IMG/VR virus record: IMGVR_UViG_3300044846_005229
Location: 207,986-271,985 of that record
From: a virus
Direction: 5' to 3' (one strand)
Length of the DNA: 64,000 bases
Shown here: one piece after another, positions 1-64,000 of the stretch
Layout of the letters: each line of letters opens with the position of its first letter
Position numbering within the stretch: position 1 is the first letter of the stretch
Notes under the pieces: generated by a model
Told to the model about the DNA's origin: nothing
Database searches by the model: none
Seen by the model: the letters and a program-made list of their open reading frames with translations, nothing else
Made by a program: the position numbers and the translations under genes

Positions 1-14
1 TGTGTCCAAATAGT

Positions 15-371
15 TCAATCCCCGTGCCCATCACCCAATCGACTCTCAAGTAGACGCTTTATGGTATCTCCATGACAACGCTTCGGGGCGCAATGGCAGA
101 TTAGCTCTAGTGTTTGAACTTCGGGATTTCTAGCAATTGCAAGCAACTGCTGAAATTGGGTTAATTCTGCCCCTCTCTGTAACAATTTAGGTGGCAACCA
201 TTGCTCATAGGAATCACAGACTCGGTCCCTTTCTGCTTGGCTATAGTTAGCCATTACGAACGGGTTCCCTAAAGATGTGCTGCGGTCTATCGCCACCCTG
301 ACGGTACCTTTAGGCGGTGCTAAGGGTCTTCCGCTAATGCGGCTTTTATTGACTACTTTGATTTCAGCCAT
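15..371 (-). CDS. DUF4326 domain protein
   Basis: A 118-residue protein that I recognise as DUF4326. It has the N-terminal SRISGRPLAPPKG segment, the hallmark SLGNPF (about residues 33-38), a central Y-x-x-W-L, and a C-terminal CHCAPKRCHGD metal-site-like motif. The family is common in phages and its biochemistry is not settled to my knowledge. The start ATG follows directly on the stop of the upstream gene (TAA then ATG), so the two are probably cotranscribed. Confidence 0.85.
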   Translation of the reverse strand: MAEIKVVNKSRISGRPLAPPKGTVRVAIDRSTSLGNPFVMANYSQAERDRVCDSYEQWLPPKLLQRGAELTQFQQLLAIARNPEVQTLELICHCAPKRCHGDTIKRLLESRLGDGHGD

Positions 372-845
372 TTATGCTATGTGTTGAAAAGAACTAGGAG
401 TGGCTACCAACAATCCCTTAAACTCACGATTGGGTGGGCAATATCGTTTTGTCAAGTCTTTGGGGTCTCCCTCATCGTAGGTAACCTTGTTACCCTCTTC
501 ATCCATCAATTTCTCAACGAATACGTGACCATTACGGACACTCTGAATAAGGTAAACAGAGTGGGTTTGAATGAATACCGATTTAAGATTGGGGAAACAT
601 ACTACCATTCGCTCAGGAATAGCCCTCAGTTCTAGCATGTTTGCCCATCGCTCGGGGTACTCAAGGTCGAATTCTTCTACGGTGAGATCCACTTCGCATT
701 TGTCAAACATCTGCTCAAGGATGTTCTTTCCACGGTATTGAAACATGTATGAAATACTGTCTCGGAGGTTCGGACGAGTAGCTACTTGAACTGTGAAGTC
801 AATTTCTTCACCCTTCGAGTTGAGATAGTGTTGTGATTTGGTCAT
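372..845 (-). CDS. hypothetical protein (157 aa)
   Basis: No family recognised. Soluble, rich in charged and aromatic residues, no signal peptide or membrane segment. The start sits in the context GCAAAAATGACC, typical of this genome: an A-rich leader without Shine-Dalgarno. It ends immediately before the DUF4326 gene. Confidence 0.75.
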   Translation of the reverse strand: MTKSQHYLNSKGEEIDFTVQVATRPNLRDSISYMFQYRGKNILEQMFDKCEVDLTVEEFDLEYPERWANMLELRAIPERMVVCFPNLKSVFIQTHSVYLIQSVRNGHVFVEKLMDEEGNKVTYDEGDPKDLTKRYCPPNREFKGLLVATPSSFQHIA

Positions 846-858
846 TTTTGCTAATGGG

Positions 859-1074
859 TTAATTGCTGTTGGGACGAATAGGATACAGGCTGACTCTTAC
901 TGTGTACCACTGATGGTGGGTCAATGTCCAAATGTCCCAATCAGCGTACCCAACACGGTAAGACTTACCATCCAGAGTTAGGAAGCTATCTCTTGCGGGG
1001 ATCGCGGGGAGTTCCACTTCGCTACAGATATAAGAATTACCATCGTCAGCGTTTGTGAATTGAATTAGAATTAT
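859..1074 (-). CDS. 71-aa paralogue of the next upstream gene, with ATA at the start position
   Basis: An open frame with no ATG, GTG or TTG start. Its translation aligns end to end with the 71-residue product of 1125-1340 (shared FTNA, IPA, LD, YRVG, WDI blocks, same length). An ATA codon lies exactly where the paralogue has ATG, in the same CAAAATA context that normally reads CAAAATG. It is either translated from a rare ATA start or recently inactivated by one G-to-A change. An in-frame TAG lies upstream, so there is no longer form. Confidence 0.6.
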   Translation of the reverse strand: MILIQFTNADDGNSYICSEVELPAIPARDSFLTLDGKSYRVGYADWDIWTLTHHQWYTVRVSLYPIRPNSN

Positions 1075-1124
1075 TTTGTGGTTGGTGGGGGTAGGTTGGT
1101 GCTATGGGGTTAGAAACCGGTGAG

Positions 1125-1340
1125 TCAATCCAAGGGGAACAACTCGATTGTCACGGTGATGTTTGCCCCCATCTTGAACTTCTCAAAGCCAATATCCCAA
1201 TGTGCATCACCGACACGATAGTGTCTTTGATCCAGGGCTAACGTGCTGCCTTTTGCGGGAATAGCGTTCATCACTACCCGGTAGTCACATTCGATGACTT
1301 TATTTCCGAGGTGGGCGTTTGTGAATGTGATTTCGTACAT
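1125..1340 (-). CDS. small phage protein (71 aa), tandem paralogue of 859-1074
   Basis: A beta-rich small protein beginning MYEITFTNAHLG and ending in IELFPLD. No known family. The downstream neighbour is a clear sequence duplicate of the same length, so this is a tandem gene duplication. The start ATG is preceded by a run of A residues, as in most genes here. Confidence 0.75.
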   Translation of the reverse strand: MYEITFTNAHLGNKVIECDYRVVMNAIPAKGSTLALDQRHYRVGDAHWDIGFEKFKMGANITVTIELFPLD

Positions 1341-1468
1341 TTTTTTGGGTAGAGTAGAGTAATTTTCAGACTGATTCAGTGGGGCTATAGCCTTTGACGT
1401 AGGTTGACATTGACATTTTGTTGGGGAGTTGTTGGGTGTAGTGAGCAGAGTTTGAAGGTTTCAGGAAT

Positions 1469-1774
1469 TCAGCGGGGGACGTGTTCCCTCTTATCAAGTT
1501 CTGCCTTGAGGTTGTCTCTTAAGAATATGAGGTCCCTAACCTGTGAAGCTCGGTACAGGGGGTTAGGCCGGTAAATTCCTAGTTCATTCAATACTTGCTT
1601 GGGTATTATCGCAGTTTCAGGATAACCCTCCAGGCCCTTTTTGTGGACTTCATAGGCATTCCAATCCCAATCATGAAGCACGCTGAGCTGGCCACTAACC
1701 ATTCGAAATACCTTAAGCAGCCTGGGTGTAGGTAGCTTCAAGAGGTAGTCTAGATTGTTGTTGTTTGGGTTCAT
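1469..1774 (-). CDS. hypothetical protein (101 aa)
   Basis: No recognised domain. It begins with an Asn-rich stretch and ends with a charged probable helix (LIFLRDNLKAELDKREHVPR). It lies between the duplicated 71-aa genes and the RNA ligase on the same strand, with about 80-130 bp gaps on each side. Confidence 0.65.
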   Translation of the reverse strand: MNPNNNNLDYLLKLPTPRLLKVFRMVSGQLSVLHDWDWNAYEVHKKGLEGYPETAIIPKQVLNELGIYRPNPLYRASQVRDLIFLRDNLKAELDKREHVPR

Positions 1775-1855
1775 AGTTTCGTTGGGCTCACAGGGTAAGG
1801 AATCCAGGGATTAATCCAGGGGTCATCAACCCAGAGAAATCAATTCGGGGCCATC

Positions 1856-2965
1856 CTACCGGATCCCAAGCAGTTTGTCAAGTTGTTGGGGCCGTAGGTC
1901 TGCTAGCCACTGCCGGAAGGTAGGGTACCTGCCGGAGCGTATTGCGAAACAGGCTGCCGATACTGAGGGGGCATCTTTGAGAATTGCAATGGCGAATTCC
2001 TTTTGCGTTAAGGCTCCATACTTAAGAAGCAGAGTCTCACATAAAGATTGCATCGCGGGGATAGCAGAGTCTAGATGAATCGAAAACTTGTCTCTATATT
2101 CTGGAAAGTGCAATAGAAACTCATCTAAATCGTCACTAAGAAACAATTCCGAAAAGTCTGGGTCGCCATTGTTCCATGCCCGGTGTAGTTGGCAGTATAA
2201 TCTAGACTTAATCTTAACCCTTCCAACCCCATCAAACAATACATAACCTTCATGATTTGAATCTCGCTTTTCAACTTTGGTAAGTACAGAGTCAAGGTCA
2301 CTGAATTCGTAAGATGGGGCCACCACATAGCCATACCACCCAAACTCTTCCAGATCACACTCTTCGAAGTCCTGATCTCGGTCTCGTACTGCTAGTAAGG
2401 GAAGTTTGGGCGCATCGTAGTTAATAACATCTTTATTATCTAGGTGACATAACTCAAAGATGTAGCAAATTGACGGGTCTAGGCATTCCTTTAAGTACCC
2501 TACTTTTTCGAATACATCCCAGAATAATTCATCAAAGGTTTTTTTAGTTTTTCCTACTAGGCCATCCCCTGCTACTGAACCAGAAGTTGAAACGAGCCAT
2601 TGCCCCCTATACTCAAACAATTTAATTAAGGAGCCGGAAAATTTCTCATAAACCTTGGTGCGAGACCAATCTAACTGATGGCAATGGCCCTCACCAATGT
2701 TAAAGAATCTATCGAACGCATATGCAACCAGGCGGTAATACGGCGAGTGATCCCCATCGTTATCAACACGCTCGACCACAGCACCACGGCAGGCACAAAC
2801 CAGCGGATTTGATTTGGATGCTAAAATCGTCCCATATTTCAAATTAAAAAGGTTCGGATACCTCTCATCGCGAGTAACACGAATGTCATACTCGGCCAGC
2901 TCGTCCAGGGCATTGTAACCCCGCTCGTTAAGCCAGTCAATCAAGTAGTGGCGCAAGTTTTCCAT
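1856..2965 (-). CDS. RNA ligase, T4 Rnl1-like
   Basis: A 369-residue ATP-dependent RNA ligase of the T4 Rnl1 type. The AMP-acceptor motif I is K108-F-S-G-S (the family pattern is KxDGS or similar). Further nucleotidyltransferase motifs are FEL at about 170-172, EGYVLFDG from 239 and KIKS at 251-254. Length matches T4 Rnl1 (374). In T4 this enzyme reseals tRNAs cut by host anticodon nucleases. Here it shares the genome with a large tRNA array and a Thg1-like enzyme, so tRNA repair or processing is the likely role (inference). The Asp usual in motif I is replaced by Ser. Confidence 0.85.
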   Translation of the reverse strand: MENLRHYLIDWLNERGYNALDELAEYDIRVTRDERYPNLFNLKYGTILASKSNPLVCACRGAVVERVDNDGDHSPYYRLVAYAFDRFFNIGEGHCHQLDWSRTKVYEKFSGSLIKLFEYRGQWLVSTSGSVAGDGLVGKTKKTFDELFWDVFEKVGYLKECLDPSICYIFELCHLDNKDVINYDAPKLPLLAVRDRDQDFEECDLEEFGWYGYVVAPSYEFSDLDSVLTKVEKRDSNHEGYVLFDGVGRVKIKSRLYCQLHRAWNNGDPDFSELFLSDDLDEFLLHFPEYRDKFSIHLDSAIPAMQSLCETLLLKYGALTQKEFAIAILKDAPSVSAACFAIRSGRYPTFRQWLADLRPQQLDKLLGIR

Positions 2966-3018
2966 GGTTGTAGTATAGGTGGTTTTTTAGTTTGGTGATG
3001 CGGCTTACCGAATGATGG

Positions 3019-3156
3019 TCAGTCGTTGGGGACCAGTTTGCCGTACTCGTCATGTTGACACCTCCATAAGTCAACCGCCCACTCAACACTCAATCGGGTA
3101 GAAAACTTATTAAAGGCTTCGATGGCTTTAGAAGTGGTGGAAAGAGGGTAGGTCAT
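3019..3156 (-). CDS. small hypothetical protein (45 aa)
   Basis: A short frame beginning MTYPLSTTSKAIEAF. Its ATG overlaps the TGA of the upstream 214-aa gene in an ATGA junction (positions 3153-3156), which suggests translational coupling and supports the gene despite its size. Function unknown. Confidence 0.55.
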   Translation of the reverse strand: MTYPLSTTSKAIEAFNKFSTRLSVEWAVDLWRCQHDEYGKLVPND

Positions 3157-3797
3157 GGGCTCGGTACAGTTCGCCTTACAGGGTAAGAACGCCAATTGGT
3201 TGCGAGAGTGGCCTTCTTTTCACCATTAACCATCAAATCCAGAGTCGTAGTGCCCTCATCGTCCCATGGACCGTCATACTCACGGCCGATAGCTAAAGTG
3301 GCTCGATGCTTATAGAGCACTTGCCCTAGGTCTTTTTTGAATTCGTCCAAGTTGAATCTTTCACTAGGTTTGTACACATCGGCCTTAACTTTACCTTCCT
3401 TAATAAGTTGATCCCAGTCGAGGCAATTATAGTTCACCTTTCGGGAAGAAAAGCACTTCCCCTGGAATCCAGACTCTTTGTACTTTTCCCTCCAAGTTGA
3501 TTCCAAGTTAGTGAGACGACGCTTACTACGGATTCTCCTTAGAGTGTAACAATAAGAAGAGGGGTCAGCAGAATTTGCCGCGTTCGGGTGCATCCAAATG
3601 TCTGTGACCACGTACAGACCGGGCTCTACAGGTTGCTGCCGAAAGTGAAGGTAAGGGACTTGGGTCTCATACTTCCAACCATCCTTTGTTTTTACGCCTA
3701 CAGCCGGTACTTGGACGCTGTCTCCTAGTTTCAATAGGATAGCTTGTGTTACAGCTTCAGGAAGCGGTTCCATGGTTTTCGGGGAAGCGTCGTTCAT
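3153..3797 (-). CDS. hypothetical protein (214 aa)
   Basis: No known domain recognised. Soluble and basic, with several Trp and Tyr. The stop overlaps the start of a 45-aa gene by ATGA and the gene sits 20 bp downstream of the 99-aa gene, so it is probably one transcript with 3818-4117 from the promoter at 4148-4176. Confidence 0.75.
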   Translation of the reverse strand: MNDASPKTMEPLPEAVTQAILLKLGDSVQVPAVGVKTKDGWKYETQVPYLHFRQQPVEPGLYVVTDIWMHPNAANSADPSSYCYTLRRIRSKRRLTNLESTWREKYKESGFQGKCFSSRKVNYNCLDWDQLIKEGKVKADVYKPSERFNLDEFKKDLGQVLYKHRATLAIGREYDGPWDDEGTTTLDLMVNGEKKATLATNWRSYPVRRTVPSP

Positions 3798-3817
3798 AAA
3801 CTAAGGGTACCGTCTCT

Positions 3818-4117
3818 TCAAGGGTCAGTCAGACCCAATGCCTCTTTCTCTTCTTTTGAGAGTTTCTTGAGGGCGGCCTGCCGGACTTTTTCCTTGTCGG
3901 ATTCCAGCTCAACTATGTCGTAATCGATTACGTTAACCGGTTTGATGTACCAGTCTCCGTACTGATTCAAAGACCATTTGCCCCTTTGCCCCATGACTCC
4001 AGGTTGCTCGTCGATGTACCTCTCAGCATGTTGCCTGTGAAGGAAAGCGAGATCTGGAACCATTGGCCCCCTACCCTCGGTTTGATCAGCGTTGCGATAA
4101 GTTTGCCAGATTTGCAT
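3818..4117 (-). CDS. hypothetical protein with C-terminal LSKEEKEALGL tail (99 aa)
   Basis: The body is not recognised. The end has the pattern KKLSKEEKEALGLTDP, closely resembling the C-termini of three other proteins in this window (39634-40092, 40676-41044, 41096-41455). First gene after a strong promoter (TTGTTT-17-TATAAT, 4148-4176), with a short leader. Confidence 0.75.
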   Translation of the reverse strand: MQIWQTYRNADQTEGRGPMVPDLAFLHRQHAERYIDEQPGVMGQRGKWSLNQYGDWYIKPVNVIDYDIVELESDKEKVRQAALKKLSKEEKEALGLTDP

Positions 4118-4147
4118 TGGTTTGTGCGTTGTGGTGTTTACGAAATG

Positions 4148-4176
4148 ATTATACCGCTTTTGCCTCTCACAAACAA
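4148..4176 (-). promoter_or_regulatory. sigma70-type promoter (TTGTTT-17-TATAAT)
   Basis: Minus-strand -35 TTGTTT and perfect -10 TATAAT with a 17-bp spacer. It is preceded by the hairpin CTAAACC-TTC-GGTTTAG, which overlaps the 3' end of the upstream gene, and by the recurring GGTTAACCGAACC segment. It drives 3818-4117 and following genes. Confidence 0.75.
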
Positions 4177-4193
4177 GGGTCTAAACCGAAGGT

Positions 4194-4868
4194 TTAGGTT
4201 CGGTTAACCGCCCTCACCGCAAATAGCTTCTTGAACTTCTGTGGGAAACATGGCGATTCTTTGTTGGTTAATTTCATCAAAGTCATATCCAGCAACTTTC
4301 GTGTCCCCATAGTGGAGCAACCAAAGGAAAGGTTGTTTGATCCATTTTTTTTCATAAAAATCCCCGCACCCCTGTAGTTGTCAAGACGGTGTTTAAAACC
4401 CTCCCGCGCATCAAAGTTTCCACACCAGACGTATTTACCGTTCGGCCCTTCAACTGCAGTACCACTAAAGCCACCCCCATATGAATTGTCACTAGCTGGC
4501 AAATAGTTAAAGAATGCTTTGGCACCATTTAAAGATCCCCTAAAAGAATCATAAACCACCAAAATACCATCCTTCCAGTCAATAAACCATTCGTCTTCAC
4601 TATTTGGAATGAATCCACTGGCAACCGATTTGAACCCCATACTATCCATTAAAACAACAAATTCAGCAAACTCCATCCCGTAGTAAGAGTCTTTGTTGGT
4701 CTTCAGTAGTTCTTTTTTCTTTTGATTGTTGTCAACTGCCAAAAGAAGTCCAATACTGGAAGTTGCTTCATCATGTTTGTAGCTGCGGCCTGTCATGATT
4801 TCAGCTTCTTGCAAGGGGTCAAATCCTGGAAGCTCGTCCAGGTTGTCGTTGGGGAACTGTTGGGTCAT
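4194..4868 (-). CDS. hypothetical protein (224 aa)
   Basis: No family recognised; no signal peptide. It contains a Gly/Asn-rich middle (SYGGGFSGTAVEG) and several Trp. Its last codons are formed by the recurring GCGGTTAACCGAACC segment that precedes class-2 promoters here, so promoter and coding 3' end overlap. Confidence 0.75.
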   Translation of the reverse strand: MTQQFPNDNLDELPGFDPLQEAEIMTGRSYKHDEATSSIGLLLAVDNNQKKKELLKTNKDSYYGMEFAEFVVLMDSMGFKSVASGFIPNSEDEWFIDWKDGILVVYDSFRGSLNGAKAFFNYLPASDNSYGGGFSGTAVEGPNGKYVWCGNFDAREGFKHRLDNYRGAGIFMKKNGSNNLSFGCSTMGTRKLLDMTLMKLTNKESPCFPQKFKKLFAVRAVNRT

Positions 4869-4917
4869 TGACTTTTGGGGTACTGGTTTGTAAAAAAAGG
4901 GGGGGTCAAATCCAAGG

Positions 4918-5469
4918 TCATCCTACACTGACTGTCTCCTGGAGTCTATGGCGGTTAACCGCCCCCCAGATAGCTGCATTCCTAGCTGAGGATAACGCAA
5001 CAGGGTTACGCGAACTATTTCCACTACCATTAAACCACTTGCAACACTCAAGGTGAAAGTCCGGCTGATCCAGTGGAGAAGCTCCAATGTAGCCCCCAGA
5101 TGAACGCCACTCAGGTTGGTTTCCGCAAAAGGGGCAATTCGTATTTTTCACACCTACGATTTCAAGTATCTTCCCGTTGAGGTGGGAAATGCCAACCGGA
5201 ATTTCGGCCCATTCTATCAAACCTTCTGGTAAGAGCAGGCTGTATCCGTCCCAGTAGTCGAATTCAGGAGAAATTACGTCTCTGTAACCAGCCCATCGAG
5301 CCCGTTGTTCCGCTGTGAAGATTAATGTAAAGGATTTACTTTTGTGAAGCATTCTCCAAATGTATCGGCCTTCGGGCGGTTTGCTTTTGGAGTAATCATG
5401 AAAGACCAACCCCTCAAGACCAGGTAGGTCAGACTTAGATTCAGGCATGGGGTGAGAGGTGTCGTTCAT
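4918..5469 (-). CDS. Lar-like zinc-ribbon protein (183 aa)
   Basis: The C-terminal half carries a CPFCG knuckle (about residue 112) followed by a second Cys pair (ECCKWFNGSG) and an Asn/Ala-rich helix ending AAIWGAVNRHR. That layout matches the Lar/restriction-alleviation zinc-ribbon family, whose members can modulate host restriction. The N-terminal ~100 residues are unassigned. Promoter 5476-5504 lies directly upstream. Family assignment is from motif layout only. Confidence 0.6.
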   Translation of the reverse strand: MNDTSHPMPESKSDLPGLEGLVFHDYSKSKPPEGRYIWRMLHKSKSFTLIFTAEQRARWAGYRDVISPEFDYWDGYSLLLPEGLIEWAEIPVGISHLNGKILEIVGVKNTNCPFCGNQPEWRSSGGYIGASPLDQPDFHLECCKWFNGSGNSSRNPVALSSARNAAIWGAVNRHRLQETVSVG

Positions 5470-5475
5470 ACCTAT

Positions 5476-5504
5476 ACTATACTGCCTTAGCCCCGCAAAA
5501 ACAA
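5476..5504 (-). promoter_or_regulatory. sigma70-type promoter (TTGTTT-17-TATAGT)
   Basis: -35 TTGTTT, 17-bp spacer, -10 TATAGT, leading into 4918-5469. As at 4148, it is preceded by a small inverted repeat (CTAAA..TTTAG, 5509-5525) and the AACCGAACC segment that also encodes the end of the upstream gene. Confidence 0.7.
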
Positions 5505-5508
5505 GGGT

Positions 5509-5793
5509 CTAAACCGTCGATTTAGGTTCGGTTAACCGCCCACTATCCACATAGAGCGACCATCGCCCTGCCCAAATGATTCTCCCTCGGGGGTTAAAAC
5601 CATTTGAAGGGTTAGAGTTAATCCACCTGAAGTTTCCGATTCCCCCAGAGTCTGAACTAATGAAGCCAAATCTGCAATCAATATGTGGTGGTAAGTTTGG
5701 CTCCCTATGGTCGTAGTTGCTAGGTATGTCCATCACCTCGAATGATGACTTTACTCGTTGAAGCCAACGAAGGAAATTTGTAAGGGGGCTCAT
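5509..5793 (-). CDS. hypothetical protein (94 aa)
   Basis: Unrecognised small protein with many Trp, Asn and Gly (IGNFRWINSNPSNGF). The C-terminus LTEPKSTV is encoded inside the promoter-associated repeat. Start in an AAAAAAATGAGC context. Confidence 0.65.
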   Translation of the reverse strand: MSPLTNFLRWLQRVKSSFEVMDIPSNYDHREPNLPPHIDCRFGFISSDSGGIGNFRWINSNPSNGFNPRGRIIWAGRWSLYVDSGRLTEPKSTV

Positions 5794-5824
5794 TTTTTTA
5801 ATTGCGCAGAGTAAGCTTCGTCAT

Positions 5825-6130
5825 TCAGCTAAAATAGAAACCATTGCTTTTAAACTTTACTTTGCCACCTTTCAAGGTCACAACCCACTCTTTCTTTTTA
5901 TATGACAGGTATTCACCATCGAATTTAAAAGACTTGATGGCAGTCAGGATGATGGTGTGGCTAGGGTCCCGGAGAAAGAGGCTCTTGGCATAAGAACGGG
6001 CTCGTTTCGAAGTGTCGAAAGTTTTGCTTTCATCGAGTTGTTCACCGAGTTGTTCACAAAGTTGCAAATCATCTACACTCCACCGCCCGCGTGATAGTAT
6101 GTCCTTGTGTTTAATTTTCATGGTCTTCAT
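5825..6130 (-). CDS. hypothetical protein (101 aa)
   Basis: Basic small protein ending in alternating charged/hydrophobic beta-like segments (WVVTLKGGKVKFKSNG). A second in-frame ATG lies three codons in (MKIKHKD). The start overlaps the 3' end of a small membrane-protein frame (6111-6284). Function unknown. Confidence 0.65.
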   Translation of the reverse strand: MKTMKIKHKDILSRGRWSVDDLQLCEQLGEQLDESKTFDTSKRARSYAKSLFLRDPSHTIILTAIKSFKFDGEYLSYKKKEWVVTLKGGKVKFKSNGFYFS

Positions 6131-6284
6131 TCTCGTACTCTTGTAGAACTAAGGGGATCCCTGAGGCAATTACCGTTACAGCTAGTATTATAGGTGGCCA
6201 GCCCTGTAGCAATGCTGCGAATGTTGACACTGCTGCCAAAAGTAGAAAGTAGGTAGTTTCGGCTACCCGAAAAGTTACCCTCAC
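6111..6284 (-). CDS. small two-helix membrane protein (57 aa)
   Basis: Frame beginning GTG, with AAAGG 5 bp upstream. It encodes two hydrophobic segments (TYFLLLAAVSTFAALLQGW and IILAVTVIASGIPLVL) and a charged tail. It is more protein-like than the overlapping 66-codon frame with an ATG (6127-6327). It follows the stop of 6324-6737 in the same reading frame. Holin-like by size and topology, but nothing here proves lysis function. Confidence 0.5.
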   Translation of the reverse strand: MRVTFRVAETTYFLLLAAVSTFAALLQGWPPIILAVTVIASGIPLVLQEYENEDHEN

Positions 6285-6323
6285 TGAACCTTTGGCCCCC
6301 GCTGTTTCCGCCCATATGGCGAG

Positions 6324-6737
6324 TCATGGTTGTAACCTCCGAGTGTCCCCCGAGTGTCCTTCGTGGGGTTTTTCTTTTTCTTTCAGCCCCATCAGCTCGT
6401 CCTTTAAGTACACTAAATCAAGCTCAGCAATGCGTAGTTCCTTTTGTTTGTCATTAAGATGCTCCCATTGCGAGGAATGACATTCTTCAAGGCATAAGCT
6501 AGGACGATACGAGCCGTTAAGCGTGCCCCAAGGGCCGCCCCCCATTGCAATACCCATCTTGCTACTGAAAAAATAGGACCCTTCGTGGAAGGCTCTTGAA
6601 ATTACAGCAGCACGCACCAAATAATGCCACTGATGAAACCAAGGCAACTCACGATTTAGATTGGACTCTAGTTCTAGAAGATCATCAAAAAGCAACTGAA
6701 GACCTTCCCCCCCTGCTGATGGTTTGACCCCATACAA
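6324..6737 (-). CDS. hypothetical protein (137 aa)
   Basis: No family recognised. The C-terminal third is a likely coiled coil (QKELRIAELDLVYLKDELMGLKEKEK). The N-terminus overlaps the end of the preceding gene by about 50 bp, so the true start could be internal. Confidence 0.6.
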   Translation of the reverse strand: MYGVKPSAGGEGLQLLFDDLLELESNLNRELPWFHQWHYLVRAAVISRAFHEGSYFFSSKMGIAMGGGPWGTLNGSYRPSLCLEECHSSQWEHLNDKQKELRIAELDLVYLKDELMGLKEKEKPHEGHSGDTRRLQP

Positions 6738-6921
6738 TGTTTTTGCCGGTGTGGCGATAGCCTATGGACAATAGTTCTTTCGAATAATACCAGCGACCCC
6801 TACCCAACTCATCGCGCAATGGATAATATGCGCTTGGCCGAAAGGTGTTAAACCTAGTAATGATGTTTACCGCTGGGCCTAGTCGTTTTGACACGCCTTT
6901 TCCCAGGATTGGGTAGCTCAT
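6685..6921 (-). CDS. hypothetical protein (78 aa)
   Basis: Start chosen at the ATG of MSYPILGKG because it forms an ATGA overlap with the upstream stop (6918-6921) and is preceded by GGAGGG. A longer in-frame start at 6972 would overlap the neighbour extensively. Function unknown. Confidence 0.5.
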   Translation of the reverse strand: MSYPILGKGVSKRLGPAVNIITRFNTFRPSAYYPLRDELGRGRWYYSKELLSIGYRHTGKNIVWGQTISRGGRSSVAF

Positions 6922-7082
6922 AGCTGCACCCTCCGAAACCCGATAACCCACACCCAAGGGTTCGCTTCCCATGACCCTTCACCATTTATGTATCGGTGGG
7001 AGTGCTTAGGGTAGCTATCATTTTCTGAGACCCATTGAAGGTAGTCATTTCTTTCTGTACGGTGGTCAACGTGCATCATCAT
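6918..7082 (-). CDS. small hypothetical protein (54 aa)
   Basis: Starts at one of three consecutive ATG codons (7076-7082) overlapping the 3' end of the upstream gene. Rich in Trp, Tyr and His. Its stop overlaps the next gene's start (ATGA). Unknown function. Confidence 0.45.
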   Translation of the reverse strand: MMMHVDHRTERNDYLQWVSENDSYPKHSHRYINGEGSWEANPWVWVIGFRRVQL

Positions 7083-7245
7083 TTTTGTTGTTTGTACTCG
7101 CAGCATCCAGCAAGGACTCTACCCGAATCAACCGATTAGAAATGCTAAGCAGAATGTCCGTCAACCCCTCAATCTCCTCATGAATGTCCTGGTGGTGGAA
7201 TCGTAATGGCTTTTGAATTAGCTTATTGAATTTAGATTTTTTCAT
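7066..7245 (-). CDS. small hypothetical protein (59 aa)
   Basis: Begins MKKSKFNKLIQ. The middle (EEIEGLTDILLSISNRLIRVESLLDAA) is a heptad-like amphipathic helix, so a small coiled-coil protein is likely. An alternative start at 7305 would overlap the HNH gene. Confidence 0.5.
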   Translation of the reverse strand: MKKSKFNKLIQKPLRFHHQDIHEEIEGLTDILLSISNRLIRVESLLDAASTNNKNDDAR

Positions 7246-7273
7246 CTTGGCGTAGTAATAAGGATTGTGACAA

Positions 7274-7867
7274 TCATGCGTAGATATACTCACGCCATTC
7301 CGCAACTTCAGCCATGCTGATAGTCACTGTGATTTTATTGAATGGGGCTTTAGGGTTCCCTGCCAAGGTGGTCCCACGGCTATTTACCCTCGACTCCATC
7401 ATTCCCACCTGAAAACTATCCCAAGTGAATGGCAATGGCGCAACATTCGTAGTTTCCTTAGCAAATACCTTCTTCAAGGCCATAGCCCATTCTTCTGGGG
7501 TACGATTATCCTTGCAATTGTTGCATTCCAGGCAGCTAGTAACTAGGTTTTGCCAAGTGTCTTGGCCACCTCTGGACTTTGGAATTACGTGGTCGATTGT
7601 AAGATTAGGACCTGAATACCCGCAATATTGGCAAACATGCCTATCTCGCTTCAGGATCAAGGAACGGGAGGGTTTCCCGGCAAAGAGTTTAGATTGGGGG
7701 ACTTTGACATAGTGCTTTAGGCGGATAGTACGCTTGGACACAACGTGTGCTTTATTTTTCAACACCAAAATAGTCGCCCTCTTCCAACTCAACATCGTCA
7801 AAGGTTGATATGTAGCATTGAGTAATAAAATAGTCGAACCAACTTTGACAGGGATTTCTTTAGGCAT
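7274..7867 (-). CDS. HNH endonuclease (197 aa)
   Basis: Contains a full HNH nuclease core: CQYCG (about residues 79-83), then IDHVIPKSRGGQDTWQNLV and CLECNNCK, where the His, Asn and Cys pairs form the beta-beta-alpha metal site. The N-terminal ~70 residues (LLLNATYQPLTMLSWKRA) match the widespread bacterial HNH subfamily with that N-terminal region. It could be a stand-alone DNA-processing nuclease or homing-type; no intron is visible beside it. Confidence 0.85.
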   Translation of the reverse strand: MPKEIPVKVGSTILLLNATYQPLTMLSWKRATILVLKNKAHVVSKRTIRLKHYVKVPQSKLFAGKPSRSLILKRDRHVCQYCGYSGPNLTIDHVIPKSRGGQDTWQNLVTSCLECNNCKDNRTPEEWAMALKKVFAKETTNVAPLPFTWDSFQVGMMESRVNSRGTTLAGNPKAPFNKITVTISMAEVAEWREYIYA

Positions 7868-7934
7868 TCTTCGAGGTCTTTTTCAAATAGTGAGCATGTG
7901 GTTCTATTGCGCCATTAGTCCCATGTTCTTAAGG

Positions 7935-8189
7935 CTATACAACAGGGTCCTTAACTTCCCCAATGTCAAGGTCTACCAATCGTGTAAAATCATTGGCTTC
8001 CATTTGGGTAAATGGATTGAACCGAATTTCCCTACGGTTACCAACCTCATCAATGCTAAAATGCCTGTAGTATTCAACAGAGTCCTCATACTCAACATCA
8101 AACTGATACCCAAACATTGAGCCATTGCGCCCAGTAATTACGAATTTGCAATTTGCGTAACGAAAGTTGGATACGTCTGGGATTTCCAT
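7935..8189 (-). CDS. hypothetical protein (84 aa)
   Basis: Unrecognised, beta-rich, with charged residues throughout. The leader upstream of the ATG consists of repeated CAACCAACAACC units, a CA-rich type seen before other genes here. Confidence 0.6.
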   Translation of the reverse strand: MEIPDVSNFRYANCKFVITGRNGSMFGYQFDVEYEDSVEYYRHFSIDEVGNRREIRFNPFTQMEANDFTRLVDLDIGEVKDPVV

Positions 8190-8272
8190 TTGGTTGGTTG
8201 TTGGTTGTTGGTTATTGGTAGTCGGTTGTTGGCAGGTGTCTAAATAGCAATGAGTCAGAAACCGGTAGCAAT

Positions 8273-8449
8273 CTATTGGCGGCCACTCCCGAGGTTTCTA
8301 AGGTTCTTCAAAGCCATGGCGGCCAATGGCAAGACTATAATTCCCACAAGCAGGAAATTGACTACGGGGTCTGGCAAGTTGACGGGGTCGTTGATTGTTG
8401 TGGGTTGGATTGTTGTGGGTTGGATTGATGCAGTTCGTTGGGTGGCCAT
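8273..8449 (-). CDS. small single-pass membrane protein (58 aa)
   Basis: Frame starting MATQRTASIQ with two tandem IQPTT repeats, then one transmembrane helix (FLLVGIIVLPLAAMAL) and a basic tail. Promoter 8513-8541 is about 60 bp upstream. This accounts for most of an otherwise gene-free 415-bp gap. Function unknown. Confidence 0.55.
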   Translation of the reverse strand: MATQRTASIQPTTIQPTTINDPVNLPDPVVNFLLVGIIVLPLAAMALKNLRNLGSGRQ

Positions 8450-8512
8450 GATGGGTTGCTTGGGGGTTGTTTGGTGATTGCTGGAGGGGGAAAGTTGTCC
8501 AGTTATGGACCC

Positions 8513-8541
8513 ACTCTAGCCTGATGCCTTGTCAATGTCAA
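8513..8541 (-). promoter_or_regulatory. sigma70-type promoter (TTGACA-17-TAGAGT)
   Basis: -35 TTGACA with a 17-bp spacer to TAGAGT, reading into 8273-8449. A run of about 14 cytosines on the plus strand (poly-G on the minus strand) abuts the -35. Confidence 0.55.
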
Positions 8542-8604
8542 CCCCCCCCCCCCCCGAATCGCGCCAGAATTTGCGCCAAAATGGCGGGGTAGGTCCCCAT
8601 CTAA

Positions 8605-10098
8605 TCAAGAGAGCAACCGACTCCTGATATTAGCCAGACTGTTTACATCTTCGCCATATACGCGACCGTCCAGGAAAACCGTTTTTAATTCCCCTAGTCC
8701 TTCCTGCTCATGGGTTTGCTGCTCATGGAGGACAAAGTCATCTCCTTCTTTTTCAACGCGGAGTAAACCCTTGGCCGATTTTTTCGTTCCAGAGTCAGTG
8801 ATTGGATCCTTAAAAATTTCTACACCTTGACCATCAACTTGACCCCAAGTGGATTTGAAAGCCATGCCAAAAGTATCGCGAGTGTGATATTGATAGGAAT
8901 AAGATCCTACACCAAGAACAACGTTGCTGCTGGCCCACTTGTTACGGTTCATATTTTCCAAGATAGAAAAAGCCCGTTGCAAGGTAATGGAATCACCGTA
9001 AATCAGACCAACCCTCGGATTAATTTCCCTGAAGCCACTTTCATTCACGGTGCCGCCAAACTCATCCCAAAGCAATTGCAGAGATCCCTTATGGGCAGGG
9101 CTGCCAGGTTCGGCATCAGGATTACCGCAAAGGATATGTTCGGGGTTACCGCTATCACCCCTGAGTACAACCTTAGCAAGTCCCATAGCGTCCGGTTGAC
9201 GGCTTAAGATAACATCCTTAAGTTGAACAGCAATTTTAGTCAAGACATTCCAGTAATCCCAAGTGTCACTAACAATACTGACGATACCACTGGGGTACCT
9301 GTCTTGAATAAGGCGCCGGTAAGTTTCCAACTCATTATCTTTACCGCCAATGCACATTACACTGTGCTCAGTAGCAGGGACACCGCCCGCGATAAACTCA
9401 GAGCCAACATCATAGTAGTCTTCTAGGAAGTCGATCGAGGGGATATTGTCCGAACCTGTAAACGAGAAAAGATGACCAATACCATGGGCAGCCCCATCAT
9501 GAATTCCACCAACACCCCTCAACGAAAAGTCGTGCGCCTGGAAATTAACAAAGCTGGGGTCAGCTCCCGTCAATGCAGCATAACGATCTAGCAAACGACG
9601 AAACTCGTAAGCAACGGTAGCGATATTGACTGTTTTCCAAATTTCCGACGAAAGGGCAGTTTCCACGTAGTTAGTCAACCAGTAGAATTCGTGAATAGTA
9701 TTCTGGATCGTCAAAAATGGTACTCTCAAATTGACTCGGCTTCCCTCAGGCAAAGCTTTAACCCTAAGGGGCATATAGCCGAGGTCATGTAAATCAGCCA
9801 GGTGATCTACTCCAACCGCCCCTGGGCCGAGGGCCGAATCCATACGCCTACGGTACTTTTCAAGTACTTGATCCTTTGGTTTATTGAAAAAGGAGTCATT
9901 CCACAAGTCTTGAAGATACCATTTAAGAGTGCCTTGAATCCCTGCCACTACGATTTTATGATCGAAATCCGGTAGCATCTTAGCCAGACGGTCAGATCTA
10001 GCGGTTTGATTGGTGTATACGATTTCGGTTTTGTCAGGGTATTGGTAGATATGCCCAGTCTTGTAAAAGTCGGTTGCGTGGGGGGCAAAAAGTTTCAT
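8605..10098 (-). CDS. nadV: nicotinamide phosphoribosyltransferase
   Basis: A 497-residue NAMPT/NadV enzyme that converts nicotinamide and PRPP to NMN. Hallmarks: DFSLRGVGG (the DFG-like segment), GATEHSVM-type active-site His in PATEHSVMC, SDTWDYW, and VVLRGDSGNP carrying the ribose-binding Asp. Length matches the family (~490). PRPP synthetase lies immediately upstream in the same direction with a 65-bp gap, supplying the cosubstrate. Such pairs occur in large phages and are linked to NAD replenishment, including countering NAD-depleting defences. Confidence 0.96.
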   Translation of the reverse strand: MKLFAPHATDFYKTGHIYQYPDKTEIVYTNQTARSDRLAKMLPDFDHKIVVAGIQGTLKWYLQDLWNDSFFNKPKDQVLEKYRRRMDSALGPGAVGVDHLADLHDLGYMPLRVKALPEGSRVNLRVPFLTIQNTIHEFYWLTNYVETALSSEIWKTVNIATVAYEFRRLLDRYAALTGADPSFVNFQAHDFSLRGVGGIHDGAAHGIGHLFSFTGSDNIPSIDFLEDYYDVGSEFIAGGVPATEHSVMCIGGKDNELETYRRLIQDRYPSGIVSIVSDTWDYWNVLTKIAVQLKDVILSRQPDAMGLAKVVLRGDSGNPEHILCGNPDAEPGSPAHKGSLQLLWDEFGGTVNESGFREINPRVGLIYGDSITLQRAFSILENMNRNKWASSNVVLGVGSYSYQYHTRDTFGMAFKSTWGQVDGQGVEIFKDPITDSGTKKSAKGLLRVEKEGDDFVLHEQQTHEQEGLGELKTVFLDGRVYGEDVNSLANIRSRLLS

Positions 10099-10163
10099 TG
10101 TTTGTTAGGGGTTTGGTTGCGTTTGGTTGCGTTTGGCGGTAGTTGCGTCCGGGTTAATAAGGC

Positions 10164-11084
10164 CTAGTTCACCCTGAGACAAGTCAAGTTGGCGGGTAGT
10201 TCCCGATAAAAGTCTCGATTCGGCAACATGTTCGCCACATAGAAGTGATCGATAAGGCCATCAAAAACCTCAAAACCCTTCGAGAAGATTCCATGGGTGA
10301 TATACAAGTCGATGCGGGATGGCTCGTATTTTTTCAGAACCTTGGCAAGTTCAATAAAGGTCCGACCACCATCGCAAATATCGTCAACAATAAGAAGGTT
10401 CTTCCCTTTGTAATCGCCGTCTTGGATCTCCGTTCGCAGGATTTCCCCATTTTCAGGGTTACGGACCTTAGTGGCATACTTGACTTCAGTAGACCCTCTA
10501 AATCTAGCAGCTACTTCCGCCCGTGGCACTGCGCCTTTATCAGGGGCAATGATTACGGTGGTGGGGTCCCACTCCATGCCTGAAGGTATCAATTCAAACT
10601 TACTCAAAAGGGAATCAACCTGATCGTTAACAAAGTTGGTGAATTCCCCAAAGATGCCCTCAGCTATAGGGCTATGAACATCCCACGTTGCCAAGAGGTC
10701 GCACTCGCCCAAATACGGCCTGAGGGAATTAGCAAACACCGACAGGGAGAAAGCTTCGCCTTCAGCACAAACTCTATCCTGGCGGCTATAGGGGAGATAG
10801 GGGATAAAAAGTTCCAACTTCCAAGGCTTGGGGAGCCCATCCCTCACTCTTTTAATCGCATCCAAAATAAGCAAAAGTTTCACCCATTCTTCGCCTTTGC
10901 CGTCGATGTCAGCAGTGACGAAGATTTCGGAGTATTCAGACAGACTATCAAGGTTAACTCCGTCTAAGATTCTAACTTGATGCTCTCCAGCCGAGAAAGT
11001 GAAGGTTGAGTAATTGATCTCTGTAGGAGGTTTCCCCTCGATTAGATCCCTCGTTAGATTGGTTGCAGTTATGTTGATTGTCAT
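10164..11084 (-). CDS. prs: ribose-phosphate pyrophosphokinase (PRPP synthetase)
   Basis: 306 residues with the Prs signature motifs: YSRQDRVC, WDVHSP, the APDKGAVPRA region and the PRPP-loop IVDDICDGGRTF near the C-terminus. It makes PRPP from ribose 5-phosphate and ATP, the substrate of the adjacent nicotinamide phosphoribosyltransferase. First gene of the unit from promoter 11136-11164. Start context AACAAAATGAC. Confidence 0.96.
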   Translation of the reverse strand: MTINITATNLTRDLIEGKPPTEINYSTFTFSAGEHQVRILDGVNLDSLSEYSEIFVTADIDGKGEEWVKLLLILDAIKRVRDGLPKPWKLELFIPYLPYSRQDRVCAEGEAFSLSVFANSLRPYLGECDLLATWDVHSPIAEGIFGEFTNFVNDQVDSLLSKFELIPSGMEWDPTTVIIAPDKGAVPRAEVAARFRGSTEVKYATKVRNPENGEILRTEIQDGDYKGKNLLIVDDICDGGRTFIELAKVLKKYEPSRIDLYITHGIFSKGFEVFDGLIDHFYVANMLPNRDFYRELPANLTCLRVN

Positions 11085-11135
11085 TTTGTTAGTGGTTTTA
11101 GTTGGTTTAGTTGCAATGATGTCTCAACTGGAGCA

Positions 11136-11164
11136 ACTATAGCGTTTTTGCCCTACAGAAACAA
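11136..11164 (-). promoter_or_regulatory. sigma70-type promoter (TTGTTT-17-TATAGT)
   Basis: -35 TTGTTT, 17-bp spacer, -10 TATAGT driving prs-nadV. Upstream is the inverted repeat AAGCC-TTC-GGCTT (11171-11183) and the AACCGAACC segment; the hairpin may terminate the preceding SLH transcript. Confidence 0.75.
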
Positions 11165-11271
11165 GGGGGAAAGCCGAAGGCTTAGGTTCGGTTCCCCCCC
11201 ATACCTCTAGTTCCTATTGGTTTGAATGATATATGAAAAGAAAGAGGGGGTGAGGCACCCCCCGGCCGCAA

Positions 11272-12126
11272 TCAGAACTTAAAGCCGAGACCGATAGTGC
11301 CGACGGGGGCGTAAGCCGTTCCAGCAACACCGTTTTCCTGAGTCGGGAACTTCAGATCAGCGAAACCAACCAGGGACGATGTAAAAGCACGCTCCACACC
11401 GGCAACGAATACAAACTGAGAACCTTGACCAATGCTGGTCTGGTAGTTGGCTTCCCCATCGTTCGTCAATGCCCATTGGCCACCGGCACCGAGGTAGAGG
11501 TTAGTGCCACTAACGAAAGTACCACCGATGGTACGCCCAGCCAGGGAAACGTCTACGGTCCCCAGAACACCGATAGCAGAACCAATTTGGCTATCAGGGC
11601 CCGCAGCGAAGTTCACATAGGGACGAGCTGAGATGGCAGTACCGTAGACTTCAGCCACTGGGAAACGTCCCTGAAGGGTACCACCAGCGATAGTACGATT
11701 GTTGCTATAGGTGTCGCTGCTAACGCCTTGGCGATTCAGGTTAACGCCTACGCCAACATAATTACCAACTCCAACTGCTTTCCGAGTTGCCGTATCTTCA
11801 AGGGCAGAAATACGAGCGTTGGTAACTGCGATAGCCGCACGAGCCTCGTCTGCAATGCGACGATCTGCTTGGCTCAGTGTGTCATAAACCCGGTCAACGC
11901 AAGCACTCATGAGAGCTACGCTTTCGTAGCGGGTGGTGGGATTGCTACCACGGAAAGTGCCATCGGGATAACCAGCAACGCAACCATACTTTTCAGCTAG
12001 GTTTTGAAGGGCACCGTAGGCCCAATTTGTAGGAGAAGAGTCCGTAAACCGTGGTGCGGCGAACGCAGGGGTGGTAAAGGAAGCGATAGCTGCTAATGTA
12101 GCAATAATTCGATTTTTCATTTTCAT
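11272..12126 (-). CDS. secreted SLH-domain outer-membrane beta-barrel-like protein
   Basis: Start set at MKMKNR (context ACAAAATG); 284 residues. A signal peptide ends near TPAFA. Then a single S-layer homology domain (NWAYGALQNLAEKYGC, GYPDGTF, TRYE) of the cyanobacterial porin type, a short predicted coiled coil, and a Gly/aromatic-rich C-terminal half ending GLGFKF with terminal Phe, as in outer-membrane barrels. Shorter than usual cyanobacterial SLH-OprB porins. Probably host-derived; in a phage it could remodel the host envelope (inference). Confidence 0.8.
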   Translation of the reverse strand: MKMKNRIIATLAAIASFTTPAFAAPRFTDSSPTNWAYGALQNLAEKYGCVAGYPDGTFRGSNPTTRYESVALMSACVDRVYDTLSQADRRIADEARAAIAVTNARISALEDTATRKAVGVGNYVGVGVNLNRQGVSSDTYSNNRTIAGGTLQGRFPVAEVYGTAISARPYVNFAAGPDSQIGSAIGVLGTVDVSLAGRTIGGTFVSGTNLYLGAGGQWALTNDGEANYQTSIGQGSQFVFVAGVERAFTSSLVGFADLKFPTQENGVAGTAYAPVGTIGLGFKF

Positions 12127-12275
12127 TTTGTTTGTGTTTTGTCTGTACAGATCCGGGTTACAAATCCCGGAATGTGATTGTGGGGTTATGAACCCCGGTG
12201 CAAATAGCACTTTGCCCTCTCAGGGTTACAATCACCTTGCTATTGGGTCGTTTATTGGGAGATTTACCATGGGAG

Positions 12276-12304
12276 ATTATACCATAGTTTCTCATATAGG
12301 GCCA
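12276..12304 (-). promoter_or_regulatory. probable promoter and structured leader of the SLH gene
   Basis: A perfect -10 TATAAT (12276-12281) but a poor -35. The roughly 150-nt leader to the ATG at 12126 holds two small hairpins (GGGGTTCATAACCCC and CGGGATTTGTAACCCG), so post-transcriptional control is possible. Confidence 0.4.
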
Positions 12305-13281
12305 AACTCATAGGTCGTTGTCCGTGAGCAATGAAAAACTTCCCCCTTCGGATAGACTTTTTGGACTTCCTGGACGACCCATTTCCTTGTCTCTTCGTTG
12401 GCTTTGAAATCCGTTAAACTGTTTTTCAGGTGGAAAAGTCTTCTAGTTACATCTTCTAGGATTTTTTTAGCTTTCCCGACGAGGATCACGTCCGTGGTAC
12501 CCCGTGAGTCAAATTTTGGATATACATTGGGGGATACAAGGTCTAGAAAATCCAATGCGTCTTGAAAAGTGTTCATTGCCACACCAAGTGGCTGATAGGG
12601 ATATAGCGTGCTATATGCCATGCAATAATTTCGCAATATCGGGAAAAACAAAGTCTTCCCGTCTTTTTTAGTAATCTCTAGGATTTTACGATTCACTGGC
12701 ATGAAGAAGGGGTTTTGTTTCCTAGCTTTAGACTCCGCCCGCTGAATCATGAAGGGGCTTGTAGGAGAAAGTGTTGTAACACAACGGAAGCTATCCCCCA
12801 TGTCATGAACTTTGTATGAAGCTTCGAACTTACACACTTTGCTAAAGTAACGGTCATTTTCGGTATTTTGCCTTTCCCGTAAGAATTCCCTTTGTAATTC
12901 CAAAGCTTCTGAGGAACAACATTCTGGAAGCCGTCTAATTAAAAACAGAATTGCGTCTACCAACTCGAAGTCATCCCTGCAAGGGTGGAAATTTGTCTTA
13001 ACCTCGGAAATGAACTTTTCTAATAAAACCTTCTCACGGAAAGCTACATACATAATTGGTTCATAATAGCCCAATTCCGGCTTCCCTACTATAAACATTT
13101 GAGTGTGGGGGAAGTGATTTCCAGTGCCAAATCCTAGATCAACCGGGTCAAAATTTTGCCATCTAGTCCCAGGCGGAGGGCACGGCCTCTGATGGTAAAG
13201 GGGGAAATAAACCTCTTCTCCCCCCCCCCAATCTGTAACTTTCAAGTACTTGAAAAGAGTTTCTATTTTGAGTTGGGACAT
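12292..13281 (-). CDS. hypothetical protein (329 aa)
   Basis: No family recognised. Soluble, with many Phe and Pro, and a Cys-rich segment (LPECCSSEALELQREFL). Contains a short poly-G-coded GG stretch near the N-terminus (TDWGGGEEV) from a nine-base homopolymer. Function unknown. Confidence 0.75.
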   Translation of the reverse strand: MSQLKIETLFKYLKVTDWGGGEEVYFPLYHQRPCPPPGTRWQNFDPVDLGFGTGNHFPHTQMFIVGKPELGYYEPIMYVAFREKVLLEKFISEVKTNFHPCRDDFELVDAILFLIRRLPECCSSEALELQREFLRERQNTENDRYFSKVCKFEASYKVHDMGDSFRCVTTLSPTSPFMIQRAESKARKQNPFFMPVNRKILEITKKDGKTLFFPILRNYCMAYSTLYPYQPLGVAMNTFQDALDFLDLVSPNVYPKFDSRGTTDVILVGKAKKILEDVTRRLFHLKNSLTDFKANEETRKWVVQEVQKVYPKGEVFHCSRTTTYEFGPI

Positions 13282-13301
13282 TGTAGTTTGGATTATTGAA
13301 C

Positions 13302-13520
13302 TTATTTACCGGAGTCATAGGTGCAAAGTGCGGTGTAATGCCCTAGTTCATAACCTTCAGTCCAACTTCCCCCGGACCGAACACAATCACTCATTCTGTA
13401 CGGACTTTTACCAGAGAGCACCCCGGCAGTAATTGAAGCAAGGATCCCCAAAATCGCCCCACAAATTAAAAGTTCAATCAGGATGAAGCCGTTAGGGGTT
13501 TGAAATTTTAATCGTGTCAT
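13302..13520 (-). CDS. type IV pseudopilin-like protein (72 aa)
   Basis: Start at MTRLKFQ. It has a class III prepilin signal: short basic leader, Gly11 before Phe12, Glu at mature position 5 (G|FILIE), then a hydrophobic helix (LLICGAILGILASITAG) and a small Cys-containing C-terminal domain. These features would let the host prepilin peptidase and type IV pilus or competence machinery recognise it. Followed by cell-wall genes, so an envelope role is likely. Very short for a pilin. Confidence 0.65.
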   Translation of the reverse strand: MTRLKFQTPNGFILIELLICGAILGILASITAGVLSGKSPYRMSDCVRSGGSWTEGYELGHYTALCTYDSGK

Positions 13521-13574
13521 TTTAAGAAGTAAAGGAAAGAAGGGTGAGTACCAGCAAGGCATCACCCATGGCAA

Positions 13575-13922
13575 TCAGAGACGAGAAATGCAAACGTTGG
13601 CTAAACCACTGACCCCCAGGCGTTGAGCAGCTCCGTGAGCAAGGTCAATGATACGACCTCCGATGTAGGGTCCCCTATCTGAAATCCTAACATCAGCAAC
13701 AAGGCCATTGTCACGATTTACTACTCTGACCCAACTTCCAAAGGGGAGTGAAGGATGTGCTGCTGTCATTGTGTTAGGGCGCAATCTTTCACCACTAGCA
13801 GTTAAGTTTCCATATAATCCTGGCCCATACCAACTGGCTTGGCCACACTGCTTGGCTTGAGCTGGTTCCCCAGAAAGAAGTCCGGCAGCGAGAAGGAAAG
13901 AGGATAATTTGGAAAAACGCAT
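13575..13922 (-). CDS. RlpA-like double-psi beta-barrel protein
   Basis: Mature part matches RlpA/DPBB proteins: QASWYGPGLYGNLTASGE, HPSLPFGSWVRVVN and RISDRGPYIGGRIIDLAHGA. RlpA enzymes are septal peptidoglycan lytic transglycosylases. Preceded by a hydrophobic signal-like segment (SSFLLAAGLLSGEPAQA) beginning at the chosen ATG 13922; in-frame starts at 13943 and 14051 are possible, the last overlapping the upstream stop. Beside an endolysin, so probably part of wall degradation or remodelling. Confidence 0.75.
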   Translation of the reverse strand: MRFSKLSSFLLAAGLLSGEPAQAKQCGQASWYGPGLYGNLTASGERLRPNTMTAAHPSLPFGSWVRVVNRDNGLVADVRISDRGPYIGGRIIDLAHGAAQRLGVSGLANVCISRL

Positions 13923-14050
13923 GAAAACATTAGGATCCAACATTATTCTAGGTTTTTGCGGTTGGCAACCACGGCCTGGTGCCTGATTACTCGGGCTAGA
14001 TACCATTGTAGCTTGTTGCGGTGAGCAAGTAAAGTTCGGGAAACCGCCCA

Positions 14051-14728
14051 TCAGCTTGCCTCTTGGCGAAGATTTGCTAGGTTTTCTTCATAGAAGCGCC
14101 GCAGGTCCTCATACCTTTTAACCGGCTGACCGTAATAGCTGTTGCCGCCATAAGTCGGAAGAGATGCCCATTCCGGAGCAAGCTTTGCAATTAGCGTAGG
14201 AGTAATCTTCCCGGAATCAGCTAGGCTCAAGGCATTGCGCTTTTCGACAAGGTACAAGGCTGCTTGGTCTTGGCTTCCGGGGCCAAAGTCCGAAAGGTTA
14301 AGTTTCTTGGATGCTTCATCCCAGGTCCCTGGCAAGAACTGATAGGCCCCAGCAGCTGCACTCGCGTAGCTCACCGAGTATTGAATTTGGTTTGGATGTT
14401 TTTCTAATGAGGATACCATGCGCCCCCCAAACAAAATCCGGTAGCCATCTCGGCTATTTTCAGTCCAGGTTCCTTCGGCAAAGCGAATGGTATTTAAAAG
14501 GGCTCTGCGTTCTGGCGTAAGCTCATAGGCAGGGGCCGGTAAAAACTTTGTAGGATCGCAGCCTGTGCAGATGGGGTCGAGTCCTAGTGGTAGACCTGGG
14601 GAGAGACCCATGATTGCGACTTTCTGAGGTATAGGGTATTCCAGTCTGTTAAACTCAGTAAGTCCGTTTAGCGGGGTTGCAACAGTTCCAACCAGGGAAA
14701 CAGCCACAAGTGTAGTGAGGTTAAGCAT
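14051..14728 (-). CDS. endolysin, lambda R-type lytic transglycosylase (GH104-like)
   Basis: 225 residues. The C-terminal 150 match lambda gpR: LLNTIRFAEGT with presumed catalytic E85, YRILFGGR, SAAAGAYQFLPGTW, DQAALYLVEKR and EWASLP. The first ~65 residues are a hydrophobic N-terminus and Pro-rich linker, resembling a signal or signal-anchor sequence, so export may be holin-independent. Promoter 14905-14932 lies upstream. RlpA-like and pseudopilin-like genes follow. Confidence 0.85.
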   Translation of the reverse strand: MLNLTTLVAVSLVGTVATPLNGLTEFNRLEYPIPQKVAIMGLSPGLPLGLDPICTGCDPTKFLPAPAYELTPERRALLNTIRFAEGTWTENSRDGYRILFGGRMVSSLEKHPNQIQYSVSYASAAAGAYQFLPGTWDEASKKLNLSDFGPGSQDQAALYLVEKRNALSLADSGKITPTLIAKLAPEWASLPTYGGNSYYGQPVKRYEDLRRFYEENLANLRQEAS

Positions 14729-14904
14729 TTAATTAGTTAGATACAACATCCGATTAGGATAAGGAGAAGTTCCCCGTCTCAGGGGCGAATCCCTCGGCAC
14801 ATTTTGTTTAAGGGCACATTATCATGCCCCGATCCCCACTTTGCGGTTTGCAAAGAACCCCCTCATAAAGGGCGACGTTTTAGGTTCCGTCATGGGTCGT
14901 TTCT

Positions 14905-14932
14905 ATTATAGCACCCTAGATCAGAAAGTCAA
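14905..14932 (-). promoter_or_regulatory. sigma70-type promoter (TTGACT-16-TGCTATAAT)
   Basis: -35 TTGACT, 16-bp spacer, extended -10 TGC-TATAAT, reading toward the endolysin. The ~175-bp leader contains a GGGC..GCCC hairpin and a possible 23-codon ORF starting MTEPKTSPF; nothing else is recognised there. Confidence 0.7.
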
Positions 14933-14978
14933 TGGGTAAGGGCGGATGGATAGGTGGATGGGCGAATGGTGACGATCC

Positions 14979-15164
14979 TTATAGGAAGTCGGAGCCAGGT
15001 GTATTACCAAAGTCTAAACAATATTCTCTAAACATCTCCTTGACTAATTGCCAATTTTCCCCGCTGGCATCTAACCCAAGTTTCTCAGTGGCTTGGGGGA
15101 CGTTCCATTTTGCCCCATATAATTTTCCCATCGCAATTTCATAGTCCCCCTTTGAAAAAGTCAT
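14979..15164 (-). CDS. small hypothetical protein (61 aa)
   Basis: MTFSKGDYEIAMGKLYG start, helical, no known family. Its start codon region touches the stop of the upstream gene at 15164, so coexpression is likely. Confidence 0.6.
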   Translation of the reverse strand: MTFSKGDYEIAMGKLYGAKWNVPQATEKLGLDASGENWQLVKEMFREYCLDFGNTPGSDFL

Positions 15165-15601
15165 TACTTGTTGCCAGGATTTTTATTGTTATTTTTCCGT
15201 TTATTGTCATTTAACAAATTATTTATCATCTTAGTGAGAATCTTATTGACAGGCTCTGGGACCTGGTAAACGGGGATTTTTGGTTTTTTGCCGGGAGCTT
15301 TCGCTGCAGGGGCTTTCGTTTCGGGTTTTGTCACCGGGGACTTTGCTGCTGGTGACTTTGCTGCGGGTAACTTACGTTGGGCCAATATCTGATTAGCAAC
15401 TTTGGTGATCGCTGGATTTAAAGCCCAAGGAATATCAACCATGCAAACATGGTAACCCGGGATGCAAGAAGCCCCGCAAGATTTCCCCTTTTTGCATTTC
15501 TTTCTTTTTAGTTTGGGTAAATTGAGACCACCTAGCCTAGCTATTTGACCACGTTTAGCGGCATTAATTTGGCCCTCAGTTCTTCTTTCAATTAAAGGCA
15601 T
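15164..15601 (-). CDS. basic Cys-motif protein with AKSP repeats (145 aa)
   Basis: Very basic. A Cys cluster (KKCKKGKSCGASCIPG, then VCMVDI) is followed by tandem AAKSP/TKPETKAP repeats and an Asn/Lys-rich tail. It could bind nucleic acid or metal. The repeats suggest a flexible linker. No family confidently assigned. Confidence 0.65.
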   Translation of the reverse strand: MPLIERRTEGQINAAKRGQIARLGGLNLPKLKRKKCKKGKSCGASCIPGYHVCMVDIPWALNPAITKVANQILAQRKLPAAKSPAAKSPVTKPETKAPAAKAPGKKPKIPVYQVPEPVNKILTKMINNLLNDNKRKNNNKNPGNK

Positions 15602-15626
15602 CTAGGGTGGATCGCTTGGTCTTATT

Positions 15627-16031
15627 TTACCCCGTTACCTTTCTTTCCTTACCCCGATAATTACCCCTAAGGGCCCTATGAATCCCCTCAAACCATCCTA
15701 CCTTATGAGGATCCCCACACTTCCACAACGGTAAATGAGATAGCAAATATCGTTTTTCCTCATTAACCAAACAAGCGATTGCGCTAGGGTCATAACCTTC
15801 ATAGTCGGGGTCATAGAACTTAACTACCGGTATAGAGTGGTACTCTAATGATAAGAGTAAATCTATCAGGTGCCATCTCCCCTCAACTGTTAGCCAAACG
15901 AAAGAGGGATGCTCGCCCTCAGGAACTCCCCGTAAACGGCAATACTCCAGCTGAGCATGAGCAGATTGAATAGCTTGCTGATGGGTAGGGAGATCACGCC
16001 TAGAAATGGCGTAGAAGTGTTTTGGGCTCAT
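15627..16031 (-). CDS. hypothetical protein (134 aa)
   Basis: No domain recognised. Begins MSPKHFYAISRRDLPTHQQ and ends with a basic tail. It lies 5 bp downstream of the ParB-like gene and is probably cotranscribed with it. Confidence 0.65.
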   Translation of the reverse strand: MSPKHFYAISRRDLPTHQQAIQSAHAQLEYCRLRGVPEGEHPSFVWLTVEGRWHLIDLLLSLEYHSIPVVKFYDPDYEGYDPSAIACLVNEEKRYLLSHLPLWKCGDPHKVGWFEGIHRALRGNYRGKERKVTG

Positions 16032-16036
16032 ATTTC

Positions 16037-16468
16037 CTAGGTGGGTATACTAACGGAATTATCACTCTGGGTTAAGTCCACATCTGATAAATTAAAAAGT
16101 TCTTTAAAGAACTCGACTTCACCTGAGAATTCAACTGGTACAGTAGCCAAATTAGCAAAAATTGCTGCAGCTAAGCGGTGATTACCGTCAGTGAGTATCC
16201 AATCCATAGAGTAACCCATAGAGGGGATTCCTACGTCTAAGGAAATTGGATCCTTAAACCCATTCACAATGAAATAAGCTATTCTTGCTGCGTGGTCATT
16301 GGCCGTTGGTTTTCTACCGTTAGCCCTAAGATTACTGATAGGAATCTCTAGCAAATTCCCGCAATTGACGGCCTTTTGTACCTTGGACTTTGGGACCTTG
16401 ACACCCCAAGGATGATATAGGTATGGGTCGCAAAGTTCTTTAAGCTTACTCACCGGGACATGGATCAT
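16037..16468 (-). CDS. ParB/sulfiredoxin-fold-like protein (143 aa)
   Basis: The segment HAARIAYFIVNGF followed by DPISLDVG and WILTDGNHRLAAAIFA resembles the ParB N-terminal/sulfiredoxin fold (helix, beta strand, then (D)GxHR nucleotide loop). Such phage proteins may bind or hydrolyse nucleotides. Alternative: another phage-specific ParB-like family. Overlap with the upstream gene is absent; the gap is 23 bp. Confidence 0.6.
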   Translation of the reverse strand: MIHVPVSKLKELCDPYLYHPWGVKVPKSKVQKAVNCGNLLEIPISNLRANGRKPTANDHAARIAYFIVNGFKDPISLDVGIPSMGYSMDWILTDGNHRLAAAIFANLATVPVEFSGEVEFFKELFNLSDVDLTQSDNSVSIPT

Positions 16469-16491
16469 GTGTTTCTGAATACAAATGGCAT

Positions 16492-17199
16492 TTACTTATG
16501 GGGCTTCCCACGGAATGACACCTTAGCATCAAACCCCTTCTGTGTCAACCGGTCCTTGTCTGAAATGTCAACTGGTGGCAAACTGTCGGGGTTATCTCTG
16601 AGGGAGGTCAAAAACATAGCAATCTCCTGGTACATTTGTTCAGCAGTGAACAAGGATGCAAACCCCAGTTCCCCCAAGTTTGGTACCGTTCGATTTAGGG
16701 TTATGTGGAATGGTTCCCTAAGGTGCTTGTAGTGGGGGTCTTCCAGAATGAAAACAGGAATTTGTAACTTTTTGGATACTTCAACGCAGGCTGAGTTTGG
16801 AACTCCAATTAGGTCTTTGATGTCTGGTTCTTTGTACCAATTTCCAGGAGATCTGCTGTAGACTAGGTCCAGGGAGGGGTGAGCCTCGGTAATTAGTTTA
16901 TATTTGGGGAGATACACTCCGGGTTCATCAGACACCAGTAGGTACAACTTTCCACATACCGAGCACCATTTGTATGCCCAGGGGAATACATCTGGGTTTC
17001 TTTTCCAGAATATGCCATCTTTTGGCGACGGTTTAGCTGGTATCCCTCCTTTCACCCCAATAGAAAAGCATTTATCACTATACTCGTCCCTACCTTCCAC
17101 GTCTCTACGAACATAAGTGTTAGCCGGATCCCCACCTTCTTGGCTATACAGGTATTCTACATAGTCGTAGTAATCTTTGAACTTTGATAGGATTTTCAT
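16492..17199 (-). CDS. conserved phage protein, 'KGFDxKxSFR' family (235 aa)
   Basis: Recognisable as a widespread phage hypothetical family by its opening MKILSKFKDYYDYV and its ending DKDRLTQKGFDAKVSFR. A WCSVCGKLY cysteine pair and SRSPGNW lie in between. Function unknown to me, though the family recurs in large myoviruses. Confidence 0.75.
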   Translation of the reverse strand: MKILSKFKDYYDYVEYLYSQEGGDPANTYVRRDVEGRDEYSDKCFSIGVKGGIPAKPSPKDGIFWKRNPDVFPWAYKWCSVCGKLYLLVSDEPGVYLPKYKLITEAHPSLDLVYSRSPGNWYKEPDIKDLIGVPNSACVEVSKKLQIPVFILEDPHYKHLREPFHITLNRTVPNLGELGFASLFTAEQMYQEIAMFLTSLRDNPDSLPPVDISDKDRLTQKGFDAKVSFRGKPHK

Positions 17200-17266
17200 T
17201 GTTTTTGGGGTGAAAGGTGAATGAGTTTTACTTATCCCGTAAATCAGAACAATTTTCTATGGGACC

Positions 17267-17521
17267 TTAAGGGTTTGCAAAATCCTCCGTATGAATAGCC
17301 AGTATAGCAAACTTGCCCAAGCTGTCGTAGGTCTGGCTAACCCATTGCATCCCAGATTGTTCAAACCACCAATCGGAGGGTAATTCACAAAGATCAGCAC
17401 TAACGCCAAACTCTGTGACCAACCAGCTTTCCCTATCGTATGCCCATGGAACATTTGAAAGCTCTGCTTTCCTGGCAATGTAAGTTCGACCGTCAGGCCC
17501 CTCAAGAAGTAGGTGCGTCAT
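17267..17521 (-). CDS. hypothetical protein (84 aa)
   Basis: Unrecognised; Trp-rich (WAYDRESWLV, DWWFEQSGMQW). A second frame in the same stretch (17257-17505) is less plausible. It follows the 126-aa gene by 7 bp. Confidence 0.6.
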   Translation of the reverse strand: MTHLLLEGPDGRTYIARKAELSNVPWAYDRESWLVTEFGVSADLCELPSDWWFEQSGMQWVSQTYDSLGKFAILAIHTEDFANP

Positions 17522-17528
17522 TTTTCAC

Positions 17529-17909
17529 TCAGTCCCAGTCCCCATCCAAACGTCTGCTAACCCTCCCCGCAGTTTCAGCAGCGTCTTCAATTTGGTTTCT
17601 TAAACTGATTATAATTTTGGCAATGTTCGTGTAAATCGTTACTTCATTATAACTAAGGTTGTCAAAACCGCATTCGTATTCATCATTCTCTTCAATTCCA
17701 GACCCATCAAAAAATTCTCTGAGAACCTTGTGGGTATTCCACTTATCCAGGAACTTGTAGTAATCTTTATCCAGGAACTTGTAGTAATCTTCTCCCTTTT
17801 GGAAATCACTCCAAGCTAGACCACTGTAGTCTGGGGGACCGCACTCTGATAGGATTTTCTTAACTTTCTTCTTTCCGGAAGAGGTCAATAATTTAGGGTC
17901 GATTTCCAT
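17529..17909 (-). CDS. hypothetical protein with internal tandem duplication (126 aa)
   Basis: Contains a direct repeat DYYKFLDK-DYYKFLDK encoded by a near-perfect 24-bp tandem duplication (about 17748-17795). The rest is helical and acidic, ending SRRLDGDWD. The duplication looks recent. Function unknown. Confidence 0.65.
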   Translation of the reverse strand: MEIDPKLLTSSGKKKVKKILSECGPPDYSGLAWSDFQKGEDYYKFLDKDYYKFLDKWNTHKVLREFFDGSGIEENDEYECGFDNLSYNEVTIYTNIAKIIISLRNQIEDAAETAGRVSRRLDGDWD

Positions 17910-18104
17910 TTTTCTATTAGTGTTTGGGGTAGCAAGGGGACCGAAGCCCCCCGCAATGAGTCAGAATGCTATCGCTCAAACGGCGACGGCAGTCCTCTCG
18001 AATTTGACGATTTTGTTAGCGTCTATGTTGTGCTTATGCAAGCGGCTTTCGGTAATTGGCTTGCTGTCGGTCGATTCCAGAGCGGACCCTCGAAAGGGAA
18101 ATGG

Positions 18105-18180
18105 ATCCGGGGCGATTCGAACGCCCGTGTCGCGCAGTAGTGACAACTACCTACACCCAGTTTTTAGCCGTATGGTAGGG
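18105..18180 (-). other. tRNA-like remnant
   Basis: A clear T-arm (GGGCG-TTCGAAT-CGCCC) followed by CGGATCC-A as a 3' acceptor strand, but no matching 5' acceptor GGATCCG and only a six-base loop (TTGTCA) where an Asp-like anticodon GTC might be. Either a decayed tRNA-Asp or part of a tRNA-like element. Confidence 0.35.
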
Positions 18181-18192
18181 CTTTAACAATTA

Positions 18193-18438
18193 TTACCCGT
18201 TACAGTTAAAAGTCGATGTAATCTCATACTGCCTAAGTAAGTTAAACAACTCAGTTTGAAGGTCTTCGAAGCCGCCCACAAGTTGATCCTGAGTGACCGC
18301 ATAGCAAGGACCCACTTTAGAGCCAGCCCAAGGTATGATTTGTTTGTGCTCTAGAATCTTGTTCCTGTACTTAAGAAGTAGGGAGTTAATCCCGGAGGCT
18401 AGCTGAACTTTATCGGATAGAACTATTTGTTTTAACAT
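18193..18438 (-). CDS. hypothetical protein (81 aa)
   Basis: Start at MLKQIVLSDKVQ. Mostly helical, no known domain. An upstream in-frame ATG at 18474 would add a Pro/Thr-rich stretch across a poly-C run and is less likely. Confidence 0.55.
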   Translation of the reverse strand: MLKQIVLSDKVQLASGINSLLLKYRNKILEHKQIIPWAGSKVGPCYAVTQDQLVGGFEDLQTELFNLLRQYEITSTFNCNG

Positions 18439-18499
18439 GGTGGGGGGGGTGTTGGTTACGGTGAGGGGTGGCAATAAAAGGTGATGTTGCAGGAGGGGT

Positions 18500-18565
18500 T
18501 GGGTCCGGGCATCGCCTGCGGCGCCCGTCCCTGGTCGGGGGCTAACGCCCCCTCCCGAAATTTTC
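18500..18565. repeat. GC-rich inverted repeat, copy 1
   Basis: About 66 bp (starting GGGTCCGGGCATCGCC) that recurs in reverse complement at 53355-53422 with only a few differences. It contains short GC hairpins (GGGGGCTAACGCCCCC). It lies between the helicase gene and 18193-18438. Terminator-like, but no U-run is evident. Confidence 0.75.
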
Positions 18566-18677
18566 GGGCCATACCCCTATTGTAGCGCGTTTACTAGGGG
18601 AGGCAAGGCGGCTAACCCCCCCACAACCCAGCAAGCTGCCTGGAGTCCACCCATTTAACATATATGGCTAGGCAGGT

Positions 18678-20246
18678 TCACCCTAGGGGGACCATCCGCC
18701 GTCTAATCCGAGTCGATGGAACTTCGATATAAGTCAAATGTTCTTTGGCTCTTGTCACTTGGACATAACATAAGTTGTTTTCTTGAATAATTTCCCAATC
18801 TTTTCTCGCCCACTTACTTGGGCTATAAGCATTCATACCTAGTGCATAAACATGACCCCATTCTTTGCCTTTAGAGCGATGCACTGTGGACAGGGTCAAA
18901 ATGGACTGGCCCTTTGACGAATCGCTATCTCCAAACAACTCTTTAATTTTATCGATCAATACACTGATTGGATCATCCAGTTTGCATTGTTCCATCAAAA
19001 CCCTTAAGGTTTCTGCTTGGTCTTCAATGTCATCGCATTTTGTATAATCCTCGTCGTCCCTGGCTTTGGCCATGGCTTTTATGTACCAGTTGGCTACTTT
19101 GGACTCTAGTTCGGACACCTCATCACAATCCCATCGGTTTATTAACTTAATTAGACCATCTCCAATAGCCCGTCCCTCTACCCTGCATGAAATACCCTTC
19201 TTGATAAGCTTAAAAGCCAACTCAACCAGGGGCTTCGTTACTCTGCACAAGATAGCATCGCTCGGGCTAAGGTTGGGGCTCTTCAATAAATCTTCCAACT
19301 TTAGGGAATCTACAATGCCGTCAGGCGCACCATCAAATGCCTTAATGTGGGGCACCCACCTTTGGGCCTCCTTGACAATGAGCTTTGGACAACGGAAAGT
19401 TGTTGTCAGCGGGAGATTGATGGTGTTGAATTCTTTAGCAATTAAATCCATTGCATTGTGGTCAGCACCAGTGTACGCATTGATCGACTGATGGCTATCC
19501 CCAACAGCAATTAGACGCCCATTAGGGGCAAGCATCATCTTAATGAGCTTACGTCTTACGGGGTTAGTATCCTGTGCTTCATCTAGGAGGACCCAGTCGT
19601 ATTGCTTAGATTTTAACCCCAAAAGGACTGGCCCATATACCATGTCATCGAAGTCAATTATTTTCGGGATAGCCCTATTACTTTCTTTTAGGACAGCACG
19701 AGCTTCTTTGATTCCGTCACTTAGTGATGCAAACTTAGGGAGAGCCAAATCCAGGGAAAAGTGATCAACCATGTGGTTCCAAGCCTGGGTATCATCAATG
19801 TTTGAAAAAATACCTATCCCAATTTGTTTGGCTTTTGATGCAGTATTTATGGCAAATGTGCGCAAATAAGGGTTTTTAACGACAGAGTCTGCAATTTTTT
19901 TGAGTTTTTTGTACCCGTCTAGCTCTACCCTTGGGTAAGAAGAGCGTAAAATTTTATACCCGAAACTATGAACGGTGCCAATATTAAGTCGATCCCCGAT
20001 TTGCATTGGGCTAGATCTTACTTCAAGTTCTTTGACAATGGCTTTGTTATAGGCGCAAAAACCCACATCGCCCTTAGTTCGAGGGAGAACTCCAAGTAAA
20101 ACCTTAGTTTTTCCTGACCCTGCCACAGCTTCAACAAGTGCAGATCCTTCACCTTTGACGGCCCATTCTGCTACTGCATACTGCTCAGGGGATGGGGTTG
20201 GCCCTTTGGTTGTGGTTGAATCGTCAGTAGGTTGGGGTATTAGCAT
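18678..20246 (-). CDS. UvrD/Rep-type SF1 DNA helicase
   Basis: 522 residues with the superfamily 1A motifs in order: Walker A VAGSGKT (41-47), motif Ia region GTVHSFGYKIL, Walker B LLDEAQD, motif III VGDSHQSINAYTGAD, motif IV TTTFRCPK, motif V STVHRSKGKEW, motif VI CYVQVTRAKEHL. A 3'-5' ATP-dependent DNA translocase or helicase for phage replication or recombination. Shorter than UvrD, so accessory insertions are reduced. The leader upstream has GGTTGCGG repeats. Confidence 0.93.
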   Translation of the reverse strand: MLIPQPTDDSTTTKGPTPSPEQYAVAEWAVKGEGSALVEAVAGSGKTKVLLGVLPRTKGDVGFCAYNKAIVKELEVRSSPMQIGDRLNIGTVHSFGYKILRSSYPRVELDGYKKLKKIADSVVKNPYLRTFAINTASKAKQIGIGIFSNIDDTQAWNHMVDHFSLDLALPKFASLSDGIKEARAVLKESNRAIPKIIDFDDMVYGPVLLGLKSKQYDWVLLDEAQDTNPVRRKLIKMMLAPNGRLIAVGDSHQSINAYTGADHNAMDLIAKEFNTINLPLTTTFRCPKLIVKEAQRWVPHIKAFDGAPDGIVDSLKLEDLLKSPNLSPSDAILCRVTKPLVELAFKLIKKGISCRVEGRAIGDGLIKLINRWDCDEVSELESKVANWYIKAMAKARDDEDYTKCDDIEDQAETLRVLMEQCKLDDPISVLIDKIKELFGDSDSSKGQSILTLSTVHRSKGKEWGHVYALGMNAYSPSKWARKDWEIIQENNLCYVQVTRAKEHLTYIEVPSTRIRRRMVPLG

Positions 20247-20307
20247 CTTGGTTGCGGTTTGGTTGCGGTTTAGTAGTTGGTTGGTAGTTGGTTTATTGCT
20301 GGGTGTG

Positions 20308-20514
20308 TCAAATTAACTTATGGCAATATGGCAATGTGGCAATGTCCCAGTGGGGATCTCCTGAAAGATCCACCCATGCGCAGTATTTGCCGTTAACTGA
20401 AACGAAGAATACTTTAGTGCCTTTCCGCTGTTCGATGTTGATGTTGGGGTTTCCACCCATTGAATTTATCAGGCGGTTCCTGGCTTTGTTTGAGATTGGA
20501 ATTGCTCGGGCCAT
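20308..20514 (-). CDS. small hypothetical protein (68 aa)
   Basis: MARAIPISNKARNRLINSMGG start; basic N-terminal half, then a beta-like segment VFFVSVNGKYCAWVDL. Promoter 20538-20566 lies 24 bp upstream, supporting the start. Function unknown. Confidence 0.65.
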   Translation of the reverse strand: MARAIPISNKARNRLINSMGGNPNINIEQRKGTKVFFVSVNGKYCAWVDLSGDPHWDIATLPYCHKLI

Positions 20515-20537
20515 TTTCGACTTTGGAACTTACTTCT

Positions 20538-20566
20538 ATTATAGTACATGCCTGCCGTAAAGTCAA
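20538..20566 (-). promoter_or_regulatory. sigma70-type promoter (TTGACT-17-TATAAT)
   Basis: Near-consensus -35 TTGACT, 17-bp spacer, perfect TATAAT, immediately before 20308-20514 and probably the helicase gene. Confidence 0.8.
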
Positions 20567-20587
20567 TGGCCCCAAGGTTAACTACCT

Positions 20588-21055
20588 TTAGTTAAAACTA
20601 GGCTCTAGCAATAGTGCCAGCATTTCCTGAATAGTTTTGTAGACGGGGTCTTCAGGTGAGAAGGAAAACTTTTGAGTTGCTTTATTGTCGATCCATTCGC
20701 GGATGCCGGTTCCAAACTCAGTTGACCTTGCATACCAATCACATACCATCTCAGCAACATAGACTTTCGGCATGTCGTGGATGCTACCCCAGTATTCGGG
20801 GTGATGTGGGTTCACGGACTGATGATGTTTGATGACTTCAGAAAGTAAAGGGTCTGAATGAAAAAGGTGGGCAAACTCTATACCTTTGAATTTAGAATTA
20901 TCATGGATTTGCCCGTTGGCAATTAGGTTGCGACCAAGCTCAATTTCACCACGCTTTATTAGTTTGAGCCCCAGCTTATAGCAGCCCCTTTGAACATTCT
21001 GAATGTGGTTAAAAACAAGTTCTATTTTGTCGATGGATTCAGTTTCGATTGTCAT
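20588..21055 (-). CDS. DUF5662 family protein (155 aa)
   Basis: Recognised by IHDNSKFKGIEF, IKHHQSVNPHHPEYWG, MVCDWYARSTEFGTGIREWI and a C-terminal helical part. The spaced HD..HH..HH residues look like an HD-type metal site. The family is common in phages and has no settled function known to me. Start MTIETES chosen over an upstream ATG. Confidence 0.8.
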   Translation of the reverse strand: MTIETESIDKIELVFNHIQNVQRGCYKLGLKLIKRGEIELGRNLIANGQIHDNSKFKGIEFAHLFHSDPLLSEVIKHHQSVNPHHPEYWGSIHDMPKVYVAEMVCDWYARSTEFGTGIREWIDNKATQKFSFSPEDPVYKTIQEMLALLLEPSFN

Positions 21056-21114
21056 TTGGGGAGTGCCTGGCATTCATCATTGATACCTAAGCTATTACCC
21101 TGCTTTACCGGGCT

Positions 21115-22239
21115 CTAGCAATGATAGTGATAGAATTTTTCTATGGTATCACCACACAAATAGTTGATTAATTCGTCATCAATCGTGTTTGGTAAAACGC
21201 ACTCATTTTTCATTACGTGGTCGGCTTCGTCAAATAGTCGGTTTACAATAGAAATAAGTTCGCTATAGGTGACCCTACCATACTTAATATCAAGAAGGAA
21301 CTCTGCGTCACCGACCAATTTTCTATCTACGAATAACTTACCGGCCCGCATCCCTTCAATAGCCATTTTCATAAGCCTCACGCAATGACTAGCATTCTTA
21401 CCATCATACCCACAAGCCCGTTCAATTTCAGATCGCTTGACATTTCTATTCGTCAACCAATCTTGATAGTTGCCCCATCTTTTTAGGTCTGCCCGGTATT
21501 GCTGACTGGAATGAAGCAAGGCCATGTATTCATCACTTGCCCTTGTGATTTTTTGTGTTTCGTCAAAGCATTGCGTTGGCAGAACACTCTGTTTCAGAAT
21601 ACCTTTCCAATCAATCTGGTTGTTAAGTAGCTCATACAGCTCTGTTGAGGGTTGATAGTATTCAATTCTATCTTTAATCAACAGATACAAATACTCAATA
21701 AACGACTCGATCTGCGACGGTGTTAAGCTCGGTGAAGGAACTCCGTAGTCTTCCCACTCTGGTTTCCTTGTTGGTGGATCCCGCAGCCATTTACGGTGAG
21801 TTTCCATCTTTTTGATTTGAGACTTTGCATACTGGACAAATGTGCCAGAGATTCTTTTGGAGATTAGTTTTGTTCGATTGTTGATCAGGGACTGCCCAAG
21901 GTAATCAAGGTAGATATAGCTATCGGGGGTCTGCCAAAGCATCTCCAGGATGTTGGGGTTTTGCGACCGTAACAGGCTGAGGTATCGCCTGATGCCATAA
22001 ACTACTGAGTCGGAATTGTCTAATTCAGGAAATCTTGTCCTAAAAGTTGGTTCCCCGTCATGCACCCACCCTTTATCCTTTTGCTCAAATGTTTCTAATG
22101 TAGTATAAAATCTCCTTGGTGCAACACAGATACCTTTAAAGTCAAGGTCTGACATTTCAGTATTTAGGCCATAGGCGTGACTACCTGACTTACAGAATAG
22201 AATCATTCCATCTTCAATTTCCTTTCGTGTAATTGTCAT
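21115..22239 (-). CDS. nucleotidyltransferase superfamily protein (374 aa)
   Basis: The N-terminal motif GSHAYGLNTEMSDLDFKG is the GS-x(n)-DxD signature of the pol-beta-type nucleotidyltransferase fold. Families with GSHAYG occur widely in large phages. The remaining ~300 residues are helical (LSLLRSQNPNILEMLW, ASHCVRLMKMAIEG). Target unknown; with a tRNA array nearby an RNA substrate is conceivable but unproven. Start context CAAAATGACA. Confidence 0.8.
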   Translation of the reverse strand: MTITRKEIEDGMILFCKSGSHAYGLNTEMSDLDFKGICVAPRRFYTTLETFEQKDKGWVHDGEPTFRTRFPELDNSDSVVYGIRRYLSLLRSQNPNILEMLWQTPDSYIYLDYLGQSLINNRTKLISKRISGTFVQYAKSQIKKMETHRKWLRDPPTRKPEWEDYGVPSPSLTPSQIESFIEYLYLLIKDRIEYYQPSTELYELLNNQIDWKGILKQSVLPTQCFDETQKITRASDEYMALLHSSQQYRADLKRWGNYQDWLTNRNVKRSEIERACGYDGKNASHCVRLMKMAIEGMRAGKLFVDRKLVGDAEFLLDIKYGRVTYSELISIVNRLFDEADHVMKNECVLPNTIDDELINYLCGDTIEKFYHYHC

Positions 22240-22256
22240 TTTGAGGGGGAGTCTCG

Positions 22257-22598
22257 TTAAGCAGGATCGTTAGCTTCTAGGAGGTACTCTGATCGGATCA
22301 AGTGCTCGTCAACTTCGTAACAAGAAAGGATAGTAATTTTGTCGTGAGGTCCATCAGAGCCAAACTCTTCTTGTACTGCAGCCCTCAGAGCATTTACAAA
22401 GGAGTCTAAACAGTCTAAATTTCCGCAAACTCCGGTATTTGTCCTGAGGCACTGGATTTCGATGGTGGCCCTATAACGTTTGATTCTCGATGCTTCGACT
22501 GAAGCAATGTCAGCTTTTAGTTTCCGAATTTGGAGGTCGGTTAGTTGAGCTAGATCAATCAATTCCATTGGGTTTTCACTTTTTTGTGTAATTGTCAT
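22257..22598 (-). CDS. hypothetical protein (113 aa)
   Basis: Starts MTITQKSENPMELIDLAQL; helical N-terminal half, then ATIEIQCLRT and beta-like segments. Overlaps the end of the upstream small membrane-protein gene by about 22 bp. Unknown function. Confidence 0.6.
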   Translation of the reverse strand: MTITQKSENPMELIDLAQLTDLQIRKLKADIASVEASRIKRYRATIEIQCLRTNTGVCGNLDCLDSFVNALRAAVQEEFGSDGPHDKITILSCYEVDEHLIRSEYLLEANDPA

Positions 22599-22773
22599 TT
22601 TTCGTGTAATTGGTTTTAAGGTTTACCCCTTGAATGAAGAACATGACAGTAAAACAACTAGTCATAAACCACCTGAAAAGTTCTGTGGAGTGCCCCATTT
22701 TCAACGCTTGTGAGTATGTCCCTAGAAGGAAGCAACCCGCGCCGTAAAACAACAAGCTCAAGGTACTAGGCAT
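22576..22773 (-). CDS. small membrane protein (65 aa)
   Basis: Two hydrophobic segments (LSLLFYGAGCFLLGTYS and WFMTSCFTVMFFIQGV) and a Lys/Asn-rich tail. The tail codons contain the direct repeat that also creates the next start (AATTACACGAAAAATG). No family recognised. Confidence 0.5.
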   Translation of the reverse strand: MPSTLSLLFYGAGCFLLGTYSQALKMGHSTELFRWFMTSCFTVMFFIQGVNLKTNYTKNDNYTKK

Positions 22774-22809
22774 AGCGCCAATTTGATTTATTTAAAGGCA
22801 AAATGTAAA

Positions 22810-23070
22810 TCATTGGGTCCATTCTCTCAAGTCCACAATTTCATACCAATCATATTCCCGATTGGGGTCTTTGCTATCGCTAATGGTATAACATATTTTA
22901 TTGCTTTTTAGGTGACCCTTCATTTTACCTGAGTTGAAGAATGTCGGATAGTCAATATAATTAATTTTTTCTCGGGCTTCTGCCACTGATTCGTAGCACT
23001 TTATCCAATCCTGATCTCCGGCTGACGGGTAAAGGTTGTCTCCAGCAATCAGCAAATAGGGTCTATTCAT
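22810..23070 (-). CDS. hypothetical protein (86 aa)
   Basis: Unrecognised; MNRPYLLIAGDNLYPS start and EYDWYEIVDLREW near the end. Its start overlaps the stop of the upstream gene (ATGA-type, 23067-23070). Confidence 0.6.
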   Translation of the reverse strand: MNRPYLLIAGDNLYPSAGDQDWIKCYESVAEAREKINYIDYPTFFNSGKMKGHLKSNKICYTISDSKDPNREYDWYEIVDLREWTQ

Positions 23071-23282
23071 AGTAACACCAAATCTTCAGGGCAGCAAGAT
23101 TGGGATGTGGTCCCAGCCCAGCCCAGCCTCGATACTGCTTTGTCAAACTTTACAAATACGTTTTTGCCATTATTGGATGATACGGTGCCATGTTCAACGT
23201 CAGGGTGGTTGATTTCCCCGTGGGCGTGCCCCGGAATATAAGCCACTTTGACTCCGGGTGTTGCAAGTTTGATGTCAATCAT
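23067..23282 (-). CDS. small conserved phage protein (71 aa)
   Basis: Pattern VKVAYIPGHAHG-x(3)-HPDVEHGTVSS-N-VFVKF...PEDLVLL resembles a small beta-barrel-like phage family I have seen in many phages, of unknown function. Overlaps its neighbours at both ends. Confidence 0.6.
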   Translation of the reverse strand: MIDIKLATPGVKVAYIPGHAHGEINHPDVEHGTVSSNNGKNVFVKFDKAVSRLGWAGTTSQSCCPEDLVLL

Positions 23283-23497
23283 TGGTTTTTAGTGTTATTT
23301 AATTTGATTTCTAATGATAGGACTCTTAGGGTCATCTCCTCTGCCCTGGTAGCCATCTCCTCGGCTCTGAGAGCCATGCGTTCAGCTTTGTAAGCCATTT
23401 CCTCAGCCTTGAGCGCCATTTCCTCAGCTTTGAGCAACACTTCTTCGGCATTAAGAGCCGGGGTACGTTTGTTTATGGGCGGCAATGGTTGCTTCAT
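23279..23497 (-). CDS. heptad-repeat coiled-coil protein (72 aa)
   Basis: Seven-residue units of the type (M/L)AxKAEE repeat about seven times, encoded by near-identical 21-bp tandem repeats (about 23330-23460). This predicts an uninterrupted coiled coil. Start at MKQPLPPIN; an alternative ATG at 23527 adds ten residues. Repeat number may vary by slippage. Confidence 0.65.
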   Translation of the reverse strand: MKQPLPPINKRTPALNAEEVLLKAEEMALKAEEMAYKAERMALRAEEMATRAEEMTLRVLSLEIKLNNTKNQ

Positions 23498-23548
23498 CCA
23501 CAATGGCAGATATGCTGGGCTCCACATGGGTTTAAAGGTAAGTTATAA

Positions 23549-24157
23549 TTAGTTTGAACCCAGAACGAACCGAGCGAATCGCTTCACAACGATGTTTTCT
23601 CCCACAGTAGCAGCGAAGTTCTTGGTATAAGTTTCGATAGTCATCGTGCCATCTTTGATATAAGGTTGGTCCATCAGGGACATTTCCTTAAAGCGTTTGG
23701 CTACACGACCTACAACAATTCTGCTACGCATTGCTTCTGGCTTTTTGGCAAGGTCTTCTTTGCCCATTTCGATTCGAGTCTCGTCCAATAGGATAGACTC
23801 AGGAATGTCGGATATTGAGACATAGCTTACAGAAGGGCACGCCGCAACTTGCATTGCCAAAGTGCGAACGAACTCTTGGAATGGCCCAGATTTTGCCACA
23901 AAATCAGTTTCGCAATTCACTTCGATGAGTACACCGATCTTGCCACCTGTATGGATATAACTGGATACAGTCCCTTCCAGGGTTGTACGGCCAATCTTTC
24001 CATCAGCTAAGACAATACCTTTTTGACGTAGCCAAGTGATTGCCCCGGCTTCGTCGCCTTGGGAGGCTTCCAGTGCTTCTTTGCAAAGCATCATGCCTGC
24101 CCCGGTTTTTTCACGGAGCGCTTTAATTTGTGGAATCGTGGGTTGGGTGTAAGTCAT
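23549..24157 (-). CDS. tsf: elongation factor Ts
   Basis: 202 residues with the EF-Ts N-terminal UBA-like module (IKALREKTGAGMMLCKEALEA) and core signature VNCETDFVAKS, then the dimer-like C-terminal region (IVVKRFARF). EF-Ts recycles EF-Tu by nucleotide exchange. The short form resembles cyanobacterial proteins. The characteristic TGAGMM and TDFV contact residues are present, so it is probably active on host EF-Tu. Rare in phages; fits a genome that also invests in tRNAs. Start context CAAAATGAC. Confidence 0.93.
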   Translation of the reverse strand: MTYTQPTIPQIKALREKTGAGMMLCKEALEASQGDEAGAITWLRQKGIVLADGKIGRTTLEGTVSSYIHTGGKIGVLIEVNCETDFVAKSGPFQEFVRTLAMQVAACPSVSYVSISDIPESILLDETRIEMGKEDLAKKPEAMRSRIVVGRVAKRFKEMSLMDQPYIKDGTMTIETYTKNFAATVGENIVVKRFARFVLGSN

Positions 24158-24217
24158 TTTGTTTTAGGTACTTATTTGAAGAGTGGGGCATTGGGATCCA
24201 CTTCGGTGCCTGTTAAT

Positions 24218-24556
24218 TCAAGCTGGGCAGGGACCTTCGGGTCCCTCATAGTCATCATCACCGTAGTCATCATCTTCCCAGTCATCGTCCTCAATATAAT
24301 CAAAGGGACAATACCCAGAAGATAAATCGTGGTCTTCAAAAAGCTTTACAAACGCAAGATCATCGGATACCATTGTGATTTCGCCTTCGGTTATGACACC
24401 GGAAATTTCACTGTGCTTCCCAAGGACTTCGCCAAAGTAGATTTCTTTTTGGCTGTTAATAAGTCGCTTTACTTCTTCAGGGTCAGCTACGAAGATTCCT
24501 TCGAGGCTACCCATCCGGCCGTGGTCTTGGTGAAACTTGTAGATGGCTTTATTCAT
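24218..24556 (-). CDS. acidic hypothetical protein (112 aa)
   Basis: Folded-looking N-terminal part (SLEGIFVADPEEVKRLIN, GKHSEISG) and a strongly acidic Asp/Glu/Tyr tail. The acidic tail suggests nucleic-acid mimicry or protein binding, but that is speculative. Confidence 0.65.
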   Translation of the reverse strand: MNKAIYKFHQDHGRMGSLEGIFVADPEEVKRLINSQKEIYFGEVLGKHSEISGVITEGEITMVSDDLAFVKLFEDHDLSSGYCPFDYIEDDDWEDDDYGDDDYEGPEGPCPA

Positions 24557-24608
24557 TTGTTTGTGTATGGTGGTACTTCAACCGCTGACTGTTAGTAAGC
24601 TAATTGAA

Positions 24609-24896
24609 TTAGATGGGGATGACTCTGACAGCAGACTGTAGAGTAAGAGGCATGTATTCATACAGGTGACGGGAATTAAGGCTTGAGTTCTCTACTCCAG
24701 CTTCTTTCCAAACATTTCCGTCCCAATAGGCCCATACACAAAAAGTGCCCAAGGAACCAGAAGTATCACCCCAAATATACCCCTTAGCCCAAATAGGGCG
24801 GCCATCTTTCGGGGCCAGTTCAATTTTAAGGAAGCAAATAGGACGCTCCTCCGATGTTGTTTCGTGGCTTAAAGTGTCGTGTTGTTCGTCTTTCAT
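24609..24896 (-). CDS. DUF551-like protein (95 aa)
   Basis: APKDGRPIWAKGYIW, then FCVWAYWDGNVW and a short C-terminal MPL, the pattern seen in the small phage DUF551-like family (AP-DG...W..W). Function unknown. Directly downstream of promoter 24903-24931. Confidence 0.55.
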   Translation of the reverse strand: MKDEQHDTLSHETTSEERPICFLKIELAPKDGRPIWAKGYIWGDTSGSLGTFCVWAYWDGNVWKEAGVENSSLNSRHLYEYMPLTLQSAVRVIPI

Positions 24897-24902
24897 GGAA
24901 TA

Positions 24903-24931
24903 AGTTTAGCGTTTCTAAGTTGCAGTAACAA
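24903..24931 (-). promoter_or_regulatory. sigma70-type promoter (TTGTTA-17-TAAACT)
   Basis: Class with TTGTTA and 17-bp spacer to TAAACT, preceded by the CCGGTTCGGTT segment found before other promoters of this type. Reads into 24609-24896. Confidence 0.6.
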
Positions 24932-24984
24932 GCCGGAGAACCGAACCGGGCGGGAGGGTTAACCGTCGTTTTATAAAAGTCGGA

Positions 24985-25887
24985 CTAGGTAAACTTCGGT
25001 AAGTTCCGGAAGTAGGTGATTAAGTCCATTTCCTTGAACGAGGTTCGTTTAATACTCCGGCTGGTCTTTGCGTAGGTGCCTTCGACAGCGTCGATATACA
25101 TGGTGAATGTGCCGTCATTGCCCATATAGAACTTGGACCACCCTGCGTTTGTCAACAATCTCCTAATGTTAAGTTGTTCAACGGCTAGATTGTCGAACGA
25201 CAAGTGGGTCTTTCCAAGGAAAGATGGTATAGTTCGATACCATTCGGTTAGCAACTGTTTGGTTTTGTCGCTATAGTACTGAATCCCTCGTCCGAACGTT
25301 TTGTACCCTAGGACCAAAGTTTTGCTGTTTTCCAGAGCGCTAAGATCCGACAAGACTTCCGGGGAATGAACCCCTGCGATCACGTGGAACACAGTGTGCG
25401 GATTGTTTTCTAGAAATTGCTTGAGAAGAGGTAAGTTTGTACCTGTGACAGAAACTCCGATTCCTTTGACCAAGCCTTTCCTACTTAGGGTACTCAAAAG
25501 AAACTCGTAGGGTTTCAAGTGTCTTTCGTTCACAGTTAGATTTGATACTAACCCCCTGTCGCGTACTTCGGTTAAAAACGGAATGAGTTCAGGATGGGAA
25601 AGCGGGTTACCACCACCTATGGCCAGCTCCACTCCTGCTGGCAAGGGCTTCAGTATGGAAAGCAAACGGTTCAGATCCCCAGGCTTCCCCCCAAGGGTGG
25701 AATTTTCGTGACAGTAGGGGCACGCTAGATCACAAAAGTTTGTAATTTTCACGTCAATACTCTCCGGGTGTCTCGCCCACGGGGGGTTGTTGTCAAGGGT
25801 TTCTCGGATCTTAGTCCCATTCGAGCATAAGGTAACTTTGCAGTTGCCGTTTTTGTAACTGTGAAGAATTGACTCAGTAGTTGTCAT
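24985..25887 (-). CDS. radical SAM protein (300 aa)
   Basis: N-terminal CDLACPYC gives the CxxxCxxC 4Fe-4S ligands, followed by AIGGGNPLSHPEL, the SAM-binding GGE-like motif in a phage-type variant. The remainder fits a partial TIM barrel. Start at MTTTESILH, overlapping the upstream stop by 14 bp. Substrate unknown. Not QueE-like by motif spacing as far as I can judge. The upstream FETNSSSTHS gene may be a functional partner. Confidence 0.85.
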   Translation of the reverse strand: MTTTESILHSYKNGNCKVTLCSNGTKIRETLDNNPPWARHPESIDVKITNFCDLACPYCHENSTLGGKPGDLNRLLSILKPLPAGVELAIGGGNPLSHPELIPFLTEVRDRGLVSNLTVNERHLKPYEFLLSTLSRKGLVKGIGVSVTGTNLPLLKQFLENNPHTVFHVIAGVHSPEVLSDLSALENSKTLVLGYKTFGRGIQYYSDKTKQLLTEWYRTIPSFLGKTHLSFDNLAVEQLNIRRLLTNAGWSKFYMGNDGTFTMYIDAVEGTYAKTSRSIKRTSFKEMDLITYFRNLPKFT

Positions 25888-26335
25888 TGTCGGTGTGAAG
25901 GACGCTGCGGGGGTTGAAGATAAACTGTCGCAAGAGTTCGGGGTCTTCAAACAAGTAGTCTAACTGACCTCCTTCTACAGACTGGTGGTCAATGTAGGAA
26001 GGATCTTTACCTTCCTCCCACGACGTGTTAAGGTCATATACAACACTGAAGCAACCGGTTTGCTGTTTGATCACCGAATTTAGAACTTCCCTGTATTCCT
26101 CACTTTTCTCTCCTGCCCAAGATTCAACATAGATAGCCGCGTAATTAGCCTTAATGTCGGCGTCAGTGTAGTCTTCAATTCCCCAACCGAATTGACCTCC
26201 GATGAGTACAACGTTTCCCTCTTCGTCCAATGGCAGGGTGCTTAGTAGATCAGTAGAGTCACCTGAGGATATACTGAGTGAGTGAGTGCTTGAGCTATTG
26301 GTCTCAAATACTGCTTGTCGAATTTGTGTAGTCAT
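25874..26335 (-). CDS. conserved phage protein, 'FETNSSSTHS' family (153 aa)
   Basis: Begins MTTQIRQAVFETNSSSTHSLS, a motif I recognise from a widespread phage hypothetical family. Acidic, no membrane segment. It overlaps the radical SAM gene. The conserved N-terminus might be recognised by a partner, but that is inference. Confidence 0.65.
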   Translation of the reverse strand: MTTQIRQAVFETNSSSTHSLSISSGDSTDLLSTLPLDEEGNVVLIGGQFGWGIEDYTDADIKANYAAIYVESWAGEKSEEYREVLNSVIKQQTGCFSVVYDLNTSWEEGKDPSYIDHQSVEGGQLDYLFEDPELLRQFIFNPRSVLHTDNDNY

Positions 26336-26402
26336 TTTGCTTTGGTGTTTGATAAGAAATTGGAATGTCTATATCCTTGGTAAAGGAAATTTCGGATTGA
26401 AC

Positions 26403-26669
26403 TCAGGAAGACCCAACCCATCCTGGAAGTTGCAAGACAATTAGCTGATCTGACTTCTCAAGAATTGTCAGGCAGTAGTTTCTCCAAAACCCATAATCAG
26501 AAGGCAGTTCAACACCACAGTCAAAGCAAAAGTGCATGAGCAACGGTGAGAAGGCCACCAGTCCTTTCGAGGCAAGGTCGGCAAGTTCATAGGTGACGGC
26601 ATCCATGCGGGTTTGTGTGACTGCAGGATTGCTATCGCCGTATGGTGCGGCTAGGTGGATTAAAGGCAT
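26403..26669 (-). CDS. DUF1937-like protein, C-terminally truncated (88 aa)
   Basis: IHLAAPYGDSNPAVTQTRMDAV, LVAFSPLLMHFCFDCG, LIVLQLPGWVGSS. This is the nucleoside 2-deoxyribosyltransferase-like fold of DUF1937. The family normally continues past the LPGW-x-x-S motif with a Gly-Val-x-x-Glu segment; here a stop follows at once, so the final strand and possibly the active site are missing. Confidence 0.7.
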   Translation of the reverse strand: MPLIHLAAPYGDSNPAVTQTRMDAVTYELADLASKGLVAFSPLLMHFCFDCGVELPSDYGFWRNYCLTILEKSDQLIVLQLPGWVGSS

Positions 26670-26684
26670 TTTGCTTCTCAGCTT

Positions 26685-26942
26685 CTAATCTTCATGTCGG
26701 TCATAATTAACTCCCAGGAGACTACAAAGCTCACGGGCAAAGTCAATCTCACCTACCCGGGCACCATCGTTAAAGGCATCATCATAGCTACCTGCATCTA
26801 TCGGGCAGTATTCGTCTTCGTCGGACGATCGGTCTAAAGCGTGCCGCTGAGATGCTCTGAATTTAATTTTCGTGATTAAGCGGCTGATGACTAAGCCGTC
26901 AATTTTATCGCTGAAGGACAGAAGTTCAGGTTGGTTTTCCAT
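26685..26942 (-). CDS. hypothetical protein (85 aa)
   Basis: Acidic, begins MENQPELLSFSDKIDGL, with a segment DDAFNDGARVGEIDFARELCSLL reminiscent of small phage hypotheticals. No function assigned. Confidence 0.6.
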   Translation of the reverse strand: MENQPELLSFSDKIDGLVISRLITKIKFRASQRHALDRSSDEDEYCPIDAGSYDDAFNDGARVGEIDFARELCSLLGVNYDRHED

Positions 26943-26948
26943 TTGCGT

Positions 26949-27251
26949 TTATTGTGATTTGAGAATGATGCCAATGCCATGTTCGGTAACTACAGGTTCG
27001 TAACTCCGGAGATCCACAGGTTCTACGGTGTCCTCCTTGAGTGTTACCTTCCCGTCATTAAGAAACCTGAGGAAAGTTCTAGCCCTACTAATAGTCGCAT
27101 TGGCTTGTCTAACTGCTTTTCTAGCCCCATAATGGTAAAGAACCCGTTCACACTCCTCCAGGCTAAATAGCATGTCAATAAACAAAGAATGGATTTCCTC
27201 TGGGGTGGCAGGTTGTTTGGTGCGTTCAGGCACGGAATTGGTTTCTGGCAC
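26949..27251 (-). CDS. hypothetical protein (100 aa)
   Basis: Start uncertain: a promoter (27258-27286) lies just upstream, so the ATG at 27296 cannot be used from it. A GTG at 27251 would give a nearly leaderless start; GTG 27233 is next. Helical body (SLEECERVLYHYGARKAVRQ) and a C-terminal beta-like segment. No family recognised. Confidence 0.55.
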   Translation of the reverse strand: MPETNSVPERTKQPATPEEIHSLFIDMLFSLEECERVLYHYGARKAVRQANATISRARTFLRFLNDGKVTLKEDTVEPVDLRSYEPVVTEHGIGIILKSQ

Positions 27252-27257
27252 ACCTGT

Positions 27258-27286
27258 AGTATAGCATGTTAGACCCGGAAAGTCAA
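27258..27286 (-). promoter_or_regulatory. sigma70 promoter (TTGACT-17-TATACT)
   Basis: Near-consensus -35 TTGACT, 17 bp, -10 TATACT directly before 26949-27251; the predicted transcription start nearly coincides with a GTG codon. Confidence 0.75.
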
Positions 27287-27390
27287 CGGGGATCACACCC
27301 TGGTGGCACTATGGTGGGAGTCCGTGTAAATGGTTTCCATTGCAGGTTTTTTCGTACGCGGGGGCAATGCGTGTGGTGTCATGACTATCG

Positions 27391-27470
27391 TAGGTTGTTT
27401 GCTTCCGGGTGTGGGTGCGGATTCCCGTACAAAAAGGTTCGGTAATTACACCATCGGGAGCCGAAGTCAA
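27391..27470 (-). repeat. dispersed intergenic repeat, copy 1
   Basis: About 80 bp shared with 40127-40213, 40591-40679 and, less well, 39501-39577. Core segments on this strand: CCCGATGGTGTAATTACCG, GAACCTTTTTGTACGGGAA, ACCCGGAAGCAAACAACC. It begins at the end of the cargo block. Confidence 0.7.
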
Positions 27471-27545
27471 TCAGAAGCGAAGGGTCTCTTCACCGGGTTG
27501 CATCGTTTGCGGTGGGGCGGTCATCGTCTGGGCCGAATCGGTCAT
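27471..27545 (-). CDS. possible very small protein (24 aa)
   Basis: MTDSAQTMTAPPQTM start forming an ATGA overlap with the upstream 42-codon frame. Supported only by the junction and the tightly packed cargo block; could be noise. Confidence 0.25.
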   Translation of the reverse strand: MTDSAQTMTAPPQTMQPGEETLRF

Positions 27546-27670
27546 CGCAGGTAATAGCAAGGCGCCCAGTAACCGGGGCTTGACCCAGATCGAGCCGGAA
27601 TCCATACCCAGCGAGGCAATTGGATTGGCGTTGACGCTGGTGTGGGTTGATAGGTGTATTGGCTGCTCAT
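27542..27670 (-). CDS. possible small protein (42 aa)
   Basis: MSSQYTYQPTPASTPIQL start two bases after the stop of the zinc-ribbon gene, with GAGGGGG upstream as Shine-Dalgarno. Pro/Trp-rich. Longer overlapping frames on both strands look like shadows. Confidence 0.35.
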   Translation of the reverse strand: MSSQYTYQPTPASTPIQLPRWVWIPARSGSSPGYWAPCYYLR

Positions 27671-27672
27671 GG

Positions 27673-27903
27673 CTATGCCCCCTCGGCATGGGGCAGCGGG
27701 ATAGCGTGGGCGGTAATGAACCGCGCCTGAGCATTGTTCCATCGGCATATTGCGCGATGAACCGTTCCGCATTCCTTAGTTGAAGTGTGGCCGTTGTCAC
27801 AATAAACCCGCCACATATCACGAAAATCCCAATCAAGAACCTTACCTTTTGCATTACACCTTGCACAATTAGCTATTGCCGGGGTGTGTACTTTCTGCTT
27901 CAC
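27673..27903 (-). CDS. Lar-like zinc-ribbon protein (76 aa)
   Basis: GTG start with GGGGAGG upstream, overlapping the previous TGA (GTGA). Cys pairs CARC and, later, YCDNGHTSTKEC followed by AICRWNNAQ match the layout of restriction-alleviation (Lar) zinc ribbons. C-terminal AIPLPHA also occurs in the neighbouring 63-aa protein. Target of alleviation unknown. Confidence 0.6.
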   Translation of the reverse strand: MKQKVHTPAIANCARCNAKGKVLDWDFRDMWRVYCDNGHTSTKECGTVHRAICRWNNAQARFITAHAIPLPHAEGA

Positions 27904-28280
27904 GCTTCCACCTCCCCGGCCTGGGGCGTCAGGATAGAGAGAGTACTTACATGCTCGTTCCATGCAGCTCGCAGATAATCTTTGTATACCTGGTAAGGGA
28001 CACCCTTTTTAGAGCACGCTTCGATTACACTCTCTGCTTTTACGCCAGGGCCCCATCTGTGTTGACAGCGACATTTAGCATAGTTACCATTATTAAAGAC
28101 CCAAGTACGTGGAAACTCTCCGCAATTAGGGCATAGATCCCACCCGGCTGTGGATTTAAGAGGTTCGTACCATTCGCCACAGCTGTCTTCCCACCTGTAG
28201 GTTTCAGTCATTGCCTGTGCGGTAGAGGTTGAATGTCGGTCAGTCATTTGGTTGGTTTTATCGCTAATAGGATTTATCAC
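27900..28280 (-). CDS. zinc-ribbon protein, Lar-like (126 aa)
   Basis: Starts at GTG 28280, six bases after GGGAGGTG, overlapping the kinase stop (GTGA). Core: CPNCGE-(14)-KCRC...WGPGVKAESV, a two-knuckle ribbon related to the adjacent Lar-like protein. May affect host restriction; not proven. Confidence 0.55.
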   Translation of the reverse strand: MINPISDKTNQMTDRHSTSTAQAMTETYRWEDSCGEWYEPLKSTAGWDLCPNCGEFPRTWVFNNGNYAKCRCQHRWGPGVKAESVIEACSKKGVPYQVYKDYLRAAWNEHVSTLSILTPQAGEVEA

Positions 28281-28834
28281 GACCGCACCTCCCTGGCTTG
28301 GGGAATGGTAACAAGACCAGTAGGCGCAAGTCCACGGGCTATGCTGCCTATGACTCGCAGCACAGAAAGATCCAATTCTTCCTGGGGCCCATTATTGTCG
28401 AAATAAATATCAGCATCACCTACTACAAGCTCCATTGAATATGCGCTTTCCGGTGGCCTGCGCTTTGAGGCGTCAACCCAGATAACGTGATCAAACAACC
28501 CAGCCTCGCGGCAGGCGTTAAATTCATCCCGTTTTCGCATTCCAACATACACATCATACCCACGGCTCAACATTGTCTTGGCCGTTCTCGTCTTGTCGGG
28601 GGTATTGTATTCGGAAATTAAGTCTGCCCATGTTTTTCGGTGGTTTACTCGATCGGCAAACATCTCATCAAAGGTTTTGTAGCGCTGGCGGCCCCATGTG
28701 GGCCAAATAAATTCCTCTCCGACAAAAAGTGAAGAAGAGGAAAACGAGAGGTCCATTTTGCCGCAGATTTTTTCGGCGACGGTATCCTTGCCGTGGCGGG
28801 CGTGGCCGATGATTAGGAGTTTGGGTTTAGTCAT
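28277..28834 (-). CDS. P-loop deoxynucleoside monophosphate kinase-like protein (185 aa)
   Basis: Start at MTKPKLLIIG. Walker A GHARHGKDT (about 10-18), then FVGEEFIWP, a helical lid region and VIWVDASKRRPP, resembling T4 gp1-type dNMP kinases. It would phosphorylate dNMPs for phage DNA synthesis. An upstream in-frame extension to 29002 overlaps the 63-aa gene and is rejected. Confidence 0.7.
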   Translation of the reverse strand: MTKPKLLIIGHARHGKDTVAEKICGKMDLSFSSSSLFVGEEFIWPTWGRQRYKTFDEMFADRVNHRKTWADLISEYNTPDKTRTAKTMLSRGYDVYVGMRKRDEFNACREAGLFDHVIWVDASKRRPPESAYSMELVVGDADIYFDNNGPQEELDLSVLRVIGSIARGLAPTGLVTIPQAREVRS

Positions 28835-28856
28835 TTTGGATAAGTGGTGTGGTCGC

Positions 28857-29048
28857 TCATGGCTGGGACTCCACGGCATGGGGTAAAGGAATGGCATTGT
28901 GAGGGAGCGTGTGGGTTTCTTGACCGTTTGACCGGCTATAGCTCCAGTTGCTATACCTTGAGTCACTCTCCGGGTGAAACCTCCAGCACTGCCCTTCCGC
29001 ATCGTAATACTCCTCCTCTAATGGCTGTTCACTCGTTGCCACCGGCAC
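28857..29048 (-). CDS. small cargo-block protein (63 aa)
   Basis: GTG start; acidic N-terminus, then QCWRFHPESDS and the ending LPHNAIPLPHAVES, a motif also at the end of the neighbouring zinc-ribbon protein. The C-termini of cargo proteins sharing AIPLPHA suggest shuffling among related modules. Confidence 0.45.
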   Translation of the reverse strand: MPVATSEQPLEEEYYDAEGQCWRFHPESDSRYSNWSYSRSNGQETHTLPHNAIPLPHAVESQP

Positions 29049-29746
29049 CCCGCCGGGGCGGGCTTGGCTATTGCCAGGCGAACCTCGGTAGCCACGTCCA
29101 GTAAGAACGAGTCCGAGCAGCTCTGATTCACTAGCCCGCCAACGGCCTGGCCGCAGTCAATCAAAACATATCGAAGAAAGGCAGCACGCGATTCCTGCTG
29201 CTGAAGCAACGTGGCGGCGCGGGCGAGCTTGGCGCTTGCGTCGGGGTACTCATCAGCGGTCTTGGCAACCCCTTCCCCTAGCCACGTCACCAACTCCCTT
29301 ACCTCCGCAGCGAGCACCTCTGGCGCTGGCAAGGTGGCGGGACGGCCCCAATGCTCCAGCGCCTCGCCGATCAGCGCAGTTAGCTGGCTCTGGGCCACGG
29401 CGGGCCAACCATCGGGCCAGTCAGGGCGGCTTTCAATCCCCCGATCAATAGCAACATCGCCGTCGTCTGTTTCCGGCGCTGGTGGGGTGGCGGGGGTACG
29501 GTTCAGCGCTCGGACAACCTCCTCGATCGGAACCATCGCCCCATCAAAAAGAATTGCGGCGCCGTCTCCGCAGACACCTTCAGACCAGCGACCCTCCCCC
29601 CCCGGCTGAGCCAGGGCGGCTCGGGCGCGGGTGATCAGATCGCGGTATTCGTGATAGGGGTTGGCGCCGTCGTATTCAGCCAACGGTTGCAATAGCTCGG
29701 CACACAGTGCGCGAAAGTCAGTGTTAATGTCTGGGTTAGTCATCAT
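29018..29746 (-). CDS. cargo-block protein with 'LITRARAALAQP' motif (242 aa)
   Basis: Start MMTNPDINTDFRALC forming an ATGA overlap with the upstream stop. The segments FRALCAELLQPLAEY, LITRARAALAQPGG and VEPIEEVV-like belong to a modular family that I associate with cyanophages; function unknown. Compositionally GC-rich compared with flanking regions. Confidence 0.65.
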   Translation of the reverse strand: MMTNPDINTDFRALCAELLQPLAEYDGANPYHEYRDLITRARAALAQPGGEGRWSEGVCGDGAAILFDGAMVPIEEVVRALNRTPATPPAPETDDGDVAIDRGIESRPDWPDGWPAVAQSQLTALIGEALEHWGRPATLPAPEVLAAEVRELVTWLGEGVAKTADEYPDASAKLARAATLLQQQESRAAFLRYVLIDCGQAVGGLVNQSCSDSFLLDVATEVRLAIAKPAPAGCRWQRVNSH

Positions 29747-30189
29747 AGTAAGTTTTCGGGTTCCAGGGGTGGAACGGTAAGGTTTCCCCAACGGGCGAGA
29801 ATGGCGCGGGCAAAGGCGATCACGTGGTAACTGTGCGTTGCATGGCTCCACGTAGCAAGCCACAAAGCGTCTAGCTCGGCTGTAGTCGGCATCTCCCCCT
29901 CCGGCTCGGCCAAAGCAGCGGGCGGCACCAGCCACTCCAGGTTGCACTGCTCGCACTGGGAGATAAATGCTTCCAGCGATTCGGCCCAAACGTGGCCGAT
30001 CCCGCGTGATCCAACCTGCACAAGCTCGGGAGACCATTCGGGTGAATGAACGGTTCTGGCTATGTCTCGGCAAGTGTCAGCCTTGCCATGATCCAAGTCA
30101 ACAATACAGACGATTGCTGCGGTATGGGCCAGTTCCCAAAGCTGGCGATAATCGCGTGAGGTTGGGTAGTTGGCAGTTGGGACGATCAT
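29743..30189 (-). CDS. cargo-block protein (148 aa)
   Basis: Shine-Dalgarno GGAGG seven bases before the ATG, which overlaps the previous TGA. The N-terminal IVCIVDLDHGKADTCRDIARTVHS segment is unassigned; the C-terminal part (TTAELDALWLATWSHA) resembles modules recurring in related phage proteins. Confidence 0.55.
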   Translation of the reverse strand: MIVPTANYPTSRDYRQLWELAHTAAIVCIVDLDHGKADTCRDIARTVHSPEWSPELVQVGSRGIGHVWAESLEAFISQCEQCNLEWLVPPAALAEPEGEMPTTAELDALWLATWSHATHSYHVIAFARAILARWGNLTVPPLEPENLL

Positions 30190-30623
30190 GGTGCCTCCGT
30201 TGCGGTGATTTGCTGTTGCTCTAATCCTGAGGCAATAAATACCCCCCTCAACTTATCAACTACATCTGTTTTGAACGTCTCAACCTGCGAACGCAACTCT
30301 TCCAAAGAGTCGCATTCAAACGGTTTCTCTTGCATTTCTTCGCCCAGGATCAATACAGTCACGGTGCCATCCCATTTTGGTCCGTAGTGGGTCTTTGGGG
30401 GATAGAAGCGACTGCTAAAACTAACCACTGGCCCGTCATAGTCCAATTTAAATCCGCAATCCCATCTCCAGGTCGGCTCATGCAGCTTGTAACTATTGGT
30501 GTTGGCCTGTGATTCCCATTGGTAGGCCTGGTCCCAACTGGTTGGGCAATCTCCCAAAGGTTCACCGCCATCGAAAATAATTTGGTTGTTTGTGGTGGGC
30601 ATGTCAATGTGGTTGGTGCTCAT
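30186..30623 (-). CDS. hypothetical protein (145 aa)
   Basis: Start preceded by AAGGAGG, overlapping the upstream stop. Trp/Phe-rich beta-like middle (TWRWDCGFKLDYDGPVVSF). Unknown function. Confidence 0.55.
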   Translation of the reverse strand: MSTNHIDMPTTNNQIIFDGGEPLGDCPTSWDQAYQWESQANTNSYKLHEPTWRWDCGFKLDYDGPVVSFSSRFYPPKTHYGPKWDGTVTVLILGEEMQEKPFECDSLEELRSQVETFKTDVVDKLRGVFIASGLEQQQITATEAP

Positions 30624-30871
30624 GTTGCCTCCTTAATTGGAATACACAGCCAGTAGCGATGCTGTTCGTTGACGCGGTGGCTAGGCCTTTCTGGGTCGAT
30701 ATCCCAGGTTGTACGCGCCTCCATCAATGGATAGTCAGCGCCGGGAAAGCCATAGCTAGTAAACATATCGCATTCAAATGATGCTGTGCCAAATGGCACA
30801 AGCTCAGGGTGCCGAGCGCGAATCGCTGCGAAGACTCTGAGGCTGGTTTCGATTGTTCTGTAGTCCTTCAT
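30620..30871 (-). CDS. hypothetical protein (83 aa)
   Basis: MKDYRTIETSLRVFAAIRARHPE start; ends YWLCIPIKEAT. Overlaps both neighbours by ATGA. No domain recognised. Confidence 0.55.
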   Translation of the reverse strand: MKDYRTIETSLRVFAAIRARHPELVPFGTASFECDMFTSYGFPGADYPLMEARTTWDIDPERPSHRVNEQHRYWLCIPIKEAT

Positions 30872-31923
30872 CGGTCAACCTCCCGGCGAAGATCATTGGC
30901 GCTGCCTTTGTTCCCGACAAGATCAAGCCAGGCCGCTACCTCGCGGATTGCGGCGCGGGTTGCCTCTTCATCGCTGGTCGCCATGCCTTTCCAGAAAGAG
31001 TGTAAGGCACTCTTCACCAATCCCCCGGCAGGCAAGACCGGTGAAGCAGGTTGGGCGACAACATCAGATTGCCCCCACCGATTGATTTCGGCCCACTCTT
31101 GGTCAGTGTATTCGCTCTCGCCATTCACATGGGGGGCGGCAAGTTGGGTAACTGGCGGGGCAAGCTCCCGTAGGTCAACCAGGGACTGCGCCGCAGGATC
31201 TCCCCACTTTGCTTGCTTGTTTATGAAGGCCCACGCCTTTGCGTCCAGATCTTGTTCTGAATAGGGGCCAGGCGGGATTTGCTCCGATTCGGGCTGGGTC
31301 AGGGCACCCCGCTCTTCCCCCGGATACGGATCGCAAACCTCCAACCGTGCGCATGTCATTGCAGTCTGCTCCAAAACATCACCCCAGGGGATACCGGCGT
31401 TTTCCGTAATCGACATTAATACCAGCAAAACATCAGCAGCTTCACTGAGCGGATCGCCATGCTTGCCCCGGAGGGCTTCGGTCAACTCGGAAGCTTCCAG
31501 GTGAAGGTACACGCCTCGGCTAGACCAACTAAGGTCCCACCCGCGCTTTTTGCACATGGCCAACACACGGGCTGGCAGTGCGTTTGGGGGCTGAGCGGCT
31601 CCGAAGTCGTTTGCCTCTATTAAATCAATGGCGTCCAGAATCCGAGAACAATGCCATACTCGTTCGTTATAGTCCTCTGATTCGTCTGCCAACACGGCAC
31701 GCAAACCGATAACAATTCCTTCCCATGTCATTCCAGTTCCCCCAGGGGGCTGAGTGGCGGCCTCTGACGAGGCCAAAGCGTCTTCAATCTCAGACAAAGT
31801 CTTCTGTACGTCAAGCAACTGAGCGTCCTTGGATTCTGCTGAGACGCAGCAAAGGCCCTCAGACACCTCATTCAATGCCTCTTTAACCTTCTCGGAGCAT
31901 AGTGCCATAAGATTGCTATTCAT
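30868..31923 (-). CDS. MazG-like nucleotide pyrophosphohydrolase-containing protein (351 aa)
   Basis: Central EASELTEALRGK followed by LSEAADVLLVLM gives the ExxE..ExxD metal motif of all-alpha NTP pyrophosphatases. Flanked by a helical N-terminal part and a Pro/Gln-rich C-terminal part with typical cargo segments (WGDPAAQSLVDLRE). Phage MazG enzymes influence (p)ppGpp or nucleotide pools. Overlaps its neighbours at both ends. The large flanks are unusual for MazG (normally ~100-260 residues) and suggest a fusion. Confidence 0.65.
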   Translation of the reverse strand: MNSNLMALCSEKVKEALNEVSEGLCCVSAESKDAQLLDVQKTLSEIEDALASSEAATQPPGGTGMTWEGIVIGLRAVLADESEDYNERVWHCSRILDAIDLIEANDFGAAQPPNALPARVLAMCKKRGWDLSWSSRGVYLHLEASELTEALRGKHGDPLSEAADVLLVLMSITENAGIPWGDVLEQTAMTCARLEVCDPYPGEERGALTQPESEQIPPGPYSEQDLDAKAWAFINKQAKWGDPAAQSLVDLRELAPPVTQLAAPHVNGESEYTDQEWAEINRWGQSDVVAQPASPVLPAGGLVKSALHSFWKGMATSDEEATRAAIREVAAWLDLVGNKGSANDLRREVDR

Positions 31924-32756
31924 GGTTTTTCTGATTGGTAATTGGTGGTTGATTGTTGATGGTTTAATAAAGCTTTCAACTCAGCTATTTCAGCGGCCTG
32001 TCGTTGTTCAAGAGTGGGGGGCTTGGGTATCGCACGGTACGCGGCTAGGGCGTCTTCTTTCGTGGGCCAACTGAATTTATTTAGGAATTCTAGGTATGTA
32101 AGGGAGTTGGGCAACCACCATTCACTTTCTTTATTTAAATAGTGGTTCCGGTCTCTTACTACCCACTTTGTGTTCCCACGGTCACACGCTTCAATATAAA
32201 TTTCGCTGTGATGGTGTGTATAATGGAACCTAAAAGGTACTGGCTCCGGTATGGCCCCCGAAAAAGAAGGCTCTTTGATCCAACGGACTAAGCCCAAAAG
32301 GGTATCCGTAGCATCCATTGATTCCCAATCGTCATCTCCGTCGTACCTATTGAGTCGTTCAGTGTAAACCCAGCGTAGTGTACCGTCCACATTTTGTTCT
32401 AAATCACCATCAATAAACCCCTGACCAGCCAAAAAGCGTAGAATCTCGTCGTCAGTCCTAGTATATTTGGTACCACCAGAAAGCTCAGAAATTCTATCAT
32501 CTTGCTTCGAGATGAATTCAGAGGCTCGGCGAAGTAGGCCAGGAGAAACCTCGTGGCACTGACCAAAGTAATCTAAACTGTGGGCCGTCACCCATAGAGA
32601 AGACACGAGATCTATTAGCTCCTTTTCATCTATTGGGTTCGTTTGGTTTGTGGTGTTGTCAATCTCGCTTAGCAAGGCAGTTCTATACTGCCCCATTGAT
32701 TGAAAACTCATAGCGAAATCATCGTCAGCGATTAGGCTTCGAATATCGTTTGTCAT
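31920..32756 (-). CDS. hypothetical protein (278 aa)
   Basis: Start at MTNDIRSLIADDD. Contains EILRFLAGQGFIDGDLE, WEYT-like and a C-terminal FPTKEDALAAYRAIP segment. The last helix ends AEIAELKALLNHQQ. No function assigned. First gene before the cargo block. Confidence 0.6.
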   Translation of the reverse strand: MTNDIRSLIADDDFAMSFQSMGQYRTALLSEIDNTTNQTNPIDEKELIDLVSSLWVTAHSLDYFGQCHEVSPGLLRRASEFISKQDDRISELSGGTKYTRTDDEILRFLAGQGFIDGDLEQNVDGTLRWVYTERLNRYDGDDDWESMDATDTLLGLVRWIKEPSFSGAIPEPVPFRFHYTHHHSEIYIEACDRGNTKWVVRDRNHYLNKESEWWLPNSLTYLEFLNKFSWPTKEDALAAYRAIPKPPTLEQRQAAEIAELKALLNHQQSTTNYQSEKP

Positions 32757-32830
32757 GTTTGTTTTAGGGGTTACAAGGTTTGTCAGAAAAGGTTTAATGC
32801 CATCGCCTGGGCCCAATACAGGATCAGGGT

Positions 32831-32914
32831 CTAAAGGGCAATTATGACGTTGAGTTTATTACCAGTGGGGACATCAAAATAAATTTCAAAGTCCGGGGAG
32901 TGTTTAGTTGCCAT
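32831..32914 (-). CDS. very small hypothetical protein (27 aa)
   Basis: MATKHSPDFEIYFDVPTG start, overlapping the last codons of 32904-33116 in another frame. Plausible by its Shine-Dalgarno-free overlap but too short for confidence. Confidence 0.35.
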   Translation of the reverse strand: MATKHSPDFEIYFDVPTGNKLNVIIAL

Positions 32915-33116
32915 TTCCCCAAAGCTCTTCATAAGTTTGCTTGATGGTGTCTTCCTTATTAAGTGGGTGATTGTCACTCCATTCGCCAATTTCTTTTGAT
33001 TGAATAGACATTATCTTTGGGTAGAGGTGCCTTATGTTTTCAATGAAATACACAATATCATCTTCAGGCATGTCCTCAAAACCCAATACTAAAACTTCAA
33101 CTTTGTATGCTTTCAT
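32904..33116 (-). CDS. hypothetical protein (70 aa)
   Basis: Start MKAYKVEVLVLGFED chosen because it forms an ATGA overlap with the upstream stop. Alpha/beta pattern, unknown function. Confidence 0.6.
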   Translation of the reverse strand: MKAYKVEVLVLGFEDMPEDDIVYFIENIRHLYPKIMSIQSKEIGEWSDNHPLNKEDTIKQTYEELWGNGN

Positions 33117-33325
33117 TGTCCCCCGGTTGCTTCGAAACACCCCTGATCGTAACCTTCGTCGTACATTTCTTGGGCAAATTTTAGAAGTCCATGGAGGAGC
33201 TTAGATTTTACGACGAATGACGATGGTTCAATTCTTACTAGGTCACCCATGCCATCTATAGCTGACCCCTTTCTGATAAAGTTGAAGTGTTGACTAGCAA
33301 TCTCAAAAATTTGTTCGTCAGTCAT
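33113..33325 (-). CDS. small phage protein (70 aa)
   Basis: MTDEQIFEIASQHF start and LLKFAQEMYDEGYDQG helix, a type common in phages. A tract of about 18 G (plus strand) lies ~25 bp upstream of the start, within the putative promoter or leader. Confidence 0.6.
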   Translation of the reverse strand: MTDEQIFEIASQHFNFIRKGSAIDGMGDLVRIEPSSFVVKSKLLHGLLKFAQEMYDEGYDQGCFEATGGQ

Positions 33326-33425
33326 TATCGAAATAGTGTAGGTTGGTTTGGGGGGGGGGGGGGGGGGTTCCCCATGTAGCTATGGTACTCTAATCGATGG
33401 GCCAGGTAAAGGCCGGTTAACCGCC

Positions 33426-33677
33426 CTACCCGTCAAACTCTGAAAGTTCTTTCTTAGCGGCTTCCTTCCCAAGCAATCTCCTTTCTTTTTTATGCAAGAC
33501 CTTTCCATGAGAACAAAGTTTGCATCGTGGGTTTCCGCAATCGAGTGGGTCTTTGCTATAGACCTTGCCAAAAGTGATGCAATCAGGGTTAATGCCGTTA
33601 TTCAAACTACCTAGCAATCTTAACCATTTATTCCTCAAACGTTCCGCATGGTGGCGTCTTCGGGCTGACTTTGCCAT
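33426..33677 (-). CDS. small basic Cys-containing phage protein (83 aa)
   Basis: RRRHHAERLRNK near the start and DCGNPRCKLCSHGK in the middle, a layout of a widespread small phage family (RRHH..., CGNPR). Probably zinc-binding. Function unknown. Confidence 0.65.
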   Translation of the reverse strand: MAKSARRRHHAERLRNKWLRLLGSLNNGINPDCITFGKVYSKDPLDCGNPRCKLCSHGKVLHKKERRLLGKEAAKKELSEFDG

Positions 33678-33684
33678 TTTGGTT

Positions 33685-33879
33685 CTAGGGCCCTGGACAA
33701 TTGATTAAACTACTGGGGCTATGGACGAAGAGGACCAGCTCGTCCTGATCCAAGTAACCAGCCACCAATAAGACTAAAAAAATGTGCCAAAAAAATGTGT
33801 CAGGGAAAGGTCCTGGAATTGCGAAGCCAATGGAGACTAAAAGGGTTGCGACAGTGAGTAGAATGTAAGGGTTAGGCAT
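33685..33879 (-). CDS. small membrane protein (64 aa)
   Basis: Two hydrophobic helices (YILLTVATLLVSIGFAI and FWHIFLVLLVAGYL). Possible -10 TATAAT at 33909-33914. No family known to me. Confidence 0.55.
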   Translation of the reverse strand: MPNPYILLTVATLLVSIGFAIPGPFPDTFFWHIFLVLLVAGYLDQDELVLFVHSPSSLINCPGP

Positions 33880-33979
33880 TGGGTTTTGTAGAGGGGTGAT
33901 CCGATGCCATTATAGGGCAAGTTTTCCCTGGGGAAACGGTCGGTTTTCCGAACCCATGGTTAAAACTCCGAAGCCAAAA

Positions 33980-34061
33980 TACCGAATGTCGGACTCGAAC
34001 CGACACGCCTTGCGGCAATCGCTTTTGAGGCGGCCATGACTACCAATTCCATCAATTCGGC
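33980..34061 (-). tRNA. trnL(caa): tRNA-Leu (CAA)
   Basis: Class II tRNA: acceptor GCCGAAT/ATTCGGT (G1:U72), D stem ATG/CAT, anticodon loop CTCAAAA, variable arm GCC-GCAA-GGC, T arm GTCGG-TTCGAGT-CCGAC, A73, CCA not encoded. Anticodon stem weak (one mismatch). Confidence 0.85.
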
Positions 34062-34189
34062 ATTTGCCCTGAGTAGCCAGCTCAAGGACTTTTTGGATGT
34101 TTGAACCGTCGCTCATTTCACCCTCCATTTTGATATGGGAGATGGGCTCCTTTAAGGAGTTAACTCCCGAGCAAGTTACTGATTGCTCA

Positions 34190-34303
34190 CCGATAGAATT
34201 TTGCTAACCTAAGTTAACAATGCACAGGTATTAATACCTGAGGGGCTATCTCCCAAAGTCTCAAGAATTCTTGAGACGCTTTTTACCCAGATATTCCGGG
34301 CAC
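34190..34303 (-). repeat. 114-bp perfect duplication, copy 1
   Basis: Identical to 49726-49839. On the minus strand it contains a 20-nt palindrome (GTCTCAAGAATTCTTGAGAC), a 16-nt palindrome (CAGGTATTAATACCTG) and smaller GGG..CCC and TAAC..GTTA stems. It lies between two tRNA-Leu genes here and inside a split tRNA-like gene at the other copy. Confidence 0.85.
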
Positions 34304-34340
34304 ACCGTCTCTTTTTGGCTGGCCCAGAGAAGACGGGCTA

Positions 34341-34421
34341 TGGGGGCAGGGGGACTCGAACCCCCACGGCCGAAGCCAGAAGTTTTTAAGACTTCCGTGT
34401 CTACCATTCCACCATGCTCCC
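34341..34421 (-). tRNA. trnL(taa): tRNA-Leu (TAA)
   Basis: Acceptor GGGAGCA/TGCCCCC (mismatch A4:C69), anticodon loop CTTAAAA-like within AAGTC-TTAAAAA, long variable arm (GGCTTCGGCC), T arm GGGGG-TTCGAGT-CCCCC, A73, no encoded CCA. Promoter 34433-34460 is immediately upstream. Confidence 0.85.
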
Positions 34422-34432
34422 TTGTGTGCCCC

Positions 34433-34460
34433 ATCATAGCACCCCTTGGGTAAAAGTCGG
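34433..34460 (-). promoter_or_regulatory. promoter (CCGACT-16-TGCTATGAT)
   Basis: Extended -10 TGC-TATGAT and a -35-like CCGACT spaced 16 bp, positioned to transcribe tRNA-Leu (TAA). Confidence 0.55.
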
Positions 34461-34526
34461 GGCCTTTGGGGTTAGTTCGTGGCTAAATCCGAAGATGAAC
34501 TAAACCCAAAGCAAACCCCTAGCCAA

Positions 34527-34754
34527 TCAACCAATACTCAAGTAAGCCCTAGCCTCTACAATTTCCAAGCCATCCCCACCAAAGGTAAACGAAGTTTGGA
34601 CTCCCCTGTGATTTGAAAATGGGCTAGAGATTGTCACCGTTAGGGAATTAGGGTTATCTAACTCCCCATAGGAAACTCTGCCCAGGGTCAACCAGTTAGA
34701 TTGGAATCTATTGATGATAGACTCTTTTGAAAGTCGTGGGTATTGGAATTGCAT
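34527..34754 (-). CDS. hypothetical protein (75 aa)
   Basis: Beta-rich, MQFQYPRLSKESII start, TFGGDGLEIVEARAYLSIG end. Unknown. Confidence 0.6.
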   Translation of the reverse strand: MQFQYPRLSKESIINRFQSNWLTLGRVSYGELDNPNSLTVTISSPFSNHRGVQTSFTFGGDGLEIVEARAYLSIG

Positions 34755-34778
34755 TTGTTTGCTAAGGCTGCCCCTAAA

Positions 34779-35222
34779 TCAGGCAGTGAGTACACATGGG
34801 GTAGATTTACCCAACTTGCTGAAATTGGCTGTTGTCACTAGTTTTACTGATTGACTGCCGGACATCTTGGCATCCGATTGAGCACCAGCCAGCAATTTCA
34901 TTTGCTTGAGGGTAGCCAGCATTTCGGTAGCTTCCTTGGCGCCATCACGGTTGGCGATAGCAAGTTTGGAATGGTTTTTGCGGGCAGAGCCATAATCACT
35001 CCCATATTGCGCCCACCAAGCATCTTGCTGCTCGATGTCCCAATCATAGGAAAACACAGGCACATCAGAGACGGCGTGTTGGTTGGTGCGGATTTGATTT
35101 TTGCGGTTGCGTTGGCCCTGGCTGAGTTGGCTGTAGGCTTGTTTCCAGTCGGCAATGGCTTGAAGGTAGGTTTCCTTAGTAGTGAAGGCGGTGAAGGTGG
35201 TGAATGCGGCTAGAGTTGTCAT
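34779..35222 (-). CDS. hypothetical protein (147 aa)
   Basis: Thr/Ala-rich start (TTLAAFTTFTAFTT), then helical (YLQAIADWKQAYSQLSQGQ) with WWAQYGSDYGSARKN, and a helical KEATEMLATLKQMKLLAG. Resembles small helical phage proteins I have met without known role. Confidence 0.6.
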   Translation of the reverse strand: MTTLAAFTTFTAFTTKETYLQAIADWKQAYSQLSQGQRNRKNQIRTNQHAVSDVPVFSYDWDIEQQDAWWAQYGSDYGSARKNHSKLAIANRDGAKEATEMLATLKQMKLLAGAQSDAKMSGSQSVKLVTTANFSKLGKSTPCVLTA

Positions 35223-35317
35223 TGTTTTTGTTGTGTGTGTGTGTTTCGGTGTGGGCTATCGACCGAGTTAGTGTAAGATGGGCCCGTGGTCGGGGCAATA
35301 CGGTAAACCGACCAGGT

Positions 35318-35872
35318 TCATTTAGGGTGGGTGTCTGCTGATCTAAAACCCACTTGAGTGGGCCTGCTGTTCGGACCCTTGAACGGCACATTAACTCTGT
35401 GATCCACTATCGTTACCGGTGAATCTAAACTCAAAGTGTTACCCCCCAGATTAATTCTTTTCACTTGGACATACTCTGCAACTTTTTGCAGATCTTCAAG
35501 TACCGCGCCACCGTTGGCCACGACCATGTCAGCAACTGCCATCAGGCTCCGGTACTGCTTATCGTCAAACTTTAAGCCGTTGGCTTCTTTGAGAATACAC
35601 AGAATAACTTTTTCTGGCCTTTTATTACTATCATCTACTACCTCAGCAATAGAGTAAAACCCTTTTATTTCAGGCGTAATGACATAGAGGCAAAAATCGC
35701 AATTTTTTCTTTGCTCAATTTCCTCAAGCCGTGCCCTGTCTGTCCATTCTTCGACTACGGGGTTAAAATATCCCAGCAGCCGCTGCTCCAGTAGGATTAT
35801 AAGTTCTTCGCGCCAAGTGGATCCATTACAAGTGCCCCCAAGGAACACTTTTGTTTGATTGTCTGAAGTCAT
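35318..35872 (-). CDS. nucleoside 2-deoxyribosyltransferase-like protein (184 aa)
   Basis: FLGGTCNGSTWREELI, YFNPVVEEW, CDFCLYVITPEIKGFYSIAEVVDDSNKRP and ILCILK match the phage-type nucleoside deoxyribosyltransferase-like family. The Glu in SIAEVVDD is in the position of the family active site. Could act on nucleotide or NAD-related glycosidic bonds. Promoter 35931-35959 upstream. Confidence 0.8.
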   Translation of the reverse strand: MTSDNQTKVFLGGTCNGSTWREELIILLEQRLLGYFNPVVEEWTDRARLEEIEQRKNCDFCLYVITPEIKGFYSIAEVVDDSNKRPEKVILCILKEANGLKFDDKQYRSLMAVADMVVANGGAVLEDLQKVAEYVQVKRINLGGNTLSLDSPVTIVDHRVNVPFKGPNSRPTQVGFRSADTHPK

Positions 35873-35930
35873 TTTGCTGGTGTTTGTATGTTGGTGAACT
35901 TGCTGTTAAAGCTGTGTTTGTTACGAGCCT

Positions 35931-35959
35931 ATTGTAGCTTAAAGGGGGAGCTGAGTCAA
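35931..35959 (-). promoter_or_regulatory. sigma70-type promoter (TTGACT-17-TACAAT)
   Basis: -35 TTGACT, 17-bp spacer, TACAAT, upstream of 35318-35872. Confidence 0.65.
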
Positions 35960-35981
35960 GGGGGAGGCCAAACCCCGACCA

Positions 35982-37214
35982 TCACTCAATCCAATGGGGG
36001 ACCACTCGGCTTGTGTCAAGGACAATCGGCCGGTCATGATCCCTAATGATGATGCCTGCGGGTTCATTACCGACAACCCAAGACCCGATGACTGCCCGAT
36101 TGTCGCCGTCCTGGAAAAGATCGGCTTTTTTCTGGTAGATGCGGGGTCCATCATACATGCCAGTAGTTCTAGAGGTTACCACACCTGACTCAACAATGTC
36201 AATGTTGGCCCCTTCCCGGCTCAGCATAGGCTTTACCACGTAGGATGTGGGATTTAGTTTTCCGGATGAAAACGCCTCTAATTGTTCTGGTGTTCCATGC
36301 TCCCGGAGATTCAGCCAATCCCAATCATCCACCGGGATGCCACCCTCAGTGAAACTGGCTGGAAGGATGTTAGGGTGGTCTGGAAACATCTCATGGAGAA
36401 TAGGCAAGATGCCCTTATTGCTCAGGATTGATTTCCAGATTGGCTCTACAATTCCAGAGGAACCTTTAATAGTGTGTAATCCAAACTCATCTCCCATCAT
36501 CCATTCCCATGGGTATAGCTTGAACCAATACTTAATCGGATTCTCTTGGATGTCAGTGAAGTTTTCTCCATTCCAGCCAATGTCCCCCAAATCAATAAAA
36601 TCTGTAGTTAACCCAGCCTGAGTAGCTAAATCTTGGAAGTAAACCAGGGTCTGATACTCCTCTAGGCTTTCAGAATAACCTGCAAATACAAACTTGTGGC
36701 CGAACGGTACCCTTTGCCTGATTTCCTTGAATTGGTCAATAAGTTTTTCATGCAAAGAGTTGAATTGGTCTTTTCCGGGCTTAACATCCTGCAACCAGAA
36801 CCATTGCATTAGCGCCGATTCAATAACCATTGTAGGAGTGTCTGCATTGTATTCCAACATCTTAGGTTGGCTGTCCCCCGTATATGCAAAGTCAAACCTG
36901 CCATATAAAGATGGGTCGCATTGCTTCCAGGATTTGGAAATCGCGGAGTGGTATGCTGAGGGAATTCCGATTTTTGCCATTAACTCTGAATCACCCACAA
37001 CCTTGTCCACAGCATCGAGGCACCGGAGTTGGCATTCCCGTGTGGCATCTTCAAGTTCGTCAATTTCAGCCATAGAAAACTCATAGGCCACAGATTCATC
37101 CCAATAGGTTCCCTCCCCATCTTTTGATGAGGTACCCGATGTGTGGTAGGTGAACCCAATCTCTTCAGCTTTTTCTTGCCAATTAACGCGAGGTTGTAGG
37201 GTGTGACGTTTCAT
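35982..37214 (-). CDS. ygiC: glutathionylspermidine-synthase-like ATP-grasp protein (YgiC family)
   Basis: 410 residues. Contains YWDESVAYEFS near the N-terminus, FDFAYTGDSQPKMLEYNADTP, SREGANIDIV and the C-terminal YQKKADLF / IGSWVVGNEPAG stretch of the GSP synthase-like ATP-grasp domain. The family ligates amines and peptides; the exact substrate of YgiC is not known to me. The next gene upstream is a YgiB-like lipoprotein, reproducing the bacterial ygiB-ygiC pair. Promoter 37274-37302. Confidence 0.85.
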   Translation of the reverse strand: MKRHTLQPRVNWQEKAEEIGFTYHTSGTSSKDGEGTYWDESVAYEFSMAEIDELEDATRECQLRCLDAVDKVVGDSELMAKIGIPSAYHSAISKSWKQCDPSLYGRFDFAYTGDSQPKMLEYNADTPTMVIESALMQWFWLQDVKPGKDQFNSLHEKLIDQFKEIRQRVPFGHKFVFAGYSESLEEYQTLVYFQDLATQAGLTTDFIDLGDIGWNGENFTDIQENPIKYWFKLYPWEWMMGDEFGLHTIKGSSGIVEPIWKSILSNKGILPILHEMFPDHPNILPASFTEGGIPVDDWDWLNLREHGTPEQLEAFSSGKLNPTSYVVKPMLSREGANIDIVESGVVTSRTTGMYDGPRIYQKKADLFQDGDNRAVIGSWVVGNEPAGIIIRDHDRPIVLDTSRVVPHWIE

Positions 37215-37273
37215 TTTGCTGTTTGGGTTGGCGGGTTGGTGCCCGGTATGATAATTTGGGAGTCTACCCAGCC

Positions 37274-37302
37274 ACTATAGCACAGCTTAACCCTGCAATC
37301 AA
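37274..37302 (-). promoter_or_regulatory. sigma70-type promoter (TTGATT-17-TATAGT)
   Basis: -35 TTGATT, 17-bp spacer, -10 TATAGT, overlapping the last codon of the YgiB-like gene and reading into the YgiC-like gene. Confidence 0.65.
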
Positions 37303-38063
37303 CTCCCACTGCCAAACCCTCGACCGCCCCCACCGAATCCGCTCCGGGCAGATGCTGACCGAGACGACGTAAACGATGAGCGTCCATAACCTCCCACAGA
37401 GCCCCTAATCGATGCACTACGGGCAGATGGCACATAGTTGCTGCTTAAGGCCAAAGATCGCCCACTAGATGGGTTGGCGCGAATGTAGGAGGTTCGCATT
37501 CCTTCCGTCAGGGAATTGGATCTGATTCCGGAGAACCCATACGAGTAATAATAAGGAGTCGGATACCAACCGCCAAGAACAACAACTGAGGTTCGATCAT
37601 AATCGTCGTCCTGATTATCAAAGACCGATGGCCCCGCAACTACGGCTCGCTCCTTAAGCTCATCAGCAGTAAGGGGCCGCTCGTTGATATAGCCTTCTTC
37701 ATCTTCGTATTCTGCTGTTTTTTGATCGTAGCCTTGGAGATATACAGGGCGACTATTCGCCATGAAACCAACCATTTTAGGCAACCAAACTGTGGCACCG
37801 TCTAAAGTTACTTCGGAACATTCCTGATGACCTGCCGTCTTGCAATTAGCAGTGCTGGGGTAGCGAGGTGCCTTGAGCAGGTGGCTAAATGCTGCCCGAT
37901 CATAATGCTGCTTGCAATCTTTGGTTCCAAACTTTTCACATTCTTCTATAGTTGAAAAAATCTTCTGACCTTCCAAGCTGGGTTGGGGTTTGGAGCAAGC
38001 TGTCAATGTGATGGCCGTCATGGATGCAATGAGGACCAAAGAGATGGATTGTGTGTGTTTCAT
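37299..38063 (-). CDS. ygiB: YgiB/DUF1190-like lipoprotein
   Basis: 254 residues. Signal peptide with lipobox LTAC (Cys23), then paired-Cys motif segments KFGTKDCKQHYDRA and SEVTLDGATVWLPKMVGFM, typical of YgiB. A disordered C-terminal tail of Arg/Ser/Gly repeats (SSGRSLALSS, GGGGRGFGSG). Predicted envelope lipoprotein encoded just upstream of its genetic partner YgiC. Rare in phages. Confidence 0.75.
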   Translation of the reverse strand: MKHTQSISLVLIASMTAITLTACSKPQPSLEGQKIFSTIEECEKFGTKDCKQHYDRAAFSHLLKAPRYPSTANCKTAGHQECSEVTLDGATVWLPKMVGFMANSRPVYLQGYDQKTAEYEDEEGYINERPLTADELKERAVVAGPSVFDNQDDDYDRTSVVVLGGWYPTPYYYSYGFSGIRSNSLTEGMRTSYIRANPSSGRSLALSSNYVPSARSASIRGSVGGYGRSSFTSSRSASARSGFGGGGRGFGSGS

Positions 38064-38125
38064 TGGTGGTGTTTGGACTTTGTATGTATGGTAAGGCCTA
38101 TAGGGGGTTTAGAAACCCATTGAAG

Positions 38126-38293
38126 TTAGGCGCTAAACCAGCAAGTACCACCATGGCGAAACTCAGCTTGAATCTGCTTGTAGGTGCAGCGTTTATTGTC
38201 CGCAGGACTAACCCTTGACAACCCTTCAGGAAGCTCCGTATACTCGGAGAGAAGTTTGACTTCAATGTCTTTGGTACTAATGTCAGGAATCAT
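38126..38293 (-). CDS. small hypothetical protein (55 aa)
   Basis: MIPDISTKDIEVKLLS start. The codons before and at the start encode a short direct repeat (IPDI-TK), so the N-terminus sits in a small DNA duplication. Cys-containing C-terminus (FRHGGTCWFSA). Unknown. Confidence 0.5.
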   Translation of the reverse strand: MIPDISTKDIEVKLLSEYTELPEGLSRVSPADNKRCTYKQIQAEFRHGGTCWFSA

Positions 38294-38306
38294 CTTGGTT
38301 TTAATG

Positions 38307-38486
38307 TCAGGAATTGCTTTTTGGACAAGCTTTTTTTAAAGCCATGATGGCGGAAAGGGTGTTTCGAACTTCAGTCGGGGTTCTGCACCACCCTAAAGCA
38401 TTGGAAACTTGTTTGCGGCTGGAGCATAACTCTTCGGCCCAAAATCTAAACAGTTCGGCATCTTTGTCATCGTTGGGGGCATCCAT
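38307..38486 (-). CDS. small hypothetical protein (59 aa)
   Basis: MDAPNDDKDAELFRFWAEEL start followed by a helix-turn-helix-like stretch SSRKQVSNALGWCRTPTEVRNTLSAI. Starts 3 bp after the stop of 38489-38809. Possible DNA-binding protein (inference). Confidence 0.55.
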   Translation of the reverse strand: MDAPNDDKDAELFRFWAEELCSSRKQVSNALGWCRTPTEVRNTLSAIMALKKACPKSNS

Positions 38487-38488
38487 AT

Positions 38489-38809
38489 TTAGTCTTTGTG
38501 TCCTGAATCTGCATTCCGCTCAAAACCCGAAGCAATAGATCTGATATAACTTTGAGTCTTCTCAGTCACACCAAAATTACAGATGTTTGGAGGGGCACCT
38601 GCCGCCCAGCGTGCAATCAGTTCGTCTTCCAATTCCGGGGTGTGGCGTGAGCGGGTACGCAAGTACCAAACATCATGAGCACAATTCACGGAAACACCAA
38701 GTTCGGTTGCTAGGTCTCTCATGTATTGCTCCAACTCCTCGTAGTATTCGTTGAGAATGTCCTCGTCAAATACGGTGGAAGCTTCGTTGGAGATTTGCTC
38801 AGGTGTCAT
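38489..38809 (-). CDS. hypothetical protein (106 aa)
   Basis: Acidic helical protein starting MTPEQISNEASTVFDE. No family. Start context CGCAAAATGAC. Confidence 0.6.
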   Translation of the reverse strand: MTPEQISNEASTVFDEDILNEYYEELEQYMRDLATELGVSVNCAHDVWYLRTRSRHTPELEDELIARWAAGAPPNICNFGVTEKTQSYIRSIASGFERNADSGHKD

Positions 38810-38890
38810 TTTGCGGTTGGGTGATGATTGGTTAGCTGAAGGTATCGTATTGGTTTTGGCCTAAAGGGTCAAGGTTCGGGAACCCCGCCT

Positions 38891-39151
38891 TCAACATTGT
38901 TTGGCGTACTTTCCTTCGGTATGAACTTTGGTTTTGATTCCAGAATAGACGGGCATATAGATTTGTCCACCGATGAAACCCAATCTAAAATAGTTCCTAA
39001 CTAGAAAATTTTCAAAGTTTGTTTCTGTTAGGGACGTAACTTGGTGCATTGTTTCCAAGGTGCTGCATTGGGTTTGAAGCCGTGTGTTTTGGCACCGGAG
39101 TTCCTGGTTAAGGTCGTCCCAATTCAAAAGATAAGGTTTCGTGTGCTTCAT
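38891..39151 (-). CDS. hypothetical protein (86 aa)
   Basis: Helical N-terminal half (LNQELRCQNTRLQTQCSTLE), then FRLGFIGGQIYMPVYSG. Unknown function. Confidence 0.6.
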   Translation of the reverse strand: MKHTKPYLLNWDDLNQELRCQNTRLQTQCSTLETMHQVTSLTETNFENFLVRNYFRLGFIGGQIYMPVYSGIKTKVHTEGKYAKQC

Positions 39152-39225
39152 GACTGATTGCCACGGGAGATTCTCGCAAGGATTGCCTTACCGATTTATT
39201 GCCAAATAGTTAAGGGTTTCGGTGG

Positions 39226-39414
39226 CTAGGGTACCCATTGGTTTTGGGCTTTGCAGTTCCAGTCAAAATTTTGATAAGGGGGGAGGTTAACTTCTATGCA
39301 ATAGGCCCCGCAAAGGTTGCAAAACCTCCATTTATCTTGTAATTCTCGGGAGCTAAAGTCACCAGGGGTGCTGTGGCCGCATGTAGAGCAGTTTTTGATT
39401 GGGAGTTCGCTCAT
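39226..39414 (-). CDS. small double zinc-ribbon protein (62 aa)
   Basis: CSTCGHS and CNLCGAYC knuckles about 22 residues apart, then a Trp/Cys-containing tail (FDWNCKAQNQW). Probable zinc ribbon. Function unknown. Located directly downstream of dispersed-repeat copy 4. Confidence 0.6.
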   Translation of the reverse strand: MSELPIKNCSTCGHSTPGDFSSRELQDKWRFCNLCGAYCIEVNLPPYQNFDWNCKAQNQWVP

Positions 39415-39500
39415 TGTTCTTAGTGTGGGGAATCGAATGCGGGACTTTGATTGGCCCTGATGGTCTGTGGCGGGGTAAATTCTTAGCGCCTTAACTTAGC

Positions 39501-39577
39501 TACTATAGGTTGTTTTCTCCGGGGTTACCAGGGCGGTTATCCCTACTAAAAGGGACGGTAATTACACCATCGGAAGG
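39501..39577 (-). repeat. dispersed intergenic repeat, diverged copy 4
   Basis: Shares the CCGATGGTGTAATTACCGT head and the AACAACCTATAGTA tail with copies 1-3, with a different middle. Located between 39634-40092 and 39226-39414; contains a -10 TATAGT. Confidence 0.55.
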
Positions 39578-39633
39578 GGGGAGCACCCTGCCGCATGGGG
39601 GACGAACCCTGTGCATCATCACCGATAAGGCAA

Positions 39634-40092
39634 TCAAAGCCCTAGAAGTTTACGATCTTCGGGGTCGAGTTTTGAAAGGGCAGCTTGTCGTTTACGGTGG
39701 TTTTCTTCTACTTCAAGACGAGAGCGTCTAATGTACTCAATCACTGAGAAGGCATTATCGATTTCGTATACTAAATTACAGTAGTCAGAGTAAGAGTAGC
39801 TATCTTGATACAACGCAAGATTAAGGCTGTTACCTGAGAGGCTGAAGTTTGAATTATGGATGGTAAGTTTGAATATATTGGGTTCCGGTTGTTTTAGGGT
39901 ATAATCAATGACCTCTTTATCTAGTTCTGAGAGCAAATTAAGGATAATACCAGGAAAAGCATGGAAGTAGGAATCCATTTCCTTCTTTTGAATCTGAGCA
40001 GCGGCGGCCTTTAATTCAGCTTCTTTTTCCAGACGTTGCTGCTTGCGGAGAGCTTTTTCTTCGTCGGATAGTGGTTGCTTGGGGCTTGGCAT
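39634..40092 (-). CDS. hypothetical protein with C-terminal LDPEDRKLLGL tail (152 aa)
   Basis: Charged N-terminal helix (EKALRKQQRLEKEAELKAAA), an internal folded region, and the tail RQAALSKLDPEDRKLLGL shared with 3818-4117, 40676-41044 and 41096-41455. Start follows dispersed-repeat copy 2. Confidence 0.65.
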   Translation of the reverse strand: MPSPKQPLSDEEKALRKQQRLEKEAELKAAAAQIQKKEMDSYFHAFPGIILNLLSELDKEVIDYTLKQPEPNIFKLTIHNSNFSLSGNSLNLALYQDSYSYSDYCNLVYEIDNAFSVIEYIRRSRLEVEENHRKRQAALSKLDPEDRKLLGL

Positions 40093-40126
40093 AGTCTGCT
40101 TAGGGTTTGGGGTCGGGGGTGTTGGT

Positions 40127-40213
40127 GCTATTATAGGTCGTTTACTTTCGGGTGTGGGTGCGGATTCCCGTACAAAAAGGTTCGGTAATTACACCATCGG
40201 GAGCCGAAGTCAA
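40127..40213 (-). repeat. dispersed intergenic repeat, copy 2
   Basis: Best-conserved copy: GACTTCGGCTCCCGATGG head, GTAATTAC palindrome, ACGGGAATCCGCACCC, AAACGACCTATAATAGC tail with -10 TATAAT. It leads into 39634-40092. No clear -35 is visible. Confidence 0.8.
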
Positions 40214-40563
40214 AACCCTGGTAGGCCACATTCCTTAAGCCAACCATCATACCAAATCTGAGCCGAACCACGGATCACTTCGTCAACCATGTCCGTCAGG
40301 ATCCACTCTTGGCTTGAATGAAATGGTGCGCTTCTTAGATGCACATACCGGTGACCTGCCCAGTAGTCTAGAAACGTCCGGTCTTCGTTCGGGAAGATAT
40401 CAAAAAGTAGCTGACTCATGAGCGGACGCTTATCGATGCCTCGACTCATTTTGTCAAGCGTAACTTTGACGGCCGCTAGTTGGTCTTTGGTAAGGGTGTT
40501 TTTCGGGATTGCATCAAGGTTGACTTTTCCGGTAGGGGTCGTTGCTAGTGGATGATAAGGCAT
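40210..40563 (-). CDS. hypothetical protein (117 aa)
   Basis: Basic start (MPYHPLATTPTGKVNLDAIP), then LAAVKVTLDKMSRG and RTFLDYWAGHRYVHL. No family. Its stop lies at the head of repeat copy 2 and its start just follows copy 3. Confidence 0.6.
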   Translation of the reverse strand: MPYHPLATTPTGKVNLDAIPKNTLTKDQLAAVKVTLDKMSRGIDKRPLMSQLLFDIFPNEDRTFLDYWAGHRYVHLRSAPFHSSQEWILTDMVDEVIRGSAQIWYDGWLKECGLPGF

Positions 40564-40590
40564 TGGCTCGGGGGTATGACGGGAGTGTTG

Positions 40591-40679
40591 GTACTATTAT
40601 AGGTCGTTTACTTTCGGGTGTGGGTGTGGATTCCCGTACTTTTAGGTTCGGTAATTACGCCATCGGGAGCCGAAGTCAA
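40591..40679 (-). repeat. dispersed intergenic repeat, copy 3
   Basis: Nearly identical to copy 2 with a few substitutions, including a shorter TTTTAG in place of the T-run; ends with TATAATAG. Precedes 40210-40563. Confidence 0.8.
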
Positions 40680-41044
40680 CGAATCCCAAGTGCGTCCCTT
40701 TGCTCAGGAGTCAACGCTTCCTTTGCTACCCTCCTTGCTTCCGCCTTAACTTTTTCCGCTTCCTTTTGTTTTCGGTGGCTTTCACGCCGCTTCTCATATT
40801 CCTCGTCGGTCTCCTCTCTAATTTTGTAATACTTAGTTTCACACATTGCGTACTCATGGCCGTAGTCGTTATCGATCCACTTTTCGCTATCTATGTGGGT
40901 GAAACCCTCGTTTAAGATATCTTGAAGATACGCAATAACTGCTGAAATTTCCCTACTGAAAACATCAGTGGCATTATCCGTGTATTGCTCTTTTTTAGAC
41001 TGCATTTTGTAGTCAGTTACAGTTAGCCTTTTGAGTTTTGCCAT
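40676..41044 (-). CDS. hypothetical protein with LTPEQRDALGIR tail (122 aa)
   Basis: Paralogue of 41096-41455: both have an N-terminal helix, IREETDEEYEKR-like / EREETDAEYQAR middle and a charged helix ending in LTPEQRDALGIR / LSQEQREALGISQ. Start context CAAAATGG. Confidence 0.7.
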   Translation of the reverse strand: MAKLKRLTVTDYKMQSKKEQYTDNATDVFSREISAVIAYLQDILNEGFTHIDSEKWIDNDYGHEYAMCETKYYKIREETDEEYEKRRESHRKQKEAEKVKAEARRVAKEALTPEQRDALGIR

Positions 41045-41095
41045 TTTGCCTTTGTTTTTGTTTTCAAAAGAACTTTAAAGGAATGCCATAACAGA

Positions 41096-41455
41096 TTATT
41101 GACTAATACCCAAAGCCTCTCTTTGCTCCTGAGATAGTCCCGCAATAGTCACCCTCCGTCTTTCCGCTTTTTCTTCCCTTTCTAATTCAACTTTCAGTCG
41201 TGCCTGATACTCTGCGTCAGTTTCCTCTCTTTCTTTGAAATAGGAAAGATAAGCTGTACCGAGTCCATCCCATCCAGAGATGTCTACGTCTAAGGTCGTA
41301 AAACCTTCATCTATGAGAGACTCGATATAGTCCGCAAGTTCCCTTAGGTTTCTAGGGAGGTACCTCAAGTCATCTTCAAGTTTTTCTTGTCTGTGGATGT
41401 TGTGGGTGAATAACCCTAACTTGTATTCTTTAATTAGTTTCTTTGTTTTTTCCAT
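41096..41455 (-). CDS. hypothetical protein with LSQEQREALGI tail (119 aa)
   Basis: Tandem paralogue of the preceding gene by EREETDAEYQAR and the C-terminal LSQEQREALGI. Mostly helical and charged. Unknown function. Confidence 0.7.
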   Translation of the reverse strand: MEKTKKLIKEYKLGLFTHNIHRQEKLEDDLRYLPRNLRELADYIESLIDEGFTTLDVDISGWDGLGTAYLSYFKEREETDAEYQARLKVELEREEKAERRRVTIAGLSQEQREALGISQ

Positions 41456-41541
41456 TTTGGTTTAGTGATTTGTTGTGTAGGGAGCCTATCCCTTTGTGTC
41501 CCAACCAGTGTAAAGCACCCTGTACATGACTTAATGGGAAC

Positions 41542-41673
41542 CTAGTGGCATGCAACTTTAAGCAACCAAATGGAATGGACGATGCCAAACACAAATGCCA
41601 CGCCAATTAGTCCACTGACCCAACCAACTCTGCGCCCATGTTCGTGAATTTTGGTGTCCGCTGGGGTTGGCAA
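41542..41673 (-). CDS. small single-pass membrane protein (43 aa)
   Basis: TTG start immediately after the TAA of 41674-41928 in the same frame; one transmembrane helix (GWVSGLIGVAFVFGIVHSIW) and a short tail. The alternative ATG frame here is not protein-like. Confidence 0.4.
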   Translation of the reverse strand: MPTPADTKIHEHGRRVGWVSGLIGVAFVFGIVHSIWLLKVACH

Positions 41674-41928
41674 TTAGCATCTCATGATGGGACCATTTTG
41701 TGGGGGCCTTTGAGCAGGGTTTGTTGGCGGGACAGGCACTGAAGACCCTGAGTGAATCTCATTCAAGGCACCCTGAGCCTCAGGACCCCCAAAGCTCGGG
41801 TCAATCTCATGGTAGAAAACCATGTTGAGGTGGTTGCGGATAACTTGGATTTGGTCCGGAGTAAGAGATTCAGGGTTCCCAAGTTCAAAGAGCCCTTGTA
41901 GCCAATAGCAAAAGTTGCGGGATGTCAT
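41674..41928 (-). CDS. WLQG-family protein (84 aa)
   Basis: MTSRNFCYWLQGLFELG start, then LTPDQIQVIRNHLNMVF and a Pro-rich C-terminus. One of four paralogues here (with 42034-42423, 42475-42666 and 43691-44026). I know WLQG proteins from phages generally, without a known function. Upstream in-frame ATG at 41997 would add residues from a truncated copy and is rejected. Confidence 0.65.
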   Translation of the reverse strand: MTSRNFCYWLQGLFELGNPESLTPDQIQVIRNHLNMVFYHEIDPSFGGPEAQGALNEIHSGSSVPVPPTNPAQRPPQNGPIMRC

Positions 41929-41944
41929 TTTGGTTGCGGGAAGG

Positions 41945-42037
41945 TTAATGGTTGGTGTAGCAGTTGAGACCAAGGGATTTAGGGTCATCAAGTTCAAAGA
42001 GTCTTTGAAGCCAGTAGCAAAAGTTATGGGATGTCAT
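41945..42037 (-). pseudogene. truncated WLQG-family copy (30 aa)
   Basis: MTSHNFCYWLQRLFELDDPKSL start matches the N-terminus of the downstream gene, then stops early. Its ATG overlaps the stop of the upstream WLQG gene. A partial tandem duplication. Confidence 0.65.
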
Positions 42038-42423
42038 TTTGGTTTTGGTGGTTGACGGCCACCAAGGGATTCAACTTGCCCTGACATACCTGTGGGCCCC
42101 AGTGAGCTGCTCCCTCTAACGACCCTCCATGTGGTTGTACCATCGGGTTGTCGCTGCTCGATCTGAATGGCTTGATCTGGGTCAAACCCGTGCTTGGCTA
42201 TGAATGCTTGAAGAACCTCTTCGCGCTGAGATAGGATTGGGTTTACTATGTTTTGTAAACTGTTGTGAAACTCTTGTAGTTCCTTATTGTCTGGGCTCTT
42301 CCTCGGTACCCCATACGACCCGGCCACGGCGGCGATGACTTCAGCTTGGTCTGAGTTGAGTTCAATTCCTGTTATACTGAGGATGTAGCCTTGCAGCCAG
42401 TGGCAAAAGTCGCGTGATTGCAT
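42034..42423 (-). CDS. WLQG-family protein (129 aa)
   Basis: MQSRDFCHWLQGYILSITG start, ELNSDQAEVIAAV, Gly-rich C-terminus (GSSSLGPTGMSGQVESLGG). Paralogue of the neighbouring WLQG genes; start chosen by comparison with them. Confidence 0.6.
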   Translation of the reverse strand: MQSRDFCHWLQGYILSITGIELNSDQAEVIAAVAGSYGVPRKSPDNKELQEFHNSLQNIVNPILSQREEVLQAFIAKHGFDPDQAIQIEQRQPDGTTTWRVVRGSSSLGPTGMSGQVESLGGRQPPKPK

Positions 42424-42474
42424 TGTCGTGTTTAGATTGAGTGTGAATTTCAATAGGATTATATTCGGGTCCAG

Positions 42475-42666
42475 TCAGCAGCGGGCGATCTCGCCGTTCG
42501 GGAATGTCGGTTGGTGCCACCCTGGTTTAGTTGGCTCTGGGCCTTGAACCAAGTGGACTTTTTCAAGATTGTTGCGGACCCTGTCAATTTGGTCTTGGTT
42601 AAGTTCGGTTCCAGTAACGCCTAGGATGTAGCCTTGAAGCCATGTTACAAAGTCAGTTTTGTTCAT
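42475..42666 (-). CDS. WLQG-family protein (63 aa)
   Basis: MNKTDFVTWLQGYILGVTGT, ELNQDQIDRVRNNLEKVH. Paralogue of 42034-42423; start at the ATG in context CACAAAATGAAC. Confidence 0.6.
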   Translation of the reverse strand: MNKTDFVTWLQGYILGVTGTELNQDQIDRVRNNLEKVHLVQGPEPTKPGWHQPTFPNGEIARC

Positions 42667-42686
42667 TTTGTGAGTGGGGAGTGAAA

Positions 42687-43625
42687 TTAAGAGCAGTAGA
42701 GGGGCCAATTATCGTTGCTGCGGGAATTTTCTTCGTAGTCAATAGCACCCTGAACAACAGAGAGGAGAATCTTGTGCCCATCAACATCAATATTCTGACT
42801 ACCCTCGTGACCTCCGGGGGTCCACAGTTTTCGGGTCCTATCCATGAAGGTGCCAATAAAGATTCCCTTTAGGCAATCAGAAAGAAATTCCCTTAAGTTG
42901 TGCAGTCTTTCATCAACTTCGAGAATTTTTCCTGTCGCGATACTAAACGCAATATCATTGATATTAACTGAAGAGGCACTCTCATAACTATCAAATGCCC
43001 CGATCAAGATTTGTTCTGTGAAAGACCCTGCTGAATCTAAAGCGTATTTGATTTTGTTAAGCCCTAGGGCAGGATAGCTCACGGGGGTTGATTCACCTTC
43101 ACTATCAGACATCGATAATCTACATTTTAGTTTATCAATGATGTCTCCGAGGTGTTCTAGGCAATCACCGTATGAGTATGACTTTGAGTCCATATAGTTG
43201 TACATTGTGAATTTAATAAGAATCTCATCTACGACATCCTTACGCATCATTGTAAATTTAACCGGGATCTTGCGTGGAGAACCTACAAAGAGTCTATCCT
43301 CATGACAAGCCTCAAAGAATTTGTCAATGTTAAAGTCGTCTCGCTTAACGGCAATGTCGTGGTATCTATTGTCACGGACTTCTAACTCTACTAAGTTTTC
43401 ACGGAGAGCGTCCAAAATGTATGGTAAACCCACCCCAGAGGAGTTCTCTCCGCCGCCATAATCATCGTATTCGCTGTAAAAGGGAAGAAGGCAAGGTTTG
43501 AAAAGACATGTTGAATAGCAGTAGTCGCTTTTATCGACTTTTTCCTCCAACACAAACACATAGACCGGTTGCCCAACGTAGATGTGAAGGTTGGAGATTC
43601 CGCAAGTTTTGTTCCAGCAGCCCAT
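42687..43625 (-). CDS. conserved phage protein, 'MGCWNKTCG' family (312 aa)
   Basis: The N-terminus MGCWNKTCGISNLHIYVGQP is recognisable from a conserved hypothetical family of large phages. Several Cys and Tyr; no membrane segment. Function unknown. Starts with a CAAAATG context. Confidence 0.7.
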   Translation of the reverse strand: MGCWNKTCGISNLHIYVGQPVYVFVLEEKVDKSDYCYSTCLFKPCLLPFYSEYDDYGGGENSSGVGLPYILDALRENLVELEVRDNRYHDIAVKRDDFNIDKFFEACHEDRLFVGSPRKIPVKFTMMRKDVVDEILIKFTMYNYMDSKSYSYGDCLEHLGDIIDKLKCRLSMSDSEGESTPVSYPALGLNKIKYALDSAGSFTEQILIGAFDSYESASSVNINDIAFSIATGKILEVDERLHNLREFLSDCLKGIFIGTFMDRTRKLWTPGGHEGSQNIDVDGHKILLSVVQGAIDYEENSRSNDNWPLYCS

Positions 43626-43690
43626 TTTGAAGTTGTTTTGGTTTTAGTATTGGTTTTAGTTGAAGGTAATAGATGATGGTCGCAGGGCAA

Positions 43691-44026
43691 TTAGCAATTT
43701 ATTGCCGGGGGCCACAACCTACCGGGTCCCTCTGGCTGATAGTGAGGGTAGCGACCAGGAATGGGGGGACCTTCGTAGGTCCATTTTTGGTGTTCCCACA
43801 ACTTTTTCAAAATCTCATCAGGGAGTTGCCGACCGATATCGGTGGTTGGGTCAACCTCAGGCCGCTCTGTCAGTATAGCACGGTCAGAGTCAGGCTCAGG
43901 GTGGGTGAAAACCGTATCGAGCTTTGTCTTTAGAGTAGTTAGTTGCTCCGGGCTTAGGCTGGTACCGCAACCTTCGAGAAAGCCCTGTAGCCAAATGCAG
44001 AATGTTGCTGGTGTTTGTGTGGTCAT
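43691..44026 (-). CDS. WLQG-family protein (111 aa)
   Basis: MTTQTPATFCIWLQGFLEGC start, LSPEQLTTLKTKLDTVF. Fourth paralogue. Overlaps the upstream gene by ATGA (44023-44026). Confidence 0.65.
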   Translation of the reverse strand: MTTQTPATFCIWLQGFLEGCGTSLSPEQLTTLKTKLDTVFTHPEPDSDRAILTERPEVDPTTDIGRQLPDEILKKLWEHQKWTYEGPPIPGRYPHYQPEGPGRLWPPAINC

Positions 44027-44592
44027 TGTGTTGTGATGTCCGGGAATTTAAAGACGTTTTTGGAATCCATACGGATAGATTTCAGAAATTTACAATGCTT
44101 TACATATTCAATATCGAAGCTAGTTGCGTAAGCATCAATATCATTTTGATCGGCCACAAGGAGCCAACCTTCCGGGTCTATAATCCCCTTTCGTAGAGCA
44201 GCTAACCTCCACCATAGGGATGGGTGTTTTGCCATGGACATCGCCCAATGGTATTTAATGAAGTATTCACCTTCTTCGAGACTAATTTTTTCAACTCTAC
44301 CGAAACCGCCAACTGTTTTGCTACGGTCACCGACCGTAATAGAAAATGTATTTTGTGGTTCTCCGTGGGAGATGTTGTCATAGGTCAAAAAGCCAACCCC
44401 GAAGCAAGGGTTCTTAAAGTCCATAGGGCAACCTTCTGTAGTTGAAGCTAAAACATAGTCATCAATTTCTGGTATGGTTGTGCCTACGAGGTGTTCGTGA
44501 TTCCAACTTACAGTTATCTTTTTGGCTTGATTGAGGGTTAATTTTCCTTTTTCAATCGCACCCACTAGCTCTATTGGGAGTGAGTCAATCAT
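44023..44592 (-). CDS. hypothetical protein (189 aa)
   Basis: Start MIDSLPIELVGAIEKG selected for the ATGA overlap with the upstream stop (44589). Contains MAKHPSLWWRLAALRKGI and WLLVADQNDIDAY. Unknown. Confidence 0.65.
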   Translation of the reverse strand: MIDSLPIELVGAIEKGKLTLNQAKKITVSWNHEHLVGTTIPEIDDYVLASTTEGCPMDFKNPCFGVGFLTYDNISHGEPQNTFSITVGDRSKTVGGFGRVEKISLEEGEYFIKYHWAMSMAKHPSLWWRLAALRKGIIDPEGWLLVADQNDIDAYATSFDIEYVKHCKFLKSIRMDSKNVFKFPDITTQ

Positions 44593-44816
44593 TGTGGGTT
44601 CGGTCCGGGCCCCGGCCATGTAATTACTTTGCAGTTTTTGAAGCAATCTGGGTAGTTGGCCTGCATGAATTCATATGTTTTGAGACCTATGAGTAATGGT
44701 GTTCGTTCCCTAGGCATTAATGCGTGTCTTAGGATGTCCTCTTTAAGTTTTTCGAGGTCTTTGATGGGGTCTCTTTTCGGTTGTTCCCAGCTTTGATGGT
44801 TCTTACTCATTGTCAA
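44589..44816 (-). CDS. hypothetical protein (75 aa)
   Basis: Helical (PIKDLEKLKEDILRHAL), Pro/Trp-rich C-terminus (KVITWPGPGPNPQ). Unknown. Confidence 0.6.
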   Translation of the reverse strand: MTMSKNHQSWEQPKRDPIKDLEKLKEDILRHALMPRERTPLLIGLKTYEFMQANYPDCFKNCKVITWPGPGPNPQ

Positions 44817-44854
44817 TCATTGTCAGATTGAGTGTGATTTGTTATTTGCCACAG

Positions 44855-45106
44855 TCAACGGTAACCTACAGCAATGTAGTCTTTCATATGCGACTCAGGG
44901 ATTTCTTTTGTGGCACCATCGGCGTAAAACATGCGCTCTGCAACGAACCAACTACCAGTGTACATTCGCGGACTTGAACGGTAAATGTGGTACAAGTTCC
45001 CGTCTCGCAGATTGCGAAAGATTGTCTCGGTACGATCACCAGACTTTCGATCTAATTCGAAACCGAAACCTTGTTCAACCAATTGCTTGAGGGTGACTTT
45101 TAACAT
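44855..45106 (-). CDS. hypothetical protein (83 aa)
   Basis: MLKVTLKQLVEQGFGFELD start; NLYHIYRSSPRMYTGSWFVAERM beta-like. Unknown. Confidence 0.6.
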   Translation of the reverse strand: MLKVTLKQLVEQGFGFELDRKSGDRTETIFRNLRDGNLYHIYRSSPRMYTGSWFVAERMFYADGATKEIPESHMKDYIAVGYR

Positions 45107-45133
45107 TTTTGATTTATTGAGGAGTTGGAAAGG

Positions 45134-45346
45134 TTACAATGACCCTGTCACGACTGCTAGAATGTCTTCTTCACTTCCAAATGGGCACTTACCGTTAGCG
45201 TAAACGGAAATACGATTGTAACCTTTGTAATCATTTCTATAAGAAATTTGCCACAAGTCACCATCCCAGCTTACCTCGTGAACGGTAATAATCCTATTGT
45301 CTCGAAGAATTAGGCGGTCCCCTGGCTTGACGATGTGGCCGTCAAT
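45134..45346 (-). CDS. small protein with a non-canonical ATT start (70 aa)
   Basis: A 70-codon open frame with strong protein character (GDRLILRDNRIITVHEVSWD, DLWQISYRNDYKGYNRISVY) but no ATG, GTG or TTG. An ATT codon at 45346 overlaps the TGA of the upstream gene (ATTGA, where ATGA is usual), the most likely start; an upstream ATA is the alternative. Unknown function. Confidence 0.55.
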   Translation of the reverse strand: MDGHIVKPGDRLILRDNRIITVHEVSWDGDLWQISYRNDYKGYNRISVYANGKCPFGSEEDILAVVTGSL

Positions 45347-45875
45347 GGTTACGGGGGGTGTCTGAGGTAGTCTTTTTATGTGTGTTTGCTGACATTTCGG
45401 TTGGAATCAATGCTACAACACGACGAAGCAAAGCAACCTGTTCAGAGCTGAGTCCTGTATCTCCGTCATCTAAGACGGTTGGCAGGATTTGGTTAAGTAA
45501 TGCCGCTCTTTCTCGCTTCAGGGCCAGCTTAGGGTCGGGCACCCAGTCGGGGGTGTGGAGCCAAGGCAACAGGTCTGGCCTGTTTCCGTAATTCTTGAGT
45601 GCTCCGGCGTGGTTTGAAGCAACGGACGTCCAGTGCGTGTTTCTCCAGTATCCGTATTCAAGAATCTGCACCTGCCCTCGCTGGTCCCCATCCGCCTCAG
45701 TCGGTGGCGCGTTCCGGATACCATCGGTCGGCATTTGGTATTTCAATGCTTCGGCTGCCTGGGCAGCACCCCACCGGGCCCAGAAGGTTGCAGATTGAAG
45801 CTCATTGCCGTATGTTCTTGCGACATAGTTGACAAAATTCTCGGAAGCAGTGATGCTGTTTGGATTGAATGCCAT
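45342..45875 (-). CDS. hypothetical protein (177 aa)
   Basis: Start at MAFNPNSITASENFV, consistent with promoter 45913-45941 about 40 bp upstream. Helical, with TFWARWGAAQAAEALKYQM and C-terminal LSSEQVALLRRVVALIPTEM. Unknown. Confidence 0.65.
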   Translation of the reverse strand: MAFNPNSITASENFVNYVARTYGNELQSATFWARWGAAQAAEALKYQMPTDGIRNAPPTEADGDQRGQVQILEYGYWRNTHWTSVASNHAGALKNYGNRPDLLPWLHTPDWVPDPKLALKRERAALLNQILPTVLDDGDTGLSSEQVALLRRVVALIPTEMSANTHKKTTSDTPRNH

Positions 45876-45912
45876 GATTGTTTTTAGATGGGCGAGGAAT
45901 GGTGACAAAGCA

Positions 45913-45941
45913 ACTATACTGCCTTCGCCCCGCAGAAACAA
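45913..45941 (-). promoter_or_regulatory. sigma70-type promoter (TTGTTT-17-TATAGT)
   Basis: Class 2 promoter, preceded by GGTTCGGTTCCCCGG; drives 45342-45875. Confidence 0.7.
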
Positions 45942-46046
45942 GCCGGGGAACCGAACCGGGTGGGGCGGTTATCCGACTTTGCCGTGTTGGTAAAAAAGTT
46001 TTTTACCATTGCGTTCATACTTTTTGAAATTTTTCGAGTGTTAAAA

Positions 46047-46117
46047 ATCCCCTAGACAGAATTGAACTGTCGTCTCTCGCTTACAAGGCGAGTGCATCAC
46101 CACAATGCTTTAGGGGC
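46047..46117 (-). tRNA. trnT(tgt): tRNA-Thr (TGT)
   Basis: Acceptor GCCCCTA/TAGGGGA gives six pairs but a G1:A72 mismatch; D arm GCAT/ATGC; anticodon loop CTTGTAA; T arm GACAG-TTCAATT-CTGTC; U73; no encoded CCA. The position-1 mismatch is one of several in this genome. Confidence 0.85.
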
Positions 46118-46127
46118 AAGCGTTTCC

Positions 46128-46155
46128 ATTATAGCATGGCTTGGCAAAAAGTCAA
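46128..46155 (-). promoter_or_regulatory. sigma70-type promoter (TTGACT-16-TGCTATAAT)
   Basis: Near-consensus with extended -10, positioned 11 bp upstream of tRNA-Thr (TGT). Confidence 0.75.
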
Positions 46156-46245
46156 TGCCCCCAAAGTCAGGGTGCCGGTTTTGACACCCCGCGCCTCTAG
46201 ATTACGGACTGTAAGGGCCAATAAACGGGATGCCCCCCCTCTCTC

Positions 46246-46677
46246 CTACACCACAACCAAGTTATCACGAACCCAATCAGATGAGTAAGAATACACCTCA
46301 TCATCAATACCAATAGCAACATAGTCAGGGTGTGAGACCGTGGTATCGCCTTCCCTTGTTTTAAGGATTACGGTGACCTCAAGGGGGACGGGGACAAATT
46401 TGCACAGGGCACTGCGGCGATACATGCCAGAATTAGGCTCAGTTTCTTCCCAGGAGCCAGGAAAAATATCAACCTTACACGGGTACGGCTGTGACCCATC
46501 GACCGGCATCAGTACATAGTCAATGCCTTCGACGGCAGTTAAATCACCCCTTTCTCGGGGGAAGACTTCGGTACCGACCGTCGGGCGAATGCGGACCAGG
46601 GTTTTTCGTCTTGCAGTCAAGGGTTGCCCGAAAGCTGCGATGACTTCGGTTCCGGTTGTGAATGTAAGGGTTGTCAT
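46246..46677 (-). CDS. PGDYG-like protein (143 aa)
   Basis: Contains PTVGTEVFPRERGDLTA, the PGSWEETEPNSGMYRRSALCK block resembling phage PGDYG-domain proteins, and a C-terminal VAIGIDDEVYS. Unknown function. Promoter 46736-46764 upstream. Confidence 0.55.
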   Translation of the reverse strand: MTTLTFTTGTEVIAAFGQPLTARRKTLVRIRPTVGTEVFPRERGDLTAVEGIDYVLMPVDGSQPYPCKVDIFPGSWEETEPNSGMYRRSALCKFVPVPLEVTVILKTREGDTTVSHPDYVAIGIDDEVYSYSSDWVRDNLVVV

Positions 46678-46735
46678 TTTTGATGTTGGTTTGGGTGGTG
46701 GGTTTAGGTTTGGAGCTAGACGGTTAGACCCCCGT

Positions 46736-46764
46736 AGTTTAGCAGGCCACTAGGGCAAAGTCAA
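46736..46764 (-). promoter_or_regulatory. sigma70-type promoter (TTGACT-17-TAAACT)
   Basis: -35 TTGACT, 17-bp spacer, TGC-TAAACT, upstream of 46246-46677. Confidence 0.65.
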
Positions 46765-46899
46765 GGGTGGTTCCAGGTCCGTGAGGGAATTTGGAATGGT
46801 AACTCTTCGTCAGATTTCCTGGTATGTCGTCCCTCCTGGCAATGAGATACCGCATCAACGCATCACAAATTGTGCTAGGGGGAACCAAACTGGGTACAA

Positions 46900-47316
46900 T
46901 CAGTTCCGATTGGTCGGAGCAGTCAGGATTGGTAACCCGCCTTGGTTGGGCGCTACGAAATAGGTCTTGTTTCCCTTTTCCGCCCCTTCCTCAATGTGTT
47001 GAATCTGCAGGAACGTCAAATACTCAGGGTTATCCTTAAGGCTGGCACCAATAATTTTATTGGATTCTGCGATACCTTCAGCTTCTTTGATGCGAACTTC
47101 TTTCAGCTTTTCGGCACTATCGAGTTTAGCTTGGGCTTCCAAAACTGCTACTTGGCGCGTATATTCGGCCTTTTGCAACTCGGCTTTTCCTTCCAGGGAC
47201 TGCTGCCAGACTCCGTATTGGGGAAGTACAAACATTGCGGTCGCAATGATGGCCGCCAAAAGGAATGCCAGGATGCCAAAAATGACGCCGCCTGAGTAAC
47301 TGTCTGAGTGCTTCAT
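46900..47316 (-). CDS. membrane-anchored coiled-coil (prohibitin-like) protein (138 aa)
   Basis: Start MKHSDSYSGGVIFG. One N-terminal transmembrane helix (IFGILAFLLAAIIATAMFVL), then a charged helix (LQKAEYTRQVAVLEAQAKLD) and a C-terminal EEGAEKGNKTYFVAPNQGGLP segment like those ending SPFH/band-7-type phage membrane proteins. Probably an inner-membrane assembly factor; not proven. Confidence 0.6.
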   Translation of the reverse strand: MKHSDSYSGGVIFGILAFLLAAIIATAMFVLPQYGVWQQSLEGKAELQKAEYTRQVAVLEAQAKLDSAEKLKEVRIKEAEGIAESNKIIGASLKDNPEYLTFLQIQHIEEGAEKGNKTYFVAPNQGGLPILTAPTNRN

Positions 47317-47391
47317 GGTGCGATTGGTTGTTGGTGGTTGGTTGTTTGAGGTAGTGATTTGGCCTAATCGGGGGGGGAACCCGGTAGGCAA

Positions 47392-47467
47392 AGTTCCAGG
47401 CCGGATTCGAACCGGCGAAAATGCGAGTTTTGCAGACTCGTGCCTTAGACCACTTGGCGACTGGAAC
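47392..47467 (-). tRNA. trnC(gca): tRNA-Cys (GCA)
   Basis: Acceptor GTTCCAG/CTGGAAC fully paired, anticodon loop CTGCAAA, T arm CCGG-TTCGAAT-CCGG, U73, no CCA. Confidence 0.9.
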
Positions 47468-47477
47468 ATTCGATTGT

Positions 47478-47505
47478 ATTATAGGGTGCCCAATGGGCGA
47501 GTAAA
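47478..47505 (-). promoter_or_regulatory. promoter (TTTACT-16-TATAAT)
   Basis: -35 TTTACT, 16-bp spacer, perfect TATAAT, 11 bp before tRNA-Cys. Confidence 0.65.
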
Positions 47506-47509
47506 CCGA

Positions 47510-47692
47510 TTAGACTCGGATCGTGTTGAAGCCATTCTCAAAACCGTCACCGTACCCTTGGCTATAGGCTTTTGTGTCGATTATTCTGCACCACTCCAGG
47601 AAGTGTTCGAGAGATAAGTCCCCAGCGGCTACTGTTTCAAAGATCTCAGTGGCTGTGGGATAGACCACAAACAGTTCGTCAAAGGTTTTCAT
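47510..47692 (-). CDS. small hypothetical protein (60 aa)
   Basis: MKTFDELFVVYPTATEIFE; ends DTKAYSQGYGDGFENG. Small acidic helical phage protein; starts overlap the preceding frame by ATGA. Confidence 0.6.
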   Translation of the reverse strand: MKTFDELFVVYPTATEIFETVAAGDLSLEHFLEWCRIIDTKAYSQGYGDGFENGFNTIRV

Positions 47693-47838
47693 AGTTGTTG
47701 ATCTGTAGAATGGTTCTTTTGTTGGAGTCTACGTGCTTTCCTAGCAAACCTTTTCCAAATTTGTTTGGCGACTTTCGTAGGAAAGTCTCTCATCTCCCTA
47801 AGGTATCGGCTCTGATTTCGACTTACTGGTTTTGCCAT
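47689..47838 (-). CDS. small basic protein (49 aa)
   Basis: MAKPVSRNQSRYLREMRD start, very basic. Overlaps both neighbours by ATGA junctions and the 3' end of the 82-aa gene. Possibly nucleic-acid binding. Confidence 0.5.
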   Translation of the reverse strand: MAKPVSRNQSRYLREMRDFPTKVAKQIWKRFARKARRLQQKNHSTDQQL

Positions 47839-48071
47839 TTCTCTTCAAGAAAATCGGTGTCTTGCTGAGTTATCTTGTGAAGCCTTTCGTAAAATTGTTC
47901 TAACTTTTGATCGACCTCTTCTCTGTCTACTGTCATTGGCATGTTCAAGCGGGCGTCTTCTAATGATGACAAGGCATCACGAACTAAAGTTTTGAGGGAC
48001 CCTACTTGTTTTCCAAGATGGTGCATCTCGTCTCGCTGCTGTTCTAGGGGGGGGGGGTCAATGTTTGCCAT
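47823..48071 (-). CDS. hypothetical protein (82 aa)
   Basis: Helical, coiled-coil-like (DEMHHLGKQVGSLKTLVRDAL, KLEQFYERLHKITQQ). Contains a run of nine C coding near its start. Promoter 48098-48126 upstream. Confidence 0.6.
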   Translation of the reverse strand: MANIDPPPLEQQRDEMHHLGKQVGSLKTLVRDALSSLEDARLNMPMTVDREEVDQKLEQFYERLHKITQQDTDFLEEKWQNQ

Positions 48072-48097
48072 TGTGTTGGGAATTTGAAGCCGTGGAT

Positions 48098-48126
48098 ACT
48101 ATAGCACCTTACACAGGGTAAGGCAA
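48098..48126 (-). promoter_or_regulatory. sigma70-type promoter (TTGCCT-17-TATAGT)
   Basis: Extended TGC-TATAGT with 17-bp spacer to TTGCCT, before 47823-48071. Confidence 0.6.
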
Positions 48127-48190
48127 GCCCCGGAACTGGCCTAGACAGGGAGGCAAACCACCCTTAACCAATTTGTAGACTCCCATGGTT

Positions 48191-48556
48191 TCAGAGTTGG
48201 GAAAGAGTAAGCCCCAAGTAGCAAAATTGATGAAGGAGCTGATCAAAACCGATCAAAACCCAAAAAGCTTTGTCAGTAGTGGACATTCCAAGCTTTAGGG
48301 TGATATTCTGCTTTGACCAATCGATGTGGTAGTGGAGCATACCGTCAATGGCCCCTAAAACTAGGGCCACACTTGGCAGAAAAGGAAAGGTAACCAGCAC
48401 TGTTGCCAATGCGTGTTTTATCGAGTGTTGGATTCCAATTGGATGCAAGTAAGTGCCTTTATGCTTCACTTCGTCTTCCGTTTGTAGACACCAATCTACC
48501 GCGAAGTGTTTAATAAGGAGTAATGAAAGCAAGGCTAAGGCTTTTTGAGGGTCCAT
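48191..48556 (-). CDS. DUF3307 membrane protein (121 aa)
   Basis: LLIKHFAVDWCLQTEDEVKHKG, HPIGIQHSIKHALATVLV, GAIDGMLHYHIDWSKQN and FDQLLHQFCYLGLTL match DUF3307, a multi-helix membrane family of phages and bacteria. Conserved His/Asp pairs are retained. Function unknown. Confidence 0.8.
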   Translation of the reverse strand: MDPQKALALLSLLLIKHFAVDWCLQTEDEVKHKGTYLHPIGIQHSIKHALATVLVTFPFLPSVALVLGAIDGMLHYHIDWSKQNITLKLGMSTTDKAFWVLIGFDQLLHQFCYLGLTLSQL

Positions 48557-48604
48557 GGGAACTTGTAAGGCAAGTTTACAACTTGGGTGCGTATCTTAGT
48601 GTAA

Positions 48605-48676
48605 TGGGGGATATCGGGCTTGAACCGATGGCGGCCTGTTTGTAGGACAGGTGCTCTACCACTGAGCTAATCCCCC
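48605..48676 (-). tRNA. trnV(tac): tRNA-Val (TAC)
   Basis: Acceptor GGGGGAT/ATCCCCC paired, D arm GCTC/GAGC, anticodon loop CCTACAA, T arm ATCGG-TTCAAGC-CCGAT, A73, no CCA. Confidence 0.9.
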
Positions 48677-48705
48677 AATAAAGACCAACGATGACCACCC
48701 CTACT

Positions 48706-48906
48706 TCAGTCCAAGACAATAAAAACGGAATTTTGTATCACATTGGGGCCGAAATACACGGAACCTTCCTCAGTTACACAAAAGTAGTACTTAAGATCCT
48801 CCAAGTTAGTAGTCAGCATTTCTTCGAGCGCTTTCCTTTGGGACTCTGAGAAGGGTTGCTCCACAGAGACAAAAGTTCCAAGAGGGGTGATTGCTTTGAT
48901 TTTCAT
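48706..48906 (-). CDS. hypothetical protein (66 aa)
   Basis: Start MKIKAITPLGTFVS chosen because promoter 48971-48999 lies 65 bp upstream; a longer frame (to 49131) would include the promoter. Alpha/beta-like, unknown function. Confidence 0.6.
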   Translation of the reverse strand: MKIKAITPLGTFVSVEQPFSESQRKALEEMLTTNLEDLKYYFCVTEEGSVYFGPNVIQNSVFIVLD

Positions 48907-48970
48907 GATTGGGTGGGTAGGGTTCAGGGAGCAAGTTGAGGGGGAATTCAACTTTGTTTTCCATGGGCCA

Positions 48971-48999
48971 ATCATAGCGTTTCTGCGCGGCAGAAACAA
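48971..48999 (-). promoter_or_regulatory. sigma70-type promoter (TTGTTT-17-TATGAT)
   Basis: Class 2 promoter preceded by GGTTCGGTTCTCTCC and directly following the methyltransferase gene. Confidence 0.65.
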
Positions 49000-49057
49000 G
49001 GGAGAGAACCGAACCGGATAGCACGGTAGACCGACCCTCCCTAGAGCAGTGACCGCC

Positions 49058-49657
49058 TTAGATAGCAACCGGTGTAAATACTCCATAGTATGCCCTGCCA
49101 TAACAGCCGGATTCAGCCAACGTAGTAACACGACCTGTCTGCCCTATCCACCCATTAAGAGCATCTTCGGTAAGTTCATGGGGGTGGCCATCATGAGCAG
49201 GAATGTCGATCCACTCGAAAATTCTAAAAATCGGTGCAGCTTTTAGGGCGTTATGAACGATTTTGGCAGGGTCTACCGTATGTTGTAAACAGTTATACAT
49301 CCATACCTCATCCCACCCCGTGTCTTCAATATCCTCACCCATCGAAACTGAAACTGAGACGTTATTACTCGCGTATCGATCAACGGTCCATTTAGGGTAG
49401 GATACCGGGTCTACGACTTTGCCTTCAGTTAAGTTGATGGTTTTAAGCAAAAGGCTGCTGGGACCACCACCGATATCAAGGATTCTTTTGCCCCCCACAT
49501 CAAAACTATAATGGGTCCGATGCAATCCCATTAATCTCCCGTAGACGAATTGCTTCTGTTCCTCGTCAAAGGTATTGCAGCAGTTACCCCAGTATGACCT
49601 TTCAAAGTCGTAGTCGTTGCTGCGATCGTTATGGTTGCCGTAGTCGTTATGGCTCAT
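49058..49657 (-). CDS. SAM-dependent methyltransferase-like protein (199 aa)
   Basis: Contains RILDIGGGPSSLLL (motif I), VVDP (acidic loop), DEVWMYNCLQHTVDPA and FEWIDIPAHDGHP, typical of class I methyltransferases. Substrate unknown; not obviously a DNA methylase. Begins with an Asn/His/Asp-rich stretch (SHNDYGNHNDRSND). Confidence 0.8.
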   Translation of the reverse strand: MSHNDYGNHNDRSNDYDFERSYWGNCCNTFDEEQKQFVYGRLMGLHRTHYSFDVGGKRILDIGGGPSSLLLKTINLTEGKVVDPVSYPKWTVDRYASNNVSVSVSMGEDIEDTGWDEVWMYNCLQHTVDPAKIVHNALKAAPIFRIFEWIDIPAHDGHPHELTEDALNGWIGQTGRVTTLAESGCYGRAYYGVFTPVAI

Positions 49658-49697
49658 TTCAGTGGGTTAAATTTGTGATATTTGCGCCAGCAAATTA

Positions 49698-49929
49698 TGG
49701 CGGACCGGAGAATTGAACTCCTATTCCGATAGAATTTTGCTAACCTAAGTTAACAATGCACAGGTATTAATACCTGAGGGGCTATCTCCCAAAGTCTCAA
49801 GAATTCTTGAGACGCTTTTTACCCAGATATTCCGGGCACCATGTTGGCAGTAGATGCTAAGCTACTGGCCTTAGTATTAAAACTGAGGACTTAGACCTGT
49901 GCGTCTTACCTGGATTTCTCCAACCCGCA
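49698..49929 (-). other. interrupted tRNA-like locus A
   Basis: 5' half: acceptor UGCGGGU and a Leu-like D-region (GAGAAATCCAGGTAAGACGC); 3' half: GTTAA-CTTAG, variable arm CTAT-CGGA-ATAG, T arm GAG-TTCAATT-CTC, acceptor GTCCGCC, A73. Halves pair except T1:C72 and A49:G65. About 150 nt separate the halves, including the 114-bp duplicated element. Anticodon is uncertain (GTT of GTTAA is possible). May be an intron-bearing or dead tRNA. Confidence 0.4.
49726..49839 (-). repeat. 114-bp perfect duplication, copy 2
   Basis: Identical to 34190-34303; here it forms the 3' part of the insertion in tRNA-like locus A and also supplies part of its 3' half. Confidence 0.85.
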
Positions 49930-49967
49930 GTGAGGTAATGAACTGAAGAAGCAACCTTCAGACTTAA

Positions 49968-50067
49968 GGGAACCTTAAGATTTGAGTTATGGCCAGAAGG
50001 TCATACAAGATGGTTGGGTTTCTATAGCAAAGAAATTTGTAAATTGCTGAACCATCTTAGTTTTGTG
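49968..50067 (-). repeat. tRNA-adjacent repeat 1, copy 1
   Basis: About 100 bp nearly identical to 50505-50598. The minus strand carries CTAAGATGGTTCAGCAAT and AACCATCTTG, which can form a long stem. It follows the 3' end of tRNA-fMet. Confidence 0.75.
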
Positions 50068-50078
50068 CTAGCAAAACA

Positions 50079-50150
50079 TGGCGGAAGCTGGATTTGCACC
50101 AGCGATCTTCAGGGTATGAGCCTGACGAGATTCTACTTCTCTACTCCGCG
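50079..50150 (-). tRNA. trnfM(cat): initiator-like tRNA-Met (CAT)
   Basis: Acceptor CGCGGAG/TTCCGCC with C1:C72 mismatch, anticodon loop CTCATAC, T arm GCTGG-TGCAAAT-CCAGC, A73, no CCA. The unpaired 1:72 is the hallmark of bacterial initiator tRNA (normally C1:A72). D-loop lacks GG and the anticodon stem is TCAGG/CCTGA, so not perfectly canonical. Confidence 0.75.
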
Positions 50151-50178
50151 TTATTGTACCGTGTGTTAATTACGGTAA

Positions 50179-50249
50179 TCGGGATGGAAGGTACTGCCCC
50201 TTCTATTCTGCTTCCCAAAAGCAGTGTGATACTTTTCTACTACACCCCG
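50179..50249 (-). tRNA. trnP(tgg): tRNA-Pro (TGG), atypical T-loop
   Basis: Acceptor CGGGGTG/CATCCCG paired, anticodon loop TTTGGGA, A73, no CCA. T-stem GAAGG/CCTTC but the T-loop reads GGCAGTA instead of the usual TTC-type loop; D-loop is short. Confidence 0.75.
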
Positions 50250-50327
50250 ATGTCTACCTAATGTTACCCTTCCGGTTCCATGCCCATGCTTGCAAAACAG
50301 GTGCCCCCCCAATTGAGCTATGACCCC
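50250..50327 (-). tRNA. trnA(tgc): tRNA-Ala (TGC), degenerate 3' half
   Basis: 5' acceptor GGGGTCA, D arm GCTC/GGGC, anticodon loop TTTGCAA are Ala-like, but no TGACCCC 3' strand is present and the T-arm is not recognisable. Probably decayed, or its 3' end would need heavy editing. Directly abuts the Pro tRNA. Confidence 0.45.
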
Positions 50328-50331
50328 GTGT

Positions 50332-50472
50332 TCATCTAATGCTTTCTAACATATAGGTTTTACCCTTGAGTGTGACAGTGAGCGAAGGGTTAGCTATGGC
50401 AGCAGCCAGTTGCTTCCTTGCCTTAGGGTCGTTTAATATCCCCTTAATTAACCTGGTTGGTTCTACTTTCAT
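50332..50472 (-). CDS. small basic protein inside the tRNA array (46 aa)
   Basis: MKVEPTRLIKGILNDPKARK start in the genome-typical context GATAAAATG; Lys/Ala-rich helix and TLKGKTYMLESIR end. Lies between tRNA-Phe and tRNA-Ala, with its stop 5 bp before tRNA-Ala. Possibly a nucleic-acid-binding protein; unknown. Confidence 0.5.
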   Translation of the reverse strand: MKVEPTRLIKGILNDPKARKQLAAAIANPSLTVTLKGKTYMLESIR

Positions 50473-50504
50473 TTTATCAGGGTTTGTGTGGCCATCCGAC
50501 TTGA

Positions 50505-50598
50505 GGGAACTTTAAGATTTGAGTTATGGCCAAAAAGTCATACAAGATGGTTGTTTTTTCTACCAAAAAGAAAGTTTTTAGATTGCTGAACCATCTTA
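50505..50598 (-). repeat. tRNA-adjacent repeat 1, copy 2
   Basis: Near-identical to 49968-50067, downstream of tRNA-Phe; ends with AAGATGGTTCAGCAATC and an AACCATCTTG partner. A third, weaker relative is at 51962-52026. Confidence 0.7.
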
Positions 50599-50618
50599 GT
50601 TTTGCTATCGCAAAACAA

Positions 50619-50695
50619 CCGGAAATCGCAGAATCGAACTGCGGACCTCTCGTTTTTCAGACGAGCGCTCTTCACCAAGACTGAGCTAATTCCCG
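50619..50695 (-). tRNA. trnF(gaa): tRNA-Phe (GAA)
   Basis: Acceptor CGGGAAT/ATTTCCG (G4:U69), anticodon loop CTGAAAA, T arm CGCAG-TTCGATT-CTGCG, G73, no CCA. Followed by hairpin GTTTTGC-GATA-GCAAAAC. Confidence 0.9.
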
Positions 50696-50757
50696 TTTTT
50701 TACCCGGGTTTGATCTCCCGGTAGTTATTACCCCCAGACTTTCACCTGAGGGCAAAT

Positions 50758-50827
50758 TGAACGCACGGGACTCGAACCCGCATCCTCCACCAACCCGGTG
50801 GCGCTCTACCACTTGGAGCTAACGTCC
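50758..50827 (-). tRNA. tRNA, probably Thr (GGT), with reduced anticodon loop
   Basis: Acceptor GGACGTT/TGCGTTC pairs at six of seven positions, T arm GCGGG-TTCGAGT-CCCGT, A73. The anticodon arm CCACC-GGGTT-GGTGG leaves only five loop bases (or a seven-base loop lacking U33). Anticodon GGT by symmetry is a guess. Confidence 0.5.
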
Positions 50828-50963
50828 AAATCCCTTTGAATAAACCTGCAAGTTACTTTTAAGGGCCGGGTATTACAATTGCAGTTGCTTTCCCCTCGGG
50901 ACTTTCACCCGTATATGCAACTCTGTTAATTCGTGGTTGCTAACGATTTCCCGTTTCCGGAAA

Positions 50964-51034
50964 CGGGGTATAGGGGACTCGAACCCCCCTTTGCGAGTAG
51001 ACAGCCCGCAGCCTTCCCTGACGGCAAATACCCT
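50964..51034 (-). tRNA. trnD(gtc): tRNA-Asp (GTC), A1:C72 mismatch
   Basis: D stem GCC/GGC, anticodon loop CTGTCTA, T arm GGGGG-TTCGAGT-CCCCT, acceptor AGGGTAT/ATACCCC pairs except A1:C72, G73 as in tRNA-Asp. No CCA. A 5' G would restore the pair. Confidence 0.85.
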
Positions 51035-51100
51035 ATTTGCCCCTGCCCTGGCTCACTTGCTTGTTCCGAAGAACCGCACTAGCAAACCTGCTGGAGGCAA

Positions 51101-51173
51101 CACCCAATGAGGGAGTCGAACCCCCGTATTCTAATTCGTAGCCAGACGCTTTAATCCACTAAGCTAATTGGGC
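51101..51173 (-). tRNA. trnR(acg): tRNA-Arg (ACG)
   Basis: Acceptor GCCCAAT/ATTGGGT (G1:U72), anticodon loop CTACGAA, T arm CGGGG-TTCGACT-CCCT-type, G73, no CCA. A 5' leader hairpin AGTTTTC-TGCC-GAAAACT lies just upstream. Confidence 0.85.
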
Positions 51174-51228
51174 AGTTTTCTGCCGAAAACTTTCAGAGTG
51201 TTCTCGTAAGTTTCTCGTTAGAGAAACA

Positions 51229-51309
51229 TGGCCCCCAAGGGACTTGAACCCTTACAGCTTTCGCTGGGAGTTTTTAAGACTCCTGTGTCTACCCTTCCAC
51301 CAGAAGGCC
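51229..51309 (-). tRNA. trnL(taa): tRNA-Leu (TAA), second gene
   Basis: Acceptor GGCCTTC/GGGGGCC (G:U pairs), anticodon loop CTTAAAA, class II variable arm, T arm AAGGG-TTCAAGT-CCCTT, A73. Followed by GTTTCTC-TAAC-GAGAAAC trailer hairpin (51210-51227). Confidence 0.9.
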
Positions 51310-51368
51310 ATTTGGTGTTAAATTTTCAAGTTGCTGGTTGAGAGTTTTGACTCTGCCAACCTGTCACT

Positions 51369-51396
51369 ATTATAGCGTCTCTGCGGGCAGAGACAA
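51369..51396 (-). promoter_or_regulatory. internal tRNA-array promoter (TTGTCT-16-TATAAT)
   Basis: Class 2-like promoter with perfect TATAAT and the GGTTAACCG segment upstream, driving the left part of the tRNA array. Confidence 0.7.
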
Positions 51397-51482
51397 GGGC
51401 GGTTAACCGAACGTTTGCTGAGCAAACGACACCGGAGAGATGGCCCCCCGAGATTTATCTTAAGTTTCCTCGTCAGAGAAAA

Positions 51483-51554
51483 AGCGGGTAGGGGTAGTCG
51501 AAACCCCGTCTACTGCTTGGAAGGCAGTCATATTGGCCGTTATACGATACCCGC
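51483..51554 (-). tRNA. trnG(tcc): tRNA-Gly (TCC)
   Basis: Acceptor GCGGGTA/TACCCGC paired, anticodon loop CTTCCAA, T arm GGGG-TTTCGACT-CCCC with an enlarged loop, U73, no CCA. Confidence 0.85.
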
Positions 51555-51594
51555 ATTTTGTATGTTGCTTCGGTAATGTTTACGTCAGCAAAAG

Positions 51595-51667
51595 GGTGAT
51601 GAACGGGAATCGGACCCGCGCTAGTCTGGCTCACAACCAGATGCCTTACCACTTGGCTACCACCACC
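51595..51667 (-). tRNA. trnH(gtg): tRNA-His (GTG) with encoded G-1
   Basis: Acceptor GTGGTGG/TCATCAC paired with an additional genomic G-1 opposite C73, anticodon loop TTGTGAG, T arm GCGGG-TCCGATT-CCCGT. Bacterial tRNA-His is normally encoded with G-1, so the Thg1-like enzyme is not needed for this tRNA. Confidence 0.85.
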
Positions 51668-51765
51668 ATGGTGCCCTAGGTTTGTATCCAACGGTAATGA
51701 AACTTTAAGGTGATGGTCTCCCATTTCCACCCTAAGTCATATTACCCAGACTCAACCGTAAGCAA

Positions 51766-51921
51766 TGCCCCAACCAGGGGTTCGAACCTGGAGGCAAAAG
51801 AATCTATTTTCAATAAGAAGGTTTGATTTCAAGGCCACACCTTATCAACGTAGGTTCAATACGCCTATCAGCATTTACTCGTAGATTTGAACCCTGATGC
51901 CTGTTCCAACTACTTTGGGAC
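51766..51921 (-). other. interrupted tRNA-like locus B
   Basis: 5' GTCCCAA pairs fully with 3' TTGGGGC (A73), and a TTCGAACC T-loop is present (8 nt). Between the halves lie about 80 extra bases including a stem GGTTCAA..TTGAACC plus TACG..CGTA whose loop holds GTAAATGCTGATAG, and a second stem ATAAGG..CCTTcTTAT. No anticodon arm resolved. Confidence 0.4.
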
Positions 51922-52034
51922 TTTTTTCGTGTTTTGAACATTCCTAACAAAGTTAGGCTAGATGATTGTTTTTCCAATTTCGAAGGAGTTGATCGCTGAA
52001 TCATCTAAGTTTGCAACTGCAAAACAATGGCAAA

Positions 52035-52115
52035 TGCCCACCGGGGGACTCGAACCCCCACGCCTTTCGGCACATGGGCCTAAACCATGCGTGACTTCCA
52101 TTCCACCAGGCAGGC
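52035..52115 (-). tRNA. trnL(tag): tRNA-Leu (TAG)
   Basis: Acceptor GCCTGCC/GGTGGGC paired, anticodon arm GCATGG-TTTAGGC-CCATG, variable arm GCC-GAAA-GGC, T arm GGGGG-TTCGAGT-CCCCC, A73, no CCA. Followed by TTTTGC-AGTT-GCAAA hairpin. Confidence 0.9.
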
Positions 52116-52145
52116 TTTTTTCTAGGGGTTTTTCAAAGAAAAACA

Positions 52146-52303
52146 TTGAAGTGGAGAGGCTTGAACTCTCAATGTTAAGATTGCGTCTGGCTGCTACTTA
52201 ACAGGTGGTTTCAACCATGAGCCAGGAAGTTGCTATTAGCATTTACAACCCCATCCGTATCGGCTGATTCCACACCCCCGTATACCAGTTCCGGCACACT
52301 TCT
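52146..52303 (-). other. interrupted tRNA-like locus C, Ser (TGA)-type
   Basis: Class II pattern: acceptor AGAAGTG/CACTTCA (A1:A72 mismatch, six pairs), D arm CCG-GAACTGGTATA-CGG, T arm GAGAG-TTCAAGC-CTCTC, variable arm GTTAAG..CTTAAC. A candidate anticodon arm (GTGG/CCAC with TTGAAA, i.e. TGA) is split by about 55 extra bases that hold GTTG-TAAATGCTAATAG-CAAC. Confidence 0.5.
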
Positions 52304-52321
52304 TCTTTCCTTAGAAAGAAA

Positions 52322-52402
52322 CTGGAGCGGAAGGACTCGAACCTTCATTGTCTTTCGACACTCGTTAACAGCGAGTTGCATTTCCAATTATGCTACACCC
52401 CA
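52322..52402 (-). tRNA. trnN(gtt): tRNA-Asn (GTT) with long variable arm
   Basis: Acceptor TGGGGTG/CGCTCCA paired, anticodon arm ACTCG-CTGTTAA-CGAGT, T arm GAAGG-TTCGAGT-CCTTC, G73 as in Asn. The variable region is 13 nt and forms GTC-GAAA-GAC, whereas tRNA-Asn normally has about five. Confidence 0.85.
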
Positions 52403-52563
52403 TTACACCCTGCGTTACGGCAGGGGACAGTAGGAAACACTCTGGGGTCGCATTGCGTCCCGGTGTGAGTACGAATCGTTACTTAAACCGGTTATTACTG
52501 ACCCTTAGCTGCAAACCGGAAACCTGTGCTAAAGGACTTTTTCCTTTCCCGTTAGGGAAAGAA

Positions 52564-52637
52564 TGGGAGCGGTCGGGATCGAACCGACGACCTATCGGTT
52601 ATCAACCGAGTGCTCTAGACCGCTGAGCTACGCTCCC
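52564..52637 (-). tRNA. trnI(gat): tRNA-Ile (GAT)
   Basis: Acceptor GGGAGCG/CGCTCCC paired, anticodon loop TTGATAA, T arm GTCGG-TTCGATC-CCGAC, A73, no CCA. Followed by CTTTCCC-TAAC-GGGAAAG hairpin (52544-52561). Confidence 0.9.
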
Positions 52638-52703
52638 TTGGTGTTAAATTGTCTAGTTTCTGTCAATGGCGTAACCAGTGGCGTTACTACCAGCGACACC
52701 CTT

Positions 52704-52732
52704 AGTATAGGGTCTTGCCCCGGTAAAGTAAA
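52704..52732 (-). promoter_or_regulatory. promoter (TTTACT-17-TATACT)
   Basis: -35 TTTACT, 17-bp spacer, TATACT upstream of tRNA-Ile, after a hairpin CTTTCGC-TAAG-CGAAA. Confidence 0.6.
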
Positions 52733-52843
52733 GGACGGTTTGCCGCCCCCACCTTACGGACTTTTTCGCGTTTTTCGCTTAGCGAAAGTTGCCTTGCGAT
52801 TAAACCTTACCAGGGTTAGCTGGTGGGTTAATCTTAGAGCAAA

Positions 52844-52970
52844 TTGACTACCGAGGACTTGCACCTCGACCCCCTCTGTCCAAAACTACTCGCAGGTACG
52901 GAACTTGGCCTTCGTTCTATCTTACTGCTTTCGCCCAAAGGGACATGCTGACTTCTAACACTCGTAGTCA
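52844..52970 (-). other. interrupted tRNA-like locus D
   Basis: Perfect acceptor TGACTAC/GTAGTCA with A73, T arm CGAGG-TGCAAGT-CCTCG, and a candidate anticodon stem TGTCC/GGACA. The loop between the two anticodon-stem halves holds about 60 nt instead of 7, beginning CTTTGGG and ending GTAGTTTT, with internal stems GCAG..CTGC and GAAC..GTTC. Either an unusual intron-containing tRNA (Lys or Gln guessed from the loop ends) or another structured RNA. Confidence 0.5.
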
Positions 52971-53132
52971 AAGTCCATTTTACGTCAGGGCGGACACACC
53001 CCGTTTGCCTTTGGAAAACCAAAGATTTAACCTACCTAGATTTACCCTCTTACACGATAACTCGTTTTGATGCAATCTCCCGATCTGCAGAGGCAAAGTA
53101 GGCTAGCCCCGTGGATTAATCCCATAGGGCCA

Positions 53133-53206
53133 TACTCTAGAAGGGATTCGAACCCTCGATTTCCTGCTTGAAAGGCAGGCGACTTAGACCGCTTGTCCAC
53201 TAGAGC
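53133..53206 (-). tRNA. trnE(ttc): tRNA-Glu (TTC)
   Basis: Acceptor GCTCTAG/CTAGAGT (G1:U72), anticodon arm CCTGC-CTTTCAA-GCAGG, D arm GAC/GTC, T arm GAGGG-TTCGAAT-CCCTT, A73, no CCA. Confidence 0.9.
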
Positions 53207-53297
53207 CTATGCCGCATTGCTCCGGATACCGGAGTTACGGCTTTTGGCAATTAGGTTGTCAAGTTGCGTTGCTCGGGGTTGTGTCCCTTACCTCTGT

Positions 53298-53326
53298 ATT
53301 ATAGGTTGCTGGCCCTGGCAAGTAAA
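53298..53326 (-). promoter_or_regulatory. promoter of the tRNA array (TTTACT-17-TATAAT)
   Basis: -35 TTTACT, 17-bp spacer, perfect TATAAT, preceding tRNA-Glu and probably the whole array; the GGTTAACCG segment is upstream. Confidence 0.65.
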
Positions 53327-53354
53327 GGGCGGTTAACCGAACCTTGCGCATGGG

Positions 53355-53422
53355 GAAAATTTCGGGAGGGGGCGTAAGCCCCCGACCTGGGACGGGCGCC
53401 GTAGGCGATTGCCCGGACCCAA
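53355..53422. repeat. GC-rich inverted repeat, copy 2
   Basis: Reverse complement of 18500-18565 with a few differences. Lies between the tRNA array promoter and the Thg1-like gene. The 53207-53513 gap otherwise holds no convincing gene. Confidence 0.75.
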
Positions 53423-53513
53423 CACCACCCAGCATCATGGCGCCAAGGGTAATACCCACTGATGCCACAACCTTCCAGGTATTATACCCCCCCCTATAAT
53501 CAGCATTATACTA

Positions 53514-54287
53514 CTAAGCAACAAAATCCCCTAGCTGAATCCTGCCCTCCGGCACCCATTCTTTGACAATGGCCCTAATTATGGGCTTATTCGGTCTATA
53601 CTGGGGGGGAATATCCGACATGTCCAAACTCTCGGGTCCAACCAAAACCCGTTGACGCTTAATGTAGGTCCCATGGGTGAATGCCCTAGGGAGTTCTTCC
53701 CATGGTTTCCCTATTTGTTTCAGCAAGGTTTTCATTTCTTCGCAAGTTACCCCTTGAAGGTCCTTATGTGAAAATAAACTCTGGGCATACATTGACACTG
53801 AGTTTTTCGTAGCGTCATTGAGCCTCCATAGGAAGTTCTTATAGACGTATTCCAAATTAGGGACATTCCATACCCTGCAGTCAAATACGGGGTACTGGCC
53901 TACCTTTTCAGGGAGATATTCAGGTAAGTTTCCTGTGAAAAATGCCCCCGCTGTCGAGGCCAGTATTGATGTCAGCTTCTGGTATTTGCCCCTAAATAGA
54001 AATTCCCTATTGGAGTAATTCCGCTTGTCAAGATGCCAATACAAAGTTATCTCATCGGATTGGCAATACCCTAGTAAAGCCTCACTTTCGGTAACAAGGT
54101 GCCTTGTGGTAGCAACCATTAGGTTAACGAATCGCTCATCAAACGGCTTTTGGAGGTTATGGGTAAACGAACTAAAGGTCCTCCCATCGATGCGGCACAT
54201 TAAAGGGCGGAAGGGATTTGCAGTCCTGCCTGCCTCTTTTTGCTCTTGTTCTTTTAGGGTGTCGCCCAGGGTGTCAGTGTGTGGCAT
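53514..54287 (-). CDS. thg1: Thg1-like tRNA 3'-5' polymerase (tRNA-His guanylyltransferase family)
   Basis: 257 residues. Contains CRIDGRTFSSFT (R32-IDGR, D34) and YCQSDEITL (SDE at 77-79), the metal-binding D and DE of the Thg1 palm domain. Thg1 adds G-1 to tRNA-His; Thg1-like proteins also repair or edit tRNA 5' ends in a template-dependent way. Since this phage tRNA-His already encodes G-1 while other tRNAs show position-1 mismatches, 5' repair or editing is the more likely role (inference). It lies upstream of the tRNA array in the direction of transcription. Confidence 0.9.
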   Translation of the reverse strand: MPHTDTLGDTLKEQEQKEAGRTANPFRPLMCRIDGRTFSSFTHNLQKPFDERFVNLMVATTRHLVTESEALLGYCQSDEITLYWHLDKRNYSNREFLFRGKYQKLTSILASTAGAFFTGNLPEYLPEKVGQYPVFDCRVWNVPNLEYVYKNFLWRLNDATKNSVSMYAQSLFSHKDLQGVTCEEMKTLLKQIGKPWEELPRAFTHGTYIKRQRVLVGPESLDMSDIPPQYRPNKPIIRAIVKEWVPEGRIQLGDFVA

Positions 54288-54381
54288 TTTGTTTTGCTGT
54301 GAGTTTTTCTATGGTTGGCTGGTATTAGTAATTTGTATCTTAGGTTAATTTCAACGTTAAAGGATATGTACATTGTGCGGT

Positions 54382-54771
54382 TTAAGGTTGGTTGCTAGAG
54401 AGACTTGCTGTTGAAAAAATAACGTTGTCTTGAGAAGGTTTGAGTTTCATGTATACCCTAGTGAGAAACTCCTGGGGTTCAGTGGGGTTGTTCCAGTATA
54501 TGGGTTTGTACTCGTTATAGATCAAGTCGCCCCGTGAGTGGAATCTAACGTACCTCTCAAGAATCTCAAAATTAAAATTAAAATAACTGGATAGGATTTC
54601 CTCCCCGTCTTGTTCTCTGACTTTCAGTTTGCGGTCTCTTCGAATGTAGTACACCAAATAATCACTCTTTCGGGTGAAAAGCCTGCGAAGAAACCCGGAA
54701 TCTCTAAACTCAAATGCCACTTCATAATTGTAACGGTCGAAGTTGAAATTGCTGAGGCTTACGTTTATCAT
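54382..54771 (-). CDS. hypothetical protein (129 aa)
   Basis: Beta-rich, aromatic-rich (NVSLSNFNFDRYNYEVAFEF), basic. No family. Possibly structural or accessory. Confidence 0.6.
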   Translation of the reverse strand: MINVSLSNFNFDRYNYEVAFEFRDSGFLRRLFTRKSDYLVYYIRRDRKLKVREQDGEEILSSYFNFNFEILERYVRFHSRGDLIYNEYKPIYWNNPTEPQEFLTRVYMKLKPSQDNVIFSTASLSSNQP

Positions 54772-54780
54772 TTTTATCCC

Positions 54781-55086
54781 CTACGAATAATATTTAAGAT
54801 AGCCCACATCATCGTAGGCCTTAAACCAATCCCTCACCCAGAGTTCAGGGTTTTCCTGGTTTTCTGGCACCATTACGTTGAGTAAGCCACCCCTCAGTAA
54901 TGCCCTACCATACACCCCCCCAACATAAGCCCAAGCGTGTCTTGGATCCCCCTTAAGCATAGCATGGAGCTTATCCACGGCTTTCTCTAGGTTGACGCAA
55001 CCACGTCTGTAGCAAGGTTTCATTTCTTCTTGAGTCACGTATTTTAGAAATAAATCTGAAGCATTGGCAAAGGTTTCAGGGTCCAT
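54781..55086 (-). CDS. hypothetical protein (101 aa)
   Basis: MDPETFANASDLFLKYVT start, helical, with AYVGGVYGRALLRGGLLNVM. Promoter 55093-55122 directly upstream. Unknown. Confidence 0.6.
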   Translation of the reverse strand: MDPETFANASDLFLKYVTQEEMKPCYRRGCVNLEKAVDKLHAMLKGDPRHAWAYVGGVYGRALLRGGLLNVMVPENQENPELWVRDWFKAYDDVGYLKYYS

Positions 55087-55092
55087 GTTGCT

Positions 55093-55122
55093 ATTTTAGC
55101 ATGGGTATCGGCAAGCTGTCAA
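55093..55122 (-). promoter_or_regulatory. promoter (TTGACA-18-TAAAAT)
   Basis: -35 TTGACA, 18-bp spacer, TAAAAT, directly before 54781-55086. Confidence 0.6.
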
Positions 55123-55147
55123 AAAAAGGGGGGGCAAGGGCCCCAAC

Positions 55148-56275
55148 TTAAAATCCCCCCTTCTCAGTCTCCCTGAGGGCCACTCCGACCGGGAAAATCG
55201 GGACACCACTTGCACTCAGTTCTTGATACCGGACTGTAAGGTACTTTGTTGTTGACAATATGTCCTCACGATTTTCGTAAAGAGACCTGCGGTATTCCAT
55301 ATCGCCTTCTGGCACGACAGTAAAGGTTTCAGTCTCAGTGGCTTTACATACAAAGATCGAAGCACTTTTGAACCGGCCACCCCCTTCGATAATGTCAAGG
55401 ACTTCAAACTCACCGTCCACGAAATCCTTCACCTTTTGCAACTGGTTGTTCCGGTGTCCGATATCATACCCGCCAAGGTCGAACCTGACCATCGAACCCT
55501 CGTACCCGGAGTCAACGAATTGACTGTGGTGAAAAATAACGTCAGATGGGGACTCCACCTCGGCAGTAGGGGTTAGTATAATGTGTGATTCTCCCAAGGG
55601 AACCAGACTCTTCAAAATTTCAAACCGTTCGGAGAAAGGTCTCGAAGGATCAACAATGTCGTAGACCCAGTATACAAGCGTGGGGGACAACTCGGGACGA
55701 AACTTCTTGATCGCAGTCATTGTCTTTTGTAACAGAGGGTTTCCCGGCAGAATGAGTTCCCCGTCCAGGATCACCCCTGGTGGCAATTTTCTGATTTCCT
55801 CTTTAATATGTGCGATACACTCCGGAATAATCAACTTGCCACCGCGAGACCACCCCCCACTATTGTCGAGTAGCATCCGTTGTCCGTTCAGTTTAGGTTG
55901 CACGAATGCGGGCCAGGTTACCTTGTGGCCACGGTCCGAAAACTTATGGGCTAGCATTGGTAAGGGCAAAACCTCGGGCTCCTGCCCGATTTCAGCATAT
56001 CCTTTATCAATTTGCTTTTTAAAGTCGCGCTCAATTTCTAGGTGGGCTTGTTGCTCCGCTGTGGTTGCGTTGGCCCGTCCGACATTTTTGGGATACACAC
56101 AGTAAGGATCACTAAATTGCAAGGCTGAGCTTGAGCCATCATTATTTGTTTGCCAATAGGACGATTGTGTAAACCACCTATCCACGCTACTAAAAAGGAC
56201 GTGCCCTTGCCAGAACTTGGCTTTACCGGTGCGGGTTGTTGACTGGAGGACTGGGGTGCTGTGTACGATTTTCAT
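55148..56275 (-). CDS. ATP-dependent DNA ligase with N-terminal WGR-like domain
   Basis: 375 residues. Motif I QPKLNGQRM has the adenylated lysine K128; later GVILDGELI, VYDIVDPSRPF, EGSMVRF and RNNQLQKVKDF correspond to ligase motifs III-V. The first ~95 residues (KFWQGHVLF, WFTQSSYW, VGRANATTAEQQAHLEIER) look like a WGR-type domain. The free domain is duplicated at 57409-57702. Joins nicks during phage replication or repair. Confidence 0.92.
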   Translation of the reverse strand: MKIVHSTPVLQSTTRTGKAKFWQGHVLFSSVDRWFTQSSYWQTNNDGSSSALQFSDPYCVYPKNVGRANATTAEQQAHLEIERDFKKQIDKGYAEIGQEPEVLPLPMLAHKFSDRGHKVTWPAFVQPKLNGQRMLLDNSGGWSRGGKLIIPECIAHIKEEIRKLPPGVILDGELILPGNPLLQKTMTAIKKFRPELSPTLVYWVYDIVDPSRPFSERFEILKSLVPLGESHIILTPTAEVESPSDVIFHHSQFVDSGYEGSMVRFDLGGYDIGHRNNQLQKVKDFVDGEFEVLDIIEGGGRFKSASIFVCKATETETFTVVPEGDMEYRRSLYENREDILSTTKYLTVRYQELSASGVPIFPVGVALRETEKGGF

Positions 56276-56322
56276 TTCTTTTGGGGGGGTTTAACTCGCG
56301 TTGTGGATCAGTTCCGGGTAAA

Positions 56323-56568
56323 TCATTCGCTGTCATCAACCTCGAAGTAGTCGTTAAGTCTCATGGACAGTTCACGGGGAATTTTCACTTCCTGCCCATA
56401 CCGCATATCCGCTAACCATACCTCTTCAAGAAGATCCTTGGCCTTTTGAAGATCTTGAATCTCTTCAACCAGCTTAAGTAACGAGTCAATGTTCGGGTGA
56501 TTTCTCATGGCTCTAGGGTCGTTTCTTTGGGGGGTGCAGTAGCCGCCTTTCAGCGACGATTGTCTCAT
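56323..56568 (-). CDS. hypothetical protein (81 aa)
   Basis: Start MRQSSLKGGYCTPQR, two bases after the stop of the upstream frame. Helical, LLKLVEEIQDLQKAKDLLEEV. Unknown. Confidence 0.6.
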   Translation of the reverse strand: MRQSSLKGGYCTPQRNDPRAMRNHPNIDSLLKLVEEIQDLQKAKDLLEEVWLADMRYGQEVKIPRELSMRLNDYFEVDDSE

Positions 56569-56569
56569 A

Positions 56570-56954
56570 CTAATACTCTTGTTTGTCGCCAAGGGTCACA
56601 TTTGTGCCGTTCAGAGCAATGAAGGGTCTACCGCACACTCCCCAGTCTGCTATCCAGAGTGGCGTGGTGGGGGTCATCTTATACTCTCCGCCTTTGTACC
56701 CAACGAAAGTCCTTCCTACCAGTTTTTTACACATTGCAAGAAGGGTCTTGGATGGGACTTCCCCAGGCTCTTGCTCAAAGGCTAAATCGGAATAATACCC
56801 ACGGTAAGAGTGGGGGGGAAGTCAGGTTGGCAACTGGGTGGTCATCTGTGTACTCCAAGTAGGAAATTAAGTTGCCAAGTGTAAGGTGAGTTTCTGAGCG
56901 AAGCGCTGCTGCATCACGTAGAATTCCTTCTGCAGGGCTATCGAATCGGTTCAT
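56570..56954 (-). pseudogene. phage protein gene split by a C7-tract frameshift
   Basis: One frame starts MNRFDSPAEGILRDAA and runs to PVANLTS, where a run of seven C occurs. The next frame continues with SYRGYYSDLAFEQEPGEVPS and ends LNGTNVTLGDKQEY, of a type I recognise from phages. Removing one C (or adding two) restores a single ~127-residue protein. Could be programmed +1 frameshifting, phase variation, or an assembly error in the homopolymer. Confidence 0.55.
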
Positions 56955-57054
56955 TTTGTACGGTAGAATTTTGCTAGATTAGGGGGGGCTTAAAACTATA
57001 CAAACTCGTGAAGGAAATAATCAATGGAAATCCCACAGCAGGTAGAATTGCTCC

Positions 57055-57324
57055 TCAGTCATTGCTTTCAAGCATTTTAATGGCGTTCACGAAGGTTTCT
57101 TCACCGATGTCACCGCTGTACAGGCGATCAATATGCCTCATTACTCGTGCAGTCTCTCGAATGATGAGCAGTTTGCTACAGAGGATCGAAAGAACTTCAC
57201 GCGATAGGTGCGCTCCGCCGTTTTCATCGTACTCGTTGAAGTCGATTGCGTTTTCTAGCTCGTCGGCAAATTGCTCGACTTTGAAGTAAATGTAACCGTT
57301 TTCGTTAAAGTGTCCACCTGACAT
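57055..57324 (-). CDS. MSGGHF-family small protein (89 aa)
   Basis: MSGGHFNENGYIYFKVEQF start and DFNEYDENGGAHLSREVL; a family common in large phages with no function known to me. Confidence 0.7.
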   Translation of the reverse strand: MSGGHFNENGYIYFKVEQFADELENAIDFNEYDENGGAHLSREVLSILCSKLLIIRETARVMRHIDRLYSGDIGEETFVNAIKMLESND

Positions 57325-57408
57325 GTTGTTGTTTTGATAGTTTTAACTGACTTTAGAGTTTTCCGACAGATTCGGATTTTTCTGTGGGGGGGTTCTACCC
57401 CCTTATCA

Positions 57409-57702
57409 TCAAACTTCCGTAAATCCTTTTTTCTTTTGCTTTTTAACGTCCCGCTCAATTTCCAAATATGCTTGCTGCTCAGCAGAGATTTCAGTGGATT
57501 TACCTACGTTTTTGGCCTCTACGGGGAAAGCTTCGCTCCATTGTGTAACCGACATAGTGCCGTCAACTTTCTGTCTCCAGAAAGACACTTGGGTAAACCA
57601 CCCTCCGGCGTCATTGGAAATGATGTGACCTTGCCAAAACTTGGGATCACCTGAACGGGCGATTATTGCTTGGAGGACTGGTGTGCTGTGTACGATTTTC
57701 AT
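57409..57702 (-). CDS. stand-alone WGR-like domain, duplicate of the DNA ligase N-terminus (97 aa)
   Basis: First residues MKIVHSTPVLQ identical to those of the ligase gene, then GDPKFWQGHII, GGWFTQVSFW, KNVGKSTEISAEQQAYLEIE matching ligase residues 1-95 throughout. A separate protein with only this domain, ending KKGFTEV. Confidence 0.8.
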   Translation of the reverse strand: MKIVHSTPVLQAIIARSGDPKFWQGHIISNDAGGWFTQVSFWRQKVDGTMSVTQWSEAFPVEAKNVGKSTEISAEQQAYLEIERDVKKQKKKGFTEV

Positions 57703-57803
57703 GGTTGGGGTGGTAATGGGGATAATGGGAAGGATAAGGGGAGATAACGGGAAGGACAGGATGCAGTGCAAGGACTAGATGGCACAATACCATCTCCATA
57801 CCC

Positions 57804-57831
57804 AGTGTAGCACACTTTGCGGCCCTGTCAA
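57804..57831 (-). promoter_or_regulatory. sigma70-type promoter (TTGACA-16-TGCTACACT)
   Basis: -35 TTGACA, 16-bp spacer, extended TGC-TACACT, reading into 57409-57702. Confidence 0.65.
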
Positions 57832-58745
57832 GACAAGGCAAGCATCTTCTCAAGGGGCTTCAAAGCCTTCAATCTTAACCCCCCTTCAAGTTTAATCTCG
57901 GGTGTCAAATCCCGCAGACAATTGCGAACTTTTTCCAGAGTGCTTAACTTCATCCATGGGCAGTCATTACAACTACAGCCATCTCGGCCAGGGACATCTA
58001 GGAATACCTTGTTGGGTGCAACCTGACTCATCTTGTGGATAATTCCTGGTTCTGTCAGGACGATGAATGTTTCTGCCGGGCTATCTTTCACCCTTTGCAG
58101 TAAAGCACTGGTAGAGCCCACAAAATCAGCAAGGCGCAATAACGCTTCTTCGCATTCCGGGTGGGCAATAACTTCGCAGCCAGGGTTGGCTGTCCAGAGA
58201 TCCATCAACGCTTCTTCGCTGAAAGCTTCGTGTACCTGGCAGCTGCCATCCCATAAAGTCAAATTTCGACCTGTTTGCTCAGCTACCCATCGCCCCAAAT
58301 TTCTATCCGGTGCGAACAAAATGGGCCTGTCAGCGGGAATCTGGTTTACCAGGCGCACCGCATTACTGCTAGTGCAGATAAGATCGCTCTGGGCCTTAAT
58401 CGCTGCTGAACAGTTTATGTAACTGACTACATAGTGGTCGGGGTGCTCTGCACGAAACTTGGAAAAGTCACCCGGTAAACAAGCATCAGCCAAGCTACAA
58501 CCTGCATTGATATCAGGAAGTAAGACGGTCTTCGATGGGTTAACAATCTTGGCAGTTTCAGCCATGAAGTGAACACCGCAAAACACAATCGTGTCTGTAT
58601 TTGTCCCAGCAGCTTGGCGGGCAAGCTCAAGGGAATCCCCTACAAAATCCGCAATTTCCTGAATGGCTGGTTCCTGGTAGTAGTGGGCCAGGATTACTGC
58701 GTTACGTTGCTTTCTCAGCTTAAGAATCTCTTCGACCGGGTTCAT
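57828..58745 (-). CDS. nadA: quinolinate synthase
   Basis: 305 residues. NadA condenses iminoaspartate and DHAP to quinolinate in de novo NAD synthesis. Expected 4Fe-4S cysteines at C83, C169 and among C257/259/262; [40 protein letters not shown] and HPECEE motifs intact. With NadV and PRPP synthetase this gives the phage two entry points to NAD. No nadB or nadC seen in the window, so host enzymes are needed. Confidence 0.96.
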
Positions 58746-58757
58746 TGCTTTTTGGGG

Positions 58758-59003
58758 TTATGTGTCAGGTTGTTCAACTGAACGGTCACTAAACGGGGTA
58801 GAACTTGTCATGGTAATTAGAACCGATTTCAGTTCGTTCCCCTGGTTTATTAATTCTAGACCCCCATCAGATTCCCACCGAGGTGCAATCCGATAGTATA
58901 CATAAGGTTCCGTTAGAGCTTCCAAGCTATATTCTTTCCTCCCTTTAAGGTAGTCTAAGATAATCTCCTCTATTTGATTAGAGGTTAGGCAGATTGTTTT
59001 CAT
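58758..59003 (-). CDS. hypothetical protein (81 aa)
   Basis: Start MKTICLTSNQIEEIIL. Shares the pattern of an N-terminal short beta, then helix, then C-terminal beta with 59146-59358 and 59355-59591, so the three may be related. Unknown. Confidence 0.55.
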   Translation of the reverse strand: MKTICLTSNQIEEIILDYLKGRKEYSLEALTEPYVYYRIAPRWESDGGLELINQGNELKSVLITMTSSTPFSDRSVEQPDT

Positions 59004-59145
59004 GTAACGCGGGTTTGGCGTTAGCGGAAATTGGGGTGGGTACATTTATTGGGGCTCTGTGGCTATGTGCTAGATTGTCAAACTGAACGAGAATTAAATG
59101 GGGGTGGAGCCTAACAACACGTTCCGCTCCGCCGTACGCACTAAA

Positions 59146-59358
59146 TCAATCCGTACATTCCTCCATGGTAATCTCAAATCCGGAAAATTCCCGCTGCGAA
59201 GGGAAGCGATCCTCGTAGTATCCGATTGGGCTCTCATACAGAGCTTGAACACTGGTAACCCTGTGGTCCGGGTATTGTGTTTCTAGAGAAGAAACCATGG
59301 CTTCTTTCACAGCTTCGAGATCAAGTTTGACTTTGGCGAAGTGCCTGAGTTTAGTCAT
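59146..59358 (-). CDS. hypothetical protein (70 aa)
   Basis: MTKLRHFAKVKLDLEAVKEA start, SQREFSGFEITMEE end. Possible paralogue of its neighbours. The stop of 59355-59591 overlaps this start (ATGA). Confidence 0.55.
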   Translation of the reverse strand: MTKLRHFAKVKLDLEAVKEAMVSSLETQYPDHRVTSVQALYESPIGYYEDRFPSQREFSGFEITMEECTD

Positions 59359-59591
59359 CGGTCCCAGTAAGAAGAATTACGAGTTTCTGAAGGTTTCAGA
59401 ACGATCTCAACCCCTTCGAAAGTAGTGCCGCTAACTTCGTGCCTCATGTCGGTTTGTGTGGAAGCGTTGAATGAGATTTGATCCGCAACAAAGTTAGGGA
59501 AAGATTTCCCAACTTCTTGCCTAATAAGTGCCTCAATTTGAGTTTTTGTAAGAGATACCCGTACCGGGGTGTTATTAAAAAGGTTGCTCAT
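59355..59591 (-). CDS. hypothetical protein (78 aa)
   Basis: VRVSLTKTQIEALIRQEVGK then FEGVEIVLKPSET; possible paralogue of neighbours. A tract of about 13 G (plus strand) precedes the start. Confidence 0.6.
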   Translation of the reverse strand: MSNLFNNTPVRVSLTKTQIEALIRQEVGKSFPNFVADQISFNASTQTDMRHEVSGTTFEGVEIVLKPSETRNSSYWDR

Positions 59592-59621
59592 TGATGTGTG
59601 TGTTCAGGGGGGGGGGGGGGA

Positions 59622-59864
59622 TTAAGTGCAGGGTCGATCGTAACGTACAAGCTGCTCATCGTTGGTAACGTAACTCTCACCTAAATAATGAAAGCATCTG
59701 TTACGGATGAGAAACCACTCAGTTGTGTTGTCGTCGTCACTCTTAGCTAGTAACAGGTCATGATCAAAACCTACATAGTAGTTGTGGTTGTAGTGGCTAA
59801 TTTCCTCAATTCTTTTGAATTGCTCCATTTGCAATCCGTTTGGGTACTTTTCTACGGGGTTCAT
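59622..59864 (-). CDS. hypothetical protein (80 aa)
   Basis: Start MNPVEKYPNGLQMEQFKRIEE; ends LGESYVTNDEQLVRYD. Unknown. The AGCCGGAGAACTG-type segment that precedes class 2 promoters lies upstream at about 59910. Confidence 0.55.
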   Translation of the reverse strand: MNPVEKYPNGLQMEQFKRIEEISHYNHNYYVGFDHDLLLAKSDDDNTTEWFLIRNRCFHYLGESYVTNDEQLVRYDRPCT

Positions 59865-59994
59865 AAATGAAATGTCGGTGATCAAACTAAGCCTAACGTC
59901 TTTACAGGGGGGAAGGCAAGCCGGAGAACTGGGCCAAAAGATTCGGGTAACCGTCCTACTTGTCAGGGCAATCACTCAGTCTCCCCATAGCCAA

Positions 59995-60123
59995 TCAGCG
60001 GCGGTAAGGGGAAGCCCAATAAACCCGCCAAACGCTGATGCAAATAGCAAGCGTCGAAATAATGCCGATAAGACCTAGGAAAGTGGTAGCGTTGCCGGTG
60101 AAATCTAGAGAGTCGGGAGCCAT
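59995..60123 (-). CDS. small single-pass membrane protein (42 aa)
   Basis: MAPDSLDFTGNATTFLG start and hydrophobic LIGIISTLAICISVWRVYW, basic C-terminus. CAACCAACCAATCAACC leader upstream of the ATG. Unknown. Confidence 0.5.
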   Translation of the reverse strand: MAPDSLDFTGNATTFLGLIGIISTLAICISVWRVYWASPYRR

Positions 60124-60169
60124 GGTTGATTGGTTGGTTGGTTGATTGTCAACTAAAGCAGGGTCAAAA

Positions 60170-60355
60170 TCACATACGACTCAGGACAAACTCAACTTCT
60201 TCTAAAGTTGCTTTTTCAGGATCTACGAATTCCGCATAGATGTAATCTACAGGGAGACCATAAAAATCAGCCATTTTCTCACAAAGTACATACTTTAGGA
60301 GTTCTGGTTCAATAGAAGAGTCAATTAGCATGGGTCTCAAGGCGATTTTGAACAT
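60170..60355 (-). CDS. hypothetical protein (61 aa)
   Basis: Start MFKIALRPMLIDSS; the longer in-frame start at 60406 is less likely. Mostly helical with DYIYAEFVDPEKATLEE. Unknown. Confidence 0.5.
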   Translation of the reverse strand: MFKIALRPMLIDSSIEPELLKYVLCEKMADFYGLPVDYIYAEFVDPEKATLEEVEFVLSRM

Positions 60356-60474
60356 GGGCTTGATCGCAGGAACGGCGAAGAACCCGGTACCAACCCCGTG
60401 AACCATAGTACCATACAGAAAAAGGGGAGTGTCAACCCCCCGTGATTTACCGGTTCCTGCGACCCGCGCTCAAA

Positions 60475-60600
60475 TCAGTTATCATCACAACGGTTTCTCG
60501 AAGCTTCCCTGAGGTTGATTTCTGTCTCTAGGTCAATTAGTTGTTTCAGATACAGTCCATACTCCGACGAAATGAGATCCGCCAGGGAAGAATCATCCAA
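60475..60600 (-). CDS. small acidic protein (41 aa)
   Basis: TTG start overlapping the stop of the AbrB-like gene, with AAAAG upstream; LADLISSEYGLYLKQLIDLE helix. Possible coupled partner of the AbrB-like protein. Confidence 0.4.
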   Translation of the reverse strand: MDDSSLADLISSEYGLYLKQLIDLETEINLREASRNRCDDN

Positions 60601-60775
60601 CTTTTCTAAATATGATCCTCCCAGCAAAGAGTTCGATTCCAAGTGTATCTCCTTCTTTCCAATTAACCGCTTGTAAAAGCTCATCAGGGAAGTCAAGAAT
60701 GAGGTTGCCATTTTCATCGGATGATAGTTTAGTAGTTAGCTGAGTGTTTTCAGTGGTTTCTGGGTTTAGGTTCAT
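60593..60775 (-). CDS. AbrB/MazE-like protein (60 aa)
   Basis: LSSDENGNLILDFPDELLQAVNWKEGDTLGIELFAGRIIFRK matches the swapped-hairpin AbrB fold (beta-turn, LPxELxxxLxxxEGDxL). Could be a transcription regulator or antitoxin; the small overlapping downstream frame shows no toxin motif. Confidence 0.65.
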   Translation of the reverse strand: MNLNPETTENTQLTTKLSSDENGNLILDFPDELLQAVNWKEGDTLGIELFAGRIIFRKVG

Positions 60776-60822
60776 TTTGCTGCGGGGTTTACGATTTAAT
60801 GTTAAACAGCAAGGTCACAATC

Positions 60823-61017
60823 TCATGACAAGCACCCATTTTCTATAATTTGTAGGTTTAACTTAGGGTCAGCCATTAGTAGATCATTCCTCATGTTTTG
60901 GATTCGTAACCTGTTTTTAGAAGTTGCCTGAAGTTTGGCGTGGCTTTGAACGACTGTTTTACCATCCATCTCCACTAATTCCAATGTACTTTCTGGGAAA
61001 TTTCTGGGTGGGATCAT
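60823..61017 (-). CDS. hypothetical protein (64 aa)
   Basis: MIPPRNFPESTLELVEMDGK, then basic helix KNRLRIQNMRNDLLM. Its start overlaps the stop of 61014-61184. Unknown. Confidence 0.55.
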   Translation of the reverse strand: MIPPRNFPESTLELVEMDGKTVVQSHAKLQATSKNRLRIQNMRNDLLMADPKLNLQIIENGCLS

Positions 61018-61184
61018 TGGGTTCTCGTATTCTTTTCGGTTGGCACTATGGTAACGCCACTATCGTCTTCACCTTCTTCATGAAGGGATCTTGTAGCAGA
61101 GGCTACGGAAAGGAACTCCCTCGCCATGGTACTCCAACTTAAACCATCCCAATAGCAACCATCGGCTCTAACAACTAGAAACAT
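61014..61184 (-). CDS. small hypothetical protein (56 aa)
   Basis: MFLVVRADGCYWDGLSWS start. ATGA overlap with the next gene and promoter 61208-61235 just upstream. Unknown. Confidence 0.55.
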   Translation of the reverse strand: MFLVVRADGCYWDGLSWSTMAREFLSVASATRSLHEEGEDDSGVTIVPTEKNTRTQ

Positions 61185-61207
61185 CGGGTGACCTCCACTC
61201 TGTCACC

Positions 61208-61235
61208 AGTATAGCAGGACCGCCAGAAAAGTCAA
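61208..61235 (-). promoter_or_regulatory. sigma70-type promoter (TTGACT-16-TGCTATACT)
   Basis: -35 TTGACT, 16-bp spacer, extended -10 TGC-TATACT, reading into 61014-61184. Confidence 0.7.
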
Positions 61236-61260
61236 TGGGTTAGCCGAATGCTGTCAGCAA

Positions 61261-61695
61261 TCAGTGTCCTAAGGCTTGTTGAAGCAAGCTTTGGTTGTGC
61301 AAAATTTCGCTAGACATTGATTGCAAGTAGTCTGCTAAGCCTACCATTCTCGGGTCCCCTTTGAAAGAACTTGTGTATTCAAAGAATAATGAGACCATAC
61401 CATTGACTGCCATTGTGTAGTCTAAAGTTAGGGCCAGCAACGACAAGCAGTCATAGGTTTGCATGGAAATAGCGGGACCAGAAAATTCGGGGAAATCTGG
61501 ATTGTAACCACAACCACGCAACCTTTCGATGAGGCCGTCCATTAGGCCGTTAAGGGAATCATATACCCGGTCAAACAGCAAATGACATTCATAGAAATTA
61601 CTACCACGTACATTCCAATGAGCCATGTGCAACACAATGGTTGCATCATTCAAGAGTTTGACAGTTTTTTTAGCATAGACAGTGAGTTCTTCCAT
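61261..61695 (-). CDS. dps: Dps/ferritin-like protein
   Basis: 144 residues. HMAHWNVRGSNFYECHLLFDRVYDSLNGLMDGLIERL matches Dps. Putative ferroxidase ligands H26, H38, D53 and E57 are spaced as in Dps (H31, H43, D58, E62 in E. coli numbering). A mini-ferritin protecting DNA from iron or oxidative damage; in a phage it may shield viral DNA or store iron. Shorter N-terminus than many Dps, so DNA binding via the tail may be absent. Confidence 0.8.
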   Translation of the reverse strand: MEELTVYAKKTVKLLNDATIVLHMAHWNVRGSNFYECHLLFDRVYDSLNGLMDGLIERLRGCGYNPDFPEFSGPAISMQTYDCLSLLALTLDYTMAVNGMVSLFFEYTSSFKGDPRMVGLADYLQSMSSEILHNQSLLQQALGH

Positions 61696-61712
61696 TGGGT
61701 GCTTCAGGGTGC

Positions 61713-62006
61713 TTAGGGTGCTTTTAGATACATTTCAATAGCAACTTGATCATCTGATGATTCACATAATGCCAGGAATTCTTTGTCTGGATTATAATTA
61801 GCTAGACTTGTAATCAAGCTGTTTTCAAACTCAAAATAATCCCCACCTTTATCGAAATTTTTTAAAAATTGTAGCACATCAGCCCAGGACAAAAATTTAC
61901 AGTCAGACGACGTATAGAAGTGAGCGCCCCTTTGGCCCAAGTGTGCCTCAAAACTTTCCATTAGGTAGGGATTATCCATAGCAACCATCAGTAACGAATC
62001 TGCCAT
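61713..62006 (-). CDS. hypothetical protein (97 aa)
   Basis: MADSLLMVAMDNPYLMESFE start; FYTSSDCKFLSWADVLQFLKNF; helical. Overlaps the 3' end of the 208-aa gene. Unknown. Confidence 0.6.
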   Translation of the reverse strand: MADSLLMVAMDNPYLMESFEAHLGQRGAHFYTSSDCKFLSWADVLQFLKNFDKGGDYFEFENSLITSLANYNPDKEFLALCESSDDQVAIEMYLKAP

Positions 62007-62614
62007 TTACCGTCAGACTTTTCGCTGATTTTGAATGGGAATTTTTTAGAAGTTGCATCCGGGGGTGAATCATAGAAGATTCCAGCAAAAGACTTCCCAT
62101 CTTCGGCCATCAGATAATTATTGGCTGCATTAGGGGGATTGCCGTTACGGTCGGTAACATTAGTTACCCCATCAAGATAGACAGAGGAAATTACTTTCTT
62201 AAAGAAAAGCTCCATTTTGCTAGATAGACCTTCGTCATCTTCGGCAAAGTCAAAATCAAATTCATCTTCGGCAAAGTCGGCGTCTGGCTCTATTTGATGC
62301 AGGAGTTTAGAGGATTGAATTTCTTCGGTGAACTCTGGATTTGGCCACTCATCGGGGTTAGTCCTAATTAGGGATTCAACTACTTTGATGTAGTCTTCAT
62401 AGGTAGTTCCCTCGGCAAAGTCAACTTTGCTAAGTTGGGACAAAAGGGACACAGTACCATCTGAATATGAGTGATCCAGGGATGACAAATAGGATTCTGG
62501 AACCGTGGAAAAATCTCCACCGGTCGCTTCCCATAACACATCGACTGCTTTTTTAGCTGCAGCAGTGAATGTATCGTCCTTGTCAAAATAAGGGTTTTTA
62601 TCTATATGTAGCAT
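61988..62614 (-). CDS. acidic hypothetical protein (208 aa)
   Basis: Contains an internal acidic repeat DADFAEDEFDFDFAEDDEG. N-terminal FDKDDTFTAAAKKAVDVLWEA, C-terminal SKKFPFKISEKSDGKW. Unknown. Confidence 0.6.
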   Translation of the reverse strand: MLHIDKNPYFDKDDTFTAAAKKAVDVLWEATGGDFSTVPESYLSSLDHSYSDGTVSLLSQLSKVDFAEGTTYEDYIKVVESLIRTNPDEWPNPEFTEEIQSSKLLHQIEPDADFAEDEFDFDFAEDDEGLSSKMELFFKKVISSVYLDGVTNVTDRNGNPPNAANNYLMAEDGKSFAGIFYDSPPDATSKKFPFKISEKSDGKWQIRY

Positions 62615-62671
62615 GATAGTTAGATGACCGGTTGATTTTACCCGAAGGTTATCCTAGTTTTACCCTCTCGA

Positions 62672-63745
62672 TCACTTCAGCGTATACCACCCTTCCCCCC
62701 AGAGATTATCCAAATCTGTGAATACCTTGTCGTACCTCCTGCCGCAAGCTTCAAGGCTGTAGCGACCCCGAGCAATTTCTGCTATTTTCTGGCGATCCAG
62801 GTCTCCAGCATTGTGGCAAGCATCGACCCAATCTTGTAACGTATGGCAACGGAACCCGGTAGTCCCCTCAATGACGGTTTCTGTAAAGGCCCCGTAATCT
62901 ACTCCGATAAGGGGTGTCCCACACAACATACCCTCAACACCAGACCCACCAAAAGGCTCAGTAAATATCGTGGGCATAAGGCAAGCACGGGCATTTCGTA
63001 GGAAGTCATTTCGTTCTTTACCTTTTAGGGGACCAACATAGCGAATGTTAGGGTGTTGCCACGGGGCAGGGTCCCCCTGACCAGCCAGGAAAATAGGGTA
63101 TGGCACATGGTCTGCAAGTGCTTTGATTGTGTCTAGGCCCTTGAGGGGTGTTATCCTGCCGAGGAACGCCAAGTATTCTCCGGTCTCAAATGATGGTTGC
63201 CAATCCTCAAGGTCGAAGTAATTAGGGATGACCCACTCATAGTTATGGCCATTCCGATTCCCTTTCCCTTGGTGATAGTGCATCCATGCATATGACTCAT
63301 ATATTTTTTTTGTTCCGGGCATTGTGGTCGGATACCCAATTCCCGTCTCAACGTGTGTGTTTTTAGGAAATTCACCCAACAGCATAGAATGGGCATGGCC
63401 GAATGGGTGGCAAATTATGTCACGGGTTTGAACACGTTCGTGTAATGCTGGAATCAGTCGAGATTCAAAAAGCTGGTGTCCCTCGGTGCCAACTGTAGCA
63501 TCGTCCCCATGGAAACTGGTACCGGGGCGGTTGCCGTATAACCGGCCAAATTCTGGTTCCGTAAGCATAGTAACATGCTCAGAAGCGTTGGCTTCGGAAC
63601 CCTCGTTGGCGTATTCGATTACGGTGTAACCCTGCGCCATCATCATCTTTGCAAAGCGTAATGCCTTGCCAGTGAATGCACAATGGCTATATTGTTGGGT
63701 AGGTTGAGTGTGGAAAATTCCGATGAGGTGTAGGGTTGGTTTCAT
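62672..63745 (-). CDS. GT4-family glycosyltransferase (357 aa)
   Basis: N-terminal IGIFHTQPTQQYSHCAFTGKA, then LAFLGRITPLKGLDTIKALAD and IRYVGPLKGKERNDFLRNARA, with the GT-B motif IFTEPFGGSGVEGMLCGTP (E-x7-E). Transfers a sugar, probably to phage DNA, a protein, or host surface glycans. Start context CAAAATGAAACC. Confidence 0.9.
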   Translation of the reverse strand: MKPTLHLIGIFHTQPTQQYSHCAFTGKALRFAKMMMAQGYTVIEYANEGSEANASEHVTMLTEPEFGRLYGNRPGTSFHGDDATVGTEGHQLFESRLIPALHERVQTRDIICHPFGHAHSMLLGEFPKNTHVETGIGYPTTMPGTKKIYESYAWMHYHQGKGNRNGHNYEWVIPNYFDLEDWQPSFETGEYLAFLGRITPLKGLDTIKALADHVPYPIFLAGQGDPAPWQHPNIRYVGPLKGKERNDFLRNARACLMPTIFTEPFGGSGVEGMLCGTPLIGVDYGAFTETVIEGTTGFRCHTLQDWVDACHNAGDLDRQKIAEIARGRYSLEACGRRYDKVFTDLDNLWGEGWYTLK

Positions 63746-63852
63746 TTTGTGGTTATTGGAAGTTTTACAGTAAGGTGCTTAAAGTTAGTTGGTGCCCATG
63801 GTTAGGTGGGGTTCTGGGTGTGGCATGGCAGAGGCAGAAGGGGCCCAGGGTG

Positions 63853-64000
63853 CTACACCGTTGGAGCGTTAACCTTGTACGGGTGGTCTGCGGCTAGGAT
63901 GCTTTGTAAATTCCACCCCGCCACCGGACCGGCCAAATAACCCTCCACTAGCTGAACGGTGACAAGGCTAGTGCCAGGGGGAAGAATAACAATCTCATAT
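63853..64000 (-). CDS. 3' end of a gene leaving the window (48 codons visible)
   Basis: Continuous frame ending SILAADHPYKVNAPTV. No start visible within the window. Not recognised. Confidence 0.5.
   Translation of the reverse strand, partial: YEIVILPPGTSLVTVQLVEGYLAGPVAGWNLQSILAADHPYKVNAPTV

Follow-up and report, generated by a model that had tools for sequence, protein, structure and literature searches.

Does this virus carry a system for mending damaged tRNAs? The window analysed here, a stretch of 64,000 nucleotides (positions 207,986 to 271,985 of IMG/VR record IMGVR_UViG_3300044846_005229), is part of a virus record of 279,339 bp that may itself be incomplete. A first-pass annotation had noted a T4 Rnl1-type RNA ligase, a Thg1-like enzyme and many tRNAs in the window, and had raised the possibility that together they serve tRNA repair. 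We consider it probable that the ligase acts in a dispersed phage kit for maintaining tRNAs under attack by host tRNases. This reading draws on the identity, fold and motifs of the parts (Table 1), their co-presence in one record and their linkage in relatives.

Table 1. Features of the window and of the wider record
Feature	Coordinates	Strand	Basis
T4 Rnl1-family RNA ligase, 369 aa	window 1856..2965	-	Pfam, PHROG, profile and fold match
Motif I codons K108-F-S110-G111, Asp to Ser	window 2633..2644	-	alignment of 78 sequences
Nicotinamide phosphoribosyltransferase (NAMPT) and ribose-phosphate pyrophosphokinase (PRS) genes	window 8605..11084	-	Pfam/PHROG matches
RlaP (RNA-ligase-associated Pol-beta-type) nucleotidyltransferase, 374 aa	window 21115..22239	-	Pfam PF10127, 2.0e-18
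Two tRNA-Leu genes (caa, taa)	window 33979..34421	-	ARAGORN
tRNA genes Thr(tgt), Cys(gca), Val(tac)	window 46047..48677	-	ARAGORN
Main tRNA array, 13 genes	window 50079..53206	-	12 by ARAGORN, one by Rfam only (50179-50249)
Thg1-like protein (TLP), 257 aa	window 53514..54287	-	PF04446 (Pfam Thg1), 9.9e-29
PF09414 ligase, 210 aa	record 120333-120965
CCA-type nucleotidyltransferase, 249 aa	record 178920-179669
PPP-type phosphatase, adjoining the kinase	record 182059-182781
Pnkp-type kinase	record 182877 to ~183374		AAA_33 match
Naegleria-Rnl-like ligase	record 200561-201652		Naegleria Rnl match 7.5e-85; intact KLDG

The ligase and candidate healing enzymes

The ligase ORF is open and intact, and its assignment to the T4 Rnl1 family was borne out by matches to Pfam RNA_lig_T4_1 (1.3e-14; score 55 bits, cut-off 28.3) and PHROG 562 (1.2e-37). 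A PDB search with the single sequence returned nothing useful, whereas a profile of 53 relatives matched the T4 Rnl1 structure at 3.9e-38. An AlphaFold model (mean pLDDT 89.2) aligned with T4 Rnl1 (2c5u) over residues 7 to 369 (Z 25.0, rmsd 4.4, 338 residues aligned). The match to the second-best fold family, fungal tRNA ligase (Z 17), was over by residue 292, and the predicted structure therefore retains the helical C-terminal domain that is peculiar to Rnl1. The phage protein shares with T4 Rnl1 the ligase family, the full-length fold, the catalytic Lys and motifs IV and V, at about 20% identity (21% in one alignment). Homologues were also found at 16 loci in bacterial and archaeal assemblies, at identities of up to 41% from which no host was inferred, and a count of HIP1 sites, which hint at a cyanobacterial host, gave zero.

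In T4, cleavage of tRNA-Lys by PrrC is reversed by Pnk(p) (PseT) together with Rnl1 (gp63), and removal of the wobble nucleotide by RloC may defeat this pair (PMC2610378). The first-pass annotation had found no healing enzyme, which holds for the window, where a Pnkp-like kinase is absent, but probably not for the record. The search of the remaining genome that it recommended, for Pnkp or RtcB, revealed a Pnkp-type kinase with an adjoining PPP-type phosphatase outside the window; the kinase contains the sole AAA_33 match found in all 279,339 bp (record 182949-183329). RtcB, KptA and the 2H phosphoesterase PF13563 had no match anywhere in this possibly incomplete record.

The closest solved relative of the kinase is the kinase domain of Clostridium thermocellum Pnkp (CthPnkp), whose type of metallophosphoesterase domain is among the matches of the phage phosphatase. 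The latter is closest to lambda phosphatase and also matched the metallophosphoesterase 4j6o. The lambda phosphatase family acts on phosphoproteins as well. In four relatives (L126, L127, L129 and L130), with Rnl1 proteins that share 41-45% identity with that of this phage, Rnl1 is preceded by tRNA genes and followed, 2-4 kb downstream, by homologues of both phosphatase and kinase. In this record, as in the four relatives, kinase, phosphatase and ligase each have their own ORF, unlike the single kinase-phosphatase-ligase chain of bacterial Pnkp. They differ likewise from T4 Pnkp, since the phage candidates are two proteins with a phosphatase of PPP type and T4 has a fused HAD domain. A T4-type Pnk was found within 8 kb of Rnl1 in 21 other loci among the 78 searched, mostly directly downstream.

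Further parts are present in the record. The first-pass annotation had overlooked RlaP in the window (its PF10127 match spans record 229778-230194), and besides Rnl1 there are two PF09414 RNA ligases and a CCA-type nucleotidyltransferase. In the scheme that we infer, from the attacking nuclease through each enzymatic step to the joint action of the parts, a host defence tRNase would cut a tRNA, as a rule within its anticodon loop, and the broken ends would bear a 2',3'-cyclic phosphate and a 5'-OH. Removal of the phosphate would be the task of the PPP phosphatase, the Pnkp-type kinase would phosphorylate the 5' end, and RlaP might restore a lost nucleotide. Sealing would fall to Rnl1 or to the Naegleria-Rnl-like ligase. 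Completion of 3' ends would be left to the CCA-type enzyme, and acceptor stems shortened at the 5' end would be refilled by the Thg1-like protein. If this is true, the phage can reverse damage both at the ends and in the middle of tRNAs.

A more specific version of this scheme is possible, though doubtful. Mending would be mosaic, with a stand-alone kinase of bacterial Pnkp type and a lambda-type PPP phosphatase readying the ends for sealing by a KxSG Rnl1, whose Ser would mark an altered step or substrate preference.

Motif I of the ligase

Motif I of the ligase reads EKFSGSLIKL, so the Ser in place of Asp that the first-pass annotation had seen is confirmed. We aligned 78 sequences, comprising T4, this gene and 76 IMG/VR loci. 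KxDG is present in 74 of them; the remaining four have KFSG and consist of this gene and three relatives that are 97% identical. KYDG occurs in a cousin that is 63% identical. The Ser codon is TCC in all four carriers, and Ser110 is therefore real and not a sequencing error, because three IMG/VR contigs have the identical codon. The phage protein also differs from T4 Rnl1 in having Ser at the column of T4 Lys119, as do 28 of the 78 sequences, the KFSG clade among them. Judged by the motifs of the Rnl1 family, the catalytic Lys, EG and KxK are present and the Asp of KxDG is Ser, a change that may alter the chemistry of the enzyme. As an active-site variant that occurs naturally, the KxSG Rnl1 lends itself to direct comparison with its KxDG cousins.

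It is unlikely, in our judgement, that sealing by the KFSG protein is lost or restricted and that this protein now serves as an RNA-binding or partner protein, leaving the Naegleria-Rnl-like ligase to seal. The near-universal Asp at this position is consistent with such a loss, as are the ligation defects caused by changes of Asp101 in T4 and the presence of an intact KLDG ligase in the same record. However, dN/dS against the three 97%-identical relatives is 0.08-0.09, and the gene is therefore still kept by selection. Lys108, Gly111, Glu239-Gly240, Lys251 and Lys253, which are invariant across 53 Rnl1 sequences, are retained, and T4 Rnl2 and fungal tRNA ligase function with His or Asn at the position of the motif I Asp.

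A separate observation concerns L125, a locus on a contig shared with L018. At about 6548-8002, its Rnl1 is broken directly after KYDG by split-intein-like halves (C-LHAETKVETSKG... and ...GVLVHN preceding S), between which the other strand has an open stretch, possibly an endonuclease gene. In that contig the frame of the N-half is broken.

Dispersal and linkage of the repair genes

The repair parts in this record are spread over about 140 kb, and the preferred reading of a joint kit has to be weighed against the view that a large genome acquired unrelated genes that form no joint system. This dispersal is what such a view would predict, and in 50 records the distances between the Thg1-like gene and repair genes were near random, with nominal enrichment for RlaP alone (uncorrected P 0.027). 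Tight clusters elsewhere argue against it, and we regard it as quite unlikely. For example, Vibrio phage D69 has a cassette of a CCA enzyme, a nucleotidyltransferase, Thg1, Rnl1 and Pnk within 11 kb; L064 has RlaP, an Rnl5-type ligase, a Thg1-like gene and Rnl1 all within 7 kb; and L028 has a cluster of a CCA enzyme, a small ligase, a Thg1-like gene and tRNAs. The candidate healing loci of L126-L130 described above are further cases.

Arrays of tRNA genes also accompany Rnl1 in relatives, with 6-31 tRNAs within 8 kb in L115-L120, L122 and L123, and 5-25 in L127, L129 and L130. Among 50 contigs, all chosen as carriers of a Thg1-like gene, 30 have an RNA ligase. Seventeen of the 50 reach 200 kb or more, and a ligase is present in 14 of these, a CCA-type enzyme in 11 and RlaP in nine.

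Genes that may restore NAD+ lie close by, and relatives of this phage have NAMPT and PRS grouped with an HNH gene, Rnl1 and the Naegleria-Rnl-like ligase. In this record a macro-type protein and a NADAR protein are found near the Naegleria-Rnl-like ligase. The macro domain is a putative assignment made by reading the sequence, and the PHROG label there is 'phosphatase'. The proximity of NAMPT and PRS to Rnl1 suggests that RNA repair and NAD+ restoration are durably linked. Membership of NAMPT and PRS in the kit is uncertain. If the kit acts as proposed, these nearby genes may restore NAD+, and two common bacterial shutdown routes could be blunted during infection. At several unrelated loci (L152, L163, L171, L175, L179 and L182), NAMPT and PRS also follow Rnl1-Pnk immediately.

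Iyer et al. (2021, PMC7824862) surveyed 224 jumbo phages and described RNA-repair kits with Rnl1, Rnl2, RlaP, a CCA enzyme, Thg1, Macro and NADAR, and also phosphatases, which are calcineurin-like in a few phages. Several ligases, RlaP, the CCA enzyme, Thg1, tRNAs, Macro and NADAR are shared with the present phage. Since the survey already describes such a make-up, our finding is a further example of the published kits. What is unusual is the KFSG change, with no KxSG Rnl1 described in the survey text consulted, and the mosaic candidate healing locus of the relatives.

The Thg1-like protein and the tRNA genes

The Thg1-like protein has RIDGR and QSDE motifs, and its closest solved structure is the TLP of Bacillus thuringiensis (4kgk, 4.3e-24; PMC3701042), with which it shares the catalytic carboxylates (Asp34, Asp78 and Glu79). 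In contrast to that protein, it is virus-borne and heads a tRNA array. The distance from the Thg1-like gene to the first tRNA on the same strand is about 150-650 bp in this phage and in L012, L013, L028, L029 and L033, and about 3.8 kb in L027. Regions of roughly 20 kb surrounding the Thg1-like gene contain tRNAs in 11 of 20 records, against 3 of 20 for regions elsewhere in the same records, a modest enrichment (Wilcoxon P 0.04) among records some of which are related. The position of the gene offers a direct way into the function of a phage 3'-5' polymerase.

In vitro, bacterial TLPs rebuild 5' ends that have been shortened, and do so on many tRNAs (PMC3701042); by analogy the phage protein would do the same. 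The proposal that the ligase and the Thg1-like enzyme serve tRNA upkeep is supported by comparison, given the Rnl1 relatives beside up to 31 tRNAs and the Thg1-like gene at the head of an array, here and in relatives. Any tie of the Thg1-like protein to anticodon cuts would be hypothetical; its family refills the 5' ends of acceptor stems (PMC3701042).

The window contains 18 tRNA genes, in keeping with the many noted before; 17 were called by ARAGORN and one by Rfam (50179-50249), the latter being Pro(tgg) in the relaxed mode of ARAGORN. None of the 17 ARAGORN tRNAs has CCA encoded after the discriminator. Correction of 5' mismatches in encoded tRNAs occurs in some protist mitochondria, and the Thg1-like protein could be an enzyme of tRNA maturation and not of repair, adding G-1 to tRNA-His or correcting encoded 5' mismatches. 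The place of its gene at the head of the array fits this reading, as do the mismatched first acceptor pairs of tRNA-Thr(tgt) at 46047-46117 (G-A), a mismatch common to L013, and of tRNA-Asp(gtc) at 50963-51035 (A-C). However, both G-1 and C73 are already encoded in tRNA-His, and we rejected the addition of G-1. Editing of encoded mismatches was likewise set aside, since a first-pair mismatch was present in 20 of 265 tRNAs and 14 of these 20 are tRNA-Met(cat), as expected for initiators. We regard maturation, too, as quite unlikely.

For the ligase, a role as tail-fibre attachment factor, which is the second role of T4 gp63 and the label of PHROG 562, is very improbable, given that this label derives from T4 only and that the neighbours of Rnl1 in relatives are tRNAs, kinases and phosphatases.

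Several tRNA-like elements were also observed. One at window 52842-52978 on the minus strand has an 8-bp acceptor-like stem and a T-arm-like hairpin, and the long section that they enclose lacks a regular anticodon arm. Introns were considered for the tRNAs of the array and discarded, since relaxed settings of ARAGORN yielded implausible calls only. Related tRNA-like genes with a two-base anticodon 'aa', according to ARAGORN, occur in L027 (8051-8121) and L028 (13971-14041). In addition, the tRNA-His genes of L012 (12790-12861) and L027 (10192-10264) have A73 for C73 and mispaired acceptor stems, and are perhaps decayed or recombined copies.

Follow-up and report, generated by a model that had tools for sequence, protein, structure and literature searches.

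Does the tRNA array of a large phage hold a tRNA gene interrupted by a short intron, or an RNA of another kind that has kept the outline of a tRNA? The question is raised by a locus, here called B, in a 64-kb stretch of viral DNA (the window; 207986-271985 in a virus record of 279,339 bases). On its minus strand, at 52845-52970, a 7-bp acceptor-like helix, a D arm and a T arm flank a long insert, which the original prediction took to interrupt an anticodon arm.

A tRNA-shaped locus with a structured insert

ARAGORN placed 17 tRNA genes in the window, all on the minus strand and none of them at B, and a permissive Rfam scan of 52640-53132 (E up to 10) returned zero matches. Several elements described in the original prediction were recovered. 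All 7 pairs of the acceptor TGACTAC/GTAGTCA form on the minus strand, the T arm has a perfect 5-bp stem (CGAGG/CCTCG), and the small insert, for which no intron family was matched (Rfam, E up to 10), has its own GCAG..CTGC and GAAC..GTTC stems, both of which are paired in the comparison of relatives. The locus is also genuinely tRNA-shaped and unusual for a phage, as had been proposed: in the 64 kb, only B joins a 7-bp acceptor to a 5-bp T stem, both perfect, with C56 and A58 and a span of 95-159 nt, and 0 of 10 dinucleotide shuffles of the window do so. A looser score over the acceptor, T and D arms is less exclusive. B reaches 23.2, one match from five 3-base-block shuffles falls in the 23 bin, and two further window loci fall in bins 21 and 25, the latter being a tRNA-Asn gene joined to an RNA of class A (described below).

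Of the eight known sequences, the window copy has the least canonical elbow: it reads AG in the D loop and TGCAA in the T loop, where the other seven of the eight have GG and TTCGA. Folded by itself, the window copy gives no decisive signal (z -1.21), with 26 of 200 shuffles as stable.

Relatives of locus B in other virus records

Family B comprises nine loci in nine virus records, the window's included, with eight distinct sequences. The copy in G003, a 277-kb relative (L030:5424-5548), was found by a long-span script for acceptor, T and D arms in which the insert sequence was unused. An exact 19-mer of the insert matched four IMG/VR contigs, namely L034, the G003 contig, L036 and L037, whose copy is identical to that of G003. 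The conserved part of the insert is called the core here; a degenerate pattern drawn from its 3' half matched 16 contigs, and the 7 that carry B were L034, L036 and L037 together with the new L068, L075, L067 and L079. Most copies were thus found through exact core patterns, so that part of the core conservation reported below is true by construction and the family size is a lower bound.

Two models, R1 from the window copy and three others and R2 from all eight sequences (the window copy being included in both), separate the family from other RNAs. The four copies outside the training of R1 scored 115.0 (L068), 111.4 (L075), 98.9 (L067) and 91.9 bits (L079), and the best R1 match to anything other than B, a tRNA-Leu gene, reached 34.8 bits. 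R2, run over 42 loci, returned the identical set plus a truncated piece of the G003 copy, with all remaining matches at or below 30.2 bits. Four of the B-bearing records measure 279, 277, 195 and 519 kb; the others, of 57, 41, 22, 21 and 11 kb, may be fragments. B is not universal: R1 gave a strong match in only 5 of 14 records and none in the other 9, some of the records being fragments, and G001, G002 (Thg1 95-96% identical) and S-CRM01 had no strong R1 match.

Searches of other collections returned no further copy among the matches listed. The exact 19-mer had 0 matches in cellular genomes, and none of the 22 cellular contigs matched by the degenerate pattern carries B (one weak match, 16.9 bits). 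A search of 292 cyanobacterial genomes at E 1e-5 found none, an empty answer that is uninformative, with only 12 candidates scored per genome among the matches listed. In INPHARED, a collection of isolated phages, blastn with a 1.5-kb query gave no alignment across B among the best 20 of 27 records. The window copy gave 3 partial matches only (E 0.4-5), and the L067 copy gave no match with E up to 1. The G003 copy drew 23 records, of which the 12 among the matches listed all cover only a 27-nt T-arm part (E 5). Plasmids searched with the typed core gave 2 partial matches only (E 1 and 5). Six B loci (the window, L067, L030, L034, L036 and L037) were scanned with Rfam 15, and no family rose above threshold at any of them. 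The result held at gathering thresholds in L030, L034, L036 and L037, and at E up to 10 the L067 copy drew five sub-threshold matches, the nearest in kind being tRNA-Sec (12.3 bits, E 9.4). ARAGORN was silent at B in all seven loci run. Among the papers listed in searches of a literature that covers few subscription journals, no title or abstract opening described an RNA of this kind.

Covariation within a tRNA outline

We aligned the eight distinct sequences to the model, leaving out L037 and the truncated G003 piece as duplicates. Two-sided changes occur in 17 of 35 pairs and 96.0% of cells are paired, with 0 of 500 shuffles doing as well on any of five measures, and pairing falls to 34-43% when the partner is slid by 1-3 columns. 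Since this alignment was fitted to the model, its counts lean towards the structure. A MAFFT alignment of four sequences has two-sided changes in 10 of 37 pairs and 97.2% of cells paired, with shuffle counts of 0/500 for four of the five measures and 1/500 for the fifth. Unconstrained minimum-free-energy (MFE) folds agree with the model in 3 of 8 members and differ from it in G003, L034, L036, L075 and L067.

The covarying arm is P1, which follows nucleotide 26 directly in 8 of 8 copies and is separated from the T stem by 2 nt. P1 and its counterparts are fully paired in the window, G003, L034 and L036, and 2 of its 6 modelled pairs have two-sided changes among the eight sequences. TGTCC/GGACA, which the original prediction read as the two halves of an anticodon stem, are indeed complementary with 59 nt between them, but as an anticodon stem the pairing is not conserved (4 of 5 pairs in G003, 5 of 5 with two wobbles in L034, 2 of 5 in L036) and we rejected it. 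Within the core, P3 varies in 2 of 4 pairs, one-sidedly only in the eight-sequence count and with one two-sided change in the four-sequence count, and P2 (CGAAA/UUUUG) is poorly supported, with 86.8% of cells paired and zero two-sided changes. Four copies have the apical loop GAAGGCCAA and the other four GAAGUACAA, both with palindromic centres. A pairing of GGGC with this loop (GGC/GCC) was dropped, because the loop centre turns to GUAC while GGGC stays unchanged. Overall, the comparison of these sequences shows that the acceptor-like helix, D arm and T arm preserve a tRNA outline, with elbow motifs in 7 of 8 copies, and that a helix of 7-8 bp together with a conserved core of some 57 nt takes the place of the anticodon arm.

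Table 1 Elements of the family B RNA in the window copy, with window positions
Element	Positions	Strand	Evidence
Whole tRNA-shaped RNA (family B), 126 nt	52845..52970	-	136.2 bits with R1; 122.6 bits with R2
Acceptor-like helix, 5' strand TGACTAC	52964..52970	-	all 7 pairs with two-sided changes somewhere in the 8 sequences
Acceptor-like helix, 3' strand GTAGTCA	52845..52851	-	same covariation count as 5' strand
D arm GTGT..GCAT, loop without GG	52945..52961	-	96.9% of cells paired; 1/4 pairs two-sided
P1, 5' strand TCCCTTTG, directly after nt 26	52936..52943	-	7-8 bp in 8/8 copies
P1, 3' strand CAGAGGGG, 2 nt ahead of T stem	52871..52878	-	100% of cells paired
Conserved 57-nt core replacing the anticodon loop	52879..52935	-	85.5% mean pairwise identity
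P3, 5' strand GCAG	52925..52928	-	pairs with 52892-52895; 100% of cells paired
P3, 3' strand CTGC	52892..52895	-	partner of 52925-52928
P4, 5' strand GAAC	52914..52917	-	3/4 pairs with two-sided changes
P4, 3' strand GTTC	52901..52904	-	partner of GAAC
Apical loop, 9 nt, GAAGGCCAA	52905..52913	-	central GGCC; GUAC in 4/8 copies
T arm CGAGG-TGCAAGT-CCTCG	52852..52868	-	4/5 pairs with two-sided changes

Resemblance to T4 RNAC/RNAD and other non-decoding RNAs

The nearest known kind of RNA is the T4 pair of stable RNAs RNAC and RNAD (species 1 and 2). Like these (139 and 119 nt), B would be a small RNA from a phage tRNA cluster, and like rnaC, with its CCGGG-TTCGAAT-CCCGG, it has a T arm near the 3' end. 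In the MFE fold of rnaC, inspected by eye, there is no counterpart to the D arm or the core of B. Over the T4 stretch (L066), R1 gives only tRNA-Leu at 14.4 bits and R2 gives none at E up to 0.01; homology was rejected on this ground, and B therefore resembles RNAC/RNAD but is not filed with them.

B could still be a stable RNA of that type, in which the tRNA-like parts serve only for folding or processing and the arm acts as a scaffold or dimerises through its palindromic loop. The shared place in a tRNA cluster and the canonical T arm of rnaC agree with this, as does the description of the T4 pair as late RNAs 'of yet unknown functions' (PMC9697503). A palindrome is also kept in the loop as GGCC or GUAC, and such centres would suit loop-loop dimerisation. 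This is a suggestion only: the switch from one palindrome to the other may be a single double change, and dimerisation is putative. With neither T4 RNA matched by R1 and none found by R2, we consider this alternative unlikely.

YrlA, a bacterial Y RNA, is likewise a non-decoding RNA with a tRNA-like domain (PMC7790460). An identity with the Ro60/Y RNA system was rejected, as the partner of YrlA, Ro60/TROVE, is encoded in 0 of 9 records, some of which may be fragments; in addition, no Rfam Y RNA is among the matches of the window and L067 copies in the permissive scan. YrlA also carries its ends on another arm and is thus circularly permuted relative to B. The tRNA-like domain of tmRNA combines tRNA-like ends with a long helix in place of the anticodon arm, and B shares this arrangement, but neither the window copy nor the L067 copy has a tmRNA match. 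The window has a separate, permuted tmRNA of cyanobacterial type at 17936-18198 (-) (RF01851 72.8 bits; RF04321 56.1 bits), borne by the phage, and, at 23549-24157 (-), an elongation factor Ts gene (PF00889, E 2.1e-28).

A conserved insert in a diverged tRNA-like body

With tRNAs (RF00005), B shares the acceptor, D and T arms, the elbow motifs and the location in tRNA arrays. It differs in having no anticodon arm, in a variable region of 2 nt in 8 of 8 copies, and in the absence of an encoded CCA in five contigs whose other candidates mostly encode it. RF00005 did not match the B copies of the window and L067 with E up to 10, nor those of L030, L034, L036 and L037 at gathering thresholds.

Instead of a 5-bp anticodon stem with a 7-nt loop, B has a helix of 7-8 bp and the core of about 57 nt; a U would fall at nucleotide 33 in 2 of 8 copies, and no choice of exon junction gives a consistent 7-nt loop. 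Over 28 pairs, mean pairwise identity is 85.5% in the core and 59.3% in the tRNA-like body. The 23 core columns covered by neither search pattern average 86.5%, and 11 of these 23 are invariant, compared with 12 of 53 columns in the body. A conserved core within a diverged body is the reverse of what is expected for a dispensable intron. A catalytic intron might show such conservation, but the window and L067 copies match no intron model and a consistent anticodon loop is missing. Like bacterial tRNA group I introns, the insert occupies the place of the anticodon arm in a tRNA-like gene; unlike them, it has a 57-nt core and matched no intron family in the window and L067 copies (E up to 10). 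The group I intron model in particular had no match at the window copy and is not among the five weak L067 matches.

The 3' ends point the same way. In L036, L067, L068, L075 and L079, an encoded CCA is present in 77 of 81 non-B tRNA candidates (34/34 in L067, 14/16 in L068, 10/10 in L075, 7/8 in L079 and 12/13 in L036; script candidates above a score cut-off) and in 0 of 5 B copies. In the cyanophage-like arrays (L034, L033, L030, the window and L006), 1 of 83 candidates encodes CCA, so its absence from B is uninformative there. The seventh acceptor pair (7-66) is unpaired, as A.A, in 5 of 8 copies, the five from the CCA-encoding contigs, and the flanks of these same copies prolong the acceptor into a longer interrupted helix. 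Shuffles as stable or more numbered 0 of 200 in L036, L075, L067 and L079 and 3 of 200 in L068, where the extension is weakest (2 of 15 ordinary tRNA flanks fold as well). The three cyanophage-like copies had no extension (shuffle shares 0.63-0.87). On these results there seem to be two subtypes of B, free and tRNA-like in the cyanophage-like arrays and stem-extended elsewhere. Another CCA-less tRNA-like gene, each time followed by TTGCTCTC, is present at L036:2230-2301 and L068:3319-3388, where the neighbouring candidates mostly encode CCA. Taken together, these features of B speak against charging and decoding, as far as sequence can tell.

The short tRNA intron of the original prediction is not supported by these results. 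In its most complete form, a tRNA gene would carry a short intron in its anticodon arm, an unknown endonuclease would excise it and a phage ligase would seal the exons. The tRNA-like 5' and 3' parts invite such a reading, and RNA-repair genes are at hand. The window's genome encodes a T4 Rnl1-like RNA ligase (RNA_lig_T4_1, PF09511, E 1.3e-14), found in 5 of the 9 records searched, the window's genome included, which could seal exons, and a Thg1-like gene (PF04446, E 2e-27) lies about 0.5 kb upstream of B. But the insert is conserved and the supposed exons diverged, a consistent anticodon loop and U33 are missing along with a variable region longer than 2 nt, CCA is absent where most other candidates encode it, and five copies are embedded in a longer stem. 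RtcB is encoded in 0 of 9 records, and RtcB-based splicing was rejected for that reason. We therefore set aside a spliced tRNA intron as the main reading and judge it improbable. The ligase gene of the L036 record may itself be split (L052, from G004, 1324-3274): the ligase ORF at 1324-1914 is followed by an opposite-strand ORF, GIY-YIG-like by eye, and then by a plus-strand ORF.

Position within tRNA arrays

All nine B loci have a tRNA gene nearby. The first tRNA gene upstream of B is tRNA-Glu in three of them (window, G003 and L037), and the neighbours differ in the other contigs. Upstream of B, the stretch GCCTCTRCAGATCGGGAGATWGCATCAAAACGAGTYATCGTG is conserved between the window (~53053-53094, minus strand) and G003 (L030, just upstream of 5424). 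Location inside tRNA arrays and the recurrent tRNA-Glu would be natural for a cis-acting element of the operon transcript, for processing punctuation or antitermination, yet the discrete tRNA-like ends, the elbow motifs and the varying neighbours elsewhere make such an element very improbable. A decaying tRNA pseudogene or a chance fold, to which the non-canonical T loop of the window copy might point, has a negligible chance, being contradicted by covariation in 8 sequences and by the lack of any perfect acceptor/T-stem geometry in 10 shuffles.

A candidate role as a tRNA mimic

We probably see in B, though well short of certainty, a family of non-decoding phage tRNA mimics, whose elbow brings a tRNA-handling factor to the conserved arm, with the RNA as decoy or scaffold. 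B would be transcribed within the polycistronic tRNA-array transcript. In the cyanophage-like arrays it would be cut out at its tRNA-like ends, and in the other subtype it would remain on its longer terminal stem; in either case it would be neither spliced nor charged. The tRNA elbow would then draw in a tRNA-handling factor, be it a nuclease, a modification enzyme, the ribosome or an RNA-repair enzyme, and place it at the conserved arm; B might bind or sequester this factor and so work as a decoy or scaffold during infection.

An RNA-repair setting has been described for jumbo phages (PMC7824862), and the Rnl1-like ligase together with Thg1 fits that setting. YrlA, itself a tRNA-like RNA, has been suggested to inhibit an anticodon nuclease competitively (PMC7790460). 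It is on account of the RNA-repair genes and this suggested inhibition that action as a decoy or scaffold on the tRNA machinery is our preferred mechanism. The decoy step taken alone is the least certain part of the proposal and may have perhaps one chance in three of holding.

Further insert-bearing tRNA-like RNAs in the arrays

Other tRNA-like RNAs with inserts occur in the same arrays. Class A is tRNA-Leu-like and 154-157 nt long; its anticodon arm carries an insert of about 60 nt and its variable arm a 17-nt loop. It lies at 52147-52303 (-) in the window, L001:8135-8291, L002:7668-7824, L033:9816-9969 (-) and, in S-CRM01, L006:7972-8127 (-). A pseudoknot is suggested by complementary segments, which read CTGGCT/AGCCAG in the window copy and, in both S-CRM01 and G003, CTAGCT/AGCTAG. 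The S-CRM01 site carries no annotation and only 4 of 7 acceptor pairs form there; as S-CRM01 is an isolated phage, class A is testable in it. Classes C, D and G (L005:10856-10966 (-), L005:11075-11200 (-) and L039:346-462 (+); 111-127 nt) have a common insert module, in which CAGCAA comes after a hairpin, although their three tRNA bodies differ. The class C core is present in 13 viral contigs, 12 of which have a D copy within the stretch examined. Class E (L002:8036-8151 (+) and L033:7884-8001 (-); 116-118 nt) has two hairpins in its insert and compensatory acceptor changes between the two phages. Class F (L033:8414-8571 (-), 158 nt) has a very long insert; by eye, its arm CCTGGG-CACATTA-CCCAGG, in which position 33 is A, looks intact, and a segment farther downstream, CAAC-CTGATCA-GTTG, looks like the anticodon arm of an Ile(GAU) tRNA. 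Classes F and G were each seen in a single phage contig, the other four (A, C, D and E) in at least two.

Two repeated stretches were also seen. One of about 117 nt, ATGGTGCCCGGAATATCTGGG...CTATCGG by eye, lies within a tRNA-like gene in the window (~49700-49880, minus strand) and alone in L001 (~7050-7160), as if it were an insertable element. The other, AAGATGGTTCAGCAA...CAACCATCTT with variants, recurs in the window (~50545-50600, 50010-50060 and 51960-52008, minus strand) and in L005 (near 11050 and 11370, minus strand), and in several cases stands, by eye, after a short hairpin 3' of a tRNA gene.

The presence of other insert-bearing classes in the same arrays leads us to propose an RNA class rather than a single locus. 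Tentatively, and with more doubt than confidence, large phages may carry several non-decoding tRNA-shaped families (B, A and C-G) with paralogous inserts, jointly acting as decoys or effectors on host tRNA machinery, and B may self-dimerise via GGCC/GUAC.

Family B is a conserved, covarying RNA family, with no match in Rfam 15, that joins a tRNA elbow to a strongly conserved arm and that annotation programs overlook, ARAGORN in seven loci and Rfam in the six scanned. Some phage tRNA-like genes may supply no codons at all. B offers a concrete handle on the role of stable RNAs of the T4 RNAC/RNAD type, and also on how phages act upon host tRNA nucleases, repair enzymes and ribosomes.
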